53,655 nt of DNA from a virus, in IMG/VR virus record IMGVR_UViG_3300017971_000063, positions 1 through 53,655 of that record; one strand, given 5' to 3'. This document shows, in pieces, positions 1 to 53,655 of this stretch. Position numbers and translations under genes: made by a program. A model generated the notes under the pieces. That model had not been told where the DNA came from and did not search any database. It saw only the letters and a list, made by a program, of their open reading frames with translations. The number at the start of each line of letters is the position of its first letter. Positions within the stretch are counted from its first letter, which is position 1.

Positions 1-1547
1 AGGACAAGAAGGTCGACGAGGCCGTCGATATGTTACAATCCATGCTCACCGCCTACGCCGCCGGAAAGAACGGCAAGACCGACGACGGCGCGAGCAAGGA
101 ATCGGACGATGACGCGACGGCCGTGCCGAAAGCGGAGCCGAAGAAGGACGACGAACCCGCCGCCGAACCGAAGAAGGACGGCGAACCCGCGAAAGACCCG
201 GAGAAGGTCGCCGAGGCGATCGCCGAGAAGAAAGTCAAGAAGCTCCGATGCGAGATGAAGCTCGAACGCCGCCTCAACTCGTGCAAGCTTCCCGAACTTT
301 CGAAGAAGCGGATCGCGAAGATGTTCGAGTCGCGGATTTTCGAATCCGCCGAACTCGATCAGGCGATCGCGGACGAGAAAGACTATCTCGCGGCGCTCGA
401 CAAGAGCGGCGAGGTCGTCGGTCTCGGGGAATCCGCGAGCGTCACGCTCGACGAGAGCGATCGGCGTCAACGCGCTTTCGACCTCATGATCGGCTACGAG
501 CCGACCGAGGAAGAGAAGAGCGACTACGCCGGGATCACGCCGTTCGAGGGACTCCGGCAAGCATACGAGTCTTTCACCGGCGACAAGCAGGTCCGGGGGA
601 AACTCTCGGAGTCGCGGATTCGCGAAGGCGCGACGACCTCCGACTTCCCCTACACGCTCGGAACTTCGATGTACCGGAAGATGGTACGCGAATACGGGCG
701 TGTCAAGCCGGGGTGGAAACCCTTCGTGTCGATCGAGCGCCTTGACAACTTCAAGACGCAAGAGTTGATTCGGTGGGGCGGGTTGAACGACCTCGCGGCA
801 GTCGCGGAAGCGGCGGCATATACGGAGTTTACGACTCCGTCCGAGGAACGCGCGACCTACAACGCCGCGAAGAAGGGCCGGATTTTCAAGATCACGCGCG
901 AGATGATCTTGAACGACGACCTCCGGCAACTCCGCAAGATTCCCGTCATGATCGCCCGGGCCGCACAACGGACCCTCGATCAGTTCGTTTGGGACCTCGT
1001 GACGAACTACACGACGGCGGGAGGGATCAACGGCGGGACCGTCTACACCGGCGGCGCGCTCTACACGAGCGGTCAAGGGAACCTCGGTTCGACCGCGCTC
1101 GGGTACGACGCAGTCAACACGGCGATCGACGCGATGATGCAGTTCACCGAGGCGGATTCCTCGGAAGTTCTCGGGATCATGCCGAAGTATCTCGTCCATC
1201 CGATCGGTCTCCGGTCGACGGTCATGTCGCTCCTCGAAAGCAAGTGGAAACCCGGGGCGACGAACGAGGAGAACAACACTCTTTACAAGGCACTCGAACC
1301 GATCATCGTTCCCGGCTTCCTCCGGGACTCGAACAACTGGTTCGTGATCGCCGATCCCGCGACGTGCGAAACGATCGAGATCGGTTTCGTGAACGGGCGG
1401 GAGACTCCGGAAATCCTGCTTCAAGACGGCCCGACGAACGGTGAGGTGTTCACGAACGACATCATCACCTACAAGGTCCGTCACGAGTACGGCGGAGCAC
1501 AAGCCGACTATCGGGGCTTCTACGGCTCGATCGTCGCCGGTTCGTAA
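1..1547 (+). CDS. Major capsid protein, 3' part of protease-capsid fusion (continues from 52734)
   Basis: This is the carboxy-terminal part of a gene that begins at 52734 and crosses the circular junction. The reading frame is already open at base 3 and continues from the frame at the window end, giving a 781-aa fusion. The first ~180 residues here are charged (Glu, Lys, Asp, Pro), like a scaffold or delta domain. From about base 640 the sequence looks like an HK97-fold capsid subunit: an SMYRKMV segment, a glycine/tyrosine-rich middle, and an ADYRGFYGSIVAG end. It would form the head shell. A strong terminator follows directly. The capsid role is inferred from length, position after the protease and overall resemblance. 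The ATG at base 30 is internal and is not the start. Confidence 0.9.
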   Translation, partial: DKKVDEAVDMLQSMLTAYAAGKNGKTDDGASKESDDDATAVPKAEPKKDDEPAAEPKKDGEPAKDPEKVAEAIAEKKVKKLRCEMKLERRLNSCKLPELSKKRIAKMFESRIFESAELDQAIADEKDYLAALDKSGEVVGLGESASVTLDESDRRQRAFDLMIGYEPTEEEKSDYAGITPFEGLRQAYESFTGDKQVRGKLSESRIREGATTSDFPYTLGTSMYRKMVREYGRVKPGWKPFVSIERLDNFKTQELIRWGGLNDLAAVAEAAAYTEFTTPSEERATYNAAKKGRIFKITREMILNDDLRQLRKIPVMIARAAQRTLDQFVWDLVTNYTTAGGINGGTVYTGGALYTSGQGNLGSTALGYDAVNTAIDAMMQFTEADSSEVLGIMPKYLVHPIGLRSTVMSLLESKWKPGATNEENNTLYKALEPIIVPGFLRDSNNWFVIADPATCETIEIGFVNGRETPEILLQDGPTNGEVFTNDIITYKVRHEYGGAQADYRGFYGSIVAGS

Positions 1548-1575
1548 AGAACCGAGATCGTGGAGAGTTGAAATC

Positions 1576-1609
1576 AAAGGGGAGAGTTTCGCGACTCTCC
1601 CCTTTTCTT
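1576..1609 (+). terminator. Rho-independent terminator after the capsid gene
   Basis: A 12-bp perfect stem (AAAGGGGAGAGT at 1576-1587 pairing with ACTCTCCCCTTT at 1594-1605) has a 6-nt loop and is followed by a T-rich run. It sits between the capsid stop codon and the connector gene, so it probably limits transcription of the tail genes relative to capsid. Confidence 0.85.
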
Positions 1610-1630
1610 GAACTCTCGACGGAGTAAACA

Positions 1631-2305
1631 ATGAGCGATGTCTCAACCTTTCGAACGATCGTCAACTCGTTATTGAAGGGCGACGAAGTCCTCGATAACG
1701 ACGACAAGGATCGAAACATTCAACGAGCCGTCGAAGAATATCAACGACGGCGTCCGCTTCGAAAAACGGTTCAGCTCACGGGAGACGGAACGAGATTCTT
1801 CTCGGTCCCTTCGGATTGGAAGGAAGGGTTTTCATTCGTCCCGAAGGAGTTCGTCGAATATCCGCTCGGAGAACAGCCGTCGACCTACATCGATGAGAAC
1901 TACGTCCGCTTGAAGAATACGCCGTCCGGGATTCAATTCGAGTTTACCGAAGGAACGTATCCCGCGAACGGCGACAATTTCTATTTCACATACTACACGA
2001 TACATACCGTCGGCGCTTCAAGTTCGACGGTTTACGCGCAGGACGAACGCGCGGTCGCGACGCTCGCGGCGTCGTATTGTTGCGAATCACTCGCCGCGTA
2101 TTACGGCAAAACAATGGACTCTACAATCGCGGCGGACGCCGTCGCCTACCGTGACAAGGCGGCGCGCTATCTCGAACTTTCCGAAGATTACAAAGAGGAT
2201 TTCGAAGAAGCGGTCCCGGATACCGGCGACACCGAGATGGGGGATCACGACGTCACGACGTCGATCGGGACTCAAACCATGTTTCACGAACGATACAGGA
2301 GATAG
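1631..2305 (+). CDS. Head-tail connector / neck-like protein
   Basis: A 224-aa protein that starts at ATG just after the capsid terminator. It opens with a helical segment rich in charged residues (LLKGDEVLDNDDKDRNIQRAV), followed by beta-rich sequence and a helical end containing an Ala/Tyr-rich stretch. Size and position directly after the capsid gene match head-completion or adaptor proteins of siphoviruses (gp6/gp15-type), which dock onto the portal. I recognise no diagnostic motif, so the role rests on synteny. An alternative is a neck or decoration-anchoring protein. Confidence 0.55.
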   Translation: MSDVSTFRTIVNSLLKGDEVLDNDDKDRNIQRAVEEYQRRRPLRKTVQLTGDGTRFFSVPSDWKEGFSFVPKEFVEYPLGEQPSTYIDENYVRLKNTPSGIQFEFTEGTYPANGDNFYFTYYTIHTVGASSSTVYAQDERAVATLAASYCCESLAAYYGKTMDSTIAADAVAYRDKAARYLELSEDYKEDFEEAVPDTGDTEMGDHDVTTSIGTQTMFHERYRR

Positions 2306-2308
2306 ACG

Positions 2309-2653
2309 ATGAGACAAACACTTCATTCGACCGTCGACGTCGCGCTTTCGTCGGCGGCAAGAACGGCGAGCGCAACGTCAAACGTTTTCAAGGTCGAAGG
2401 GGCCGAAACGTTAATGATGTTCCTCGACATCACCGCGAAGTCGGGGAGTCCGACGCTCGACGTCAAGCTTCAAACGTCGCCGGATCAGGTTCAATGGTTC
2501 GACGCCTCGGCGTTCCCGCAACAAACAGATGTTTTCGCCGACTACAACGCGCTCACGTTGAGACAGTACGGAAAGTACGTTCGAGTCGTAGGGACGTTCG
2601 GCGGTTCGGGTTCGATCACCTACTCGGTGAAGCTCGAACGAAAGGAGAGATAA
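2309..2653 (+). CDS. Small beta-rich virion protein
   Basis: A 114-aa protein starting 3 nt after the connector stop. It is mostly short beta strands with Ser/Thr/Gly, as in a jelly-roll or immunoglobulin-like sandwich: it opens MRQTLHSTVDVALSSAARTA and has central VKLQTSPDQVQWFDAS and terminal YSVKLERK strands. Such proteins in this position usually decorate the head or the base of fibres. No family is recognised with certainty. It is co-translated with the repeat-rich gene that starts 2 nt downstream. Confidence 0.5.
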   Translation: MRQTLHSTVDVALSSAARTASATSNVFKVEGAETLMMFLDITAKSGSPTLDVKLQTSPDQVQWFDASAFPQQTDVFADYNALTLRQYGKYVRVVGTFGGSGSITYSVKLERKER

Positions 2654-2654
2654 C

Positions 2655-3650
2655 ATGCCCGATCAAAAAGTAAAAGGACAGCCGGTCGCGATCGTCGACG
2701 TCGAAGGCGATCCGGTTGATATAATTGCCGGGAAACTTCAAGTCGGAGCGACGTTCGCCGCCGGATCGACGGTCGGACTTGACAACGTCGGCGGAACTCA
2801 AATCAATCCGGCGACGGAGGACACGCTCGCCGCCATGAGCGCGAAACTCCCGGCGACGCTCGGACAGACAACCGCCGCCGCTTCAATCTCGATCGTCGAG
2901 GCGTCGGACTCCGGACTCGGGACCGAGGCGACTCTCGCTTCGATCCTCGCGAAAATTATCGCGGCTCCGGCGACCGAGGCGACGCTCGCTTCGGTCCTCG
3001 CGGATACGACGGCGATCCTCGCGAAGTTGATCGCCGATCCCGCAACGGAAGCGACACTCGCGGCGCAGTCGGCGAAGTTACCGGCAACGCTCGGACAGAA
3101 AGCCGGGGCCGCGTCGCTGTCAATCATTGAGGCGTCGGATTCAGGTCTCGCGCAAGAAAGCGGAGGGAACCTCGACACGATCGCGGCGGACACGACTTCG
3201 ATTGACGGGAAAGTCCCTTCCGATCCCGCGAAGGAATCCGGGAAGTTATCCGACATTGACGGGAAGCTTCCGGCGACGATCGGACAGAAAGCGAAGGCCG
3301 CGTCGCTCGCGGTGACGCTCGCGTCCGACGAGGATGCGATTGAGTCGAAGGCGCAGGACGGAGCCGGTAACGCGCTCACGTCGAATAATTGGATGGGTCG
3401 CGGAGAAGCGCAGTCGATCGACGTCAACGTCCGAACCGGACCGAATATGTCGACCGTGATCGTCCTCGTTCAAGCCGGAGACGTCGGCGCTGATTACGTC
3501 GCCGGAAGTGTCGGACAGGTCAAGACCATGAAGGAATATCCGACCGGCGCGTCGGGCGGGACGAACGCGAAGTTGACGACATTCAAATATGCGGACGCGG
3601 CAGGAGCGACGGTCCCGACTTCGATCGTCGAAACGACGACGACCGTCTAA
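2655..3650 (+). CDS. Repeat-rich virion fibre-like protein
   Basis: A 331-aa protein with tandem Ala/Thr/Leu-rich repeats built on PATEATLASVLADTTAILAK and LPATLGQKAGAASLSIIEAS units between about residues 50 and 220. They probably form an extended or trimeric fibre shaft. The ~110-residue carboxy-terminal part is non-repetitive, beta-rich and contains RTGPNMSTVIVLVQAGDVG, and is likely a globular tip. The start has an AAGGAGAG ribosome site. It lies between the connector and the beta-helix protein, so it is probably a structural appendage. The exact location (head fibre, neck whisker or tail) is not known. Confidence 0.6.
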   Translation: MPDQKVKGQPVAIVDVEGDPVDIIAGKLQVGATFAAGSTVGLDNVGGTQINPATEDTLAAMSAKLPATLGQTTAAASISIVEASDSGLGTEATLASILAKIIAAPATEATLASVLADTTAILAKLIADPATEATLAAQSAKLPATLGQKAGAASLSIIEASDSGLAQESGGNLDTIAADTTSIDGKVPSDPAKESGKLSDIDGKLPATIGQKAKAASLAVTLASDEDAIESKAQDGAGNALTSNNWMGRGEAQSIDVNVRTGPNMSTVIVLVQAGDVGADYVAGSVGQVKTMKEYPTGASGGTNAKLTTFKYADAAGATVPTSIVETTTTV

Positions 3651-3662
3651 CAGGAGCGAACA

Positions 3663-5852
3663 ATGAATTTGATCGCGATGATAAAAGCATTCGCCGGGAA
3701 TGTCTACGGACCGGCGTCCGGAACCGATAATCAAATCGTTCGCCTCGACGGGACGAGCGGGAAGAAGATTCAGGGAACGACCGGACTCACCGCCGACGAT
3801 TCCGGGAATCTCACCGCGAACGCTTTCCTCGGTGACGGATCGGACTTGACGAATATCGGAGAAGGCGCCGAGACAGTCTTGACGCTTCTCGCGAAGGTCA
3901 ACGAGGCGGCGGGAATCTCGATCGGACAGGCCGTCTATATTTCCGGCGCGACCGGACAATTCCCGCAAGTGTCATTGACGGACAACACGAACTCGGCGAA
4001 ATACGAATGGGTTGGTCTCGCGGCGGAGACGAAGGCGAACAGTCAAAATATTTTGATCCGCATTCGCGGGATCGTTCAAGGAATGGACACGTCACAAGGC
4101 GGATCGTGGTCCGACGGCGACAAGCTCTACTTGACGACGGGCGGAAACTTGACGAACGTCCGTCCGACTTCCGGGACCGTTCAACACGTCGGTCATGTCG
4201 CATACGCTCACGCTTCACAAGGGAAGATTCACGTCGCGATTCACAACGAGAATTACATCGCGGCGGCGGCGAGCGAGGACATTGATCTTCGAATGGGAGA
4301 CGCGGCGGGAGCGACAAAGGTCGCGTTCGAGGACTACGCCGACAACGAGATCGGATCGGTCGACTCAAACGGAAACGCGACGTTCGAGACCGTTCAAGTC
4401 AACGGACGAAAAGTCATGCCGAAAACGCTCGACACCGCCGGGATCAACGCGGCGATCGACGCGCTTGGCGCGACCGGCGGCGAACTCTATCTCCCGCCGG
4501 GAGACTACGACATCACGGCGGCATCGCCGATTGACTACGATCGAACGAAGGTCAAGGGCGGAGGTTCGGGAACAAGAATCCTTTGTACCGGTCGGCTCGT
4601 TTTCGACGCCTCGGCGGGAACACTTTCCGAGGGAGACACCGTCACCGGAAGTATTGGAGCAGGGACGGCGGTCGTCGTCAAGATTGACTACACGAACGGC
4701 ATCCTTTGGTACAACGAAAGGAGCGGAACCGATTTCGTCGACGACGAAGTTCTTTCGTCCGGAGGAAACACGGTCACGGTCAACGGCTCACCGACGGACG
4801 GAACCGGATTTCTCAATATCGGATCAATGAATGACGTTGAAGTTTCCGATCTCATGATCATCGGCGGATCGTCCGATCAATCCGGGACGGCGATCGCAGT
4901 CAACGGCGGCGATCGTCCCTCGATTCACGATATAATTTTTAAGGAACCGAACGGATATGTCGTTGATTTTCAGAACTCGGAGAGCTTCAAGTTCAAGAAC
5001 AACACGCTCAACAAAACGATCGCGAACGCTTCTGTCAACGTGAGATTCAGTTCTGATACGAATTGTTTCGGAGTGATCGAGGGGAACGTCCTTCGACATT
5101 CCGGTCTCGGAGACGTGATCGTATTGGATTCCGAATCGCATTATGTTGTCGTCGCGGATAACACGATCGAGGGCGGTCGGTGGCCGATCTGGGCGCAAGG
5201 CGATCATGCGGTGATCTCAAATAATAATTGTTATAACTCGAACAATGCGATCACCGTCGAGGGCGATCATTGCGTCGTTGAAGGGAACACGAACGACTCG
5301 GACGCGAACGAAGGAATCAAGATCACCGGTTCGCATTGCACCGTCTCCGACAACGTTCTCTTTAATTGCGGGAAATATGCGATCTATGTCACGGGAGCGG
5401 GGGCGACGTATTGCGCGATCACGGGAAACACGATCTACGATACCGGCGCGACTTATTCCGACATCCTTGTCTCCGGCGGCGCTCACTTCGCATCGATTGT
5501 CGGGAACGTTTGCCACGGTGACGAGGTCGGAACGGCGGGATATTCTGGAATTTCGGTCTCGTCGTCGAATCACGTCTTGATCGACGGGAATATTTGTGAC
5601 AATCATAACACGACGGGAATCGAGATCGCGAACTCCGCCGACGTCATGCTCGGTCACAATAACGTTGAGTCGGAGTCGACGCCTTACACGCTCACGAGTC
5701 CGACCGATCTTCAAGAGACCGTCTTGATCGATGGTCGCACAGCACCGGCGGCGACCGTTGGACTCGTGAAGCTCTTCGTCGATTCCGCCGACGGTGATTT
5801 GAAAGTGATCTTCGGAGACGGGACGACGAAAACGATCGTCACCGATGCGTGA
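3663..5852 (+). CDS. Right-handed beta-helix tail spike / fibre
   Basis: A 729-aa protein. The amino-terminal ~200 residues are fibre-like (DGTSGKKIQGTTGLTADDSG, SDLTNIG). Residues ~250-690 have the pectate-lyase-type start (IDALGATGGELYLPPGDYDI) followed by short repeated strands with N-N-x-I and G-N-x-I/C signatures, typical of a parallel beta-helix. A carboxy-terminal LFVDSADGDLKVIFGDG segment resembles trimerisation tails of phage fibres. These proteins bind, and often cleave, host surface polysaccharide. No catalytic residues can be assigned by eye. It belongs to the same transcriptional run as the gene before it. Confidence 0.75.
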   Translation: MNLIAMIKAFAGNVYGPASGTDNQIVRLDGTSGKKIQGTTGLTADDSGNLTANAFLGDGSDLTNIGEGAETVLTLLAKVNEAAGISIGQAVYISGATGQFPQVSLTDNTNSAKYEWVGLAAETKANSQNILIRIRGIVQGMDTSQGGSWSDGDKLYLTTGGNLTNVRPTSGTVQHVGHVAYAHASQGKIHVAIHNENYIAAAASEDIDLRMGDAAGATKVAFEDYADNEIGSVDSNGNATFETVQVNGRKVMPKTLDTAGINAAIDALGATGGELYLPPGDYDITAASPIDYDRTKVKGGGSGTRILCTGRLVFDASAGTLSEGDTVTGSIGAGTAVVVKIDYTNGILWYNERSGTDFVDDEVLSSGGNTVTVNGSPTDGTGFLNIGSMNDVEVSDLMIIGGSSDQSGTAIAVNGGDRPSIHDIIFKEPNGYVVDFQNSESFKFKNNTLNKTIANASVNVRFSSDTNCFGVIEGNVLRHSGLGDVIVLDSESHYVVVADNTIEGGRWPIWAQGDHAVISNNNCYNSNNAITVEGDHCVVEGNTNDSDANEGIKITGSHCTVSDNVLFNCGKYAIYVTGAGATYCAITGNTIYDTGATYSDILVSGGAHFASIVGNVCHGDEVGTAGYSGISVSSSNHVLIDGNICDNHNTTGIEIANSADVMLGHNNVESESTPYTLTSPTDLQETVLIDGRTAPAATVGLVKLFVDSADGDLKVIFGDGTTKTIVTDA

Positions 5853-5867
5853 GAAATAGAGGGGAGG

Positions 5868-6359
5868 ATGCTCCGACTCGAAGTCACGATCCCGAGGACG
5901 AAGCTTCACGACGACGCGAAGGCGGAGAAGGTTTTCAAGGACAACTTGAAGGCCGCGATCACAGAAGCGTCGACGGTGGCATGGGAAGCGATCGTCGTCA
6001 AGGCGCCGAGGGTCACAGGACGGCTCGCGACTTCAATCGAGTTGAAGATCATCGAGACCTCGGACGGAACGAACGCGAGGATCGGAACTTCGCTCCTCTA
6101 TTTCCTTCCGGTCGAACTCGGACAAAAGCCGCATTGGGCGCCGGTCGAGCCGTTTATATTGTGGGCGAAGCGGAAGTTCGGCGCGACCGAGGAGCAAGCG
6201 GAGCGGATCGGATACGCGGTTCGAGCGTCGGTCCGGAAGAAAGGGACGAAGGGGAAACACTTCACGAAGAACGCGATCCTCTTCTCGCTCGAACGGATTG
6301 AAAAGATTCTTGAAGGCGCCGGAATCAAGGTCGTCGGTGGATTATTGGAGAGTCAATGA
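5868..6359 (+). CDS. HK97 gp10-like tail-completion protein
   Basis: A 163-aa protein whose ATG follows AGGGGAGG. It contains the pattern typical of the HK97 gp10-like family: an amphipathic helix, the segment KAPRVTGRLATSIELK, a PVELGQKPHWAP segment and a carboxy-terminal Lys-rich helix. Family members sit at the head-tail joint and help attach tail to head. It overlaps the next gene by 4 nt (ATGA). Confidence in the family is good; the precise joint position is inferred. Confidence 0.75.
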   Translation: MLRLEVTIPRTKLHDDAKAEKVFKDNLKAAITEASTVAWEAIVVKAPRVTGRLATSIELKIIETSDGTNARIGTSLLYFLPVELGQKPHWAPVEPFILWAKRKFGATEEQAERIGYAVRASVRKKGTKGKHFTKNAILFSLERIEKILEGAGIKVVGGLLESQ

Positions 6360-6808
6360 GCGTTGCAACGACACGCGCGAAGTTGAAAACGGAACTCGAA
6401 GCGGTTTCGGGAATCGGAACCGTTCACGACTACGTCCGATGGTCGACGAATTGGTCGGACTACGTCGCAAAATTCAAGTCGGGAGGGAAGATCAACGCCG
6501 CATGGATTGAATATCGAACGGACGTCGGCGATCGCGAGACGATCGCGAACGCAACGGTCCGGAACAGGAGGTTCAAGATATTCATGATCATGTCGCTCGA
6601 CGATTCGGCGGCAACTCAAAAGACTTTCGACGAGTTGATCGACCGAGTCTTGACGGCAATGAGTCCGGGCGACGAACACTTCGAGTTGACGGTCCAGAAA
6701 GCCGAACCCGCCGAACTCGTTGACAACTCAATGCTCATGCACGGCGAGACACTCGTCCACAAGGCGGAGATCGACGTCGTAGTTCAGGATATAATCGACG
6801 ATGAATAA
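6356..6808 (+). CDS. Tail terminator-like protein
   Basis: A 150-aa protein that overlaps the gp10-like gene by ATGA. It has an amino-terminal helix, central strands (RFKIFMIMSLDDS) and a final strand pair (LVHKAEIDVVVQDI). This alpha/beta layout, the length and the location between gp10 and tail tube match siphovirus tail-terminator proteins (lambda U-like), which cap the growing tail tube. The call depends on synteny rather than on a motif. Confidence 0.6.
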   Translation: MSVATTRAKLKTELEAVSGIGTVHDYVRWSTNWSDYVAKFKSGGKINAAWIEYRTDVGDRETIANATVRNRRFKIFMIMSLDDSAATQKTFDELIDRVLTAMSPGDEHFELTVQKAEPAELVDNSMLMHGETLVHKAEIDVVVQDIIDDE

Positions 6809-8069
6809 CGGTCACTATATATATTTTAACGGACCCGAGAAGAAGGCGATCGAGAAGATGGTCGGCAAGGAGACCGTTCGATTCGCGCGGTTCGTGCCGA
6901 CTCCCGTCACCGAGAAGATCGCGAAATTCTTCGCGTCTCATTACAGATTCGCGAAGGTCGATGGCGATCCGATCGAGTTCGCGAAGAAGAACGGAACCTA
7001 CAAGACCGAGAGAATCGTGATCGAGACGAACACGTCGATGGGCGACACGATCCTTTCGCTTCCCGCGATCAACGAGTTCGCGAAAAAATATTCGTGGTAT
7101 AAAATAACGATGTGCGGACACCCACGAAACGAGGGACTCGTCCGCGATCTTCCGTTCGTCGACGAATACCTTTCGACTTGGGAATTTCACCCCTACCGAC
7201 AACGCTATCCGTTCGCGCGATATATCAAGTTGAAGGACTTCGCCGAGGTCTCTCCGCTTCGCGACAAGATTCACCGCTCGGAGATTTACGCTCGCAAGCT
7301 CGGCGTCAGGATCACGAAGGCGTCGGTCCCGCGTCTCCGACCGAATCCGAAGCTCGCGGAAGGGTTCGGGATTCCCTTCCGGGAAGGCGCGAAGTTCATT
7401 ATCGTTCAGGTCCGATCGGTTTCGGCGCTCCGATCGTGGGACATGGGATGGAGAGCGGATCGGCAATTCCCGAAGGCGACGTTCTTGATCCACATGCTCG
7501 CGAACAACGGCTACAACGTGATCGTGACGGACGTCGAGCGCCTCGATCAATTCAGAGGCGAGCGGATTTTCAACATCACCGGACGGACGAGGACGCCGGA
7601 GGAACTCGCGGCGATCGCGGAGCGGTGCGACGCCTCGGTCACTTGCGGAGATTCCGGATTGATTCATGTCACGGCATCGGTCGGTTGTCCTTCTCTCGGA
7701 ATCTACGGACCGATCGCCTCGAAGAATCGGCTCGCGTTCTACTCGGCGCCGACGATCGCGCTCACGAAGCCGATCGATTGCTCGCCTTGCGAGGAGCACA
7801 CCGGAGGTTGTAAACGACCATGCATGAATTTCTCGGTCGAAGAAGTATATAAAAAGGTCGCCGAACTCGTCGACCTGAAAAAAACGGAGGCGAAACAATG
7901 TTCAGTTCAAAGGACAAGGAAGCTTTCTTCCTCGGAGACCTCGATCTCTACATCGACGGAGACACGAGTCCCTCGGCCTACACGCGAGCCGAAAAAGGAA
8001 TCTCGTTCTCGGCGGAGTTCGCGGAGTTCCTCGAAGGAATCCCGCAAGTTCTCGTCCGCAAGGACTTGA
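6801..8069 (+). CDS. Glycosyltransferase family 9-like (heptosyltransferase-like) protein in the tail operon
   Basis: A 422-aa reading frame; about the first 365 residues look like a real enzyme. Features of GT9/ADP-heptosyltransferase-like proteins are an amino-terminal Rossmann start IETNTSMGDTILSLPAINEF, a second Rossmann domain with IIVQVRSVSALRSW and VIVTDVERLDQF, and the nucleotide-sugar segment ASVTCGDSGLIHVTASVGCP. A Cys cluster follows (CSPCEEHTGGCKRPCM). The last ~57 residues read the tail-tube gene out of frame and are Ser/Arg-rich, so they are probably not functional. It is inserted between tail terminator and tail tube. It may modify a virion protein or a host surface glycan; the substrate is unknown. 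Confidence 0.75.
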   Translation: MNNGHYIYFNGPEKKAIEKMVGKETVRFARFVPTPVTEKIAKFFASHYRFAKVDGDPIEFAKKNGTYKTERIVIETNTSMGDTILSLPAINEFAKKYSWYKITMCGHPRNEGLVRDLPFVDEYLSTWEFHPYRQRYPFARYIKLKDFAEVSPLRDKIHRSEIYARKLGVRITKASVPRLRPNPKLAEGFGIPFREGAKFIIVQVRSVSALRSWDMGWRADRQFPKATFLIHMLANNGYNVIVTDVERLDQFRGERIFNITGRTRTPEELAAIAERCDASVTCGDSGLIHVTASVGCPSLGIYGPIASKNRLAFYSAPTIALTKPIDCSPCEEHTGGCKRPCMNFSVEEVYKKVAELVDLKKTEAKQCSVQRTRKLSSSETSISTSTETRVPRPTREPKKESRSRRSSRSSSKESRKFSSART

Positions 8070-8422
8070 TCCGGTTCGGTCTCTCGATCTCGTTCGAGGT
8101 CATGCAATGGACGGCGAAACTCCTCAACCTCGCGAGAGGCGGAGAACTCGTCACGTCCGGCGCCGACTACGACTTCAACTACTTCGGGACCGACTACCCG
8201 GACCCGCCCGTCGTTGAGTTCCGGTTCGTCGGAGAACTGCGATCCGGAAACTCGGTCGAGTTCGTGATCCCGCAAGGGAAGGTGTCAGAGATGGGGGAAA
8301 TCCCGACCGGCGGGACCGACTACGCCGGGATTCCGATGGTAGTCGAGGCGCAGAAGGACGAGAGCGAATCCGACGAGAGCCGGAACCTCGGTTACTTCAA
8401 GATCGCGAAAACTGCGAGCTAA
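7898..8422 (+). CDS. Major tail tube protein
   Basis: A 174-aa protein starting at ATG after ACGGAGGCGAAACA. The composition is acidic, beta-rich and without repeats, with segments FLGDLDLYIDGDTSPSAY and PPVVEFRFVGELRSGNSVEF, as expected of a tail-tube beta-barrel. It lies directly before the frameshifted chaperone and tape-measure genes, the canonical order tube - chaperone - tape measure. It overlaps the end of the glycosyltransferase frame by 172 nt. The call is mainly by synteny, size and fold-like pattern. Confidence 0.7.
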   Translation: MFSSKDKEAFFLGDLDLYIDGDTSPSAYTRAEKGISFSAEFAEFLEGIPQVLVRKDLIRFGLSISFEVMQWTAKLLNLARGGELVTSGADYDFNYFGTDYPDPPVVEFRFVGELRSGNSVEFVIPQGKVSEMGEIPTGGTDYAGIPMVVEAQKDESESDESRNLGYFKIAKTAS

Positions 8423-8442
8423 CCTCGCAAGCGAGATCAACC

Positions 8443-9147
8443 ATGCTTCGAGTCGAGATTGAGGACACCGACATTCTCAACGAGCGACCGATCGAATTGA
8501 CGATCGGACCGAGGAAGAAGAAGATCGTTCTTCGATACCTTTCGCCGTCGGAATATTTCGATCGATTCGTTCCCGACTTCACGGCATGGTTGATCTCGTT
8601 CGGCGGGTTGATCGGGAACCTCGCGTTCCCGGATTCCGAAAAGGAATGGAAGGACCCGAAAGTCCTCGAAGCGTTCCGCCGGAATCTCCTCGCGCGGTTT
8701 CAGTCGAAGAAGCTTCGGACTTCCTATCTCCGGATATTGAAGCGCGCCGGGGTTCTCAAAATGTCGGTCCGATATTTCGAGAAATACGCGACCGTCGTCG
8801 ACCTCGTGCGAATCTTCGTCATGGTTTATCGCTTCAACGTCGATGGGTATAAAAAAAAAGTCCTGTCGCTTCTTCAAGAGATTCAGGATCGGGGTTCGTC
8901 GACTTCTACGCGGAAGTCGTCAAGCGAGGATGGGTTCAGGGTCGGGCAAGTCGAGAAGTTACGTCCGCGCTTCCGCGTATTGACGAACTCACCGTCCCGC
9001 TCGTCAAAATCAATCTCCTCTTCCGGCGAGAAAAAGAAGCCGCGTATCGAGCCGAAAAAGAAGCGAAGCGACGAGCCGACGAAGCAAGACGAAAAGCCGA
9101 AGCAGGATCAAGAGGTCGAGGTCGTAGGAATTGGAGAAGTCGGATAA
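8443..9147 (+). CDS. Tail assembly chaperone, unshifted (G-like) product
   Basis: A 234-aa zero-frame product directly upstream of the tape measure. Residues 1-139 are a compact, helical, chaperone-like domain (AGVLKMSVRYFEKYATVVDL near its end). At codons 137-139 it reaches nine consecutive A residues. After this the zero frame turns into low-complexity Ser/Lys/Arg/Glu sequence, which looks like an out-of-phase reading of the true downstream coding frame. In lambda-like phages the G product is the abundant unshifted chaperone that binds the tape measure. Here it lacks the usual early stop. Confidence 0.7.
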   Translation: MLRVEIEDTDILNERPIELTIGPRKKKIVLRYLSPSEYFDRFVPDFTAWLISFGGLIGNLAFPDSEKEWKDPKVLEAFRRNLLARFQSKKLRTSYLRILKRAGVLKMSVRYFEKYATVVDLVRIFVMVYRFNVDGYKKKVLSLLQEIQDRGSSTSTRKSSSEDGFRVGQVEKLRPRFRVLTNSPSRSSKSISSSGEKKKPRIEPKKKRSDEPTKQDEKPKQDQEVEVVGIGEVG

Positions 9148-9152
9148 TATAG
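8443..9152 (+). CDS. Tail assembly chaperone, -1 frameshift (GT-like) product
   Basis: A slip of -1 on the A9 run at 8851-8859 leads into a frame that stays open to TAG at 9150-9152, one base before the tape-measure ATG. The shifted frame reads FVDFYAEVVKRGWVQGRAS, then SALPRIDELTVPLVKINLLF and a charged helical end (EKEAAYRAEKEAKRRADEA). Its codon use (GTC, GAC, TTC, CTC) matches neighbouring genes. This is the expected T domain of a tail chaperone made by programmed frameshifting, which is conserved in siphoviruses. A sequencing error in the A-run is the alternative. Confidence 0.75.
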
Positions 9153-11621
9153 ATGGCCGCGAATAAAGAACAGATCATTCTCGAATTTATCAGCGACGCA
9201 AAAGGCGCCGTTAAAGACGTCCGCGTCCTCAACAAATCCATGAAGGACTTCGACGATCAGGCGAAGAAGGGAACGAAGTCCTCGACCGGTCTATTTCAAT
9301 CGCTGAAAAAAATCAGGGCCGGATGGCTCGCGGGAGCGGCGGCGCTAACCGGATTGATCGCGGGAATGACGAAGGCCGTTCGCCTCGCGGGAGCGCAAGA
9401 ACTCGCCGAGAAGAAACTCGCCGCCGCCTTGAAGAACGTCAAGACCGCGACCGAGGGCGGCGCTCAATCTTTGATAAAGCTCGCGGCGGCTCTCCAAAAA
9501 ACGACGAGCTACGCGGACGACAATATCATCAACGCGCAAGCGATGCTTGCGACGTTCCAACTTAACGAGAAGCAAATCGCCGAACTCACTCCCCGGCTCC
9601 TCGACATGGCCGCGTCCGTCTCGCAGTTGACCGGCGCACAAGCGGACCTTCAATCAATCGCGATCGCGCTCGGGAAAGGGATCACCGGACAGACCGGAGT
9701 TCTCGCTCGATACGGCGTCGTATTGGCCGAGGATACGAAGGAGACGAAGGACTTCAACCTCATTCTTCGCGACCTCGACAACAACTTCAAGGGGATCGCC
9801 GAGGAGAGCGCTCAATCAATACTCGGAACGCTTCGGACGCTCGGGAACGTCGTCGGAGACACGCTCGAAAAGACCGGAAAGTTCGCGTTCGAGGGACTTC
9901 GTCCTCTCGCCGAAGGCGCGATCGCGCTATTGACTCCGACGGAGGAATTGATCGACAAGTCCGTCCGGCTCGGTGCGACGCAACTCAACGCGGCGGACAA
10001 TACGTTCAAGCTCATTGATCGGTACGAGGAACTCGCCACGAATACGAATCGAACGGCGGCGGAGAACGCGGAGTTCGTGAAAGTATCGAAGGCGCTCGCG
10101 ATGGCAGTTCCGGAAGCGGCGGAAAGCGTCGACGAGCTAACCGGCGCCTATAAGATCAACACGACCGAGGCACGAAAAGCGGCGAGCGCGAACAGGGATT
10201 TTGCCGAGGCGACTCTCGAAATCGAAGCGGGAAAACTCACGAGCGAGATCGACGGATTGACGAGAGCGATCGCGAAGAACAAGGATCGACAAGCGGCATT
10301 GACGAATCAAGTCCGGGCGCTCAACGATATATCGCAACGCTTGAAGGACGGAACGGTCTCGGCGTCAACGGCTTTTATCGAGATGAACGTCGCCGTCGGA
10401 AGAATGACGGGAGAGTTCGCAGGAGCGGCATTCGAGGGTTCGACTCTTCAAAAACAGTTGAAACGGCTCGCGGGAGAGAAGGCGAATCTTCAGGGCCGCG
10501 CGACCGCGCTCGCGACCGAAGAGGAGAAACTTAACGCGAAGATCGAGACCTTGATCGGAACCTACGATCGACTCGTTGAGGCCGGAATCGAGGTCGAGGA
10601 TTCAACGCGACGAATGATCGAACTCAAAAAAGAACAGGCGGAAGAGGCGGCGATCTACGCGGAATGGTTGAGGATTCAATCGGGCGAAGAGGTCGCGATC
10701 GACGAAGCGGCGGCGGCTCGGCAGGAAGAGAAGCTTCTCAAAATGTCGGAATACTATGCTTATATCGGACAAGAGGAGTTCGCCGCGCTTCAAACGTCGA
10801 TCGAGAATCAAGAAGAGTTGCTCGCCTCGACGAATCTCACCGAGGAACAACGGCTCGAAATCATGCGAGCCGGGGAACTCGAACGCGAGACGATCGAGGA
10901 AGCGTTCGCGACGAAACAACGAGAGCTTGCGACCGCGTCGTTCGATATGTTCAACAAGACCTTCGACGAACTCACGAAGTCCGAACGGAAATCGGTCCTC
11001 GAACGGATCAGCGCCGAAGAGGAATGGGCGAAGGCCGTCGACGGATTCGTCAAGCAGTTCGGAAGTGAGTTCGGAAAAACAATCGGCGCGACGATCGGCG
11101 CCTTGATTTCCGGAACCGAGGAAGCGAAGAAGTCGTTCAAAGAGATGGTTGACGACATGGTCAAGCAAATGACGAAGAAGGCGTTCGTCGAAGGTCTCTC
11201 AATGATCGCGAACGTTCTTCTCCCCGGGTCGGGTTCGTTCTTCGGAGGGATCGCGCAAGGATTGACGGGCGGGTTCGCCGAGGGCGGCTACACCGGAGAC
11301 AAGGGAAGGAACGAAGTCGCGGGAGTCGTTCACGGCGGAGAATACGTCATGAAGGCCGACGTCGTCAATGCTCAATCGAAGAAGTTCTTCGACATGATCA
11401 ACTACGGAAAATTACTTCCGAGTCGCGGTCGGGCCGGTTATCAAGACGGCGGTCTCGTCGCTCCGTCGGTTGGCGGCGGATCGGTCGGCGTGACGGTCAA
11501 TGTCTCGGGTCTCGACAAGGCACAATGGGACGAGTTGACGCGCGATCAGATTGTCCCGGCGCTTGAAAGGACGTTGAACGATCTCAACCGCTCGATCTTC
11601 ACGGCGGAGGACATAGCATGA
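9153..11621 (+). CDS. Tail tape measure protein
   Basis: An 822-aa protein. The amino end is helical with a KAVRLAGAQELAEKKLAAAL segment and the tape-measure pattern AIALGKGITGQTGVLARYGV at about residues 170-190. Hydrophobic segments occur near residues 55-75 and ~640-700, separated by long Glu/Lys/Ala-rich helices. The carboxy end is Gly-rich (SFFGGIAQGLTGGFAEGGYT) and is followed by a short strand domain. It sets tail length and is ejected with the DNA. At ~0.15 nm per residue, 822 residues would give a tail of roughly 120 nm (inference). It follows the chaperone frames directly and overlaps the next gene by 4 nt. Confidence 0.9.
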   Translation: MAANKEQIILEFISDAKGAVKDVRVLNKSMKDFDDQAKKGTKSSTGLFQSLKKIRAGWLAGAAALTGLIAGMTKAVRLAGAQELAEKKLAAALKNVKTATEGGAQSLIKLAAALQKTTSYADDNIINAQAMLATFQLNEKQIAELTPRLLDMAASVSQLTGAQADLQSIAIALGKGITGQTGVLARYGVVLAEDTKETKDFNLILRDLDNNFKGIAEESAQSILGTLRTLGNVVGDTLEKTGKFAFEGLRPLAEGAIALLTPTEELIDKSVRLGATQLNAADNTFKLIDRYEELATNTNRTAAENAEFVKVSKALAMAVPEAAESVDELTGAYKINTTEARKAASANRDFAEATLEIEAGKLTSEIDGLTRAIAKNKDRQAALTNQVRALNDISQRLKDGTVSASTAFIEMNVAVGRMTGEFAGAAFEGSTLQKQLKRLAGEKANLQGRATALATEEEKLNAKIETLIGTYDRLVEAGIEVEDSTRRMIELKKEQAEEAAIYAEWLRIQSGEEVAIDEAAAARQEEKLLKMSEYYAYIGQEEFAALQTSIENQEELLASTNLTEEQRLEIMRAGELERETIEEAFATKQRELATASFDMFNKTFDELTKSERKSVLERISAEEEWAKAVDGFVKQFGSEFGKTIGATIGALISGTEEAKKSFKEMVDDMVKQMTKKAFVEGLSMIANVLLPGSGSFFGGIAQGLTGGFAEGGYTGDKGRNEVAGVVHGGEYVMKADVVNAQSKKFFDMINYGKLLPSRGRAGYQDGGLVAPSVGGGSVGVTVNVSGLDKAQWDELTRDQIVPALERTLNDLNRSIFTAEDIA

Positions 11622-14296
11622 TTGCCCCGAAAATGCGCCTCGATTACGATCCGGTCGACGGTCGAACGGAATCGGACTCGAATCACATCGGGAACGGGAC
11701 GGGTTACGCTCACGGCTACACGGTGAACGACACGAACGCGCGTTTCTGGTCGAAGAGCGGGAGCGATACGAACGCCGGTACACAAGCCGCACCTTTCCGG
11801 ACCTACTACAAGGCCGTCGTGACGATCAACGCGAGCGCAACTCTTCACTACGCCGTTTGTCTCGACTCCGGAATATATGACGAAGATTTCATCGAACCCT
11901 ATAACGCGAGCTATCAAAAGTATGCGCTCGCGGCGGACGGTCAATCTCCGACGCTCACAAGGTCGATCGGCGCGCGGACGTCGTTCGTCCCTACCGGAAA
12001 ATATCTCGTGTCGGGAACGGAATATTTCGTCGACGGCGTGAACGGAAACGATTCATGGGACGGAACGGCGGAGGTTTACGGAGGAGGAACGACCGGACCG
12101 AAGAAAACGATTCAAGCCGGAGTCAATCTCCTCACGGTCGCCGGTGACGGACTTCAAATCGCCGAAGGCGAATACGACGAGAACGTCACGCTCTACAACG
12201 ACGCGCTCGTTCGGTATTACTACGCGAAGGAAGGCGAGATTCCGATCCTCACGAACACCGGCGCCGGGGGAGAAGTAATTCAAACGGCGGCGAACGTTCA
12301 AGCGAGGATCGAAGGACTTTATATCAACGGAACGCATACGGTATCGAACAATAACGGAATCGTTTTCAACGGAGGCGTGACGGGCGGAGCTTCAAATATA
12401 ATATGGGATTGCACGTTTATAAATTGCGCGATCGGGATCGCCGACTACGCGAACAACGGAAACACTCGATTCGATCGGAACTACTTCAAGGATTGCGGAA
12501 CTGGAATCGCTTTCACTCAAACCGGAGCGGTTGCGAATACGATATATATTCGGAAGAATCGTTTTATCGACATGGTCGTATGGTCGATCGACGCGGTTCT
12601 CTCCCCGGCGTCGCGGACTTGCTCGATCGAAATAACGGACAACGTGAGTCAAGGTCTAAATGGTTATCGATTCTGGCTCGACGGAACGACACCGACTCCG
12701 CCGGATTGGACGATTCACCGAAACACGTCCTATGCCTACAACGGAACGAATGATCAATGTTATTATTTTCAGATCGTCGGGAGCTATTCGATTTCGGTTC
12801 GGAACAATCTCGCGAAGAATGACGAGAGCGGCGGTTCGGCATATTGTTTTTATTCGAACGCCGCGTCGATTCCGCTCGTGAATTGTCTCTCGGATCAGTC
12901 GATGGACAACAATGTCACCTATTCGAATTGCGTCGACTCAACCGACCCGGGATTCGTCCGAACATACGGAGAAGAGGTCGACTATCTCCTCGGGATCAGG
13001 CCGGACGGCGACGCTTTCTCGCAAGCCGACGACGGATACAGAGATATAGGCGCCGAGTTGAACTTGATCGACATTGCTCACACTTGCGAGATTGACGGTT
13101 TCACAATGGACGGACAGGATCAATATTTTTGCGCTCTCCGTCAAGTCTCGGGAGTGATCGGCGGTCCGTTCTTCAAATATAACGAGATCGAGAACTTCGC
13201 TTCTCACGCGATGGTCGTCAAGGGCGGATCAACTTTCAATTACCGATATAACTTCCTGCGCCGAAACGGAAACGGAATTTATTTCACCGGAACGGTCGAG
13301 CGGAATCGAAACAATATTTTCCATGACAACGTTCACTACGGACGATACAAGGACACGCTCAACGCGACGACCTACGATCAGAAGTGTATTTACTTCCGGA
13401 ACCGTATCGGAATATATTTCTCGAACAACGTCCTCGGCGCGACGGTTCTCGATTCGATCACGCAGGGAAACCGCGAATACGGAATTTATTCGGCGGGAGG
13501 GATAACGAGGATCGCGGACAACTGTTTGCTCGCCGACCCTTACTTCGACATGGACGTCTCGGACGCCGGGAATATATTCACGTCTCCGCTTTTCGTCAAT
13601 ATCGAGGAATACTCCGAGGACTTCCATATTCGCACGAACTACGGCGGCTATCCTTTCAATTCGCCTTGCAAGGACGCCGCGAGCGGCGGAGACGACATCG
13701 GCGCGTGGCAAGTCTCGCGGTCCGGGTCGATCAGTTATTCGAGTTTCACGTTCCTCGCGAATCCGTTCCGGATGGTCGAGCGTTGGGAGAAGGTCCGTCC
13801 GGTCGAAAGCACGGCTCAAAGTGGAAAGGTCCGGACCTCGGTCCCGGCGTCGAACAAGGTTTTCGAACTTGTATGGACCGACGATTATTATTCGCCGGAT
13901 GCTCAATCGGAACTATTCGATCGACTCGCGAGCGAGGACAACGACATGCGATTCTGGCCGCGCGGCGCGAGCGGAATCGTTTCCGGAACCGGAACGGTCA
14001 ACGGGACGAATAAGACTCTCACCGACGCAACGTTGAGCGGGAATATCCGAAAGGACCGCTTCAAGACGTATCAGGTTTTAATCAATTCGGTCTACTACCG
14101 AATATCGGCGAACACGACGACCGGCGTTTTCACTTTGGAGGACCCGGACGGTTCACTCCCGACCGGATCGTATGCCTATTCGATCGATCACGTCCTCGTT
14201 CGCGTTCGAGCAGGGAATAGATTCCGCGCCGCCGCGCCGTATCTCCGGGACAACATTCCCCGGACCGGTTACAACTTGGAGTTGATCGAGGTCTAA
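11618..14296 (+). CDS. Large beta-helix tail protein
   Basis: An 892-aa protein overlapping the tape-measure stop (ATGA). Residues ~10-60 contain the repeat ARFWSKSGSDTNAGTQAAPF, which recurs as EYFVDGVNGNDSWDGTAE near residue 135. This SDxNxGT-type entry is typical of DUF1565-like parallel beta-helix proteins. Residues ~200-690 carry N-x-I and N-N repeats of the helix. The last ~170 residues (from about NPFRMVERWEKVRPVES) form a separate domain with paired strands, perhaps the tail-tip attachment. It probably binds or degrades host polysaccharide at the tail tip. No active site can be assigned by eye. Confidence 0.7.
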   Translation: MIAPKMRLDYDPVDGRTESDSNHIGNGTGYAHGYTVNDTNARFWSKSGSDTNAGTQAAPFRTYYKAVVTINASATLHYAVCLDSGIYDEDFIEPYNASYQKYALAADGQSPTLTRSIGARTSFVPTGKYLVSGTEYFVDGVNGNDSWDGTAEVYGGGTTGPKKTIQAGVNLLTVAGDGLQIAEGEYDENVTLYNDALVRYYYAKEGEIPILTNTGAGGEVIQTAANVQARIEGLYINGTHTVSNNNGIVFNGGVTGGASNIIWDCTFINCAIGIADYANNGNTRFDRNYFKDCGTGIAFTQTGAVANTIYIRKNRFIDMVVWSIDAVLSPASRTCSIEITDNVSQGLNGYRFWLDGTTPTPPDWTIHRNTSYAYNGTNDQCYYFQIVGSYSISVRNNLAKNDESGGSAYCFYSNAASIPLVNCLSDQSMDNNVTYSNCVDSTDPGFVRTYGEEVDYLLGIRPDGDAFSQADDGYRDIGAELNLIDIAHTCEIDGFTMDGQDQYFCALRQVSGVIGGPFFKYNEIENFASHAMVVKGGSTFNYRYNFLRRNGNGIYFTGTVERNRNNIFHDNVHYGRYKDTLNATTYDQKCIYFRNRIGIYFSNNVLGATVLDSITQGNREYGIYSAGGITRIADNCLLADPYFDMDVSDAGNIFTSPLFVNIEEYSEDFHIRTNYGGYPFNSPCKDAASGGDDIGAWQVSRSGSISYSSFTFLANPFRMVERWEKVRPVESTAQSGKVRTSVPASNKVFELVWTDDYYSPDAQSELFDRLASEDNDMRFWPRGASGIVSGTGTVNGTNKTLTDATLSGNIRKDRFKTYQVLINSVYYRISANTTTGVFTLEDPDGSLPTGSYAYSIDHVLVRVRAGNRFRAAAPYLRDNIPRTGYNLELIEV

Positions 14297-14298
14297 CC

Positions 14299-15348
14299 GT
14301 GACGGTTCAAATCCTACTCGGCGGGTTCGATATAACGGACTACTTGAAAAGTGGGTTCACCTATAAAGAATATCGCTCTCTCGATCGCGATCAATTCATC
14401 ATCAACGATCTCAATCTCCGACTCGAAAATCTCGACGGTCTCTTCTCTCCGGGAAACGGAAATTACTTATTCGAGGGCGGGAATATCCGGGGGAAGTCGC
14501 TCGAAGTTCTCGCCGACGGTGTCTCATTTTGGAAAGGCGTCGCGGAAAAGTTCGACGAAGCCGAGGACTCTCAAATCTCGACCTTGAAGGCGAAGAACTC
14601 CCTCGCGCTTCTCCGGAATACTCCGATCAATCGAACGGAGACCGGCGTCAATCCGGCGACGCTCGCGCTCGATATTCTACGGACGGAAGTCGGACTCGAC
14701 GATTCGGAGATCGACATTCCTTCCTTCGAACGATCGGCGACGGTCCTATCACAAGGCGGACTACTCGTCAACGCGACGTGGACGACGGACAAGAGAAAAA
14801 CGGTATCGAAGGCGCTCGAAGAACTTGCTCGTGTTTCCTGCGCGGACTTCTTCACGACACGCGGGAAACTCGCGTTCCTCGTCTACGAAGAGGGACTCGG
14901 CGCCTATTCGGTATTGATCGACAACACGGTCGGCGAAGGATTCAAGAGGACAGGTCAAGAGACTCGGTATATCAAGAACGACTACGTCCTCGACTATTCA
15001 GGGTCGACCGGAGAGACGGACTCCGACAATAACAACTCCGGGGAGGAGAGCCGGATCAACTTCGGGACCGATTCAATCTCCTTGAAATACGGTTCGAGCG
15101 ATCTCCTCACGATCACGACGCAAGCCGGAGGCGTTTTCCTCGGCGATCAATATATCGCGAGACAAGCTTTCCCGAAGGATTGGATTTATTTCTCCCTTCC
15201 GATGTCGGTCGAGCCGAATCTCTCACTCAAAACGCCGATCGGCGTCACGTTTCCGAAGTACGGATATTCCGGGAAGGCGTTCGACGTCATGTCAATTCAA
15301 TATGATTTCGGTCGTCAATATTACACGGTAGGAGCGATCGAGCAATGA
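14299..15348 (+). CDS. Tail hub / baseplate-like protein
   Basis: A 349-aa protein with a GTG start 2 nt after the previous stop. It begins VQILLGGFDITDYLKSG, a short amino-terminal strand set like the entry domain of siphovirus tail-associated hub proteins. Strands and helices follow, including a possible gp27-like domain (ALDILRTEVGLDDSEIDIPS at ~115-135), and the end QYDFGRQYYTVGAIEQ. Position after tape measure and spike supports a distal-tail or hub role. No peptidase domain is seen. It overlaps the next gene by 4 nt. Confidence 0.6.
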   Translation: MTVQILLGGFDITDYLKSGFTYKEYRSLDRDQFIINDLNLRLENLDGLFSPGNGNYLFEGGNIRGKSLEVLADGVSFWKGVAEKFDEAEDSQISTLKAKNSLALLRNTPINRTETGVNPATLALDILRTEVGLDDSEIDIPSFERSATVLSQGGLLVNATWTTDKRKTVSKALEELARVSCADFFTTRGKLAFLVYEEGLGAYSVLIDNTVGEGFKRTGQETRYIKNDYVLDYSGSTGETDSDNNNSGEESRINFGTDSISLKYGSSDLLTITTQAGGVFLGDQYIARQAFPKDWIYFSLPMSVEPNLSLKTPIGVTFPKYGYSGKAFDVMSIQYDFGRQYYTVGAIEQ

Positions 15349-15710
15349 GCGATCAAGTCGAACAACTCCGAGATCACTTCAACGAGACCTTCTCCGACTT
15401 CCGGAAGGAACAACGGGAACGAGATGGGAAGATTTTCGACAAGATCGACGCGCTCGTCGAACACGATCACGAGCAAGACCTCGCGATTCAAAGGAACGAG
15501 AACAAGATCGAGAACGTTGACAAGAAGGCGGATGAAATCGCCGGGGACCTCGACGACACTCGGAAGTATTGGAGCCGGAAGTTTCACTTCCGATGGTCGA
15601 CGCTCTACAAGGTTCTCGGATGGGTATTCGGGCCGAGTGGGTTGATCGCGCTCGCGTGGTTTATTTGGAGGACGCTCTCGGCGGAAGGACCGTCGAACGG
15701 AATCGGATGA
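15345..15710 (+). CDS. XhlA-like membrane protein (lysis accessory)
   Basis: A 121-aa protein. Residues 1-80 form a charged coiled coil (heptads through RKEQRERDGKIFDKIDALVE), then a single hydrophobic segment at about residues 90-110 (LGWVFGPSGLIALAWFIW) and a short tail. This is the layout of the haemolysin XhlA family, which works with holins at the inner membrane. It overlaps the following transglycosylase by 4 nt (ATGA), consistent with a lysis cassette. The call is by topology and context. Confidence 0.6.
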   Translation: MSDQVEQLRDHFNETFSDFRKEQRERDGKIFDKIDALVEHDHEQDLAIQRNENKIENVDKKADEIAGDLDDTRKYWSRKFHFRWSTLYKVLGWVFGPSGLIALAWFIWRTLSAEGPSNGIG

Positions 15711-16462
15711 ACGATAAATTCGACAACTTGATCGAGAAGTTCTCGAAAGCGTATTCGGTGAACCCGACTCTCGTCAAGGCCGTTATCTGGCAGGAGTCGA
15801 ACGGCGATCCGGACGCGGTCTCCTATTGTGACGCTCGCGGTCTCATGCAAATCATGCCGACGACCGGCGAGGGTCTCGGAGTGAAGAAGGCCGACGATCT
15901 CTTCAAGCCCGAAGTGAATATCGAAGCCGGGACTCGCTATCTCGCGCAACTCTTCGATCGCTTCCCGGAGATTCCCGGGATTGCCGAACGTTGGAAGTTC
16001 GCGCTCGCTTCCTACAACGGAGGTCGGGGTCACATAAACAAGGCGCTCCGCGCGGCGCGTGAAGCGAAGGTCCGCTTTTGGTATAAGTGGGAGAACGCGA
16101 AGAAGTTCCTCGTCAAATGTGACGTCAATCAAATCGTTCACTACGTCGACGGCGTCACAACGAAAATGCTCGAATACTTCTTGAAGCCGAAACCTCCGAA
16201 AGTCGGCGGACTCTTCTCGGTGATCCGGGGATTCGCCGGGATCGGCGCGTTGATCCTCGCGGTCGTGTTGAGTTGCGCTCAAAAACCGATGCTTCGAACC
16301 GATCAGGTCGAGCTTGTCCCGCCCGGGTCGGAACTTTGGATTCACCGAGATATAACGGGCGACCCGATCGTCGTCAACTCGGATGATTGGATCGCGGTCT
16401 CGTTCATTGAGAACGAGGAACGAAAACACCTTGTTTTAAAGGAGTCGGAAGATGTGGAATGA
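15707..16462 (+). CDS. Lytic transglycosylase (SLT domain) with membrane segment and tail
   Basis: A 251-aa protein starting at ATG that overlaps the XhlA-like stop. Residues ~10-150 are a soluble lytic transglycosylase domain: VKAVIWQESNGDPDAVS carries the catalytic Glu, followed by GLMQIMP, NIEAGTRYLAQL and ALASYNGG. It cleaves the peptidoglycan glycan chain. A hydrophobic stretch near residues 170-190 ends in VVLSC, lipobox-like but internal, followed by a ~60-residue soluble tail. The enzyme could serve as endolysin or tail-associated muralytic protein. The internal membrane segment is unusual. It overlaps the holin-like gene by 11 nt. Confidence 0.8.
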   Translation: MNDKFDNLIEKFSKAYSVNPTLVKAVIWQESNGDPDAVSYCDARGLMQIMPTTGEGLGVKKADDLFKPEVNIEAGTRYLAQLFDRFPEIPGIAERWKFALASYNGGRGHINKALRAAREAKVRFWYKWENAKKFLVKCDVNQIVHYVDGVTTKMLEYFLKPKPPKVGGLFSVIRGFAGIGALILAVVLSCAQKPMLRTDQVELVPPGSELWIHRDITGDPIVVNSDDWIAVSFIENEERKHLVLKESEDVE

Positions 16463-16646
16463 AATCAAACGGAAACTCTCTTCCCGGAAATTCTGGTTCG
16501 CGGCGGTCGCGGAACTCTGTATCCTCGGCGCGGCGATCTCCGGGAAAATCACATGGGACGCCGCCGCGCAACTTTCGGTGATCGACGCAGGAGTCTACGG
16601 CGTGATCGAAGGCATCGTTGACGCGATCAGGAAAAAAGAGAAGTAA
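16452..16646 (+). CDS. Small holin-like membrane protein
   Basis: A 64-aa protein. After a basic start (WNEIKRKLSSRKFW) it has two short hydrophobic segments (FAAVAELCILGAAISG; AQLSVIDAGVYGVIEGIV) and a Lys/Glu tail. Charge pattern, length and the location between two transglycosylase genes fit a holin that permeabilises the inner membrane. No pore-forming activity can be proven from sequence. It overlaps both neighbours. Confidence 0.6.
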   Translation: MWNEIKRKLSSRKFWFAAVAELCILGAAISGKITWDAAAQLSVIDAGVYGVIEGIVDAIRKKEK

Positions 16647-17394
16647 AAAGTTCGTTCTCTTCGTCCTTGCATTCCTTCTCTCAATTCGATCTTGCGGTCC
16701 CCGGAATCAAGAGCCGGGGATCGGGGATCGGTTCGCTCAATTACTCCGCGAGGTCCCTTCGAATATCGAGAAGAATGTTCGGGAGAAGTGGATCGTCGAG
16801 GGCGGCGAGGCGTTCGAGAAATATTCCCGGGACTTCAAGATCGACCCGGATTTTTTGGAACGGATGATCCGGGAAGAATCGCGCTTGAAGGTCTACGCTT
16901 GCAATACGAACACGATGGCGCGAGGTCTCATGCAACTAACGTATATTGCGCTCGTCGAGTTTTGTCTCCACAATCCGGGATATTGGAAAATCCTTTTTTA
17001 CTACGATTACAAGGGCGAACTCATGCGAGACGAGAACGGTCGACTCCTCGTCAACAAGTATTCGGTTTACTGCCCGAAGATCAATATCCTCGTCGGAGGA
17101 TGGCTCTTCCGTCACCTTCGGAAGAAATACAAGGGAGACGAGGGCGACGCGCTCGTCGCATATTGCGCGGGAGAAGGAAACCTGAACTCGGTTCGATTCG
17201 CCGAATCACGTTATCGCGATCGGATTATACCACCGAAGAAGATGATCGAGGTCGACGCGATGGTGAAAGCGATCATCGCCGCGTTCGCGCTTTTCTTCCT
17301 GCTTTCAGTCGTCAACCTTTATCTCGCTTGGAGGATCAATGGACGTCGGAATATTGTCGGACCTACACGAGACGGACGGATCGCGAACGGATAA
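16618..17394 (+). CDS. Second lytic transglycosylase, lipoprotein-like, with C-terminal membrane segment
   Basis: A 258-aa frame with a TTG start inside the holin-like gene. A basic, hydrophobic leader (FVLFVLAFLLSIRSC) ends in a possible lipobox Cys. Residues ~70-200 carry SLT-like motifs: MIREESRLKVYAC with the catalytic Glu, ARGLMQLTY, and ALVAYCAGEGNL. A carboxy-terminal hydrophobic segment (IIAAFALFFLLSVVNLYLAW) would anchor the end. It likely cleaves peptidoglycan at the envelope. Two transglycosylases in one lysis region is unusual. The start is uncertain because no strong ribosome site is seen. It overlaps the next gene by 56 nt. Confidence 0.7.
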   Translation: MTRSGKKRSKKFVLFVLAFLLSIRSCGPRNQEPGIGDRFAQLLREVPSNIEKNVREKWIVEGGEAFEKYSRDFKIDPDFLERMIREESRLKVYACNTNTMARGLMQLTYIALVEFCLHNPGYWKILFYYDYKGELMRDENGRLLVNKYSVYCPKINILVGGWLFRHLRKKYKGDEGDALVAYCAGEGNLNSVRFAESRYRDRIIPPKKMIEVDAMVKAIIAAFALFFLLSVVNLYLAWRINGRRNIVGPTRDGRIANG

Positions 17395-18067
17395 TTTCAA
17401 GAACGTCGAGAAGCTATTCGTCGAGACCGGAGAAGAACTCGTCGCGAAGTGCGATCTCGTCGTATTGGACGGAGACCTTCGATGTCCTCGACAATCAGAG
17501 GGCCGGAACTTCCGGGAGAAGTTCGCCGCGATCAGGAAAGCTCACAAGAGAACGGAGAACTTCTTCGAACGGCGCCGCGCTCGGCTTCGGATGTTGAAAG
17601 GGAATCACGATAATATGTTCCCGATGCCGAGGCGGTTCGAGGTCGTCTATCCGAATTGCGCGCTCGTCGTGACTCACGGTCACGAGTTCGACAAGTGGAA
17701 CTCGAAATATAAGTTCGTCGGAGAGGCGGCGACGGTCCTCGCGGGATTGATCGAGCGCGTCGGATGGCCGAACGCCGAGACCGTTCTCGGATCATTCGCC
17801 GAACGGATCGTCGGATCAGATTCCCGGGCCGAACGATCGATCTATTCGGAGGGAATGAAACGCGACGTCCTTCGATTTCGATCGAGGACGGCTTTCGAAG
17901 ATCACGTCATTCGAGTGATCGGTCACACTCACGACCTCGGCGTCCGGGAGGAGCCGACGATCGACGCGACGCTCGTTCAATCCGGTCGTTGCTGTCACGG
18001 TCGAGTTGACTTCGTGATCGTCAACCTCGACGCGCGGTCGGTCCGGACCGAGTCCCGGAGACCGTGA
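17339..18067 (+). CDS. Calcineurin-like metallophosphoesterase
   Basis: A 242-aa protein whose ATG follows TTGGAGGATCA. It shows the ordered metallophosphoesterase motifs: ILSDLHETDG (D-x-H), VVLDGDLR (GD), LKGNHDN (GNHD), VVTHGHEFDKW (GH) and VIGHTHDLG (GHTH). Two metal ions would be bound to cleave a phosphoester; the substrate is unknown. Phage members include DNA-repair-type phosphoesterases. It is the last gene before a long intergenic region and ends the lysis-side transcript, but a lysis role is not implied by its sequence. Confidence 0.85.
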   Translation: MDVGILSDLHETDGSRTDNFKNVEKLFVETGEELVAKCDLVVLDGDLRCPRQSEGRNFREKFAAIRKAHKRTENFFERRRARLRMLKGNHDNMFPMPRRFEVVYPNCALVVTHGHEFDKWNSKYKFVGEAATVLAGLIERVGWPNAETVLGSFAERIVGSDSRAERSIYSEGMKRDVLRFRSRTAFEDHVIRVIGHTHDLGVREEPTIDATLVQSGRCCHGRVDFVIVNLDARSVRTESRRP

Positions 18068-18105
18068 TCCGGGCCGTTTTCAAAACTCGCTAATAGCGGC
18101 CCGGA
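18068..18105 (+). terminator. Strong hairpin after the phosphoesterase gene
   Basis: A perfect 9-bp GC-rich stem (TCCGGGCCG at 18068-18076, CGGCCCGGA at 18097-18105) with a 20-nt AT-rich loop begins right after the stop codon. No U-run follows, so it may be a weak or factor-dependent terminator or a 3'-end stabiliser. Confidence 0.5.
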
Positions 18106-18313
18106 GAGAGGGTCCGATCAGATAAATGGTACAAGGACACCGGAAGGCGTGAAAGTCCTCTCCTACGCACCGTGACGCTTCAAATTCGGGCATCCTACGA
18201 CACCTTTTCCGCCAATAACCCCTTTCTTCTATATATAACGTGACACGCTGTCAAACCCCTATTTTCGACCCCTGCCAGAATGTCATTTTTTTTCTATTTC
18301 GGGGAAAAAGTGC
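18106..18313. other. Intergenic region without a gene
   Basis: No open frame with a ribosome site is seen. The stretch contains a short hairpin-forming segment (GGAC / GTCC near 18137-18162), a 5-bp repeat hairpin (TGACA-CGC-TGTCA near 18241) and a T8 run at 18288-18295 shortly before the promoter. It separates the lysis region from the leader-rich operon. Confidence 0.5.
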
Positions 18314-18342
18314 TTGACAAATTGGCATCCCCGGACTATGAT
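18314..18342 (+). promoter_or_regulatory. Sigma70-like promoter for the leader-rich operon
   Basis: TTGACA at 18314-18319 and TATGAT at 18337-18342 are separated by 17 nt, with T- and A-rich tracts upstream. The spacer contains TTGGCAT, also found in the spacers of the promoters at 22074 and 32160. Confidence 0.8.
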
Positions 18343-18348
18343 GTAATT

Positions 18349-18591
18349 GTCAATTGAGAGTGAGTTCGAATCAACCTCTTGATTGTACACCGATCTTTGA
18401 CAACGGGAAGTTCGAAGGACAAAAGGTTTCAGGGCAGGGGCGGGGGACGCGGAAAGTGGTCCCCGGGAAAGCACCGCAAGTCGGCCACCTTGAAACACTC
18501 GGGCAACAAGACCGTCGGAACTATCTCAACCCGGAACCCGACAACGAAATCTCCGGGGGCGACACGACGGCAACCTCTCCCCTTTTAATCA
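18349..18591 (+). ncRNA. Long structured 5' leader (possible noncoding RNA)
   Basis: About 240 nt between the promoter and the first leader element have no convincing ribosome site. Several pairings are visible: GGGGAC/GTCCCC around 18444-18466, GTTTCA (near 18430) with TGAAAC (near 18493), and CGGG/CCCG arms around 18500-18540. The 93-aa frame opening at 18354 would start within a few nt of the predicted transcript start without a Shine-Dalgarno, so I treat it as noncoding. It may be a regulatory leader or a free RNA. No known family is recognised. Confidence 0.4.
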
Positions 18592-18673
18592 GGTATCAAG
18601 GCGGAGTCGAAGCGAGAGTTTCGGCTCCGAGTTGATCCTTGACGGATCACAACAAACGAAGGGGAGGTCGAAC
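18592..18673 (+). promoter_or_regulatory. Leader element L0 (P1/P2/P3 structured RNA)
   Basis: First copy of the repeated element. P1 is GG-T-ATCAA (18592-18599) with TTGATCC. P2 is CGGAGTCGAAGC, a GAGA (GNRA) loop, GTTTCGGCTCCG (18602-18629). P3 is TGATCC-TTGAC-GGATCA (18633-18649). AAGGGGAGG and the ATG at 18674 follow. Confidence 0.7.
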
Positions 18674-18856
18674 ATGGACGACAAGAAATTCGCAGTTTAT
18701 CAGGGGATCAGGGATACGGTTATTTCCGCGATGTATCGCGCGGACTACAACCGGAAGGACATCGAGGACGCGCTTCGGATGTTACGTGAGGACATCAACG
18801 AAGAGTTCGACGATCCGAAACCGGAACCGAAGAAATTCTCTCCTCACAACAAGTAG
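18674..18856 (+). CDS. Small acidic protein, unknown
   Basis: A 60-aa protein, the first gene of the leader-rich operon, with ATG 9 nt after AAGGGGAGG. It has a helical core (GIRDTVISAMYRADYNRKDI) and a polar Glu/Asp/Lys/Pro tail. Strong promoter, strong ribosome site and small size suit an early host-takeover protein, but no function can be read from sequence. Confidence 0.7.
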   Translation: MDDKKFAVYQGIRDTVISAMYRADYNRKDIEDALRMLREDINEEFDDPKPEPKKFSPHNK

Positions 18857-18858
18857 TC

Positions 18859-18938
18859 GAGGTTTCAACAAAGGGTCGGAGCGATCCGGCCCTTGATTGA
18901 ACCCTTGAAGGGTTCTCAACAACGAAGGGGAGGTTCAC
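18859..18938 (+). promoter_or_regulatory. Leader element L1
   Basis: P1 5' strand GAGGTTTCAA starts 2 nt after the upstream stop. P2 is AAGGGTCGGA-GCGA-TCCGGCCCTT (18871-18894) with a GNRA loop. P3 is GAACCC-TTGAA-GGGTTC (18899-18915). The Shine-Dalgarno is AAGGGGAGG. It is nearly identical to L3. Confidence 0.85.
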
Positions 18939-19238
18939 ATGAAAAAGTATTCGAGCGAGAAACATCTGGAGCAAGTCGAGAAACAGATCGAGCGCGAGGC
19001 GAAGGGAATCGTCTACGAGAATTTACAGAAAGCGGTTCACGCTCTCGTCGAACTTCACGACGACGCTTCGAAGTCCTATCACAAGGGCGGCGATTCTCTC
19101 GACGACAAGCGCGGATACAACGTTCGGTGTTTGATCTATCTCGACTTGATCCAGAAGATCAAGAAGATCGAAGGTAAATTCGACCCGAATGAGATTATCG
19201 AAGAGCCGGAAGTCCGGATCGTTCGAGTCGTCAAATAG
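18939..19238 (+). CDS. Helical protein, unknown
   Basis: A 99-aa protein, largely helical and charged (EQVEKQIEREAKGIVYENLQ), with a His/Asp-rich centre (LHDDASKSYHKGG) and a strand-like end. No family is recognised. It lies between leader elements L1 and L2 and is presumably co-transcribed with, but independently initiated from, its neighbours. Confidence 0.75.
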   Translation: MKKYSSEKHLEQVEKQIEREAKGIVYENLQKAVHALVELHDDASKSYHKGGDSLDDKRGYNVRCLIYLDLIQKIKKIEGKFDPNEIIEEPEVRIVRVVK

Positions 19239-19240
19239 TC

Positions 19241-19327
19241 GAGGTTTCAACAAGAGATCGGACTTCGGTCCGGTCTCTGATTGAACCCTTGCGGTTCAAA
19301 AACAAAACATCGAAGGGGAGGTTTACA
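19241..19327 (+). promoter_or_regulatory. Leader element L2
   Basis: P1 GAGG-T-TTCAA / TTGAA-C-CCTT. P2 has an 11-bp stem capped by UUCG closed by C-G. P3 is TTGAACC-CTTGC-GGTTCAA. A longer A-rich spacer precedes AAGGGGAGG. It is nearly identical to L4. Confidence 0.85.
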
Positions 19328-19594
19328 ATGAACAAGATCAAAGTTTCCTACGATTTGGCGAACGTGGTCGATGCGGCGAAGTGGATCAAGGGCGACGTCG
19401 AGAAGATCGTCGACGAGGCGACGTTCCGGACGCGGGAACTCGTCGAGATCGGCGACGATCGGGTCGAGGACGTCGTCGAGAGCTTCAAAGAACGAGCGCT
19501 CTCGGAAATTACCGACGCAAAGAAACACCTTGAAGCGCTTCACTCATGGATCGAGCGCGTAGGAAATCGCAAGAGCAAGGATCAGGAGAAATAG
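19328..19594 (+). CDS. Helical protein, unknown
   Basis: An 88-aa protein with ATG after GGGGAGGTTTACA. It is predicted nearly all helical and acidic (DVVESFKERALSEITDAKKH), with an Arg/Lys/Glu tail, as in a coiled-coil binding protein. I recognise no family. Flanked by L2 and L3. Confidence 0.75.
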   Translation: MNKIKVSYDLANVVDAAKWIKGDVEKIVDEATFRTRELVEIGDDRVEDVVESFKERALSEITDAKKHLEALHSWIERVGNRKSKDQEK

Positions 19595-19596
19595 TC

Positions 19597-19678
19597 GAGG
19601 TTTCAACAAAGGGTCGGAGCGATCCGGCCCTTGATTGAACCCTTGAAGGGTTCTCAATTCAAGAAGGGGAGGTTCACC
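19597..19678 (+). promoter_or_regulatory. Leader element L3
   Basis: Matches L1 base for base from the P1 5' strand through P3 (GCGA-capped P2, GAACCC/GGGTTC P3). The spacer to AAGGGGAGG differs. Confidence 0.85.
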
Positions 19679-19828
19679 ATGAAGATGTATCAAGTTTATA
19701 TTCTCAACGCGGACGGGACGACTCAATATACAAACGTATATACAGCGAACAGAAAGTTCGCCGACGATTACGCCGCTTCGATGACAAGTCTCGGATATTG
19801 CGCGGTTGTGGAAACAGTCGAGAAATAA
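19679..19828 (+). CDS. Very small protein, unknown
   Basis: A 49-aa protein with ATG after GGGGAGGTTCACC. It has two strand-like segments (YQVYILNADGTTQYTN and CAVVETVEK) around one helix (KFADDYAASMTSLG), a possible beta-alpha-beta fold. No family is recognised. Flanked by L3 and L4. Confidence 0.65.
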   Translation: MKMYQVYILNADGTTQYTNVYTANRKFADDYAASMTSLGYCAVVETVEK

Positions 19829-19830
19829 TC

Positions 19831-19913
19831 GAGGTTTCAACAAGAGATCGGACTTCGGTCCGGTCTCTGATTGAACCCTTGCGGTTCAACAACAAGGAAA
19901 GGGGAGGTTCACC
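19831..19913 (+). promoter_or_regulatory. Leader element L4
   Basis: Matches L2 through P3: UUCG-capped P2 and TTGAACC-CTTGC-GGTTCAA P3. The P1 5' strand begins 2 nt after the TAA stop. Confidence 0.85.
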
Positions 19914-20264
19914 ATGAAGCTTGCAAAGTTCGAGGAAAAGGTTTTCGTCGAGATCGTTCGCGGACAGTACAGCGGCGAGACGGGATTCTCCGACGTGATC
20001 CCGGAGGACATCTACAAGAATCTCGGATGTTCACCGAAGGCCGTCGGCGGCGCTCTTTCTTCTCTCGATAAAAAGGGACTCGTTTTCGTGGAAGATTTGA
20101 GCGGCCAACTCGACAACGGGATTCGAACGATTATCTATCTCACAACTAAAGCGTGGAAGATGGTCGGCGTCACCGACGAGGAGATCGGAAACGGTTATTA
20201 CGACCGCGAGACGATCGGCAAGTTCATGCGGTCGGCGATCGAGAAAGGGATCGTCGCAGAGTGA
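19914..20264 (+). CDS. Winged-helix-like protein
   Basis: A 116-aa protein. Residues ~5-60 (EEKVFVEIVRGQYSG, EDIYKNLGCSPKAVGGALSS, LDKKGLVFVEDL) read as helix - helix-turn-helix - beta wing, a winged-helix fold seen in MarR-like regulators. The rest is strand plus helix. It may bind DNA and regulate host or phage genes. The target is unknown and no operator is assigned. It is one of two DNA-binding-like proteins in this half of the genome. Confidence 0.65.
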   Translation: MKLAKFEEKVFVEIVRGQYSGETGFSDVIPEDIYKNLGCSPKAVGGALSSLDKKGLVFVEDLSGQLDNGIRTIIYLTTKAWKMVGVTDEEIGNGYYDRETIGKFMRSAIEKGIVAE

Positions 20265-20347
20265 GGTTTCAACGAAGGATCGGAACGAAAGTTCCGGTCC
20301 TTGATTGAACCTTCACGGTTCAAAATCAAGGAAAGGGGAGGTTGAGA
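20263..20347 (+). promoter_or_regulatory. Leader element L5
   Basis: The P1 5' strand GAGGTTTCAA overlaps the upstream TGA. P2 is a 12-bp stem AAGGATCGGAAC / GTTCCGGTCCTT with a GAAA loop. P3 is TTGAACC-TTCAC-GGTTCAA. AAAGGGGAGG follows. Confidence 0.85.
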
Positions 20348-20602
20348 ATGAAAACGATCACGACTCACAAGTTCGCAACGACGACGGAGTTCGACATCAA
20401 CAAGCGGATCGAACTCGGGATTCCGCTCACCCGGAAACAAGTCAAGGCGAAGAAACAACGGAAAGCGAATCCGCCGACCGCTCTCGGCTATCAACGGAAA
20501 CACGGCGTCGAGTGCGTTCCGGTCTACACTTCCGACGGTCATTGCTTCATCGCTCGGAAGGACGTCGCCGATCGCCTTCGGAGGAACGGCGAGTCAAGTT
20601 GA
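20348..20602 (+). CDS. Basic small protein, unknown
   Basis: An 84-aa protein with ATG after GGGGAGGTTGAGA. An upstream TTG at 20342 is ignored because spacing from the Shine-Dalgarno favours the ATG. A Lys/Arg-rich middle (LTRKQVKAKKQRKANPP) precedes a short strand pair (VECVPVYTSDGHCFIARKDV). Nucleic-acid binding is possible but not shown. Flanked by L5 and L6. Confidence 0.7.
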   Translation: MKTITTHKFATTTEFDINKRIELGIPLTRKQVKAKKQRKANPPTALGYQRKHGVECVPVYTSDGHCFIARKDVADRLRRNGESS

Positions 20603-20685
20603 CGTTTCAACAACGGCGCCGGACTTCGGTCCGGCTCCGGATTGAACCGTCAAGGTTCAACAATTCAGGAAGGGGAGGTTTCAAA
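20601..20685 (+). promoter_or_regulatory. Leader element L6
   Basis: P1 switches to GACG-T-TTCAA paired with TTGAA-C-CGTC, a compensatory change. P2 keeps its stem with one C/T mismatch and a UUCG loop. P3 is TTGAACC-GTCAA-GGTTCAA. The upstream TGA overlaps P1. Confidence 0.85.
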
Positions 20686-21126
20686 ATGGTCAAAAATATA
20701 ACGGTAGGAACGCGCGGAAACAAGAAGGTCAAGATCACGCTCCGTCGCAAGACTCACATGCGCCACCCGAACGGATGGTCAATCAAGGTCTACGATCCGG
20801 AGACGAAGATCACGACGGAAGGTTATACGAACCGTCTCGAACAACACGTCGCTCTCGAAAAGGCGATCGCTCTCGCTCACAAGATCGAGAATCGGAACGA
20901 GCTTCTCAACGCTCTCCGGACGATCACCGGCGACGCGGACATTCGCGGCTTTTGCTTCTCGCAAAATGACGCGGCGATCCGCGATCAGATCGCGAAGGGC
21001 GAAAAGGTCTCGGACGCCGAACTCGCGCGACACGCTCGGGCGAAGAAGGAATACTACGAGATCGTTCGACCGCTTTTTAAGACGGCGTTCGCGGCGTTCA
21101 AACACTTCCGCGACAAACAACTTTGA
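20686..21126 (+). CDS. Unknown protein
   Basis: A 146-aa protein with ATG after GGGGAGGTTTCAAA. Residues 1-45 are basic strands (VKITLRRKTHMRHPNGW), a central helix follows (HVALEKAIALAHKIENRNEL), and the carboxy end is helical and Arg/Lys-rich. The first half resembles a small DNA- or RNA-binding strand domain, but no family is recognised. Longest of the short genes in the leader operon. Flanked by L6 and L7. Confidence 0.75.
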   Translation: MVKNITVGTRGNKKVKITLRRKTHMRHPNGWSIKVYDPETKITTEGYTNRLEQHVALEKAIALAHKIENRNELLNALRTITGDADIRGFCFSQNDAAIRDQIAKGEKVSDAELARHARAKKEYYEIVRPLFKTAFAAFKHFRDKQL

Positions 21127-21128
21127 TC

Positions 21129-21214
21129 GAGGTTTCAAGTCCGAGGTCGAATTTCGGTTCGGCCTCGTGTTGAATCTTCGGAGCAAGGTTCAAAAAATAG
21201 AAGGGGAGGTCAAC
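21129..21214 (+). promoter_or_regulatory. Leader element L7
   Basis: P1 GAGG-T-TTCAA / TTGAA-T-CTTC, a different compensatory partner. P2 CGAGGTCGAAT-TTCG-GTTCGGCCTCG. P3 TTGAATC and GGTTCAA with a longer 10-nt loop. AAGGGGAGG follows. Confidence 0.8.
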
Positions 21215-21478
21215 ATGGAATACGACGAGATTTTAAGTTTCGCGTCCGAGGCCGATCGGTTACGGTCGAGCGCTTCGGAGATCAGCAGGAAAGCGGGACG
21301 GGTCGCCGGAGAGATCAACGAGTTCGTGACTACGCTCGCGCTCAAGAAGGACGATCCGGGTCGGTGTCTCAAGGCGTCGCGAGTAATGTTGAAAAATATC
21401 GTCACGCGATCGCTCGAACTATCGGACGAGATCGAGGAACTTCTCGGACGCTTCGAGATCGAAGAAAGCAAAAAGTAA
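21215..21478 (+). CDS. Coiled-coil protein, unknown
   Basis: An 87-aa protein, almost entirely helical with heptad-like Leu/Ile spacing (SEADRLRSSASEISRKAGRV; IVTRSLELSDEIEELLGRF). It is likely a small coiled-coil or helical-bundle protein. Function unknown. Flanked by L7 and L8. Confidence 0.75.
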   Translation: MEYDEILSFASEADRLRSSASEISRKAGRVAGEINEFVTTLALKKDDPGRCLKASRVMLKNIVTRSLELSDEIEELLGRFEIEESKK

Positions 21479-21482
21479 AGTC

Positions 21483-21564
21483 GACGCTTCAACGTGGGGA
21501 TCGAAGTTCGCTTCGGTCTCCGATTGAGTCGTCGAGACTCAACAACAAAGAAGGGGAGGTCGTT
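21483..21564 (+). promoter_or_regulatory. Leader element L8
   Basis: P1 GACG-C-TTCAA / TTGAG-T-CGTC. P2 GGGGATCGAAG-TTCG-CTTCGGTCTCC. P3 TTGAGTC-GTCGA-GACTCAA, where both P3 strands changed together relative to L2. Confidence 0.85.
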
Positions 21565-21936
21565 ATGAAAAATAGAATGTTGTATAACGAGGACGGCTCG
21601 ATTGCGATTCCGTTTTCGAAAGTGAGTTTCTTCGCCGTCGATCAACCTCGCGGGAAGAAGTTCACGATCGAAGCGTATTTCGTCCCGGGACACTCCGACG
21701 AGGAACGCTCCTTCACGATCAGCAAACACGAGACCGAGGAAGAAGCGAAGTCCGCGTTGAAGGCGATCCGGGAAGCGGAATCGCGGAACGATCTCGCGCT
21801 CGCGGTGAGTATCCTCAAGAACGCTCGCCGCGCAATGCGTTTGACGGAAGCGGAAGATTCTCCCGTCAAGGAACTCCGGCTCGAAGGGTTCGACGCCGCG
21901 ATCGACGTTCTCTCGAAAGTGTCAAGCGGTTCGTGA
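21565..21936 (+). CDS. Unknown protein, last gene of first leader block
   Basis: A 123-aa protein with ATG after GGGGAGGTCGTT. Strands dominate residues 1-50 (KKFTIEAYFVPGHSDEERSF) and helices the rest (EEEAKSALKAIREAESRNDL). The central helix and following segment resemble those in the 146-aa gene at 20686 (repeated ESRNDLALAV / ENRNELLNAL-type helices), so the two may share a domain. No known family. A hairpin and a new promoter follow. Confidence 0.7.
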   Translation: MKNRMLYNEDGSIAIPFSKVSFFAVDQPRGKKFTIEAYFVPGHSDEERSFTISKHETEEEAKSALKAIREAESRNDLALAVSILKNARRAMRLTEAEDSPVKELRLEGFDAAIDVLSKVSSGS

Positions 21937-21971
21937 CGAACGATCACCGCGACGAGACAAGGGCGATCTCG

Positions 21972-21999
21972 GAGGGACGGTCTCTCGGGGCCGTCCCTC
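21972..21999 (+). terminator. Hairpin ending the first leader block
   Basis: A 9-bp perfect stem (GAGGGACGG / CCGTCCCTC) with a 10-nt loop and no U-run. It lies between the last gene of the block and the next promoter, so it is probably a terminator or 3' stabiliser. Confidence 0.45.
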
Positions 22000-22073
22000 G
22001 AAACCCTCAACAAACGGCCTCTCCCGACCTTGTCACGCCGAGAAAAAAAAGCGCAAAAAAAAGAAAAAAGTGC

Positions 22074-22103
22074 TTGACAATTTGGCATACATGACCCTAT
22101 AAT
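22074..22103 (+). promoter_or_regulatory. Sigma70-like promoter for the ArdC-like gene
   Basis: TTGACA at 22074-22079 and a perfect TATAAT at 22098-22103, with an 18-nt spacer and a long A-rich tract upstream that looks like an UP element. The spacer contains TTTGGCAT, as in the promoter at 18314. Confidence 0.85.
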
Positions 22104-22112
22104 ATAGTTACG

Positions 22113-22158
22113 TTGAGAGTCAAGCTTGACTCTCGAAATTCAGGAAGGGGAGGACAGA
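22113..22158 (+). promoter_or_regulatory. Simplified leader (L9): P3-type hairpin only
   Basis: GAGAGTCA (22115-22122) pairs with TGACTCTC (22127-22134) around an AGCT loop, followed by GGAAGGGGAGG and ATG. P1 and P2 are absent here, in the one leader that follows a promoter instead of an upstream stop codon. Confidence 0.65.
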
Positions 22159-22989
22159 ATGGCCTACACGAAGAAGAGCAAGGAGTTTTACGAAAACCGG
22201 AAAAAGGAGATCGAAGGGAAGCTCGACAAGGTTCTCCGCGAGTCGTTCACCGACGCCGAGAAGATGCGGAAACTCTCGCTTCACTTCCGGATCACCGGTC
22301 TTTACAACTATTCGTTCATCAATTCGATCTTGATCGCTTCGCAGGGCGGGAAGCTCGCGCAGTCGTTCAAGGCGTGGAAGAAACTCGAACGTCACGTCAA
22401 GAAGGGCGAGCGCTCGAAGATTTTTATCTTCATTCCCTATTTCAAGAACGTCGACGAGAAGAACGCGATCACCGGCAAGACCGAGACGATCAAGAAGCTC
22501 GTCGGGTTCGGGACCGGTCCGGTTTTCGACATCGATCAGACGGACGGAAAGCCGCTCGAATACGATCACAACTCCGAGGACGTGATCGACGTCGACTATA
22601 CCGAACTAAAAGTCAAGGTCGAGAAAGGATTCGACGTCGAGATCACCGAGAAGTACACGGGAAGCGCTCGCGGATACACCGACGGGAAGCGGATCGCGAT
22701 CTCCGAGATGTCGAACAATACGGACAAGGTCAAGACGCTCGTCCATGAACTCGCTCACGTCGTCCTCGAACATTGCGGGAAGGGTCGCAAGGCGCGGAAC
22801 GTGGTCGAGGTCGAAGCGGAAGCGGCGACGCTCTTCGTCGAATCGTTCCTCGGCTACGACGTCGAACTCTCCGAGACCTACATTGCGAATTGGAAGTCGT
22901 CGGAGATCGGGCGGGACAGCTACAAGAACGTAATCCGCGCGGCGGACAAGATCATCAAGTCGCTTTTCATCGAGAAAAAAGCGGCGTAG
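22159..22989 (+). CDS. ArdC-like antirestriction protein
   Basis: A 276-aa protein. Residues ~35-110 match the ArdC amino-terminal ssDNA-binding-like domain (LHFRITGLYNYSFINSILI, AQSFKAWKKLERHVKKGERS, FIPYF). Residues ~190-205 contain a gluzincin zinc motif (VHELAHVVLEH; H196, E197, H200), followed by EVEAEAATLFVESFLGYDV. ArdC proteins block host restriction of incoming DNA. A strong dedicated promoter and a perfect -10 box fit early, high expression. Only the motif-level match is seen; antirestriction activity is inferred from family. Confidence 0.85.
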   Translation: MAYTKKSKEFYENRKKEIEGKLDKVLRESFTDAEKMRKLSLHFRITGLYNYSFINSILIASQGGKLAQSFKAWKKLERHVKKGERSKIFIFIPYFKNVDEKNAITGKTETIKKLVGFGTGPVFDIDQTDGKPLEYDHNSEDVIDVDYTELKVKVEKGFDVEITEKYTGSARGYTDGKRIAISEMSNNTDKVKTLVHELAHVVLEHCGKGRKARNVVEVEAEAATLFVESFLGYDVELSETYIANWKSSEIGRDSYKNVIRAADKIIKSLFIEKKAA

Positions 22990-22994
22990 GTTGC

Positions 22995-23078
22995 GAGGTT
23001 TCAACGACGAGGTCGGAGCGAAAGTTCCGGCCTCGGATTGAACCCTTGCGGTTCAAATCAAGGAAGGGGAGGTCGAGA
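22995..23078 (+). promoter_or_regulatory. Leader element L10
   Basis: P1 GAGG-T-TTCAA / TTGAA-C-CCTT. P2 CGAGGTCGGAGC-GAAA-GTTCCGGCCTCG with a GNRA loop. P3 TTGAACC-CTTGC-GGTTCAA. GGAAGGGGAGG follows. Confidence 0.85.
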
Positions 23079-23510
23079 ATGAAAAAAAAGTTGTGGAGCG
23101 AGTTTCGGAAGTCCCTCGAAGGGATCGCCGACCGATACACCGCGAAAGCGGAACGGATCGAACAGTCCGACGACATCGCCGACGGTGACTCCTTCCTTTC
23201 CGGAGCGGAGAAGGCCGCGCTCGCCGCGAAATATTACGGCAAGGCCGAAGCGGTCGAGATGGTCGACGAGTTCGTCGACGAAGCTCGGTCGGAAAGTGAA
23301 GAGGTCAAACGCTCGATCGTTGCTCCGATCGTTCTCTCGAAGGTGAATGATTTGATCGTCGCGGAATCGGCGGAGTTGGAAAGTGCGAAGCGGAAGAATC
23401 TCTCGACGAGTGCGATCGTCGCTCGTCTCACCGCCGAAGTCGATCAACTCGGTCGGCTCAAAAAACAAGTCGAGGGATTCGTCAACCGGCCAGTCGACAA
23501 AGAGAATTGA
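23079..23510 (+). CDS. Helical protein, unknown
   Basis: A 143-aa protein with ATG after GGGGAGGTCGAGA. It is nearly all helical and acidic with an Ala/Glu/Lys pattern (GAEKAALAAKYYGKAEAVEM; VAPIVLSKVNDLIVAESAEL). Likely a coiled-coil or helical-bundle accessory protein. No family is recognised. Flanked by L10 and L11. Confidence 0.75.
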   Translation: MKKKLWSEFRKSLEGIADRYTAKAERIEQSDDIADGDSFLSGAEKAALAAKYYGKAEAVEMVDEFVDEARSESEEVKRSIVAPIVLSKVNDLIVAESAELESAKRKNLSTSAIVARLTAEVDQLGRLKKQVEGFVNRPVDKEN

Positions 23511-23512
23511 TC

Positions 23513-23597
23513 GACGCTTCAAGGCGTGATCGGACTCCGGTCCGGTCACGAGTTGAGTCGTCGAGACTCGCAGGATCAAGGAAGGGGAGGTTTCAAA
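23513..23597 (+). promoter_or_regulatory. Leader element L11
   Basis: P1 GACG-C-TTCAA / TTGAG-T-CGTC. P2 GTGATCGGAC-TCCG-GTCCGGTCAC with a UNCG-type loop. P3 GAGTC-GTCGA-GACTC, with its outer pairs partly lost. AAGGGGAGG follows. Confidence 0.8.
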
Positions 23598-23864
23598 ATG
23601 GAAACGCCGGATATTTACAGCGACGAGAATTTGGGGAAACTCAAATTCAAGAAGGACCGACCTCTCAAATCGTGGAAGGTCATGCGGTTCTTTCGCGCGC
23701 GAGGATGGTCGTTGATCCTCACCGTCTACGAGGCCGAGATCGCGAAGCGACACGTCGAGACGTTGATCGCGAATGGCGTCGCCGTCTCCGATCTCATGAT
23801 CGTCGAAACGATCGAGATCGAAACGCGGGTCGAAGTAGATCGAGAGTCGGAGGTTTCAAAATGA
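23598..23864 (+). CDS. Unknown protein
   Basis: An 88-aa protein with ATG after GGGGAGGTTTCAAA. A strand-helix-strand pattern (KVMRFFRARGWSLILTVYEA, RHVETLIANGVAVSDLMIVE) suggests a small alpha/beta domain. No family is recognised. It overlaps the next gene by 4 nt, so the last two genes of the block share one leader element. Confidence 0.7.
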   Translation: METPDIYSDENLGKLKFKKDRPLKSWKVMRFFRARGWSLILTVYEAEIAKRHVETLIANGVAVSDLMIVETIEIETRVEVDRESEVSK

Positions 23865-24049
23865 GAAAACTCGAAAAGGAAGAATTGAAGGACGCGCTCG
23901 GCGTCGTCGCTTGCTCGTTTTCCTTGAAAGGGAAAGCGAAGCGTTGCGCGAAGTGCGAGTTCGTCGAGGCGTGTCGGCGGATCGCGTCCCGGGTCAAGTC
24001 GATCGTTGAGTCGGTCGAGAAGTCCGGACGAAGAAGGAAAACGGAATAG
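23861..24049 (+). CDS. Small Cys-cluster protein
   Basis: A 62-aa protein whose ATG overlaps the upstream stop and follows GGAGGTTTCAAA. CSFSLKGKAKRCAKCEFVEAC contains three closely spaced Cys plus one upstream, so a zinc or iron-sulfur site is possible. The rest is a basic helix. No family is recognised. It is the only gene of the block without its own leader. Confidence 0.65.
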   Translation: MRKLEKEELKDALGVVACSFSLKGKAKRCAKCEFVEACRRIASRVKSIVESVEKSGRRRKTE

Positions 24050-24060
24050 AATGACCTCAT

Positions 24061-24125
24061 GGGGAGGGACCGGCGGTGATCGTATTGACTCCGCTTGATC
24101 CCTCCCCGACCCTTCCTTCCGGGTC
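24061..24125 (+). terminator. Tandem hairpins ending the second leader block
   Basis: GGGGAGGGA (24061-24069) pairs with TCCCTCCCC (24099-24107) around an inner GCGG/CCGC stem. GACCC/GGGTC (24108-24125) forms a second hairpin immediately before an A-rich tract. Probable terminator region ahead of the next promoter. Confidence 0.55.
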
Positions 24126-24139
24126 GAAGAAAAAAACGC

Positions 24140-24168
24140 TTGACAAAACGTCAAGACAATGAGACAAC
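24140..24168 (+). promoter_or_regulatory. Putative promoter with inverted repeat before the RHH gene
   Basis: TTGACA at 24140-24145 lies downstream of an A-tract, but the -10 (GACAAC with a 17-nt spacer) is poor. The -35 is half of an inverted repeat TTGAC-AAAAC-GTCAA, and GTCAA recurs near 24171. This could be an operator for the adjacent DNA-binding protein. Confidence 0.45.
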
Positions 24169-24202
24169 TCGTCAATCGAATCTACCAAAAGGGAGGACGT
24201 GA

Positions 24203-24490
24203 ATGACAGAATCGAAGAAGAGCAAGGGAACGGTTCGTCCGGATATTCGGACGATCCGACTCCGCCTTGAAACGAGGAAGCGGCTCGAAACGTTCGCGCA
24301 CCTACAAGCGCGGTCCGTTTGGAGGGTCGCCGATCACATTCTTTCTCAATACCTTGACGAGAAGATCGGATGTCAGTTCTACTCGTCCGAGGGCCGCAAG
24401 TGCAACTTAAAACAATGCGGCGTGAAGTGCGGCGGGATCAAGGCCGCTTGCGAACACCCGACATATAAGTCGGGAGAACTCTACGTTTGA
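24203..24490 (+). CDS. Ribbon-helix-helix protein with Cys-rich tail
   Basis: A 95-aa protein with ATG after AAGGGAGGACGTGA. Residues ~15-55 read as strand-helix-helix (TIRLRLETRKRLETFAHLQA, then WRVADHILSQYLDEKI), typical of ribbon-helix-helix (Arc/CopG-type) DNA-binding proteins. The tail has several Cys (CNLKQCGVKCGGIKAAC), perhaps a metal site. It is the best candidate for a transcription regulator in the genome and may bind the inverted repeat at its own promoter (inference). Confidence 0.65.
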   Translation: MTESKKSKGTVRPDIRTIRLRLETRKRLETFAHLQARSVWRVADHILSQYLDEKIGCQFYSSEGRKCNLKQCGVKCGGIKAACEHPTYKSGELYV

Positions 24491-24502
24491 TCGGAGGGAA
24501 CA

Positions 24503-25759
24503 ATGGGAAAGCAGGAAGGAAAGGCGAAAGGAAATTCGGAATCGGAAAATCCCGATAATCTCCCGGCCACCGCCGGAGGTCGCGACGTTTCGAACGTCCG
24601 GCAAGGAGCGGGACCGAGAATCGAGATCGATCCGGTCGAGACTCTTCAACGGCAAATCGCTATTGTCGAGGACGTCTATAAAAAGATCATGCGGAAGGAT
24701 CACCACTATGGCGTGATCCCTCGCACGAAAAAACCGACGCTCCTGAAACCGGGGGCGGAGAAGTTGATCTCGACCTTCCGACTCGCTCCGAAGTTCCGCG
24801 AGTCGAAGGAATGGCTTCCGGACGGACACCTTTCCGTTGACTACGTTTGCGAGTTGTATCGGATCGAGGACGGAAAATTCGTCGGCGAGGGAGTCGGTTC
24901 GTGTTCGACGCTCGAAAGCCGCTATCGTTATCGGTGGCAAAACTGCGGTCGTCCGAGTCAAGAATATTGGAATAACCGGAACGCCTATCCCGATTATAGA
25001 CACTTCAAGGACGGAAAGGGCGGCTACTGGTTGAAGAAGCGGATCGAAAACAAGGACATTGCCGATCAATATAACACCGTGAAGAAGATCGGAAAGAAGC
25101 GAGCGGAGATCGATGCCGTCCTCACCGTGACGGGAGTCTCCGACGTATTCACACAGGACGCCGAAGATTTTCACGACTACGACGCCGATCCCGGCGGAGA
25201 GAATGTCAATTCGGCCCCTCCGTCAAATTCCGGGTCGCCTAAACCGGCGTCGAACTCCGGGAATGGTCGACCTCTCAATTCTGGCGGCGGTTATCAACGA
25301 CCGTCCGGGTCGCAGTACGTTCCGCCGTCTCCCCGGGGATCACAGGCGCCGGGAGATCACCGTCGCGAGGGATTGAAGCGCGGAGACGTCGCGAAGGACC
25401 CGCGTCACATTGAACGAGTCGCGGAAATCGTCATGAGCGCGAACGAGAAGGGAATCGACGCGGGAACGTTGATCGCGTGTCTCCGGGACTCCCGGGTCGC
25501 GGTCCCGAACTACGTCAAGGGATTCGATCAGTTCCGTTATTTCTACGACGACGAACTTGACATCGTCGACGCCTATATTCATGAAGGCGAGGTCAAGACC
25601 GGCAGGGAACCGGCTCCGTCGTCGGGACAATCTCTCGACGCCTCGGGACCTCCGTCGACGACTCCTCCTCCGGCGCCGCCGACCGAGGCGCCGCCGATTC
25701 AGGAGAAGAAGTTCGACGACGTGATCCCGCCGACCGAACCGCCTCCGCCGGTCGAATAG
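24503..25759 (+). CDS. Putative phage recombination / single-strand annealing-associated protein
   Basis: A 418-aa protein. Residues ~40-235 form a conserved phage domain with HHYGVIPRTKKPTLLKPGAE, LPDGHLSVDYVCELYR, SCSTLESRYRYRW, and ADQYNTVKKIGKKRAEIDAV ending LTVTGVSDVFTQDAEDF. Proteins with this pattern are common in phages and usually sit beside recombination genes. The function is not firmly assigned. A Gly/Ser/Pro-rich linker (residues ~240-290) leads to a second helical domain and a Pro/acidic tail like those of single-strand DNA-binding proteins. Co-location with a Gam-like gene supports a role in recombination or replication. Confidence 0.6.
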   Translation: MGKQEGKAKGNSESENPDNLPATAGGRDVSNVRQGAGPRIEIDPVETLQRQIAIVEDVYKKIMRKDHHYGVIPRTKKPTLLKPGAEKLISTFRLAPKFRESKEWLPDGHLSVDYVCELYRIEDGKFVGEGVGSCSTLESRYRYRWQNCGRPSQEYWNNRNAYPDYRHFKDGKGGYWLKKRIENKDIADQYNTVKKIGKKRAEIDAVLTVTGVSDVFTQDAEDFHDYDADPGGENVNSAPPSNSGSPKPASNSGNGRPLNSGGGYQRPSGSQYVPPSPRGSQAPGDHRREGLKRGDVAKDPRHIERVAEIVMSANEKGIDAGTLIACLRDSRVAVPNYVKGFDQFRYFYDDELDIVDAYIHEGEVKTGREPAPSSGQSLDASGPPSTTPPPAPPTEAPPIQEKKFDDVIPPTEPPPPVE

Positions 25760-25768
25760 GAGACGAAA

Positions 25769-26161
25769 ATGTCGGACGACTCGATGCGGACGGTCGAGGT
25801 TCTCGGCGTCAAGTATAAACTCTTCAAGCTTCCGGCGACCTTCGACGAGACGCTCTTCACTCGGCTCGACGAATATATCGTCAAGAGTCAACACAACTTC
25901 GAGCAGTTCACGCTAATGCTTGCGGCGGCTCGGGAACACTACGTCGAGACGGTCAACGCTCGCGATCGTCGTCTCTATCAATTCATGAAATCGAAAGCTC
26001 ACTCGACCCGGGCGACGACGCTCAAAGACCTTGCCCGGGCCGACGCGATCGAGGAAATATCGGCGGCGAACACCGCCGAGGCGATCTTCAAACGATATGA
26101 GGATTGGAAGGAAGTCGGACTCGAACGACTTCAAACGTTCAAGAAACTCAAAAAGGAATAG
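25769..26161 (+). CDS. Unknown helical protein
   Basis: A 130-aa protein with ATG after AGGAGACGAAA. Helical, with basic and aromatic residues (FKLPATFDETLFTRLDEYIV; HYVETVNARDRRLYQFMKSK) and a Lys-rich end. It lies between the annealing-like and Gam-like genes with ribosome sites of its own. A DNA-processing accessory role is likely by context only. Confidence 0.65.
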   Translation: MSDDSMRTVEVLGVKYKLFKLPATFDETLFTRLDEYIVKSQHNFEQFTLMLAAAREHYVETVNARDRRLYQFMKSKAHSTRATTLKDLARADAIEEISAANTAEAIFKRYEDWKEVGLERLQTFKKLKKE

Positions 26162-26173
26162 GAGGAAAGGCGA

Positions 26174-26746
26174 ATGGACGGAAAAGATTTGATTCCCGGA
26201 AAGGTTGAGATCACTCCGCCGACACTCGCGGAGATTGTTGACGCGGTCCTCGAAGCGGAGAAGATGATCCTCCCGGCGATCGAGAAGGTCGAAACGGTCG
26301 TCGAGGCGAACAACGCGGGACGGAAGGTTCTCTTGATCCGCAAGGTCCGCGACGAAGTGAAGGAGAAAGTCAAGATTCTCAAACGCGAGATCGACAAGCG
26401 GATCAAGGAAGCGGAAGCGAAGTTCGTCGAGGCCGAGGAAGCGATGCTCGGTTCGGTCGAGACGTGGGCGAAACACAATCGCGAACTCGTCGCCGACAAG
26501 CGCGGCGTGAAGTCGATCAAGCTCGACGATTGCAAGCTCGGATGGCGAAAGGGTCAAGGAATGTTGAACGTCCTCGACGACGATCGCGCCGTCAAGTGGG
26601 CCGAGGATCGCGGACTTCCGATCAAGGTCAAGAAGATCGTCGACAAGAAAGCGATCAAGGAATTTTTCAAAGAGGAACCCGGGGAGATCGACGAGGAAAT
26701 CTTCGAGTTCAAACGCGGCGAGAATAAATTCTTCGTGCAGGGATAA
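26174..26746 (+). CDS. Mu Gam-like host-nuclease inhibitor
   Basis: A 190-aa protein. A long charged coiled coil (residues ~20-95; KVKILKREIDKRIKEAEAKF) is followed by the Gam-type carboxy-terminal part: SIKLDDCKLGWRKGQGMLNV, then a helical segment with KVKKIVDKKAIKEFF. Mu Gam binds double-stranded DNA ends as a coiled-coil dimer and shields them from RecBCD-type exonucleases. Location beside a recombination-type gene supports this. No nuclease motif is seen. Confidence 0.75.
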   Translation: MDGKDLIPGKVEITPPTLAEIVDAVLEAEKMILPAIEKVETVVEANNAGRKVLLIRKVRDEVKEKVKILKREIDKRIKEAEAKFVEAEEAMLGSVETWAKHNRELVADKRGVKSIKLDDCKLGWRKGQGMLNVLDDDRAVKWAEDRGLPIKVKKIVDKKAIKEFFKEEPGEIDEEIFEFKRGENKFFVQG

Positions 26747-26751
26747 AGAAG

Positions 26752-26988
26752 ATGCCCGATGAAAAGAAAGCGGACGAATCGTTCGACAAGCTCGGATTGA
26801 CGGCGAAGTTGTGTCCCGCGACAATGAAGATTTGCGTTGCGAAGAACTGTCAACTTTGGAATCCGGCGGCGGGAAATTGCGCGGTCTTGTTAATCGACTC
26901 GCGACTCGCCTTGATCGAAAAATCTCTCGTCGGGATCGCGACGAAACTCGGAGAATTGAAGTCCGTTCTCTCGGAGATTCCACAATGA
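26752..26988 (+). CDS. Small Cys-cluster protein
   Basis: A 78-aa protein with an amino-terminal Cys cluster (LCPATMKICVAKNCQLWNP, then AAGNCAVL) giving C-x6-C-x4-C and one more Cys, possibly a zinc or Fe-S site, followed by a long helix. Similar Cys clusters occur in uncharacterised phage proteins near replication genes. Overlaps the next gene by 4 nt (ATGA). Confidence 0.65.
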   Translation: MPDEKKADESFDKLGLTAKLCPATMKICVAKNCQLWNPAAGNCAVLLIDSRLALIEKSLVGIATKLGELKSVLSEIPQ

Positions 26989-27332
26989 AAAAAGCGAAGA
27001 AGAAAACGATCTCCGTTCCGCCGGACTACGTCGTCTCGTTCCGCGTCGATCCGAAGAAGATCGGACCGAATAAGAAGCGGACGTTCGAGAAGGTTCTCGC
27101 CTCGATCGACGCTCGGATCAACTGCGAGGAAGTCCCGATCAGGACAAAGGAGCCGAAGGCGATCGTCGGCTCGAAGGTCGTCGGATCACAACGACACATG
27201 ACTTTTGAGGCGCTTCTTCCCGAAGGGACGAAGATCGAGATCGAGCCGGGATTCGTGATCTATCTCGGAGCGACATTCCGTCTCGTCGGTGGGCGCCTCG
27301 ACGACGTCAAGTTCGAAGAGGATTTATTTTGA
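26985..27332 (+). CDS. Unknown protein
   Basis: A 115-aa protein with a basic start (KKAKKKTISVPPDYVVSFRV), then mixed strands and helices with EIEPGFVIYLGATFRLVGG near the end. ATG after CGGAGATTCCACA. No family is recognised. Overlaps the first glycan-cluster gene by TTGA. Confidence 0.65.
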   Translation: MKKAKKKTISVPPDYVVSFRVDPKKIGPNKKRTFEKVLASIDARINCEEVPIRTKEPKAIVGSKVVGSQRHMTFEALLPEGTKIEIEPGFVIYLGATFRLVGGRLDDVKFEEDLF

Positions 27333-28183
27333 AAATCCTCGTCACGGTCGGCGAAGGCGTCGGGAACATGGTCGAGACGACGCCGTTGATCTCGAAGCTC
27401 GCGTCGCGGTGCAGGGTTGACGTCCTCGCGAAACCGACGGTCCGTGGAACCGAACAAATCCTCGACGATCGGAGATTCGTCAACGAGCTTTTCACGATCG
27501 ACGACCCGCCGCCGGACGTCTACGACTTCGTCTTTCAAACATTTTCGGCGAATACGCACAAGGACCCGGAGTTCGGCGCCTTTGATCGCGTGATCGAGTT
27601 CACGGCGGACGATACGCGATACGCTCACGCCTACGGCGAAGCGAAGGCGAATAATCGCTTGATACAGCGTGTAGGAGAGGACTTTCCGGGCGACATGGTC
27701 TCATGGGTCGCTCGGAGCGGGAGAGTCCCGCAGGACGCGAGTTTCGAGCATATAGACGTAGTCCTTCACCCCGGCGCGTATAACGCTTCGAAAAGGTGGC
27801 CGTTTTTCCGGGAATTGGACGAATATATCCGGAGTCGCGGTCTCTCGACCTTCCTATTCCGGGAGAATCCGCCGGATATTCGAGACGCGGCGGAAGTGAT
27901 CTCCCGGGGATCGGTTTTCGTCGGGAACGATTCGGGGCAGTCTCACGTCGCGGCGGCGCTCGGAGTCGAGACGGTCATGATCTTCGGGCCGACGCCGATC
28001 GAGAAGAACGTCCCGTTCAACTACAAAGTCGTTCACGTCGTCCGCGTCCCGACCCATTGCCGACCTTGTTTCTACCAAAAGGCGACGTTCGAGAATTGCT
28101 CGTTCGCGTGTCAACACAAGATCACGACCGAAGAAGTCCTCAAAATCACGCTCGAAGCGCTCGGAGATCGGAGGAAAACATGA
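27329..28183 (+). CDS. Glycosyltransferase family 9-like protein
   Basis: A 284-aa protein with a TTG start in a TTGA overlap. It begins KILVTVGEGVGNMVETTPLI, a GT9/heptosyltransferase entry with GxGxx-E-TP, and contains GNDSGQSHVAAALGVETVMI and FGPTPIEK, the GDSGxxH nucleotide-sugar region. A Cys cluster follows (CRPCFYQKATFENCSFAC). It probably transfers a sugar onto a surface glycan or virion protein. It is the second GT9-like enzyme in the genome, shares the Cys-cluster feature with the one at 6801, and is the first gene of the glycan cluster. Confidence 0.8.
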   Translation: MKILVTVGEGVGNMVETTPLISKLASRCRVDVLAKPTVRGTEQILDDRRFVNELFTIDDPPPDVYDFVFQTFSANTHKDPEFGAFDRVIEFTADDTRYAHAYGEAKANNRLIQRVGEDFPGDMVSWVARSGRVPQDASFEHIDVVLHPGAYNASKRWPFFRELDEYIRSRGLSTFLFRENPPDIRDAAEVISRGSVFVGNDSGQSHVAAALGVETVMIFGPTPIEKNVPFNYKVVHVVRVPTHCRPCFYQKATFENCSFACQHKITTEEVLKITLEALGDRRKT

Positions 28184-28641
28184 AGCTTCAACTCGGATGC
28201 GGAACGAAATCAAGGCCGGATTGGACGAACCTCGACGTCCGTCACCTTCCCGGGGTCGACATCGTTCACGATCTCAACGACTCGCTTCCGTTCAAGGACG
28301 AAACGGTCGACGAGATTCTCGCCGAGGATATTCTCGAACACTTTCCGCTCGCCGCGACCGAAAGGATTTTCAACGATTGGATTCGCGTCCTCAAACGCGG
28401 AGGAGAGATCGAGATTCTCGTTCCGAACCTCGACAAGCACATCGAATTATACACCGCCGGAAAGGTCACGCTCGAACGAATGAGTCAAATGATTTACGGC
28501 GGGCAGGATTACGCGGAGAACTTTCACTTCCGATCGTTCAATCCGCGATCGGTCTCCGAACTCTTCAAGCGATACGGATTGAAAGTCGTTTCACTATTCA
28601 CGCCGGGACGAGGAATCCGGGCGAAGGGGAAGAAACTATGA
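28180..28641 (+). CDS. SAM-dependent methyltransferase-like protein
   Basis: A 153-aa protein with ATG after CGGAGGAAAAC. It starts KLQLGCGTKSRPDWTNLDVR, the LxxGxG motif I of small class I methyltransferases, with DIVHDLNDSLPF and EIHVL-like VLKRGGEIEILVPNLDKH segments. It is similar to sugar-cluster methyltransferases that modify glycan intermediates. Acceptor unknown. It lies between GT9-like and second methyltransferase genes, with short overlaps on both sides. Confidence 0.75.
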   Translation: MKLQLGCGTKSRPDWTNLDVRHLPGVDIVHDLNDSLPFKDETVDEILAEDILEHFPLAATERIFNDWIRVLKRGGEIEILVPNLDKHIELYTAGKVTLERMSQMIYGGQDYAENFHFRSFNPRSVSELFKRYGLKVVSLFTPGRGIRAKGKKL

Positions 28642-29216
28642 CGGATATGTTTTCTGAAAAATACTGGAACGGCAAATGGTCGGAAGTGATCTCGAAACTT
28701 CCGAACGGCGGGAAGTATTTCTTCAATCACCGCCAACATGGATATAATATAATCAAGTCCGCAGTCGCGAGAAATTCCTCTGTTTTTGATTACGCTTGCG
28801 GATTGGCGATTATTGACGCGCAACTCCGAAAAGAAAAGGCGTGTCGGGTCAACGGTTGCGATCTCTCGTCGATCGCGGTTGAATACGCGAAGAAGGAGAC
28901 GGGCGGAGACTTTCGAAAAGGATCAGAGATTTTCGGCGGTCCCTATGATTATATCCTCGCGATTTATTTCCTCGAACACATCACGAATCCCGCTTCGTGG
29001 TGCGCGAAAGCCCTGAAACACGGCAAGCGAATAATTGCCGCGCTTCCGAATAACTTCAAGCGAGCGGGAGAACATACGAAAATGGCATGGACTTCGTGGA
29101 AAAGCTTCTACGAGATTTTTTCGGAGTTCAAGATCGAGCGAATCGACGAAGGGAAATATCCGACAACGGGACTTCACGACGCTTTCAAACATCCTATTTT
29201 GGAGATTCGAAATTGA
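28638..29216 (+). CDS. Second SAM-dependent methyltransferase-like protein
   Basis: A 192-aa protein with a 4-nt ATGA overlap. It carries methyltransferase-like motifs: SVFDYACGLAIIDAQL (motif I-like, D-Y-A-C-G), NGCDLSSIAVEYAKKE, and YDYILAIYFLEHITNP, then RIIAALPNN. Methyltransferase pairs in glycan clusters often O-methylate sugars. The substrate is not predictable. Its AT-richer codon use than the capsid genes may indicate separate acquisition. Confidence 0.7.
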   Translation: MTDMFSEKYWNGKWSEVISKLPNGGKYFFNHRQHGYNIIKSAVARNSSVFDYACGLAIIDAQLRKEKACRVNGCDLSSIAVEYAKKETGGDFRKGSEIFGGPYDYILAIYFLEHITNPASWCAKALKHGKRIIAALPNNFKRAGEHTKMAWTSWKSFYEIFSEFKIERIDEGKYPTTGLHDAFKHPILEIRN

Positions 29217-29917
29217 TTCTCTATACCGTCGCGTCCGGGGAACGATTTATAAACGCCGCGATAATTTGTCGGCGGTCTTTCTTGCGGCACAATCCCGGGA
29301 TCAAATTCAAAATCTTCGTACCGTCCGAAGAGTTCGACGAATCCGTCGCCGGTTCTCAACCATTCGATCTTCCGGAGTTTCCAAAGAAGGCGAAGGAAAA
29401 AAAGCCGTTGATCTCTCTCCTCTTCTCGAAGTTCGGACTCGTCAATAATTTTGTCGACGACGATATTGTCGGATTTGTTGACGCCGATTCGTATTGTCAA
29501 CATAAACTTCCGATCGAAATATTGCGCGAGATATTGGATCGAAGTTCAATCGGAGCCGCAAGTGATCCGAAAGCCGCGATTCGAAAAATCGAAATCCGAA
29601 AATGTGGATGGTCTATACCGTGGCCGCTCTACTTCAATTCGGGCGTCGTTTTCTGGTCGAGGAAAGGCGGGAAGATTATTTCCGGATTCGGAAAATGGTT
29701 CGAGGATAATCTCGATCGAATGATTCGTCTCCCGTTCGGCGATCAAACATGGCTTAATATATATCTCGCCTTGTGCGCGACGCCGGAGGACATCGGCTAT
29801 TTCTGGAATCACCGAGGGATCAATCCGGACCCGAGAGCGTTGATCTGGCATCCCGGCGGTCGCGATTCGGTAGGAATCGAGAAGATCAAATCGGTCGAGG
29901 ATTCGATCAAAAAATAA
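29213..29917 (+). CDS. Glycosyltransferase family 8-like protein
   Basis: A 234-aa protein with a TTG start in a TTGA overlap. LILYTVASGERFINAAIICR is followed by segments typical of GT-A folds: VDDDIVGFVDADSYCQ (D-x-D metal/nucleotide-sugar site) and an acceptor-side PLYFNSGVVFWSRKGG with GDQTWLNIYLA. These match GT8-type features. Likely role: glycan extension with retention. Sugar and acceptor unknown. Confidence 0.7.
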   Translation: MILYTVASGERFINAAIICRRSFLRHNPGIKFKIFVPSEEFDESVAGSQPFDLPEFPKKAKEKKPLISLLFSKFGLVNNFVDDDIVGFVDADSYCQHKLPIEILREILDRSSIGAASDPKAAIRKIEIRKCGWSIPWPLYFNSGVVFWSRKGGKIISGFGKWFEDNLDRMIRLPFGDQTWLNIYLALCATPEDIGYFWNHRGINPDPRALIWHPGGRDSVGIEKIKSVEDSIKK

Positions 29918-29933
29918 TAACAGGAGGCATGGA

Positions 29934-30878
29934 ATGAAATTGATTGGTTGTTACACGGTTCTCAACGAACACGATTATTTCGAGACGTCGTTCCGGTCAA
30001 TGATTCCGGTCGTCGACGAGGTCGTCGTCGTTCACGGCTCGACGAAATTCGCTCCGCTAACCCGGGCGGGATTCTCGGTCGATGATACGGAAACGATCTT
30101 CGATCGGCTCTCGAAAGAGTTCCCGGGCAAGCTCCGCGTGATCGAACTCGGACAGGTCCGCGAACGGTGCGAGCTTCAAAACACCTTCGTCGACGCCGTC
30201 CCGGAAGGGAACTTCGTTCTCTTCTCCGGCGCCGATGAGATATGGGACACCGAGGAACTCGCGCGGACCCGGGAGAAATATCTCGGCTCCGATCACTACG
30301 TCGAACTCTACGTCAAACAAATGGAACTCCGGCACGATTGGAGTCACCGTCTACCGATCGAGATTCAAAAGGATTCGATCTTCTACGACGAGACGGGCGC
30401 GGTGTTCTCAAACGGATTCATTCAGGAACGGATATATCAACGAATCAAGAAGCTCGACGTCCGATACAGGAACGAGAATCACACTCACGTCAAGGACGAC
30501 GCCGGTCGCGCTCTCTACGCGCATAAGTATTACGAGAAGCGGCGCCTCGGGATTCCGCTTCGGTTCTGGCACGTCCCGCGCTTCTGTTCGATCGACAAGT
30601 TCCGATTGAAGTTCGTCCACATTCGCCTACAAAATCACTACGGGCGGACGTGGGCCGAACTCACGAACAAGGAACGGGAGTTCGAGATCGAGGCGGCGGA
30701 CAATATGTATAACATGACGCTTCGGATTCCGGAGAAGAGAGCCGAACTCCTCGCCGATTTCAAGGAGAAGGAGATTCCGAAACTCCTCCGCGATCACGAG
30801 TTTTTCGGGAAAAAGGTCGGAGAGTTCCCTCGAAACCTCACCTACGCGGTCAGCGCGGTCGCGTCGAGCGACGCATGA
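29934..30878 (+). CDS. Glycosyltransferase family 2-like protein
   Basis: A 314-aa protein with ATG after AGGAGGCATGGA. KLIGCYTVLNEHDYFETSFR and VDEVVVVHGSTKF match the start of GT2 (GT-A fold) enzymes, with a later D-x-D-like site in FVLFSGADEIWDTEELAR. The remaining ~180 residues contain LRFWHVPRFCSIDKFRLKF and a charged helix. It probably adds a sugar in the same pathway as its neighbours. Last gene of the glycan cluster. Confidence 0.75.
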   Translation: MKLIGCYTVLNEHDYFETSFRSMIPVVDEVVVVHGSTKFAPLTRAGFSVDDTETIFDRLSKEFPGKLRVIELGQVRERCELQNTFVDAVPEGNFVLFSGADEIWDTEELARTREKYLGSDHYVELYVKQMELRHDWSHRLPIEIQKDSIFYDETGAVFSNGFIQERIYQRIKKLDVRYRNENHTHVKDDAGRALYAHKYYEKRRLGIPLRFWHVPRFCSIDKFRLKFVHIRLQNHYGRTWAELTNKEREFEIEAADNMYNMTLRIPEKRAELLADFKEKEIPKLLRDHEFFGKKVGEFPRNLTYAVSAVASSDA

Positions 30879-30890
30879 CAAAGTAAAATA

Positions 30891-30906
30891 CCCGACGTAG
30901 GTCGGG
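30891..30906 (+). promoter_or_regulatory. Small hairpin in leader before 30932
   Basis: CCCGAC-GTAG-GTCGGG lies 25 nt upstream of an AGGAGGAAAGGC ribosome site. A comparable hairpin (ACGTC ... GACGT) precedes the next gene, followed by the same GGAGGAAAGGC. The two leaders are related to each other but differ from the L0-L11 elements. Confidence 0.5.
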
Positions 30907-30931
30907 ATCAATTCGATCGAGGAGGAAAGGC

Positions 30932-31375
30932 ATGGAAATCGCGGAAATCGAAAAGCTCTTGAATTGCGGAATCTTCGTAGAGGGAAGATGTGACACCGAA
31001 AAGAGAAAGGCGCTCGTCGAGGAAGCGATCACAACGATTCAGGACTCGACCTCTATCCCATTCGAGAAGTCCTATCTCGGGGTCAAGAATTACGCGGCTT
31101 TCGGCGATCAGCGCGAGGATCACAAATACGGATACGGTCCGAGACACGGCTCGATCATTTTCTCGATCGGAACGAAAGTTTCGGCTCGAAGCGATTCATC
31201 GAAGATCGACAAGGAATCCGCCGTCCGTCTCCTTCTCTACGTTCTCGAAAACCCGGAGTACGACGTCATGAAATCCTTGAAGAACTTCGAGGATTCCCGG
31301 GACAACTTCGAGCGATCCCGAGACTTCATTCACGGTCTCAAATTCCCGATCGAGTTCGAGTCGGTCGCAAAGTAA
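30932..31375 (+). CDS. Unknown protein
   Basis: A 147-aa protein with helices at both ends (RKALVEEAITTIQDSTSIPF; KSLKNFEDSRDNFERSRDF) and a polar, Gly/Tyr-containing centre (EDHKYGYGPRHGSIIFSIG). No family is recognised. Its leader carries a hairpin and a GGAGGAAAGGC ribosome site shared with the next gene. Confidence 0.7.
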   Translation: MEIAEIEKLLNCGIFVEGRCDTEKRKALVEEAITTIQDSTSIPFEKSYLGVKNYAAFGDQREDHKYGYGPRHGSIIFSIGTKVSARSDSSKIDKESAVRLLLYVLENPEYDVMKSLKNFEDSRDNFERSRDFIHGLKFPIEFESVAK

Positions 31376-31395
31376 ACGTCACCGTCGGGCGACGT
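31376..31395 (+). promoter_or_regulatory. Hairpin in leader before 31419
   Basis: ACGTC and GACGT arms (with inner CC/GG) form a hairpin just after the upstream stop, followed by GGGAGGAAAGGC. It matches the leader design of the preceding gene. Confidence 0.45.
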
Positions 31396-31418
31396 AATTT
31401 CAACGCGGGAGGAAAGGC

Positions 31419-31886
31419 ATGGAAGAACAGCAAAGCAAGAAAATAATCGAGGTCAACGGAATCAAGATGGAGGTCGATCTCCGGACGGCGAAGATCGCAA
31501 CGGTCGAAACCTTCAAGGTCGGCGACAACGTTCGCGTTCTCGTCAAATCGAGATACGGAGACAGTTCGTTCGAGAGTTTCCCCGGCGTGATCATTAACTT
31601 CACGCCGTTCCGGAATCGACCGACGATCACCGTCGCATACGTCTCGCGGGACTTCGACGGACAGATTCACTTCGTCGAGATCACGCCGGACTCGAAGGAT
31701 ACCGAGATCGCTTACGTCGACAAGAAGGAATTTCTCTCGCTCGATCGCGAATACGTTCTCGATCTCATGAACCGGAAGATCGCAAAAAAGGAGATGGAGA
31801 TCGAGGAGATCAAGGAGAAGCGGAAATTCTTCGTCAAGGAGTTCGGGAACTACTTCAAGGCCGAGGAAGAAGAAAAGACCGCGTAG
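31419..31886 (+). CDS. Unknown protein with beta-barrel-like centre and coiled-coil tail
   Basis: A 155-aa protein. Strands at residues ~20-75 (DNVRVLVKSRYGD, ESFPGVIINFTPF, TITVAYVSRDF) suggest an SH3- or OB-like barrel. Residues ~115-155 form a highly charged coiled coil (NRKIAKKEMEIEEIKEKRKF). No family is recognised. It is the last protein gene before the tRNA region. Confidence 0.65.
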   Translation: MEEQQSKKIIEVNGIKMEVDLRTAKIATVETFKVGDNVRVLVKSRYGDSSFESFPGVIINFTPFRNRPTITVAYVSRDFDGQIHFVEITPDSKDTEIAYVDKKEFLSLDREYVLDLMNRKIAKKEMEIEEIKEKRKFFVKEFGNYFKAEEEEKTA

Positions 31887-31893
31887 ATGGTCC

Positions 31894-31965
31894 GACTCCG
31901 TCGTCTAACGGACAGGACGCCGCCCTTTCAAGGCGGGAACGCGGGTTCAATTCCCGCCGGAGTCG
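31894..31965 (+). tRNA. tRNA-Glu (TTC anticodon)
   Basis: Acceptor GACTCCG pairs with CGGAGTC. The anticodon stem CCGCC/GGCGG encloses CTTTCAA (anticodon TTC). The T-arm is GCGGG-TTCAATT-CCCGC. 3' CCA is not encoded. All four arms are present. Confidence 0.9.
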
Positions 31966-32066
31966 AACGGGTATAGCCATGCCGAAGTCGGCCAGAGGAA
32001 CCTTTGTAAAGGAGCGAATCTGTCGTCCGACAAAAGCTATTGACAGCCGGGAAAGACCGGCACAAC
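31966..32066. other. Structured RNA-like intergenic segment, no gene
   Basis: Contains a segment resembling a tRNA-Tyr D-arm region (ATGCCGAAGTCGGCCAGAGG) and TTTGTAAAG, plus small hairpins (GCCGG-GAAAGA-CCGGC near 32046-32061). A T-arm and a matched acceptor are missing, so no tRNA is called. It may be a degraded tRNA. Confidence 0.4.
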
Positions 32067-32148
32067 GAGCGGCGGCGATATTATACGACGGTTCAATCCG
32101 GAGACCGTCGTCGGCGTGATCTTCCGGGTTCGATTCCCGGGCCGCTCA
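32067..32148 (+). ncRNA. tRNA-like element without a recognisable anticodon arm
   Basis: A 7-bp acceptor-like stem (GAGCGGC / GCCGCTC) and a normal T-arm (CCGGG-TTCGATT-CCCGG) are present over 82 nt. The middle holds a 7-bp hairpin (ACGACGG/CCGTCGT) with a 13-nt loop instead of D and anticodon arms with U33 and a purine at 37. It may be a diverged tRNA, a tRNA remnant, or a tRNA-like RNA. Confidence 0.5.
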
Positions 32149-32159
32149 AAAAAAATTGC

Positions 32160-32188
32160 TTGACAAAAGAATGGCATGCGAGTATGAC
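32160..32188 (+). promoter_or_regulatory. Sigma70-like promoter for the replication region
   Basis: TTGACA at 32160-32165 and TATGAC at 32183-32188, spaced 17 nt, lie downstream of an A8 tract. The spacer contains ATGGCAT. Confidence 0.75.
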
Positions 32189-32224
32189 AAAGACGGACGA
32201 TCACTTCCTCGGGAGGGGAGATCA

Positions 32225-32374
32225 ATGATTCAAGAGATCAACTCGAAATCTAAAACTCGCCGACTCGGGACTCCCCTTCCCGTGATCGTCCGACTCGGAA
32301 AGCTACTTCCCGAAGTCGGCGGGTTCTTTTATCTCAACGGGAAAGGCGGGAAAGGATGGCGCGGAGACGAATGA
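32225..32374 (+). CDS. Very small protein, unknown
   Basis: A 49-aa protein, first gene after the promoter at 32160, with ATG 5 nt after GGGAGGGGAGA. Basic start (QEINSKSKTRRLG), strand-like middle (PVIVRLGKLLPEVGGFFYL) and a Gly/Lys-rich end. No family is recognised. It overlaps the initiator gene by 19 nt, so translation may be coupled to it. Confidence 0.65.
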   Translation: MIQEINSKSKTRRLGTPLPVIVRLGKLLPEVGGFFYLNGKGGKGWRGDE

Positions 32375-33297
32375 TTGACCCCAAATTTTGGGCGAGTGAG
32401 AAGGTCGGGAAACTCACGTTTCGACAACGGTTGTTTTTGATCGGACTTTTCAGCAACGCGGACGACGAGGGAAGGTTGATCGGAGCGCCGACGCTTCTTC
32501 GGTCGACGATCTTCCCATACGACGATATTCCGATCGAGGAAATCGAAAAAGACCTTGCCGCTCTCGAAAGAACGAAGGACCGCCCGGGTTCTCTCGTTCG
32601 ATACGAAATTGACGGATCGAAGTTTATCGCGTTGACGAATTGGAAGAAATATCAAACGATCAATCGACCTCAAAAGAGCTTACTTCCCGAACCCAAAGGA
32701 ATTGCGCGTTCATTGATTGATTCAATGAATGATTCAGTGAACGGATCAGTGAATGATTCACGGGGTCATTCATTGAACGATTCACGAGCAAAGGAAAGGA
32801 AAGGAAAGGAAAAGAAAGGAAGTACGTCCGAGAAAAATCCCTCGGACCCGATCCCCGAAGTCGCTCCGCTCCTTGAAAAACTCGAACTTCACATTCGTAC
32901 GATAATCCCGGGGAAGAACTTCAAGGCGAATTGGAGATCGAAGCAGGGCCGCGCGTTCCGGCTCCTCCGCGACGCCGACGGAATAGATTTCCCGGCTCAA
33001 CTGAAAACGCTCGAATGGGTACGGACCGGATCGTCACGCGACGCGATATTCTGGCGCAAGAATATCCTTTCCGCCGAGAAGTTCCGGATTCAATACGAGA
33101 AACTCGAAGCGGCGAGGACGGTCGAATCTCGTGCTTCTGGAAACGTGACGCGGCTCTCGACGTGGACTTGCCCGAAGTGCGGGAAGAAGGTCGAGGTCGG
33201 GAACGGTCGTCACCATGCGACGTGTACGAAGTGCGGCGAAGAATTATGGTCGTCCGATCCGAAGGTCCGAAAGGAGTCCCGGGTTGTCGTTAGCTAA
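32356..33297 (+). CDS. Replication initiator / replisome organiser-like protein
   Basis: A 313-aa protein. The amino-terminal ~110 residues have the winged-helix-like pattern of phage replication organisers: IDPKFWASEKVGKLTFRQRL, then FLIGLFSNADDEGRLIGAP and FIALTNWKKYQTINRPQKS. A Ser/Asn/Asp repeat linker follows (residues ~118-145, NDSVNGSVNDS), whose DNA contains iteron-like repeats. The carboxy part is helical (RAFRLLRDADGIDF) and ends in a zinc ribbon (CPKCGKKVEVGNG ... CTKCG). By analogy with lambda O it should bind the origin inside its own gene and recruit host helicase. Confidence 0.75.
   Translation: MARRRMIDPKFWASEKVGKLTFRQRLFLIGLFSNADDEGRLIGAPTLLRSTIFPYDDIPIEEIEKDLAALERTKDRPGSLVRYEIDGSKFIALTNWKKYQTINRPQKSLLPEPKGIARSLIDSMNDSVNGSVNDSRGHSLNDSRAKERKGKEKKGSTSEKNPSDPIPEVAPLLEKLELHIRTIIPGKNFKANWRSKQGRAFRLLRDADGIDFPAQLKTLEWVRTGSSRDAIFWRKNILSAEKFRIQYEKLEAARTVESRASGNVTRLSTWTCPKCGKKVEVGNGRHHATCTKCGEELWSSDPKVRKESRVVVS
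32717..32820 (+). repeat. Candidate replication origin: iteron-like repeats plus purine tract
   Basis: GATTCA(A/G)TGA-type repeats begin at 32719, 32731, 32744, 32755 and 32779 with ~12-nt spacing (one 24-nt gap). They are followed by AAAGG repeated from 32790 to 32820. The repeats lie in the linker coding part of the initiator gene, as in lambda O. Confidence 0.55.
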
Positions 33298-33664
33298 ACC
33301 GTGGCCGTCGAAGATCAAAGACCCGAAACTCGTCCGGGAATACAAGCGGCGCTTCCCGTATTGTGAATTGACGTTTCACTTGACGGGAATCAGAAACGAA
33401 ATCCCGATCGAAACCCATCACGTTCTCCCCGGTTCGTATCGTTCGGACGAGATCGAATTGATCGTCAATCTTCGGAAATATTTTCACGATCTACAAACGG
33501 AGAATAGGGTTTCACCGATTCAGCTTTTCGGATTGAAGTGCCTCAAAGGAGAGGTCGGCGTCGACCGCTTCCTCGAATACGCTCAACTCGTTTATCGGCG
33601 AGCGATCAAACAGAAAACGAAGGACAACTATTTCAGGCCCGAAAATTGGGGAAAGGTGAAATAA
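33284..33664 (+). CDS. HNH-like nuclease-fold protein (possible resolvase-type)
   Basis: A 126-aa protein with a TTG start after AAGGAGTCCC. Basic start, then RRFPYCELTFHLTG and IETHHVLPGSYRSDEIELIV with NLRKYFHDL, a His-His ... Asn ... His spacing like treble-clef HNH enzymes. The remainder is helical and basic. Phage HNH proteins beside replication genes include homing and packaging nucleases. Catalytic activity is not certain because the metal Cys pairs are incomplete. Confidence 0.6.
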   Translation: MSLAKPWPSKIKDPKLVREYKRRFPYCELTFHLTGIRNEIPIETHHVLPGSYRSDEIELIVNLRKYFHDLQTENRVSPIQLFGLKCLKGEVGVDRFLEYAQLVYRRAIKQKTKDNYFRPENWGKVK

Positions 33665-33665
33665 A

Positions 33666-34298
33666 ATGGACGAACTCAAAGATCGAAACAAGGCGTTGAC
33701 GATGCTCGCGCTCACGAAATATATCACCGACGGAAACGACCCGAAGGAGTTCTTCGCTCTCGACGATCGCGGGTTCTCCTCGCAGGAGCAAGCTCACTTG
33801 ATCGAGTTCTCGACGCTCGCCGCGAAATCTTTTCTCGAACGCAAGGCGAAGGTCGAAGCAATGCGGATCGATCTTCCGACCGCGCGGAATCAGGTCGACG
33901 GACTTTCCGTTTTCCTTCTCGCTAATTTCCCGGCGGCGGTCGAAGCGAGGAAAAAGGATCAAGGCGCATGCGAGATCGCGGAGAAAATAATTCAGGACTA
34001 CCAAAGAAAGGATCACGCTTCGAGAATAATAACGCAGGGATTAATGGCAGTTCTCGAAGCGAAGGGAGAAGGGAAGTTTCGCGTTTGTCAAACGGGACTC
34101 GATTCAATATCCGACGCTGGAAAATATATTCGAATCACGCGCGACGAAAAAGGACTCTTGACATTCGAGGTCGTGACGAAAAAGGAAGTGGTCGAAGAGC
34201 AGGGAGAGAAGGGCGGGGAGGGAAACGATGCCGATCCTCAAAGAGAATCTGGCAAGGTATCCGAAAAATTGGAAGGAGATCAGGGCCGCGAAGCTTGA
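33666..34298 (+). CDS. Unknown protein with acidic tail
   Basis: A 210-aa protein, helical in residues 1-130 (NKALTMLALTKYITDGNDPK; AAKSFLERKAKVEAMRIDL), then a strand-like segment (KYIRITRDEKGLLTFEVV) and a Glu/Gly/Lys-rich tail. No family is recognised. It overlaps the following HNH gene by 71 nt. A replication-associated role is suggested only by neighbours. Confidence 0.65.
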   Translation: MDELKDRNKALTMLALTKYITDGNDPKEFFALDDRGFSSQEQAHLIEFSTLAAKSFLERKAKVEAMRIDLPTARNQVDGLSVFLLANFPAAVEARKKDQGACEIAEKIIQDYQRKDHASRIITQGLMAVLEAKGEGKFRVCQTGLDSISDAGKYIRITRDEKGLLTFEVVTKKEVVEEQGEKGGEGNDADPQRESGKVSEKLEGDQGREA

Positions 34299-34626
34299 AG
34301 CGGTCAACTATCAATGCGAACGGTGCGGATTGAAGGATCGAATAATCGGCGCGCGGGATCGTCAGGGTTATTTTTGGACGCCGGACGAGATCGCGTTCAT
34401 GGATCACAAGGAGAACTTCGTCCGGTTCGGGGCGAAGGGGCCGCGCCTCTTCAAGATCGTCTTGACGATCGCGCATTTGGATCATACTCCGGAAAACAAC
34501 GATCCGAAGAATCTCCGGGCGTGGTGTCAAAAGTGTCACAACACTCACGACAACGGGAAGCGATCGCGGAATCGGGAACGTCGAAGGAAGATCAAACGAG
34601 GACAACTCCCGCTTATCAACGTATAG
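34228..34626 (+). CDS. HNH endonuclease
   Basis: A 132-aa protein. CERCGLKD and WCQKCHNTHD form the two Cys knuckles, and TIAHLDHTPENNDPKNLRAW contains the H-N-H catalytic pattern. The carboxy end is Arg/Lys-rich. In phages such enzymes act in packaging, homing or DNA processing. It lies inside the replication block rather than beside terminase. Overlaps the preceding gene by 71 nt. Confidence 0.8.
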   Translation: MPILKENLARYPKNWKEIRAAKLEAVNYQCERCGLKDRIIGARDRQGYFWTPDEIAFMDHKENFVRFGAKGPRLFKIVLTIAHLDHTPENNDPKNLRAWCQKCHNTHDNGKRSRNRERRRKIKRGQLPLINV

Positions 34627-34778
34627 GCGACGAGTTCGTTTGCTTTCTTTGCGGAAAGAGAATCAAGAAGGGACAGGAAGTCCGGATGGGACTCCGGCTC
34701 CTCCCGGCGCATTGCGAGTGCGCGAACGAGGAAGAGAAGGCCGGAAAAAGAGAAGGGAGAAAACGAGAATGGGATTGA
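34524..34778 (+). CDS. Small zinc-ribbon-like protein (start uncertain)
   Basis: The conserved part lies at ~34625-34740: VCFLCGKRIKKGQEVRMGLR and PAHCECANEE give C-x2-C ... C-x-C, likely a zinc site. The frame stays open upstream with GTG codons at 34524 and 34533, but neither has a clear ribosome site, so the true start is unknown. The following gene overlaps its end by 10 nt. It may be a small DNA-associated protein; no family is recognised. Confidence 0.5.
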   Translation: MSKVSQHSRQREAIAESGTSKEDQTRTTPAYQRIGDEFVCFLCGKRIKKGQEVRMGLRLLPAHCECANEEEKAGKREGRKREWD

Positions 34779-35044
34779 CGACGATCGGTCGTGTCGGCGA
34801 ATCGGGAATTTATATCGGGCGCGGATCGAAGTTCGGGAATCCGTATCGGATCGGGAAGGACGGAACGCGCGAAGAAGTGATCGAGAAGTTCCGCGTCTAC
34901 TTCTACAAACGGTTGAACGCCGATCCGGTTTTCCTTCAAGACGTCGCCGATCTTCAAGGTTGTCACCTTCTTTGCTACTGTAAACCGGAAGCATGTCACG
35001 GCGACGTGATCGCCGAATATCTTAATAAAGGGAGGAAGGCATGA
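34769..35044 (+). CDS. DUF4326-like protein
   Basis: A 91-aa protein with ATG after AAGGGAGAAAACGAGA. GRGSKFGNPYRIGKDGTREE and LLCYCKPEACHGDVIAEYL are the two hallmark segments of the DUF4326 family, with conserved Cys/His near the end. The family is widespread in phages and bacteria; its activity is not established in my knowledge. Overlaps the next gene by ATGA. Confidence 0.8.
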   Translation: MGLTTIGRVGESGIYIGRGSKFGNPYRIGKDGTREEVIEKFRVYFYKRLNADPVFLQDVADLQGCHLLCYCKPEACHGDVIAEYLNKGRKA

Positions 35045-35406
35045 AAACCTACTACGCAAAAAGAAGTGATTCGGTCGGAGGTCAAACGGTTTACGTTTGC
35101 GAGGAAGGCGGAGTCCCGCGCGAGCTTGCGATCGGTCCGTCGCTTGGAATCGCGCATCATTCTCCGGACGGTTTTAACTGGGGATACCCCGGGAGCGGCG
35201 CCGCACAACTCGCGCTTGCGATCCTCCTCGATTCACTTGGACGGAAGATCGCGGTCGCTTTTTATCAAACATTCAAGTTCAAGATCGTCGCGGATTGGGG
35301 CGACTCGTGGAAGATCACCGACGACGAGATCGACCGCTTCGTCGGCGAGGAAGCTCGGAAGGCGAGAGAAGGTCTCCCGAAGAGAGCGGAGAGAGTCGAA
35401 TCGTGA
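35041..35406 (+). CDS. Unknown protein
   Basis: A 121-aa protein with ATG after AAGGGAGGAAGGC. It opens KTYYAKRSDSVGGQTVYVCE and contains DGFNWGYPGSGAAQLALAIL, a Gly/Trp-rich turn followed by a helix as in small phage proteins of unknown role. The carboxy end is charged and helical. Overlaps the next gene by GTGA. Confidence 0.7.
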   Translation: MKTYYAKRSDSVGGQTVYVCEEGGVPRELAIGPSLGIAHHSPDGFNWGYPGSGAAQLALAILLDSLGRKIAVAFYQTFKFKIVADWGDSWKITDDEIDRFVGEEARKAREGLPKRAERVES

Positions 35407-35621
35407 AGCGGAACTTTATTTTCGACGGAACGGTTGTCCTTCTCGTCGTTGCAATGGGCGTCTACCTTTTCGGAAGTGTATTCGAAAAGGAAGTCGTTCA
35501 GGGGATCGCGACCGGACTCGCGGTCCTCGCGGTCGTCGGAGTTGTCGCGTGTCTCGTCGTGACGATTATCGCGATCAGGAAGGACGAGAAGGAACTCCGG
35601 AAGCGAGGAATCTATAATTGA
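35403..35621 (+). CDS. Small two-segment membrane protein
   Basis: A 72-aa protein with a GTG start in a GTGA overlap. Two hydrophobic segments at ~residues 9-25 (TVVLLVVAMGVYLFG) and ~33-57 (ATGLAVLAVVGVVACLVVTI) are followed by a charged tail. It is likely an inner-membrane protein. It is far from the lysis region, so it may be a superinfection-exclusion or accessory protein (inference). Confidence 0.65.
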   Translation: MKRNFIFDGTVVLLVVAMGVYLFGSVFEKEVVQGIATGLAVLAVVGVVACLVVTIIAIRKDEKELRKRGIYN

Positions 35622-35896
35622 TCGAGATCGAACTCGGCGAAGGAAAGATCGGGATCGGATACGGCGTTCAAGAAAAGCCGGAGAAGATCGGCGCGATCGT
35701 TTTCGAGAAACTCGGGAAAGCTCACAAGATCGGCATCCCGTTGGAAGGATACAAGCCGAGAACGATCGAAGAGATCGGAGTTGACAAAATACTCTCGATT
35801 ATTACCTTCACGAACGCCGAGTCGATTCGGGCGCTTCAAAAGGCGGTCGAGAAACTTCTCGCCGCGTTCGAAGAAAAGAAAGGAGTCGAGAATTGA
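35618..35896 (+). CDS. Unknown protein
   Basis: A 92-aa protein with a TTG start (TTGA overlap). Strands (EIELGEGKIGIGYGVQEKPE) lead into two helices (NAESIRALQKAVEKLLAAF). No family is recognised. First of a run of overlapping small genes. Confidence 0.65.
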   Translation: MIEIELGEGKIGIGYGVQEKPEKIGAIVFEKLGKAHKIGIPLEGYKPRTIEEIGVDKILSIITFTNAESIRALQKAVEKLLAAFEEKKGVEN

Positions 35897-36306
35897 GAGA
35901 GATCAAGGACCGACTCGGAATCATTCGGTTGACAGAGGACGAGATCAATAAATTTTTGCGCGGTCGATTGAGATTCGCGATTGACGACGCGAAATTCCTC
36001 CGCGCTTTTCGGGACTCGGAAAGCGATCAATTCAAGATCGTCGTTCAATCGATGGCGTTTCCGATCACCTATGAGGGGGCGGTGATCGTCGACGTGACGG
36101 ACGACATGATCGAACGCGACGGAGTCCTCCGTTATCAACCGCACGTCGAGCCGACCGTTCCGAAGAAGGACGTCGAAGCAATGATCGCGGACGTCAACAA
36201 TTTGCTCGACGTGGAGAAGGAAAAGAACAGAGCGCTTCTCGCCGGAGTCGGGGAGAAGTTGAAGGAGAAGAAGGGATGCGGACGAAAAAAGAAAAGTCGC
36301 AAGTGA
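35893..36306 (+). CDS. Unknown protein
   Basis: A 137-aa protein with a TTG start in a TTGA overlap. Mixed strands and helices (FRDSESDQFKIVVQSMAFPI; YEGAVIVDVTDDMIERD), then a charged helix and a Lys/Arg-rich end. No family is recognised. Overlaps the next gene by 31 nt. Confidence 0.65.
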   Translation: MREIKDRLGIIRLTEDEINKFLRGRLRFAIDDAKFLRAFRDSESDQFKIVVQSMAFPITYEGAVIVDVTDDMIERDGVLRYQPHVEPTVPKKDVEAMIADVNNLLDVEKEKNRALLAGVGEKLKEKKGCGRKKKSRK

Positions 36307-36593
36307 CGTTGACGCCGGGAATCTGGATCGGAAAGAGTCAGTCCTACGGCGTCGAGCTTGCTTGCTTCGAAGGCGCGAGGAGATTCACGCGATCGAAAGG
36401 ATTCCTCGCGTTCCCGGACGAAGCGATTCTCATTCAATCAACTACGGTCCGCCGAATACAGAATCAACTCGGATTCAAGCTCAACGTCGGAGACGCGGTT
36501 CGCCTCGACGTGGTCCCGACGGCGAAGGTTCACGTCACGGCGAAACCTCGGACCGTGATCCCGCCGAAGAAGAAACGGAGGTTGAAGAAGTGA
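36276..36593 (+). CDS. Basic beta-rich protein, unknown
   Basis: A 105-aa protein with Lys/Arg-rich ends (RTKKEKSQVTLTPGIWIGKS; IPPKKKRRLKK). The centre is strand-like (NVGDAVRLDVVPTAKVHVTA), like a small barrel. Nucleic-acid binding is possible. Overlaps its neighbours on both sides. Confidence 0.6.
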   Translation: MRTKKEKSQVTLTPGIWIGKSQSYGVELACFEGARRFTRSKGFLAFPDEAILIQSTTVRRIQNQLGFKLNVGDAVRLDVVPTAKVHVTAKPRTVIPPKKKRRLKK

Positions 36594-36874
36594 TCCCAGA
36601 ACACCTTAAAGAAGGGATCGACGCATGGGTCGAGTCGGGTCGTCCGACCGGAAGTTTCCTCCGCGCGGTCCTCGAAAATGATTTACTCGAAGCGGTCAAT
36701 CGGGCCGACGAAATCAGCTTCGCGAACCTCCGCTATATTGTCGGCTACCTTTGGAGCAAATGTCCTTGTGAATGTTGGGGATCGAAGAAAGCCGTCAAGG
36801 AGTGGAGAGAGAGGAAGGAGCGCGAACGATTCGAGAAGGATCAACCGAAATTACCGATCGAGGTCAAGGATTGA
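36590..36874 (+). CDS. Unknown protein
   Basis: A 94-aa protein with a GTG start (GTGA overlap). The sequence PEHLKEGIDAWVESGRPTGS leads to FLRAVLENDLLEAVNRADE, a pattern common to small phage proteins, then NLRYIVGYLWSKCPCECWGS with clustered Cys. Carboxy end charged. Possible regulatory or DNA-associated role; not recognised as a named family. Confidence 0.65.
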   Translation: MIPEHLKEGIDAWVESGRPTGSFLRAVLENDLLEAVNRADEISFANLRYIVGYLWSKCPCECWGSKKAVKEWRERKERERFEKDQPKLPIEVKD

Positions 36875-37209
36875 AAGCGATCTACAACGGTAAACCGTAT
36901 CAAGTCAACACGCTTTTTTTACAAGACGGCGACGGCGAGATCGAGGTCGCCGCGTCCGAGGTCAAAGTGATCGTCGAGGAAGGCGTGATCCTCGAAAAGA
37001 ATCCGGACGTCGAAAATATTGATCCGGACGGACTTCCGACTCCGAACGTGGAGAAGATTCGGGACGTTGCTCGCGATCTTTTATCCGAACCCGGGGAACC
37101 GCCGACGATTCACGTCGGGATCAATCCGAGGAAGATCAACGCTCCGACGGTCCCGGGGAAGTGGAAGAATTGGAAGTCGACCGACCTAAATCCGGAGGGC
37201 GAGAATTGA
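36871..37209 (+). CDS. Unknown protein
   Basis: A 112-aa protein with a TTG start in a TTGA overlap. Strand-rich opening (AIYNGKPYQVNTLFLQDGDG), acidic centre, and a proline-containing end (TVPGKWKNWKSTDLNPEGEN). No family is recognised. Confidence 0.6.
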   Translation: MKAIYNGKPYQVNTLFLQDGDGEIEVAASEVKVIVEEGVILEKNPDVENIDPDGLPTPNVEKIRDVARDLLSEPGEPPTIHVGINPRKINAPTVPGKWKNWKSTDLNPEGEN

Positions 37210-37457
37210 ATTTCGTCACGCTCAACAAAGAGGATATTGAAACGATCGGTCGAGCGTTGAAGGTCTCGATCAACGGCGCGATCGATTCCGGGATACGGGA
37301 AGAACTCACGATCGGAACGATTCAATGGCTCGAAGATCGAACCGGCGTTCGGATCGAGGACCCGGAGATCAGGGATATTCGAGAGCAAATAGTTTCACGA
37401 CTCCGCCGAGAACTCGCCGAGGCGAAAGCGGAGATCAGAAAATTAAAAGGAGAGTAA
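37206..37457 (+). CDS. Helical protein, unknown
   Basis: An 83-aa protein with a TTG start (TTGA overlap). Helical (NKEDIETIGRALKVSINGAI) with a final charged coiled coil (RRELAEAKAEIRKLKG). No family is recognised. Confidence 0.6.
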   Translation: MNFVTLNKEDIETIGRALKVSINGAIDSGIREELTIGTIQWLEDRTGVRIEDPEIRDIREQIVSRLRRELAEAKAEIRKLKGE

Positions 37458-37460
37458 AAA

Positions 37461-37652
37461 ATGAAGTGCGATATTTGCGGAGAAGAGAAGCTCGACGTCA
37501 AGACTCACCATTACAAAGGCGAGTCGAAGGAATACGAGTTCAACGCTTGCGACTCGTGTTTCGAGAAGGAGATCAATCCGGAGACCGACGCCTTTATCGA
37601 CGCGGTCAAGACCCGGGTCGACGCGAAGAAAGCTCTTCACGGCGAGGGATAA
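37461..37652 (+). CDS. Small zinc-ribbon protein
   Basis: A 63-aa protein with ATG after AAAAGGAGAGTAAAAA. CDICGEEKLDVKTHHY and FNACDSCFEKEIN provide two C-x2-C knuckles with intervening His residues, a likely zinc-binding site. Found among small unrecognised genes; may bind nucleic acid or protein. Confidence 0.7.
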   Translation: MKCDICGEEKLDVKTHHYKGESKEYEFNACDSCFEKEINPETDAFIDAVKTRVDAKKALHGEG

Positions 37653-37924
37653 TGTCGACCGATCCGAAGTGTCGATCGTGTTTCCTCTTCGAGACCGATC
37701 CGGAGATCACTCGACTCGTCTCCCGGGTTCAGGCGTCATGCTCGCGGAAGGCCGAAGGGAAGTGTCCTCTCTTCCCGGGACAAATAGACGACGTCGGCGC
37801 GGACGCGAGGCAAGAAGCACGATGGGAAAGAGAAGACGCGGAGAACAGCGCGGAACGAGAGCGCGTCGAGCGCGATCGAGAATATAAAGAGGCGGCGTTC
37901 GATTGGGGCCGTCGGAAAGGTTGA
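37652..37924 (+). CDS. Cys-containing charged protein, unknown
   Basis: A 90-aa protein whose ATG overlaps the upstream stop by one base. TDPKCRSCFLFETDPEITRL and ASCSRKAEGKCPLFPG supply four Cys, a possible zinc site. The rest is strongly charged and helical. No family is recognised. Confidence 0.6.
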   Translation: MSTDPKCRSCFLFETDPEITRLVSRVQASCSRKAEGKCPLFPGQIDDVGADARQEARWEREDAENSAERERVERDREYKEAAFDWGRRKG

Positions 37925-37927
37925 AAC

Positions 37928-38194
37928 ATGGCGATCAAACGATCGGAGTTCAAGTTCGAGTACGTTCGTTTTTGGGCGGCGAGGATTCTCGGGATATACT
38001 TCGTCGTGACTTTTCTCCTCGGCGGATTTATATTCGGTTCCGTTCGGGCGCTTGGAATGAATATTGATTCGGGGGCGATCGGCGCGTTCTCTTTACTCTC
38101 ATCGCTTCTCGGAATAATCGCAACGGCGGCGATCATCGGTCTCGCGATCGACACGAAGAACGGCGACTCGAAGAGGAAGCGGAGACGCAAATGA
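37928..38194 (+). CDS. Small two-segment membrane protein
   Basis: An 88-aa protein. Two hydrophobic segments (LGIYFVVTFLLGGFIFG; SLLSSLLGIIATAAIIGLAI) are followed by a basic tail (KRKRRRK). Inner-membrane location likely. Paired with another two-segment membrane protein directly downstream (ATGA overlap). Confidence 0.65.
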   Translation: MAIKRSEFKFEYVRFWAARILGIYFVVTFLLGGFIFGSVRALGMNIDSGAIGAFSLLSSLLGIIATAAIIGLAIDTKNGDSKRKRRRK

Positions 38195-38523
38195 AGAAGG
38201 AGCCGATCGATCCGAAGGAATTTATTCGCGCGATCGTCTATCACGCGGGAGCGTTCGCGATCTCGTTCGCGGCGGTCGCCGGAGTTGGCGTCGGTCTTTG
38301 TCAAGCGTTCGTCGCTCTCGGAGGTCTCTCGCGATCGACGGCGTTCAACGACGGATCGCTCACCGTGATATATTTCTTCTCGGTGTTAATTGCGATCGGA
38401 TTGACGGTCGGGATCATGTGGCGCGTCGCACCGAAGGAACCGCCCGACATCGTGAAGCTCAAAAAGGATCGAGAGAATCTTCGTGAGATCGTAAACAAGT
38501 TGACCGGCGGAGACGAGGAATAA
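38191..38523 (+). CDS. Small two-segment membrane protein
   Basis: A 110-aa protein with hydrophobic segments at ~13-42 (AFAISFAAVAGVGVGL) and ~60-82 (VIYFFSVLIAIGLTVGIM), then a charged helical tail. It follows another membrane protein with an ATGA overlap. The two may act together; role unknown. Confidence 0.65.
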   Translation: MKKEPIDPKEFIRAIVYHAGAFAISFAAVAGVGVGLCQAFVALGGLSRSTAFNDGSLTVIYFFSVLIAIGLTVGIMWRVAPKEPPDIVKLKKDRENLREIVNKLTGGDEE

Positions 38524-38528
38524 AATAT

Positions 38529-38599
38529 TCCCGGGTCGTTCAACGGCAGGACTCCGCTCTTTGGAAGCGGAAACGGAGGTTCGAATCCTTCCCCGGGAG
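38529..38599 (+). tRNA. tRNA-Gln (TTG anticodon)
   Basis: Acceptor TCCCGGG/CCCGGGA. D stem GTTC/GGAC. Anticodon stem CCGCT/AGCGG around CTTTGGA (anticodon TTG). T-arm GGAGG-TTCGAAT-CCTTC with one G-U pair. CCA is not encoded. It sits in the gap between two protein genes. Confidence 0.88.
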
Positions 38600-38614
38600 A
38601 ACAAGGAGGAAACA

Positions 38615-38776
38615 ATGTCGACCGAACTTTATATTCTCGGAGTGATTTTCGTTTTCGCGCTCGCCTACGTCCTCGGTTTATATGCAGGAGAAAACAAGGG
38701 ACGCGCGGACGTCTACGAGTTTATGTCTCAAACGGACGCGGAACGCGAGGAAGAAGAACGGGAGAAGGTCAAATGA
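38615..38776 (+). CDS. Small single-segment membrane protein
   Basis: A 53-aa protein with ATG after AAGGAGGAAACA. One hydrophobic segment near the start (ILGVIFVFALAYVLGLYAG) and a strongly acidic tail (TDAEREEEEREKVK). Inner-membrane or spanin-like topology; role unknown. Overlaps the next gene by ATGA. Confidence 0.6.
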   Translation: MSTELYILGVIFVFALAYVLGLYAGENKGRADVYEFMSQTDAEREEEEREKVK

Positions 38777-38982
38777 AGCGCGGCGACATCGTCCGAAGCA
38801 AGGATCACGGCGGAGTCTACGAAGTGATCGCTGTCACGCCGGACAAGATTCACGTCAAGGCGTGTTACGCGACGCTCGATCACGACGAGGCCGAACTACT
38901 CATGAAAGGACCGCCGGTCCCGGAACTCGATCTCACCGATCGGCTCGCGATCTCGGCGGTGAAGAACGGAGAGTCAGAATGA
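38773..38982 (+). CDS. Small SH3/KOW-like protein, unknown
   Basis: A 69-aa protein starting KRGDIVRSKDHGGVYEVIAV and KIHVKACYATLDHDEAELLM. The GDIV-x8-GVYEV pattern is like small SH3/KOW-type barrels. ATGA overlap with the upstream gene. Function unknown. Confidence 0.6.
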   Translation: MKRGDIVRSKDHGGVYEVIAVTPDKIHVKACYATLDHDEAELLMKGPPVPELDLTDRLAISAVKNGESE

Positions 38983-39290
38983 GCGACGAACTCACTCTCA
39001 AAGAACTTGAAGAGGAAGCGCGAGTCTTGAAGGAACGATGTTTCGGAAAGGACGGAGAGCTTCTCCCGGGATACGACGGAGAGATCAAGGCGCTCGTCGA
39101 GACGCTCGAAACGATGATCCTCCGACTCGTGAAGGACGGCGCGGTCGTCGAGGCGCTCCGAACCGTCGAAAGCCGATTGAAAGTCAAGTCCGATACGTTG
39201 ATCGACGTCGGCGATCAGGAACACGCGGCAGGGATCGACCTCGCGAATCGGGAAGTCCGCCGCGAGATCAAACGGAGATCGTCGAAGTGA
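38979..39290 (+). CDS. Helical protein, unknown
   Basis: A 103-aa protein, almost entirely helical and charged (LKELEEEARVLKERCFGKDG; VETLETMILRLVKDGAVVEA). No family is recognised. Overlaps the radical SAM gene by GTGA. Confidence 0.6.
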   Translation: MSDELTLKELEEEARVLKERCFGKDGELLPGYDGEIKALVETLETMILRLVKDGAVVEALRTVESRLKVKSDTLIDVGDQEHAAGIDLANREVRREIKRRSSK

Positions 39291-40114
39291 GGATTCTTCG
39301 GGTATTTCAAGAACGAACACCGCTAACACCGAATGATAATTTCGTTCGGATCGGTCAACCGACTTTGTTTGACCCGATCCCGGATATTGACGAAGTCCAC
39401 GTCTCATGCGTTTTTATTTGGAATCGAAAGGCATGCGAAGGATTTGTCGTCGCGTATCAAAATGTTTACGACGTTCCGGTTCGGATCGGAGGTCCCGGTC
39501 TACTTACGAACGCCGAGGATTTTATACCGGGACGTTATATTTCGAAGGACGTCGTTTTCTTCACCAGAGGATGTCCGGGGAATTGTCGTTTCTGTATCGT
39601 ACCAAAAATCGAAGGCCGAAAAATTCGCGAGCTTGAACCGCGAGGGGAAGGAAATATCGTTCAAGACAATAATATTTTCGCCGCGTCGAGATCACACTTC
39701 GAAAAGGTGATCGCGTTCCTACGCGGAAGAAGGAATATACAATTCAAGGGAGGACTTGACGCCGCGAGGTTGAAGGACTATCACATCGAAGGATTCCGTT
39801 CCCTGAATATTAAAGAACTATGGTTCGCTTGTGATTCCGATTCACGGTTGAAGATCGCCGAGAAAGCGATTCGTAAAGTACGAAAGGCGGGTTTCACGCG
39901 ACACCAAGTCCGCGCCTATTGCTTGATCGGATTCGAGGGAACGATCGAAGAAAACCGCGAACGGTGTCAAAGGATCGTTGACGCCGGAGCGGATACTTTC
40001 GCCATGTTATACCAACCGATCGAAGGAAAGCCGATCGTTCACTCGCGGGAATGGAAAAATCTACAACGACACTATTCGCGACCGGCGCTCTATCGGACGA
40101 AGAAGGGGAAGTGA
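39287..40114 (+). CDS. Radical SAM enzyme
   Basis: A 275-aa protein with a GTG start in a GTGA overlap. Residues 92-107 contain the [4Fe-4S] motif: FTRGCPGNCRFCIVP (C96, C100, C103), a C-x3-C-x2-C signature. NIQFKGGLDAARLKD and ELWFACDSDSRLKIAEKAI follow with TIM-barrel-like spacing, then AYCLIGFEGTIEENRERC. The cluster binds S-adenosylmethionine and starts radical chemistry. The amino part (VFIWNRKACEGF ... DVPVRIGGPGLLTNAE) resembles an entry domain of methylthiotransferase-like enzymes, but the substrate is unknown. It is expressed with small unknown genes. Confidence 0.85.
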   Translation: MRILRVFQERTPLTPNDNFVRIGQPTLFDPIPDIDEVHVSCVFIWNRKACEGFVVAYQNVYDVPVRIGGPGLLTNAEDFIPGRYISKDVVFFTRGCPGNCRFCIVPKIEGRKIRELEPRGEGNIVQDNNIFAASRSHFEKVIAFLRGRRNIQFKGGLDAARLKDYHIEGFRSLNIKELWFACDSDSRLKIAEKAIRKVRKAGFTRHQVRAYCLIGFEGTIEENRERCQRIVDAGADTFAMLYQPIEGKPIVHSREWKNLQRHYSRPALYRTKKGK

Positions 40115-40371
40115 GAATAAAATTGAGACCGTTGATTCAAGGCGTGACGTTCAAGGTGAAGAACAGAATCCCGACTCCCGGGTTCGTGACGCATCAAATG
40201 ACGGATGACCGAGAGGAGGAAATAAATCCGTATATCGATGTTAGGAATTGCACGTTCAAAATCGTCAAATCGAGATGGTTCAAGATCGTCGAGAAGATCG
40301 GACTCGGATTCTTTTTCCGATCGGAGCCGATCGTCCGCTCGATCACTTATCGAGGGAGGCCGAAGCCATGA
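40111..40371 (+). CDS. Unknown protein
   Basis: An 86-aa protein with a GTG start in a GTGA overlap with the radical SAM gene. Strand-like opening (KLRPLIQGVTFKVKNRIPTP), mixed middle and basic end. No family is recognised. Immediate coupling suggests work with the radical SAM enzyme, but this is inference. Confidence 0.6.
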   Translation: MRIKLRPLIQGVTFKVKNRIPTPGFVTHQMTDDREEEINPYIDVRNCTFKIVKSRWFKIVEKIGLGFFFRSEPIVRSITYRGRPKP

Positions 40372-40703
40372 GACTCTCGGAAATTATCGAACTGAAACGA
40401 GATCGAAAACCGAATGAAGTCGAGTTGACGCAACACGGCGCTCCGTCCGGAAGAGTGAGGACGGTCTACGCGAAGATCGGAAAGGAACTCGCGGACAAGG
40501 CGGTCGCCGCCGACCTCCGTCTCTCTTGCGAGATTCTCCGGACGAACGAAGTCGCGATCTACGGTCGACTCCCTTCGTGGAACGAGGACGACGAGATCGT
40601 CGAGATCGCCGTCAATGGTCCGGCGAATCCGGAAGAACTCACACCGATTCAAGCAACCGAGAAAATCGTCAAGGAACTACTCCGGATCAAGGGAGAATCG
40701 TGA
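40368..40703 (+). CDS. Unknown protein
   Basis: A 111-aa protein with ATG after GAGGGAGGCCGAAGCC. Strand/helix mix with a polar opening (SEIIELKRDRKPNEVELTQH) and a final helix (QATEKIVKELLRIKGES). Overlaps both neighbours by 4 nt. No family is recognised. Confidence 0.6.
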   Translation: MRLSEIIELKRDRKPNEVELTQHGAPSGRVRTVYAKIGKELADKAVAADLRLSCEILRTNEVAIYGRLPSWNEDDEIVEIAVNGPANPEELTPIQATEKIVKELLRIKGES

Positions 40704-40972
40704 ACTCCTACGGACTCGGAGCGATCAACGGTCGGCGGATTTATTGCTTCTATCGGATTCAGGCGAGGAACGAATCGTCGGCGATCAAGAAACTCAAACG
40801 CGATCGGATCGGATTCGCGAACTGGAATCGCGACGGTTGGAAGCTCCGCGAGGTCCGGCAATATCACGGTGACGGAATGTTCGACTTGAAGCTCTTCGAC
40901 GTCAAGTCGGAATTATCGTTCGACAAGATTCGGCTTGAAGATTTGATCTTGAAAATAATCTTGAACGATTGA
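40700..40972 (+). CDS. Unknown protein
   Basis: A 90-aa protein with a GTG start (GTGA overlap). Aromatic and basic opening (NSYGLGAINGRRIYCFYRIQ), then NWNRDGWKLREVRQYHGDGM. No family is recognised. Confidence 0.6.
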   Translation: MNSYGLGAINGRRIYCFYRIQARNESSAIKKLKRDRIGFANWNRDGWKLREVRQYHGDGMFDLKLFDVKSELSFDKIRLEDLILKIILND

Positions 40973-40981
40973 GGAGAGAAG

Positions 40982-41230
40982 TTGACCGATCAGTTGAAAC
41001 AAAAAAGAAGATCGATCGGAATCTATGATCTTCTCGAAAGGACCGTCGAATATTTGACGAGTCCGTATATACCCGAGTGTCGAGGTCGTTGCAGTAACAA
41101 CATGCATAATTGCTCGCCGGAGTGGAGAGGCGGCGAGTGTCCTCACTTGAAACGACGGGCGATCGTGAGAGACGCGAAAAGGATATTGAGTCGGCGGGAA
41201 CGGTGGAAAGGAGATAAACATGGAATTTGA
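40982..41230 (+). CDS. Small Cys/His-rich protein, unknown
   Basis: An 82-aa protein with a TTG start after GGAGAGAAG. ECRGRCSNNMHNCSPEWRGG and ECPHLKRRAI contain several Cys/His that may bind metal. The carboxy end is basic. Overlaps the next gene by 11 nt. Function unknown. Confidence 0.55.
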   Translation: MTDQLKQKRRSIGIYDLLERTVEYLTSPYIPECRGRCSNNMHNCSPEWRGGECPHLKRRAIVRDAKRILSRRERWKGDKHGI

Positions 41231-41723
41231 GATCACGAGGAAGCACATCGTCAAGGTCAACGAATCGGACACGAGGCGTTGCGATCCGGATTGCAAGGGC
41301 TATCTTTATACGGATGATAATTCGGACACTTGCCTTTTCTACGACAACGCGGAGATCGAGCGAGAAGGAGACGAATTTACCGGATTCCGTTGCGAGGCGT
41401 GTCTCCGGGAACAGCAAGGGAAGAAGTACGAACCGATCCGGATATTCCCGCCGAACAGACCGGACCTCCCGGACGGAATCCCGGTCACGAACAGGATCGA
41501 CTACTTCAACGGCGTCGAGGTCGGGAAGGTCGAAGGACGTCGGGAAATATCCGAGGAGATCAAGGCGCGGTTGAGGAAGAAGGCCGACGATCTTCAAACC
41601 GTCATGGATATTTGTCGATCGGTCGGGCGTTCGAAGATGAGGGAGGAGGATTTTCGGAGTTTCGTTCACACGAGGCCGGAGCCGAGAAGCGCTCCACCGA
41701 CGTCGAGGAGCCGAAGGAAATAA
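41220..41723 (+). CDS. Unknown Cys-containing protein
   Basis: A 167-aa protein with ATG after AAAGGAGATAAAC. RRCDPDCKGYLYTDDNSDTC and FRCEACLREQQGK supply two Cys pairs for a likely zinc site. The second half is helical and basic with a Ser/Arg/Pro tail. Last gene before the packaging operon promoter; no family is recognised. Confidence 0.6.
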   Translation: MEFEITRKHIVKVNESDTRRCDPDCKGYLYTDDNSDTCLFYDNAEIEREGDEFTGFRCEACLREQQGKKYEPIRIFPPNRPDLPDGIPVTNRIDYFNGVEVGKVEGRREISEEIKARLRKKADDLQTVMDICRSVGRSKMREEDFRSFVHTRPEPRSAPPTSRSRRK

Positions 41724-41732
41724 TTTTCGGAC

Positions 41733-41762
41733 TTGACACGAGCCATGCCGACGTGGTATTGT
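41733..41762 (+). promoter_or_regulatory. Sigma70-like promoter for the packaging / structural operon
   Basis: TTGACA at 41733-41738 and TATTGT at 41757-41762, spaced 18 nt. The spacer holds GCCATGCC, the reverse complement of the GGCATGGC-type motif seen in other promoters. It lies in the only gap ahead of the terminase genes and probably drives late transcription. Confidence 0.6.
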
Positions 41763-41787
41763 TAAACAATCCGGAAAACAATAGACG

Positions 41788-42144
41788 ATGCCGTTTGCTA
41801 AAGGTCAATCAGGGAACCCGAAAGGGAGACCGAAGAAAGGCGGAGCGATCGCGGAGTTGATCCGGGCCGAGTTATTCCGGACCCTTCGCGAAGGGAAGTA
41901 CGACTTGAAGCTTTTGAAGCGGCGAGGACTCACCGGAAACCTCACCGTCAAGGAAGCTTTCATTCGCTCGCTCTTCACGTTCGCGTTTCGCGGCGAAGGA
42001 TGGGCGGCGAAGTTGATCGCGAGCTACGAGTCCGGTCTCCCGAAGCAGTTGATCGAAATCGAAGGAGACCTCGAACACGGTATTTCCGACAAGCTCTACA
42101 ACGCTATCACCTCGGGGCGATATGGGAAGAAGGGTCGGAAGTAA
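41788..42144 (+). CDS. Terminase small subunit-like protein (DUF5681 start)
   Basis: A 118-aa protein. It starts PFAKGQSGNPKGRPKKGG, the DUF5681 signature found in many small terminase proteins, followed by a basic helical segment (AIAELIRAELFRTLREGKYD) and FRGEGWAAKLIASYESGLPK. It would bind phage DNA and deliver it to the large subunit for packaging. Overlaps the large subunit frame by 23 nt. Confidence 0.75.
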   Translation: MPFAKGQSGNPKGRPKKGGAIAELIRAELFRTLREGKYDLKLLKRRGLTGNLTVKEAFIRSLFTFAFRGEGWAAKLIASYESGLPKQLIEIEGDLEHGISDKLYNAITSGRYGKKGRK

Positions 42145-43639
42145 AGGGAAGCGGAAGAAGAAAGCAACGAAGCGGAAATCGACAAGGACGTCGACAAAGA
42201 AAGTCAAGGCAACGAGGGCGGCTCCGCAACGCAGAACAGCCATGCCCTCACGATCAGAGGTTCTCGAAGCGGCGAGAAGGAAGGGCCGGGAGAACCTTTT
42301 CTTTTTGGCGAAGGAAGTTCTCGGTTATCGGGAACTCGCCGACTTTCACGCGGATATTTGCGCGGACGTCGTGAAGCATCCTCGATCGCTCTACCTTCTC
42401 CCGCGCGGTCACTTCAAGACGACGATCCTCACGGTCGCGCTTTCGATCTACGATATTATCAACGACCCGAACACTCGGATTCTTATCAACAGCGATATTC
42501 TAGGGAACTCCCGCGCGTTTCTCCGCGAGATCAAAGGACACATCGAAAGGAACGACGACTTCCGGACTCTATACGGCGATCTCGTCGGTGACTACTGGCA
42601 GTCGGACGGAATCACGATCTCGACCCGGACCGCGAATCACAAGGAGCCGACGATCTCCCTCGGCGCGATCGGGAACGAAAAGACTTCCGGTCACTACAAG
42701 CGAATTATCAACGACGATCTCGTCGGGTTGAAGGACATGATCTCGGAAGCGAAGCGGAGATCGACCCGTTTTTATTACGACACTTTCGAGGACTTGATCC
42801 TTCCCGGCGGCGCGATCACTTCGAACGGAACACGTTGGCACACTCACGATCTATATAAACATATTATCGACAACTTCCGCGACTACGTCGTCAACGATAA
42901 ATACCGACGCGCGATCCTCGCGAACGGTCGTCCGCTATTCCCGGAACGGTTCGCGCTCGTCGACCTACTTGAAAAGCAACGGAAGAACCCGATCATGTTC
43001 TCGGCTCAAAACTTCAACGAACCGCTTCCGCTCGAAGGTCAACTCTATTCTCACGACGAGTTGAAGTTCTTCGATCCGCTTGACGTGGAACGGGAAGGAA
43101 TGTACATGATCGGAGTCACCGATCCGGCTCTCGGAAAGTCGAAGAAGTCCGACTACGTTTGCATCCTCACGCTCGGCGTCGACGAGGCCGGGACCATTTA
43201 CGTTTGGGATTGCTACCTTGAACGAGCGAAACCCGACGAGGCGTGTCGCGTCGCGGCGATCCACAATAAAACGTGGAAGTGGGATCGGGCCGGGGGAGAG
43301 GCGAACGGCTTTCAAGAATTGTTTGTCGAGAAGTTCGAAGCCGCGATCGGGATGCACGTCGAACGGATAATCACGCGCGGAAACAAGGACATGAGGATTC
43401 GCGGCATGCGCTCGTGGGTTCTCGACAACGTCCGATTCCGGAAAGATTGGGCGAGGAAGTATCCGACGTTGATCGAACAGTTGACTCTTTATCCGCAAGC
43501 AGAGAATGACGACGGACCCGACACGCTCGAACTCGGGTTGAATATGGTCAAGGGCGGAACGGCGACGGCGGAGGATTCTGGGTTCGTCGCTCCGCCGAAG
43601 GATCACTACAAGGCAAATCGAAGGAGCGTTCTCTCATGA
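42122..43639 (+). CDS. Terminase large subunit
   Basis: A 505-aa protein. ATP-binding half: LYLLPRGHFKTTILTVALSI (Walker-A-like R-G-x-x-K-T-T), TRILINSDILGNSRAFLREI and a later acidic strand YKRIINDDLVG (Walker-B-like). Nuclease half: YMIGVTDPALGKSKKSDYVC and AGTIYVWDCYLERAK, with D residues for a metal-dependent RNase-H-like fold. It packages DNA into the head and cuts it. The first ~40 residues are Lys/Arg-rich, so a downstream ATG near 42242 is an alternative start. Overlaps the portal gene by 4 nt. Confidence 0.85.
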   Translation: MGRRVGSKGKRKKKATKRKSTRTSTKKVKATRAAPQRRTAMPSRSEVLEAARRKGRENLFFLAKEVLGYRELADFHADICADVVKHPRSLYLLPRGHFKTTILTVALSIYDIINDPNTRILINSDILGNSRAFLREIKGHIERNDDFRTLYGDLVGDYWQSDGITISTRTANHKEPTISLGAIGNEKTSGHYKRIINDDLVGLKDMISEAKRRSTRFYYDTFEDLILPGGAITSNGTRWHTHDLYKHIIDNFRDYVVNDKYRRAILANGRPLFPERFALVDLLEKQRKNPIMFSAQNFNEPLPLEGQLYSHDELKFFDPLDVEREGMYMIGVTDPALGKSKKSDYVCILTLGVDEAGTIYVWDCYLERAKPDEACRVAAIHNKTWKWDRAGGEANGFQELFVEKFEAAIGMHVERIITRGNKDMRIRGMRSWVLDNVRFRKDWARKYPTLIEQLTLYPQAENDDGPDTLELGLNMVKGGTATAEDSGFVAPPKDHYKANRRSVLS

Positions 43640-45114
43640 AAGCACCGAAAATGAAACCGAAGTTGACGGACCGAATATTCGAGAGCGTATTCGGAGAACG
43701 GATCGAGAAGCTCGCCGATGACAAATTGAAGTCGGTCCTCGAATCGCTCGTTCAGGAAACCGGCGTCGAGCTTGAACGAAAAGAGGACGCGGGATTCAGG
43801 AGTCTCGGAGAATCGCGGCGCGATCTCTCGCCGAGTAAACAAGAGCGAATGATCGTTCTCGCCGAGGAACTCGTTCTCCGGAATCCGCTCGCCGAACGAA
43901 TGATCGAGACGTTCAAAAACTACGTCCTCGGCGACGGTATAACGTGGACGGCGGAGGATGCGCGGGTCAAGAGCGTTCTCGAAAAGCATTGGAACGACCC
44001 TATCAACGATTGGGAGAACAAGCAGTTCGTCCGCGTCCGCGAGCTTTCGATTCACGGCGAGTTGATCTTGAAGGCGTTCGTCAACAAGGAGAACGGACAC
44101 GTCCGCCTCGGCGCGATCGATCCGGGTTCGATCGAGAACGTGATCCGGAACAAGGAAAACGCCGAGATTCTCGAATCAATCGTCTTGAAGCCCGGGGAGG
44201 GAGTCGAGTATTCGAGCGACGAAGAGCGCAAGTTGAAGATTATCGCCGTCAACGATGACGCGCTCGACGACGAAGGCGGATACGGGAAACTCGAAGGCGA
44301 CGTTTTCTTCGTCACGATCAACCGGACGACGTTTCAAAAGCGCGGTCACTCCGACTTGCTCTCCGTCATGGATTGGCTCGACGGATACGATCGATTTCTC
44401 TTCACGGCGCTCGAACGTGCGGAATTGCTCCGCGCGATCTTCTGGCATTACATCATGGAGGGCGCGAAGTCGGGCGAGCTTCAAAAGAAGCGTCAGGAGT
44501 TCAAGAAGGGACCGCCGCTCGCCGGATCGTTCCTCGTCACCGACGAGAAGATCAAGATCAACGCGGTCTCCCCGGACCTCAAATCCGGACAGGTCGCCGA
44601 GGACGCGAAAACGTTCAAGGCGCAAATAATCGCAGGGGCCGGATTGCCCGAACACTTCTTCGGTATCGGCGGAGACGTCAATCGTGCAACCGCGTTGGAG
44701 ATGGGATCGCCGGTCCTCCGGATGATCGAAGCGCGTCAAGGCGTTATCCGCGCGGCATTGACGTTGATCTTCAACTTCCAAATTGATCAAGCGATCAAGG
44801 CCGGGAAGTTGCCGAACGACGTCGACCGGACCTTCACGATCATTTTCCCGAATCCTTCGCCGAAGGAAGCGAAGGAGATCGCGACGATGCTCGATTCGGT
44901 TACGCGGTCGCTCGCGCTCGCGCAGGAATCCGGATGGATCGCGACCGAGACGGCGAAGAAGATTTTCGTCTCGCTCGCTTCGAACCTCGGCGTCGAGATC
45001 ACCGAGGAGGAAGTCGACGAGGACGAAGAGAAGGACGAGACGCCGAAAGGCGCGGACGACTACGAGAAGGTCGAATACCCGGGAGGAGAAAAGGACGGCG
45101 ATGTGGAAGAATAA
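43636..45114 (+). CDS. Portal protein
   Basis: A 492-aa protein overlapping terminase by ATGA. Typical portal features are a long helix (RMIVLAEELVLRNPLAERMI), strands around residues 110-180, the segment FWHYIMEGAKSGELQKKRQE, the clip region QIIAGAGLPEHFFGIGG with RATALEMGSPVLRMIEARQG, and an acidic carboxy tail. Twelve copies would form the DNA gate at the head vertex. The order terminase - portal - minor head is standard. Confidence 0.85.
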   Translation: MKAPKMKPKLTDRIFESVFGERIEKLADDKLKSVLESLVQETGVELERKEDAGFRSLGESRRDLSPSKQERMIVLAEELVLRNPLAERMIETFKNYVLGDGITWTAEDARVKSVLEKHWNDPINDWENKQFVRVRELSIHGELILKAFVNKENGHVRLGAIDPGSIENVIRNKENAEILESIVLKPGEGVEYSSDEERKLKIIAVNDDALDDEGGYGKLEGDVFFVTINRTTFQKRGHSDLLSVMDWLDGYDRFLFTALERAELLRAIFWHYIMEGAKSGELQKKRQEFKKGPPLAGSFLVTDEKIKINAVSPDLKSGQVAEDAKTFKAQIIAGAGLPEHFFGIGGDVNRATALEMGSPVLRMIEARQGVIRAALTLIFNFQIDQAIKAGKLPNDVDRTFTIIFPNPSPKEAKEIATMLDSVTRSLALAQESGWIATETAKKIFVSLASNLGVEITEEEVDEDEEKDETPKGADDYEKVEYPGGEKDGDVEE

Positions 45115-45316
45115 CGATCACCTACGCGATCCCGACGAGTGGTATCTCCCGCCCAAGGCGGACAAGACGACGAGGAAAGTTTCGGTCGACGAGTGTCGCG
45201 CTCGGTTCTTGAAAGCGATTCGACGGAAGAGGTTCACGAATACGGACTTCTCCGGCGCTCAATCGTTCTATCGGTACGACGCTTTCATTCAGCACGACGG
45301 AGGCCGTAGGAATTGA
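45101..45316 (+). CDS. Small protein between portal and minor head protein
   Basis: A 71-aa protein starting at ATG after GGGAGGAGAAAAGGACGGCG. WKNNDHLRDPDEWYLPPKAD and VSVDECRARFLKAIRRKRFT are its most distinctive parts. No family is recognised. It overlaps the portal end by 14 nt and the minor head start by 4 nt, so it is probably a virion or head-assembly accessory. Confidence 0.65.
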   Translation: MWKNNDHLRDPDEWYLPPKADKTTRKVSVDECRARFLKAIRRKRFTNTDFSGAQSFYRYDAFIQHDGGRRN

Positions 45317-46800
45317 CGATCCTCGAACACTTGAAGGCCCGGGTTCGCAGGAATCCCCGGACGTTCTACGTTCGCATGCCGAAGGCGATCCGCGAGGCGT
45401 GGTCGGCGGAATATCGTCGTCAATACGCGGCGCGTATCCTGAAACAAGTCAAGGACTCGATCGCGATGGAGGAAGAGACGATCCGCGCGGCGATCGCGGC
45501 GATCCGATCGGCTCAAAAGGAAGTCGCGGGAATAATCGCGGTCACGGCGCCGGAGAAATTCAAGGCGTTTCACGCTCGCGAGATTCAGGCCGCGCTTGAA
45601 GAGCCGCTCCGCGATCTACAAGACAAGCTCACGAAGAACTTGACGGGAGCGCAAGCGCTCGCGGCGGAACGCGGGATCGACGATACGCAAGAGCTTTTAA
45701 AGATGGTCGGGATCGACGTTCCCCGGGCGTTCGTCTCCGAGGAGATGGCCGCGATCACGTCGCAGTTCTCCGCCGACTTGATAACGAACTTGACGAGCAA
45801 CGCTCGCGGACGGATCAACACGATTCTCAACACGGCGTCGATCACCGGAGAGCCGACGTTCGAAGTGATCCAGAAGATCGGCGCGAACCTCACGAGTCCG
45901 TCGGTATTCAAGAATATATTCACGAGAGCCGAGACGATCGCCCGAACCGAATTAAATCGCGTCGGCGCGATGGTCCGTCAATCCCAAATGTCACAAGCCG
46001 CGCAAGCCGTTCCGAAGCTCCGCAAATATTGGATGGCGATAATCGACGACCGGACGAGGCCGTCTCACTTCGACGCCGACAACGACTACAATCCCGAGGG
46101 CGGAACGATCGGACCGATCCCGATTGACGAACCGTTCGTCGTCGGTGGCGAGCCGCTCATGTTCCCGCGCGATCCCGCAGGATCAGCGGCGAACACGATA
46201 AATTGTCGATGCGTCTCCGTTCCGTTCACGCCGGACGCCGAGGAAGAGATCAAGCAGGAAGAGGAGAAGAAAGACCCGAATCGCGAGTCGATCCTTCGAT
46301 CGAGGGAAGAGATCAGGAATAAGTCGGTCGAATACGCTCACGTTATACGACCGGACGGATCGGTCGCGCTCAACAAAACGTCGAACCTCCCGAACGCCGT
46401 CGAGTTCACGAGGGAAGAAGTTCGGCTCATGCGCGGGAACGACGTCCTTCACAATCACCCGACGGGACGATCGTTCTCTCCGGAGGACGTGTTCCTCGGA
46501 ATCGAATCGGGAGCGCGGTCGATGCAAACAGTCGGACGCGGGAGCGGGATTGATTATATTCTTCGAGGGACGGGCGGGAGAACTCTCGCGTTGAACAGAG
46601 CGGAATATATGACGTTCCTCGACGTCGCCGAGAAAACGGAGAACGAACTCCGCCGCGAGTTCCGAGGTCGTATCCTACAAGGGACGATGACGAAAGCCGA
46701 GGCGAACTACAAACATCCGCAAGAACTTTGGAAACGGATATTCGACAATCCGACGATCAAGAATCTCCCGATCGAATATCTCTCGGAGGTCTCACGATGA
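45313..46800 (+). CDS. Mu F-like minor head protein fused to a JAB/RadC-like metal motif domain
   Basis: A 495-aa protein with a TTG start (TTGA overlap). Residues ~190-305 match the phage Mu F / SPP1 gp7 head morphogenesis domain: RLNRVGAM-like amino part, YWMAIIDDRTRPSHFDADND, and the end NTINCRCVSVP (N297, C298, C300). Residues ~320-430 contain DVLHNHPTGRSFSPEDVFLG, an H-x-H ... S-x-x-D pattern (H380, H382, S389, D392) as in JAMM/RadC metal sites, with possible upstream Glu. The head domain assists early ejection or head assembly. The second domain may be a metalloprotease-like fold. Confidence 0.75.
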   Translation: MTILEHLKARVRRNPRTFYVRMPKAIREAWSAEYRRQYAARILKQVKDSIAMEEETIRAAIAAIRSAQKEVAGIIAVTAPEKFKAFHAREIQAALEEPLRDLQDKLTKNLTGAQALAAERGIDDTQELLKMVGIDVPRAFVSEEMAAITSQFSADLITNLTSNARGRINTILNTASITGEPTFEVIQKIGANLTSPSVFKNIFTRAETIARTELNRVGAMVRQSQMSQAAQAVPKLRKYWMAIIDDRTRPSHFDADNDYNPEGGTIGPIPIDEPFVVGGEPLMFPRDPAGSAANTINCRCVSVPFTPDAEEEIKQEEEKKDPNRESILRSREEIRNKSVEYAHVIRPDGSVALNKTSNLPNAVEFTREEVRLMRGNDVLHNHPTGRSFSPEDVFLGIESGARSMQTVGRGSGIDYILRGTGGRTLALNRAEYMTFLDVAEKTENELRREFRGRILQGTMTKAEANYKHPQELWKRIFDNPTIKNLPIEYLSEVSR

Positions 46801-47036
46801 TTCTCGTCGATCTGAAAACGAAGATCAATCAATACAACATCGAAGAGGAACTCGCGAAGAAGTTGACGAAGATATTCAAGATCGAGGTCGCGGACGAATA
46901 CGTCCGGAAGTTCAAGGACAAATACAACTCTCTCAAAGGCGACACGCGGAGAGCGGAGTTCCTCGTCTCCTACGACGAGGCGAAGAACAAGGTTCAATGG
47001 TTGAAGGATAATCTCGGGGAGGGGATGATCGCTTGA
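46797..47036 (+). CDS. Small charged protein, unknown
   Basis: A 79-aa protein with ATG after CGGAGGTCTCACG. Helical and Lys/Glu-rich (NIEEELAKKLTKIFKIEVAD; SLKGDTRRAEFLVSYDEAKN). The short final segment (WLKDNLGEGMIA) ends at the TTGA overlap with the cupin gene. No family is recognised. Confidence 0.65.
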   Translation: MILVDLKTKINQYNIEEELAKKLTKIFKIEVADEYVRKFKDKYNSLKGDTRRAEFLVSYDEAKNKVQWLKDNLGEGMIA

Positions 47037-47407
47037 AATATCTCCGGACAATTGAGAAGGAATGGGGGTTCGAATATTGGATCAACAACGACGCGGATTA
47101 TTGCATGAAGGAGTTGTCGATCCGCCCGGACTATCAATGCTCGCTTCACTACCACCTACTCAAAACAGAAACGTTCTACGTCGTGCAGGGCCGAGTCAAG
47201 ATCGAGGTCTATCCAAAGATCACGAGTCTTATAAAAGACGGTCCGGTCGAATACGCTCTTCGATTCGGTGACTACTTGAAGATCGAGAAGGGAACGCCGC
47301 ACCGATTCAGCACACCGAACGGCTCCGCGCTCTTGATCGAATGTTCGACGCAACACTTCGAAGAAGATAGTTATCGGACGATCCCGTCCGGTCGAATAAC
47401 AAAGTAA
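47033..47407 (+). CDS. Cupin-fold protein, sugar-phosphate isomerase-like
   Basis: A 124-aa protein with a TTG start in a TTGA overlap, after GGGGAGGGG. Cupin motif 1 is SLHYHLLKTETFYVVQGRVK (H-x-H-x4-E-x6-G); motif 2 is GDYLKIEKGTPHRFSTPNG (G-x5-P-x-H). The start KEWGFEYWINNDADYCMKEL resembles type II mannose-6-phosphate isomerase and GDP-mannose pyrophosphorylase carboxy domains. It may supply a sugar nucleotide or act in surface glycan synthesis. Its position among head genes rather than in the 27-31 kb glycan cluster is unusual. Confidence 0.75.
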   Translation: MKYLRTIEKEWGFEYWINNDADYCMKELSIRPDYQCSLHYHLLKTETFYVVQGRVKIEVYPKITSLIKDGPVEYALRFGDYLKIEKGTPHRFSTPNGSALLIECSTQHFEEDSYRTIPSGRITK

Positions 47408-47415
47408 AGGGAGGA

Positions 47416-47790
47416 ATGATGTCACCGAAGAAGAAGGGAACGAAGAAAAAGAAGAAGGAAGAACCGAAGGACCCGGGACTTTCGTCGGAGCCGACTGCCG
47501 CCGCGCCGGAACCGAATGTCGAACCGAAACCGGCACCGAAGCCGGAACCGCCGAAGAAGGCCGCACCGCCGCCTCCGCCGCCTCCTCCGCCGCGCCGGAC
47601 GATCAAGGACGCGCTCGGCGCGCCGAAGCAAGTCGTCAATCCGAACGACGCGCGGTTCGCTGTCTCCGACGCGCGAGACCTCCCGCCTCTTCCGGACGAC
47701 TACGACGTAAACATGGCGGAGCGCGTGACGAAGAAGGACGGCGTTCGAATCTATCACTTCGCCGACGGGACGAAGTTCCGCGATCGGTAG
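47416..47790 (+). CDS. Proline-rich protein, unknown
   Basis: A 124-aa protein. Basic start (SPKKKGTKKKKKEEPKDPG), a Pro/Ala/Glu-rich segment with runs of PPPPPPPPP, then a polar domain (NPNDARFAVSDARDLPPLPD). A Pro-rich extended spacer followed by a small folded end suggests a virion-anchored linker. Function unknown. Confidence 0.65.
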   Translation: MMSPKKKGTKKKKKEEPKDPGLSSEPTAAAPEPNVEPKPAPKPEPPKKAAPPPPPPPPPRRTIKDALGAPKQVVNPNDARFAVSDARDLPPLPDDYDVNMAERVTKKDGVRIYHFADGTKFRDR

Positions 47791-47823
47791 TAATAACGGG
47801 AAGGAAATCGAGGGAGGGAAACG

Positions 47824-49998
47824 ATGTTCGACTTTTCAGAATCGAGACAACTATTCGGATCGCCGGGAGGGAAGTCACGTCTCGCGTCGCTCATCGTTTC
47901 CTACTTCCCGGATCACGATCTTTACGTCGAGGCGTTCGCCGGGGGCGCGGCGGTGTTCTTCGCGAAGAAGGAGAGCAAGGCCGAAGTTCTCAACGACGCC
48001 GACCCGGAGATCATGAACGCCTATCGAGCGTTTCAGGACAACGACCTCGCGGCGATCGAGAAGGCGATCGAGGCGTTCGATTGGAACCTCAAAAGCCGGG
48101 AGCAATGGGAGAAGATCAGGGACAAGAAGAAGGAAGGTCTCGTCGGCGCGTTGGAGTTCCTCTTCTCTCTTCGATCGTCGTTCGCGTGGAACCGCCGGGA
48201 CTTCGCTCCGTATTTGATCGGGACGTCGAGGAAACCGAGGATCAAGGCCGCGTCGCTCGAACGCTTGCAAGCCGCGAAGCTCGTCAACAAGTCATGGGAG
48301 AAGATCGTCGAGGAATACGACTCACCGCGAACGCTATTCTATTTCGACCCGCCCTACTCGTCGAAGTGGACCGGAAAGACGAACCCGAATCCGGACGGAA
48401 GCAAACGGGAAGGATTCGACTTCTGGAAATTCGCGTCGTCGATCAAGGGAATCAAGGGGAAGTGGATTCTCTCTTGTCAAAAGGACGTGACGACCGAGGC
48501 GTTCTTCAAGAAGTTCGAGAAGCGCGACGTCGTTCAACGGAACAGCTTCAAGACCTACGATCCGGGAATGAAGAAACAACGAGTCGAACTCCTCGTCGCG
48601 AACTTCCCGCTCAAAACGAACGAGGCGTTCGTCGAGGCGATCGACTTCAAGATCGATCAATACGATCCGACGAAGGTCAACGACAAGCAACTCGCCGATG
48701 ATTGGAAGCTCCTCGTCGCGAAATATGCGGCGTTGCAAAAAGGGGAGGAGACCGAGTTCGATTCGATTCCCGATCTACTCGATTTCGCCGACGACGTGTT
48801 CAACGAGATTCGGCGGCGCGGGAAGATCAAGCTCGACTTCGACGGCGCGGAGGTTTATAAACAATTCCTCCGCGCGATGTTGCGGCGCAACGTGAATGAA
48901 GGTCCGGTCCTCCCGGCGATCGACGCCGAGTTGATCTTCAAGGGAGAGAAGAAGGCGATCACGAAGGGCGAGCGCGTTCCGTATCTCGAAGCGCTCGGAC
49001 TCCTTTCCTCGGCGCGGATCGCATGGGGATGGCTCCGCGCGAAGGCGCCGGTCGAGGTCGACGTCGAGGAGTTCGACAAGCGATTCGAGGAACACAAGGT
49101 CACGGCCCGGGCGAGGGAGATTCGATTCCCGGGAGCGCGGAAGCTCTTCCTCTACGAGATCGACGGCTTTCTTCCATTGCTGAAACCCGAGAAGGTCAAG
49201 GGAATCGAGAAGGATGAGCCGTTCGCGAGAGACGTCCGGTTCGCGAAGGAGTCGCTCGTCCCGGAGAGCGCGGACCTCGAACAACTCTCGGACCTCGATC
49301 TCGTCACACTTCACGGCTCAATACACGAAGAGGCGTTCGAGTTCATGTCGTCGAATCCGCCGGACAAGGGATTCCCGGAGACGATGGTCGATCGTCACTT
49401 CCTCGTCGTCAAGGAATACGAGCGGCGCGAGATCGAACATCCCGTTTTCTCCGCGCTCGATCTCGCGACGAACAAGTTCGAAAAGAAGTCCGCAGTCGCG
49501 AAGGAGCGGATCGAGGTCGCCGAATGTTTGAAGTTGTGGGGCCGGGAGTTCACGATCAGAAGTCCGCTCCTCTCGATCGTCGATGGTGCGATCGACTCCG
49601 GGTTCGCCGAGACGCTTCAAGTTCAAGTCAATGCGCCGGAACACGACCGCGAGTTCTACGATACGCTCGCCGGAAAACTCGTCGAATCACTTCCGGGGAT
49701 AATGAAGGACCGAATCGAGTTCGTCGTCGATCAGGGACGCGAGGTCCGGTCGCGCTATCTCCCGATCGCCGATCTCGTCGTTCGATTCCGTCGACCCGAG
49801 GACCGGAAGATCGTCAACGAATCAACGCAGTCGATCAAGGAACGACGTCAAGCGATCGCAAGAACGAGACATCAGGGAGAACAAACGCGGAGAGCCGACA
49901 AGATCGAGGTCGGTCGGTATTTCGTACCGATCAAACGACGGAAACTACATGCAAAGGAGAGCGCGTCGGAATGGGCGAACGAAATCAAGGCGGAGTGA
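47824..49998 (+). CDS. Dam-like DNA adenine methyltransferase with long C-terminal extension
   Basis: A 724-aa protein. Residues ~15-60 carry SPGGKSRLASLIVSYFPDHD and VEAFAGGAAVFFAKKESKAE (SAM-binding motif I-like), and residues 172-180 FYFDPPYSS contain the N6-adenine catalytic DPPY (D175-Y178). This marks a Dam-type enzyme, usual length ~270-300 residues. About 440 further residues are unrelated to Dam: a helical segment (~270-370), then strands and charged helices. Methylation could protect phage DNA from restriction. The extension is unassigned. Confidence 0.8.
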   Translation: MFDFSESRQLFGSPGGKSRLASLIVSYFPDHDLYVEAFAGGAAVFFAKKESKAEVLNDADPEIMNAYRAFQDNDLAAIEKAIEAFDWNLKSREQWEKIRDKKKEGLVGALEFLFSLRSSFAWNRRDFAPYLIGTSRKPRIKAASLERLQAAKLVNKSWEKIVEEYDSPRTLFYFDPPYSSKWTGKTNPNPDGSKREGFDFWKFASSIKGIKGKWILSCQKDVTTEAFFKKFEKRDVVQRNSFKTYDPGMKKQRVELLVANFPLKTNEAFVEAIDFKIDQYDPTKVNDKQLADDWKLLVAKYAALQKGEETEFDSIPDLLDFADDVFNEIRRRGKIKLDFDGAEVYKQFLRAMLRRNVNEGPVLPAIDAELIFKGEKKAITKGERVPYLEALGLLSSARIAWGWLRAKAPVEVDVEEFDKRFEEHKVTARAREIRFPGARKLFLYEIDGFLPLLKPEKVKGIEKDEPFARDVRFAKESLVPESADLEQLSDLDLVTLHGSIHEEAFEFMSSNPPDKGFPETMVDRHFLVVKEYERREIEHPVFSALDLATNKFEKKSAVAKERIEVAECLKLWGREFTIRSPLLSIVDGAIDSGFAETLQVQVNAPEHDREFYDTLAGKLVESLPGIMKDRIEFVVDQGREVRSRYLPIADLVVRFRRPEDRKIVNESTQSIKERRQAIARTRHQGEQTRRADKIEVGRYFVPIKRRKLHAKESASEWANEIKAE

Positions 49999-50180
49999 AA
50001 AAGAAGATCAGGATCGAGAAGGTCGTCTCGACGATCAGCGCGATCTTGTATCCCGGCGCCGAGTGCGACGTTCTATCAGAGACCGCCGATCATTATATCG
50101 TCCCGATCTCGAAGGCCGGTCACGGCGCGATCACCGTTCCCAAAAGCATGGCGACGGTCGTTGAGAAAAATCGTTTTTGA
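49971..50180 (+). CDS. Small protein, unknown
   Basis: A 69-aa protein with ATG after AAAGGAGA, overlapping the methyltransferase end by 28 nt. Basic start and strand/helix mix (EKVVSTISAILYPGAECDVL; GHGAITVPKSMATVVEKNRF). No family is recognised. Confidence 0.6.
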   Translation: MGERNQGGVKKKIRIEKVVSTISAILYPGAECDVLSETADHYIVPISKAGHGAITVPKSMATVVEKNRF

Positions 50181-50192
50181 AAGGAGCCAATA

Positions 50193-50381
50193 ATGGCGAC
50201 AACGAAGGAAATTTTCGAACAGAAATACGGGAAGATCGTCAACTACGGAGGGAAGGACGGACACGGCAAGGGGAAGGGGATGCCCGGGGGCGGACGGAGG
50301 AATCAGAATACCGGACCCGGGAAGGCCGACGGTCCCGGCTACGGACAGGGAAAGGGAAGAGGGAAAGGACTCAATCGTTGA
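50193..50381 (+). CDS. Gly/Lys-rich protein, unknown
   Basis: A 62-aa protein with ATG after AAAGGAGCCAATA. Most of it is Gly, Lys and Gln (GGKDGHGKGKGMPGGGRRNQ), so it is probably unstructured. Overlaps the next gene by 4 nt (TTGA). Confidence 0.6.
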   Translation: MATTKEIFEQKYGKIVNYGGKDGHGKGKGMPGGGRRNQNTGPGKADGPGYGQGKGRGKGLNR

Positions 50382-50530
50382 AGTGGATCGAAACTATCGT
50401 CGTGATCTTCCTCGTGAGTCAAATCATCGAGAGCGCGGCGATCCTCGTTTTCGTGATCCGGACCTATACGAAGGCCGGACCATTCGAATGTCTCACGAAA
50501 AAGAAAGGAGATCGAATTGTTGAGAAGTGA
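50378..50530 (+). CDS. Small single-segment membrane protein
   Basis: A 50-aa protein with a TTG start in a TTGA overlap. KWIETIVVIFLVSQIIESAA is one membrane segment, followed by a polar segment and Lys/Arg end. Could be a spanin or holin helper, by topology only. Confidence 0.55.
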   Translation: MKWIETIVVIFLVSQIIESAAILVFVIRTYTKAGPFECLTKKKGDRIVEK

Positions 50531-50756
50531 GAAGAGGGCGATCCGCGAACTCGCGCGATGCTTCAAGCTCGACTACGCTCACGTCAAGGGAGTCTACTTG
50601 ATCGCGAAGAGACGAATGATCAAAGCCGGGATCGACGACGAGTCGGATTTCCCGAAACGAGCGATCGATCTCATGCGTCGGAATCGACCGATGGTCACTC
50701 GCGGGATTCACGATAAAGGAGTTCCGTCGCATCCTATAACGAGGACGTTCAGTTGA
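50517..50756 (+). CDS. Small basic protein, unknown
   Basis: A 79-aa protein with a TTG start after GAAAGGAGATCGAA. Helical and Arg/Lys-rich (RSEKRAIRELARCFKLDYAH), with KRAIDLMRRNRPMVTRGIHD. Nucleic-acid binding is possible. Overlaps both neighbours. Confidence 0.6.
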   Translation: MLRSEKRAIRELARCFKLDYAHVKGVYLIAKRRMIKAGIDDESDFPKRAIDLMRRNRPMVTRGIHDKGVPSHPITRTFS

Positions 50757-50911
50757 TCGGAGGTTTCAGATGGCGAGAACTTTTGATTCTCACGGTCGGA
50801 ATATTTCTTCTCGCGGCGATCGCGCTTCGAAAGCCGAGGTTCATTTTGCGACTTCCGTCGGTCCCGCCGCCGGAGGACAACTATCCGAGGATCGGAGGAG
50901 TCAGGATTTGA
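50753..50911 (+). CDS. Very small membrane protein (alternative frame)
   Basis: A 52-aa protein in a TTGA overlap. It reads LIGGFRWRELLILTVGIFLL as one membrane segment, then basic/Pro-rich sequence (RLPSVPPPEDNYPRIG). The overlapping 106-aa frame beginning at 50770 would instead start in Ser/Arg-rich sequence, so this frame and the next are preferred. Possible spanin-like or holin-like partner of the next protein. Confidence 0.6.
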   Translation: MIGGFRWRELLILTVGIFLLAAIALRKPRFILRLPSVPPPEDNYPRIGGVRI

Positions 50912-51090
50912 GCGACTATCGAAAGAACTTTCAACTCGTCGGAGCGATCGCGCTCGCGTTCCTATTCGTGATCGGTGGTATCGTTGGATGGTACGTTCGA
51001 GATATAGTCGAAGCGAAGAAGTCGGAACGCCGTTCGGAAATCTACACTCCGAATATACCGAAGGAGAAACTCTATGCCTTACCCAAATGA
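50908..51090 (+). CDS. Small membrane protein
   Basis: A 60-aa protein with a TTG start in a TTGA overlap, preceded by CGGAGGAGTCAGG. After SDYRKNFQLV it has one membrane segment (GAIALAFLFVIGGIVGWYV) and a charged tail (VEAKKSERRSEIYTP). Probable partner of the preceding membrane protein. Confidence 0.6.
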   Translation: MSDYRKNFQLVGAIALAFLFVIGGIVGWYVRDIVEAKKSERRSEIYTPNIPKEKLYALPK

Positions 51091-52306
51091 ACACGCGGCG
51101 CGGATCAATCTCCCGGGCAAGTTCGAACAAATGCGTCGGAAGAACGACGAGTTCGGAGACGGAATCGACGTGATCTTCGGGATCACGCGCGACGGCAAGA
51201 CGGAGGTTCAGGCGATCCGCTTCGACAAGACGAAGTTCACGGTCGAGCAAGCGCGGAAGTGGTTGAAGGATCACAACTATAAACCGATCGAGTTCGAGAA
51301 GGCGAAGGAGTCCGAGGCGCTTCCGGTTGCGATCGAGGCGACGCCGATCCGGCGCGGCGTCCGGGTTCAAGTCCATTGCGAGAACACCGAGTCGATCAAG
51401 CTACTCACGACCGATGGGATCGACCGCGCGTCCTCCGAACCGGAGATCGTCGCCGAGTTGAAGAAGAACTCGCGGAACTTCCCGCTCGCCGCCGACGGCG
51501 TGATCGTCGAGGGCCGTCTCTACATCGACGACATTCTCGTTTTCGCCGCCGAGGATATTCACAACGAGCCGCTCTCGCTTCGCAGGGACCGAAGAGCAAT
51601 TCCGGCGGGATCGGAGACCGTGATCTTCGAGGCCGGAGTCGTCGCGGAAACCGATTCGAAACTTGCCGAGGCGATCGAGGAAGTCTCGAAGAATGAATAC
51701 AGCGAAGGCGCGAGGTTGAGGTTGTTGAACTCCGGATATTCACTCAACGGAGAGACGGAAGCGGAGATCGAGATCGGAGATCAACTCTCGTTGAAGGCCG
51801 AGGTTCTCGAAGCGACGCGCGCGGCGGATTCCCCGGCGTTAAATTATACCTTGAACCTACGCTCCGAAGATGGTCGAATCGTTCCTCTCGGGAAGTTCTA
51901 CAACGTTCTCACCGATCAACAAATCCCGATCGGCGGAATCGTCCGCGTTTGTTTCGAGAGCTTGAAGGTCTACAACGATACGCGGACAGGCGAGACATGG
52001 TTCTCGGCGCGGAATCCTCGATCGATCAAGTATCTCCCGGAAGAACAAAGACCGGACACCGAGACGACCGCGAGAACTCTCGCGCGAGAGATCGAGGAAT
52101 CGATCGAGTCGAAGAATCTACCGAAGCGATACGCGCTCGCGATTCGTCGGCGCCGCGATCTCTATAAACGGATCGAAACCGAGGCCGAATATCTCGCGGA
52201 GAACTTCGAGCCGATTGCGGACTTGAACGAGGCCGAAGGTTATCGTTTACGATGCGGGGCGGTCGAGGAAGATATAATCGAGAGCCGGAAGGCGGCGAAG
52301 AATTGA
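51074..52306 (+). CDS. XkdF-like domain fused to a degenerate ATP-dependent ligase-like domain
   Basis: A 410-aa protein. It starts PYPNEHAARINLPGKFEQMR, with AIRFDKTKFTVEQARKWLKD at ~47-66, the XkdF-like phage domain. Residues ~85-175 resemble the nucleotidyltransferase fold of DNA ligases: IRRGVRVQVHCENTESIKLL stands where K-x-D-G-x-R is expected (I92, R94 in place of K and D), then LAADGVIVEGRLYIDDILVF (motif III region with Val in place of the usual Glu). Residues ~225-325 look like the OB domain. Catalytic Lys is absent, so adenylation is unlikely. It may be a virion or DNA-end-binding structural protein. Confidence 0.65.
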   Translation: MPYPNEHAARINLPGKFEQMRRKNDEFGDGIDVIFGITRDGKTEVQAIRFDKTKFTVEQARKWLKDHNYKPIEFEKAKESEALPVAIEATPIRRGVRVQVHCENTESIKLLTTDGIDRASSEPEIVAELKKNSRNFPLAADGVIVEGRLYIDDILVFAAEDIHNEPLSLRRDRRAIPAGSETVIFEAGVVAETDSKLAEAIEEVSKNEYSEGARLRLLNSGYSLNGETEAEIEIGDQLSLKAEVLEATRAADSPALNYTLNLRSEDGRIVPLGKFYNVLTDQQIPIGGIVRVCFESLKVYNDTRTGETWFSARNPRSIKYLPEEQRPDTETTARTLAREIEESIESKNLPKRYALAIRRRRDLYKRIETEAEYLAENFEPIADLNEAEGYRLRCGAVEEDIIESRKAAKN

Positions 52307-52509
52307 GAGACGTCCTCGAACGTGAAGGATTCCTCGAACTCAACCGAGACGATCTTCCGCTCACGATCCGCGTCCGGGGTCGCGAGGTCCGCGACTACGT
52401 TATCCGACCGACCGCGAGCGGCGGCGTCGTCATGAACAGGATTCACGAAACGGACCGGACGCAAAAGAAAAAACGCTTGACAGAAAATAGAGTCGATGGT
52501 ATTTTATAG
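52303..52509 (+). CDS. Small protein, unknown
   Basis: A 68-aa protein with a TTG start in a TTGA overlap with the ligase-like gene. Charged strand-helix sequence (RDVLEREGFLELNRDDLPLT; REVRDYVIRPTASGGVVMNR) and a basic end. The last codons run through the promoter -35 and -10 region at 52477-52505. No family is recognised. Confidence 0.55.
   Translation: MRDVLEREGFLELNRDDLPLTIRVRGREVRDYVIRPTASGGVVMNRIHETDRTQKKKRLTENRVDGIL
52477..52505 (+). promoter_or_regulatory. Promoter upstream of the capsid fusion
   Basis: TTGACA at 52477-52482 and TATTTT at 52500-52505, spaced 17 nt, after an A-rich tract. It overlaps the end of the upstream gene. Two terminators follow before the capsid ATG. Confidence 0.6.
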
Positions 52510-52539
52510 ACGCCTTTCCTCCTTGTTTCCGCATGGGGG

Positions 52540-52578
52540 AGCGAGGGCGGGAACTTAACTTCCTTCTCTCGCTTTTTT
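52540..52578 (+). terminator. First terminator-like hairpin before capsid
   Basis: AGCGAG pairs with CTCGCT, with an inner GGAA/TTCC stem and a 6-nt loop, immediately followed by T6 (52573-52578). Confidence 0.65.
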
Positions 52579-52683
52579 GAAAATGATCCGGCAGGGGCCG
52601 GGGATATATAGACACCGAGGATCGATGGCCGGAAACGGAGCGCGGACCTCGGACAGTCGCGACCATTAGCAAGCGAAAGCAAG

Positions 52684-52718
52684 CGGACGTCGGGCAAGAC
52701 CTCGACGTCCGTTTTTTT
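52684..52718 (+). terminator. Second terminator before capsid
   Basis: A 9-bp perfect stem (CGGACGTCG / CGACGTCCG) with a 10-nt loop and T7 (52712-52718), 16 nt before the capsid fusion ATG. Confidence 0.8.
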
Positions 52719-52733
52719 ATGCAGGGAGGCCGA

Positions 52734-53655
52734 ATGAATTTCGGCAGTTTCACAACGGAAGGAATCGGGTCAATTAGTTTCCTCGAATCGAAGGACTCGC
52801 AGGGTCGAAAGTGGCGCGTCGTCGTGATCGAGGAAGGATGGTCGAAGAACGAACGGTTCTACTCGAAGGAGTTGCTCAAAGACTCCGCGAAGCTTTTCGA
52901 GAACGCGAGAGTCAACGCTTTCGAGATGAAGCCGGAATATTACGATCACCTTCCCGACTCGGCGAGAGCCGTCCCGCAAGGTTTCGCGAAAAACCTCGTG
53001 GGCGTTCTCGAAAACGTGCGCTATCAATCACTCCCGGGAAATTCGGAAGGATTGACGGCGGACTTTATCGTCACCGACTCGCAAATGCGGGACACCTTCA
53101 AGAACGCTTGGAACGCCGGGAAGAAAAATCTTCTCGGCTTTTCAATCGACGTCGAGGGAGAGGTCAAGGCCGGAGTCGCGGAAGGACGTCAAGGTCAAAT
53201 CGTCACCGCGATCGAGAAGGTCAATTCGGTCGACGTCGTCTCTCTTCCGGCGGCAGGAGGAAGGTTTCTCCGACTCGTTGCTTCTTACACTTTCAAGGGA
53301 GGAAAAAACAACATGAACCCTCTGGAAAAACTGATTGCGGCTCTCCGGAAGAATCCGGAGATGCTGAAACTCGGTGAGGACGTCAAGATCGAGGAACTCG
53401 ACGACGCGAAGATCGTCGAGATGGTTCTCGCCGCGCTGAAAGGGAAGGACAAGAAGGAATCGGTCGACGAGGCGACGCTCGCCGAAATCCTCGTTCAACC
53501 GAACATCATCGAAAAGGTGATCTCCTTCTTGAAGGACAAGAAGGTCGACGAGGCCGTCGATATGTTACAATCCATGCTCACCGCCTACGCCGCCGGAAAG
53601 AACGGCAAGACCGACGACGGCGCGAGCAAGGAATCGGACGATGACGCGACGGCCG
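52734..53655 (+). CDS. Prohead protease-capsid fusion, 5' part (continues at base 1)
   Basis: This starts at ATG after AGGGAGGCCGA and runs past the window end into base 1, giving 781 aa in total. Residues ~25-180 look like an S78-family prohead protease: YDHLPDSAR (H72), LLGFSIDVEG (S137) and SVDVVSLPAAGGRF. A Lys/Glu-rich scaffold-like region follows and joins the capsid domain. An internal ATG at 53313, preceded 10 nt upstream by AAGGGAGG, could start a second product of ~588 aa without the protease. The protease would process the scaffold during head maturation. Confidence 0.85.
   Translation, partial: MNFGSFTTEGIGSISFLESKDSQGRKWRVVVIEEGWSKNERFYSKELLKDSAKLFENARVNAFEMKPEYYDHLPDSARAVPQGFAKNLVGVLENVRYQSLPGNSEGLTADFIVTDSQMRDTFKNAWNAGKKNLLGFSIDVEGEVKAGVAEGRQGQIVTAIEKVNSVDVVSLPAAGGRFLRLVASYTFKGGKNNMNPLEKLIAALRKNPEMLKLGEDVKIEELDDAKIVEMVLAALKGKDKKESVDEATLAEILVQPNIIEKVISFLKDKKVDEAVDMLQSMLTAYAAGKNGKTDDGASKESDDDATA
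53313..53655 (+). CDS. Possible internal-start capsid/scaffold product (5' part)
   Basis: In-frame ATG at codon 194 of the fusion, with AAGGGAGG at 53295-53302 and a 10-nt spacer. This would yield a protease-free capsid precursor, like the nested scaffold genes of lambda (Nu3 within C). The main evidence is the ribosome site placed between protease and scaffold domains. Confidence 0.55.
   Translation, partial: MNPLEKLIAALRKNPEMLKLGEDVKIEELDDAKIVEMVLAALKGKDKKESVDEATLAEILVQPNIIEKVISFLKDKKVDEAVDMLQSMLTAYAAGKNGKTDDGASKESDDDATA
53533..53655. repeat. Terminal overlap identical to bases 1-123
   Basis: These 123 bases repeat the first 123 bases of the window exactly and lie inside the capsid gene without breaking its frame. 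This is best read as an assembly overlap of a circular or circularly permuted molecule. Confidence 0.9.

Follow-up and report, generated by a model that had tools for sequence, protein, structure and literature searches.

Eleven copies of one ~80-nt element, each lying between a stop codon and a AAGGGGAGG site, occupy positions 18588-23600 of the viral DNA analyzed here (the window, 53,655 nucleotides). From modeled folds and from analogy, we consider it probable (roughly 0.6) that these elements serve as mRNA-processing signals like those that separate the early genes of T7, to which a refolding step has been added.

Results and Discussion

A Family of Eleven Intergenic Elements

A sequence-only reading had proposed eleven ~80-nt elements of one architecture, and all of them were recovered: a degenerate core pattern matches exactly 11 times in the window and not once in 100 dinucleotide shuffles. 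A covariance model scores the 11 copies at 77-98 bits and all remaining plus-strand matches at ≤20 bits, while the same hairpins read on the reverse strand reach up to 33 bits; a match at 32721 was discarded as a simple repeat within a coding region. The genes separating the copies are not paralogous. Two pairs, c2/c4 and c3/c5, are near-duplicates (95% alike), so that about nine copies are independent. Every element is followed by an A-rich unstructured spacer and a strong Shine–Dalgarno sequence (SD), and terminator-like sites on the plus strand (hairpin plus U tract) were found at none of the 11 elements.

The proposal that an element precedes almost every gene of a single operon holds for the 11 copies but not for the operon, since the region comprises two transcription units, each headed by a sigma70-like promoter (18314 and 22074; Table 1). 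Two genes lack an element: the promoter-proximal ArdC-like gene of unit 2 (22159) has its own promoter and a simple 5′ hairpin only, and gene 23861 overlaps its predecessor (ATGA). The first copy is preceded by a 240-nt leader with no convincing gene.

Table 1. Positions of the elements and of the promoters and leaders of the two transcription units (all coordinates refer to the window).
Feature	Position	Strand	P1	P2	P3	SD	Gene	Remarks
Element c1	18588..18673	+	18588-18599 (5′ strand)	18602-18629	from 18632 (P1 3′/P3)	18661	18674	
Element c2	18857..18938	+	18857-18868	18871-18894	18897-18919 (P1 3′/P3)	18927	18939	
Element c3	19239..19327	+		19253-19278	19281-19299	19315	19328	
Element c4	19595..19678	+		19609-19632	19635-19657	19666	19679	
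Element c5	19829..19913	+		19843-19868	19871-19889	19901	19914	
Element c6	20261..20347	+		20275-20302	20305-20323	20335	20348	P1 contains stop codon
Element c7	20599..20685	+		20613-20639	20642-20660	20672	20686	P1 contains stop codon
Element c8	21127..21214	+		21141-21167	21170-21193	21203	21215	Longer P3 loop
Element c9	21481..21564	+		21495-21521	21524-21542	21553	21565	
Element c11	22993..23078	+		23007-23035	23038-23056	23066	23079	
Element c12	23511..23597	+		23525-23550	23553-23571	23584	23598	
Promoter 1, unit 1	18314..18342	+						sigma70-like, TTGACA-17-TATGAT, 11/12 match
Leader of unit 1	18346..18590	+						Structured, ~240 nt; 5′ hairpin UCAAUUGAGAG...CUCUUGAUUG at start, anti-SD stretch CUCUCCCCUU (18575-18585) at end
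Promoter 2, unit 2	22074..22103	+						sigma70-like, TTGACA-18-TATAAT, 12/12 match
Plain 5′ hairpin UUGAGAGUCAAGCUUGACUCUCGAA	22113..22137	+					22159 (ArdC-like)	Start of second transcript, without P1/P2

Fold and Covariation

Folded alone, each copy adopts a single extended hairpin, the shape of which is the same in all 11: from the base upward, a stem of 5-6 bp, a pyrimidine-pyrimidine mismatch, a further 5 bp, a 2x2-type loop, a stem of 10-13 bp, and a tetraloop of the GNRA or UNCG type. P1 and P2, originally described as separate stems, are parts of one continuous long hairpin. The central internal loop always has ~11-12 layers beneath it and 10-13 above, and the helix spans ~24 layers or about two turns. 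The tetraloop assigned to P2 is present without exception, and its internal U-G pair, located in the upper stem, in 10/11 copies, c7 having C-G in that column. Columns 22-26 of P2 (UCGRA/UYCGG) are nearly invariant, whereas lower P2 covaries freely. As had been noted, AAGGGGAGG lies downstream of P3 in 11/11. P1 was expected to start at the upstream stop codon or 2-5 nt behind it: the distance is 0 nt in c2, c3, c4, c5, c8, and c12 and 2-3 nt in c9 and c11, but in c6 and c7 the stop lies within P1, and in c1 P1 follows the leader. The 3′ strand of P1 is at the same time the 5′ strand of P3, which makes the two helices mutually exclusive, as claimed; by predicted energies, P1+P2 is favored over P3 in the intact RNA of all 11 copies.

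Pairing was said to be kept while bases change, and the alignment bears this out. For P1+P2, 98.6% of cells are paired, 10/20 pairs show two-sided change, and the covariation score is 0.416 versus 0.191 in shuffled alignments (0/500 shuffles). For P3, aligned after hand-trimming of loops and one bulge in c2, c4, and c8, the values are 96.8%, 2/7 pairs, and 0.317 versus 0.150 (1/500 shuffles). Covariation backs P1/P2 strongly and P3 moderately. Moreover, 22 paired cells are G-U on the plus strand and would appear as A-C mismatches on the opposite strand; the covariation consequently has the sense of plus-strand RNA.

This covariation was counted among copies of one genome, from which the evidence as a whole is drawn, since searches for relatives gave no credible second family. 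Exact and degenerate P1/P2/P3 patterns yielded single chance matches or none in viral_contigs and genome_contigs, none convincing by covariance model; searches with the ArdC-like and TerL proteins retrieved no close phage; 39 records (mostly distant TerL relatives) and nine promoter-sharing records contained no credible copy; and a blastn search of phages and plasmids with the operon gave no match. In Rfam, no family matches the elements at the gathering score, the window yielding two tRNAs only and the element region weak sub-threshold matches.

Resemblance to T7 and T3 RNase III Sites

The textbook example of RNase III being used by a phage between its genes is provided by the cutting sites of T7 early mRNA. 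In the T3 record, stem-loops recognized by RNase III are annotated, and three of them (R0.5, R1, and R4.7) start close to or at the upstream stop, with 19-24 nt between their end and the next start. Our elements share their setting with the T7/T3 sites R0.3, R0.5, R1, R1.1, R1.3, and R4.7: both separate the cistrons of a polycistronic mRNA, begin close to or at the preceding stop, and have an SD and a start behind them; judged against the T3 annotation, their placement between stop and SD is of the T7/T3 type. Both kinds are ~50-nt hairpins with a lower stem, a central loop, an upper stem of 9-12 bp, a U-G pair 5-6 bp up, and a short loop, and the two-turn helix with a central internal loop recurs in 11/11 elements. 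T7 R1 and T3 R1 also have the elements' stem order (4-5 bp, 1x1 U-C, 5 bp, 2x3 loop, 9 bp, 4-nt loop), which occurs in only 10/5598 strong background windows. A covariance model built from the elements alone places its best match in 7.2 kb of T7 on R1.1, in register and with GAUUGA at the known cut, albeit at just 6.7 bits and an E value of 1.2. R1.1 RNA is cleaved into 47+13 nt (PMC4858673), and the G of GAUUGACC lies 13 nt from the site end.

The two kinds also differ. A model of 12 T7/T3 sites finds 0/11 elements, so no sequence homology is detectable. The elements have a small, symmetric 2x2 loop, whereas that of R1.1 is 4/5 (PMC6121014); both strands might therefore be cut, or cleavage might be weak. 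Newly mapped RNase III sites of E. coli fit the consensus only loosely (PMC5371410). Here, 11 nearly uniform copies are present, one per gene, and a conserved P3 hairpin would follow the cut, whereas among five T7 sites only R1.1 has such a hairpin, the 3′ strand of which overlaps a T7 promoter.

A Proposed Cut-and-Refold Model

When the RNA is cut in silico at the T7-equivalent place, all 11 copies are left with the P3 hairpin 2-4 nt behind the new 5′ end, with energies of -7.2 to -9.5 kcal/mol that rank among the best 3% of shuffles in 10/11. In c1 the SD is closed in the intact RNA, and its modeled opening rises from 0.00 to 0.84 upon the cut. The middle strand was also considered as a general anti-SD pairing with AAGGGGAGGUUCA: This is possible after the cut in c5, c6, and c11, but the complementarity is lost in c9 and c12, and the idea was rejected as a general mechanism.

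From the family, its structure, covariation, energies, and geometry, together with the effect of the in silico cut, we infer cleavage, the type of enzyme, stabilization, and product release as follows. In the intact polycistronic transcript, the RNA past the stop codon would fold into P1+P2, and a host RNase III-type enzyme would cut at the central loop, at least on its 3′ side, immediately ahead of GAUUGA or the equivalent sequence. This would leave the upstream mRNA with the P2 hairpin as its end, and the downstream mRNA would begin ~2 nt ahead of the P3 5′ strand, which, freed from P1, would refold into P3. This hairpin would help to separate the two products, leaving a new mRNA that opens with a 5′-terminal hairpin, followed by a spacer rich in A and then a strong SD. 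The outcome would be mostly monocistronic mRNAs with a hairpin at either end; in c1, the cut would also take away the anti-SD stretch. That the second primary transcript bears only a 5′ hairpin counts for processing. More tentatively, once an RNase III-type hairpin is cut, its 3′ strand may serve a second time, as the 5′ strand in a terminal hairpin, and one 80-nt cassette before nearly every gene of two operons might in this way end and release one mRNA while capping and starting the next. No recognizable RNase III is encoded in the phage record, and a host enzyme would thus be needed; a host copy is plausible, as the family is present in 8/14 control genomes.

Alternative Explanations

Two functions had been suggested earlier, sensing of upstream translation and RNA processing, and the latter fits best, given the resemblance to T7/T3 sites in place, length, loop position, and shape and the modeled effect of a cut. 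A ribosome-driven switch, in which the P1 5′ strand is covered when a ribosome terminates on the upstream gene, allowing P3 to form and the translation of the following gene to be adjusted, accords with P1 beginning at the stop codon in almost every copy, with the covariation behind P1/P3 exclusivity, and with modeling, in which blocking the P1 5′ strand lets P3 form in most copies. The geometry permits such coupling, but the SD is contained in neither helix and masked by neither form, and its modeled accessibility upon blocking rises in c1, c2, c7, c8, and c12 while staying about unchanged or falling in c3, c4, c5, c6, c9, and c11. Sensing is thus unsupported and this switch unlikely, the more so as T7/T3 RNase III sites just as typically adjoin a stop and no convincing gene precedes c1. 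The conservation of UCGRA/UYCGG could alternatively mark the site of an RNA-binding protein, encoded by phage or host, that controls the units as a regulon through repression, activation, or antitermination, with this motif and the U-G pair as its core. Many copies under common control and the contrast between the near-invariant columns and the freely covarying lower P2 would suit it; nevertheless, P3, its precise coincidence with the 3′ strand of P1, and the uniform loop position are left unexplained and no candidate binding protein was found, so we also regard this as improbable.

An uncleaved insulator, a stable hairpin that separates cistrons, keeps the SD free of upstream coding RNA, and stops 3′-5′ decay, would agree with the predicted high stability of P1+P2 and with the spacer and SD behind each element. 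However, a simple stem would suffice for this, the central loop, the pyrimidine mismatch, and the compensatory changes in P3 would have no role, and the SD of c1 is closed in the intact RNA; we rate it as quite unlikely. The near-duplicates could reflect repeats homogenizing through recombination, as expected of a DNA-level element (a recombination, packaging, or replication repeat) with no RNA role, but strict orientation and phase relative to stop and SD, G-U cells retained on the mRNA strand, and the non-paralogous intervening genes make this very improbable.

Relation to Other Known Systems

The proposed analogy to the ESAS of cluster K mycobacteriophages is weak. Like our elements, SAS/ESAS is repeated, mostly in one orientation, before many starts, with an inverted repeat upstream. 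That repeat, the ESAS, has 17 bp and is associated with the SAS GGGATAGGAGCCC, but in the passages of that paper considered here neither a stop-codon link nor an alternative hairpin is described (PMC3203893). Upstream of starts, the SAS 13-mer gave one match with two mismatches versus 0.9 expected, which is chance level. Another parallel is offered by the stem-loops that stabilize bacterial mRNAs at their 5′ terminus (type of Emory et al. 1992, cited in PMC7509114): P3 would likewise sit 2-4 nt from the 5′ end before a single-stranded spacer and SD, but here it can form only once P1 is opened or cut.

The processing reading makes a simple prediction, namely processed 5′ ends at eleven named positions, and points to a small natural cassette by which an operon is divided into mRNAs that each have their own end and cap. 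The presence of a more regular array in a phage of unrelated sequence would point to more than one origin of the RNase III strategy. While T7/T3-type RNase III processing between genes is known already, what looks new by comparison is a T7-like array of processing sites, each with its own refolding 5′ hairpin.

Architecture of the Element Family

The IMG/VR virus record, whose genes include those for a capsid-protease, portal, TerL and tape-measure protein, carries eleven elements of ~80 nt, each bounded by a stop codon and AAGGGGAGG. A degenerate core pattern has 11 matches in the window and 0 in shuffles, and a covariance model assigns the eleven elements 77–98 bits while finding no twelfth copy in the window; the count of eleven structured elements in the sequence-only reading is thereby recovered. 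Strong sigma70-like promoters mark the starts of both transcription units in which the elements lie.

Folded alone, each copy yields a single extended hairpin with the same order of layers: P1a (5–6 bp), a 1x1 mismatch and P1b (5 bp), which together form the lower stem P1, followed by a loop that is 2x2 (also 3x2 or 2x1) and the upper hairpin P2 of 10–13 bp with its tetraloop. Inspection of the sequence shows that two pyrimidines face each other at the 1x1 mismatch in every copy (U-C, C-U or U-U). All 11 tetraloops are of the GNRA or UNCG type, just as had been claimed for every P2. In P1+P2, pairing is held in 98.6% of cells with two-sided change at 10/20 pairs, a covariation that exceeds every shuffle and every slid control and with which RNAalifold agrees. 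For P3, the alternative hairpin ahead of the Shine-Dalgarno sequence (SD) that shares its 5' strand with the 3' strand of P1, pairing is held in 96.8% of cells when the longer loops and the bulge of copies c2, c4 and c8 are trimmed, with two-sided change at two pairs (in c1 and c9/c12). The earlier statement that pairing is kept while bases change has strong support for P1/P2 and moderate support for P3. The conserved U-G pair and other G-U cells show that the constraint acts on the mRNA. Since all copies stem from one genome and count as ~9 independent ones, and a homologous genome was sought and not found, the covariation is real but shallow. We regard the element family and its predicted structure as established at the level of sequence.

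Positions of the elements and of other features in the window
Feature	Position	Remark
Promoter, first unit	18314	extended -35 motif
Leader of first unit	18346-18590	~240 nt, highly structured, no clear gene
Eleven elements	18588-23600	
Spacers reading GGTTTCAAAATG	20677-20684, 23589-23596, 23852-23859	between SD and start
Promoter, second unit	22074	extended -35 motif
ArdC-like anti-restriction protein (ArdcN + M78-type metallopeptidase)	22159-22989	first gene of second unit, own perfect promoter
tRNA-Glu(TTC)	31893-31966	
Segment after tRNA-Glu(TTC)	31967-32150	looks tRNA-like or structured RNA (GGTTCAATCC, GGTTCGATTCCCGG); no tRNA called by ARAGORN
Promoter	32171	extended -35 motif
tRNA-Gln(TTG)	38528-38600	

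The -35 motif common to the three promoters consists of GCTTGACAA followed by TTGGCAT or TGGCAT, and a search turned up its stricter form in only 9 other viral records. The letters of the tabulated spacers, GGTTTCAAAATG, are identical to those of the P1 5' strand GAGGTTTCAA; P1 may have originated by copying of a ribosome-binding site.

Competition Between P1 and P3

According to the predicted energies, P1+P2 is favoured over P2+P3 by 3.7–9.1 kcal/mol in every copy, and P1 is able to close ahead of the transcription of the P3 3' strand. Because P1+P2 is the more stable and P1 can close first, P3 would require either the opening of P1 by a ribosome or the removal of P1 by a cut. The former route corresponds to the proposed sensing of upstream translation, in which a ribosome ending at the upstream stop would cover the P1 5' strand and the next gene would be tuned. 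With a ribosome modelled on the stop codon, P3 becomes free in the majority of copies, but SD accessibility shifts without consistent direction, and an SD switch is for this reason disfavoured. The same modelling provides no argument against effects subtler than such a switch. We consider RNA processing, which the sequence-only reading had also suggested, the best-supported function of the elements (probability about 0.6): their architecture and layout resemble those of the RNase III sites of phages T7 and T3, albeit without homology to them. We infer that the shared strand may be used by cut-and-refold.

Predicted Outcome of a Cut

According to PMC4858673, the T7 site R1.1 receives a single cut that gives 47+13 nt, and product release is the rate-limiting step of RNase III. 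Products of this size put the R1.1 cut just before GAUUGACC. The R1.1 cut coordinate in T7, 5887/5888, agrees with the 13-nt product. If the elements are cut at the equivalent place, a hairpin is predicted within the first 28 nt of the product in 11/11 copies, positioned 0–4 nt from the 5' end in each, and its energy of -7.2 to -9.5 kcal/mol beats ~97% of shuffles in 10/11; among five T7 products, only that of R1.1 has a comparable hairpin. After the cut, a unimolecular P3 would compete with a P1 duplex that by then consists of two molecules. The hold of P3 is not absolute, since pairing of the SD region replaces it in several minimum-free-energy folds, namely those of the full-length products of c5, c6, c8 and c11.

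In c1, CUCUCCCCUU of the leader pairs with the SD, whose modelled openness rises from 0.00 in the intact RNA to 0.84 after the cut. The second unit has a plain hairpin at its transcript start without P1/P2, as expected if these were needed only for mRNAs that have to be cut from an upstream neighbour, and the leader of the first unit likewise has a hairpin at its beginning. The 3' end of this leader is an anti-SD of the first gene, and a UAA stands directly ahead of c1; the leader may be what is left of a gene, or it may act as an attenuator.

Comparison with RNase III Sites of T7 and T3

Since the top match of the element model in 7.2 kb of T7, which is R1.1 in register with GAUUGA, has an E value of 1.2, and since the reverse model built from 12 T7/T3 sites finds none of the elements, the likeness, as judged from sequence, appears to lie in architecture and layout and not in homology. 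Newly mapped E. coli RNase III sites have no close consensus match either (PMC5371410); PMC6121014, PMC7509114, PMC3203893 and PMC8616936 were further sources. RNase III recognition stem-loops are annotated in the T3 record, where R0.5, R1 and R4.7 begin at the upstream stop or within a few nt and end 19–24 nt ahead of the next start. When folded, the T7/T3 sites follow the same plan as the elements: T7 R1 and T3 R1 comprise 4–5 bp, a 1x1 mismatch (U-C), 5 bp, a 2x3 loop, 9 bp and a 4-nt loop. All 11 elements have this strict shape, as do 2/12 T7/T3 sites and 10/5598 strong background windows; in most of the remaining T7/T3 sites, either a short stretch of predicted pairing divides the loop or the mismatch is absent.
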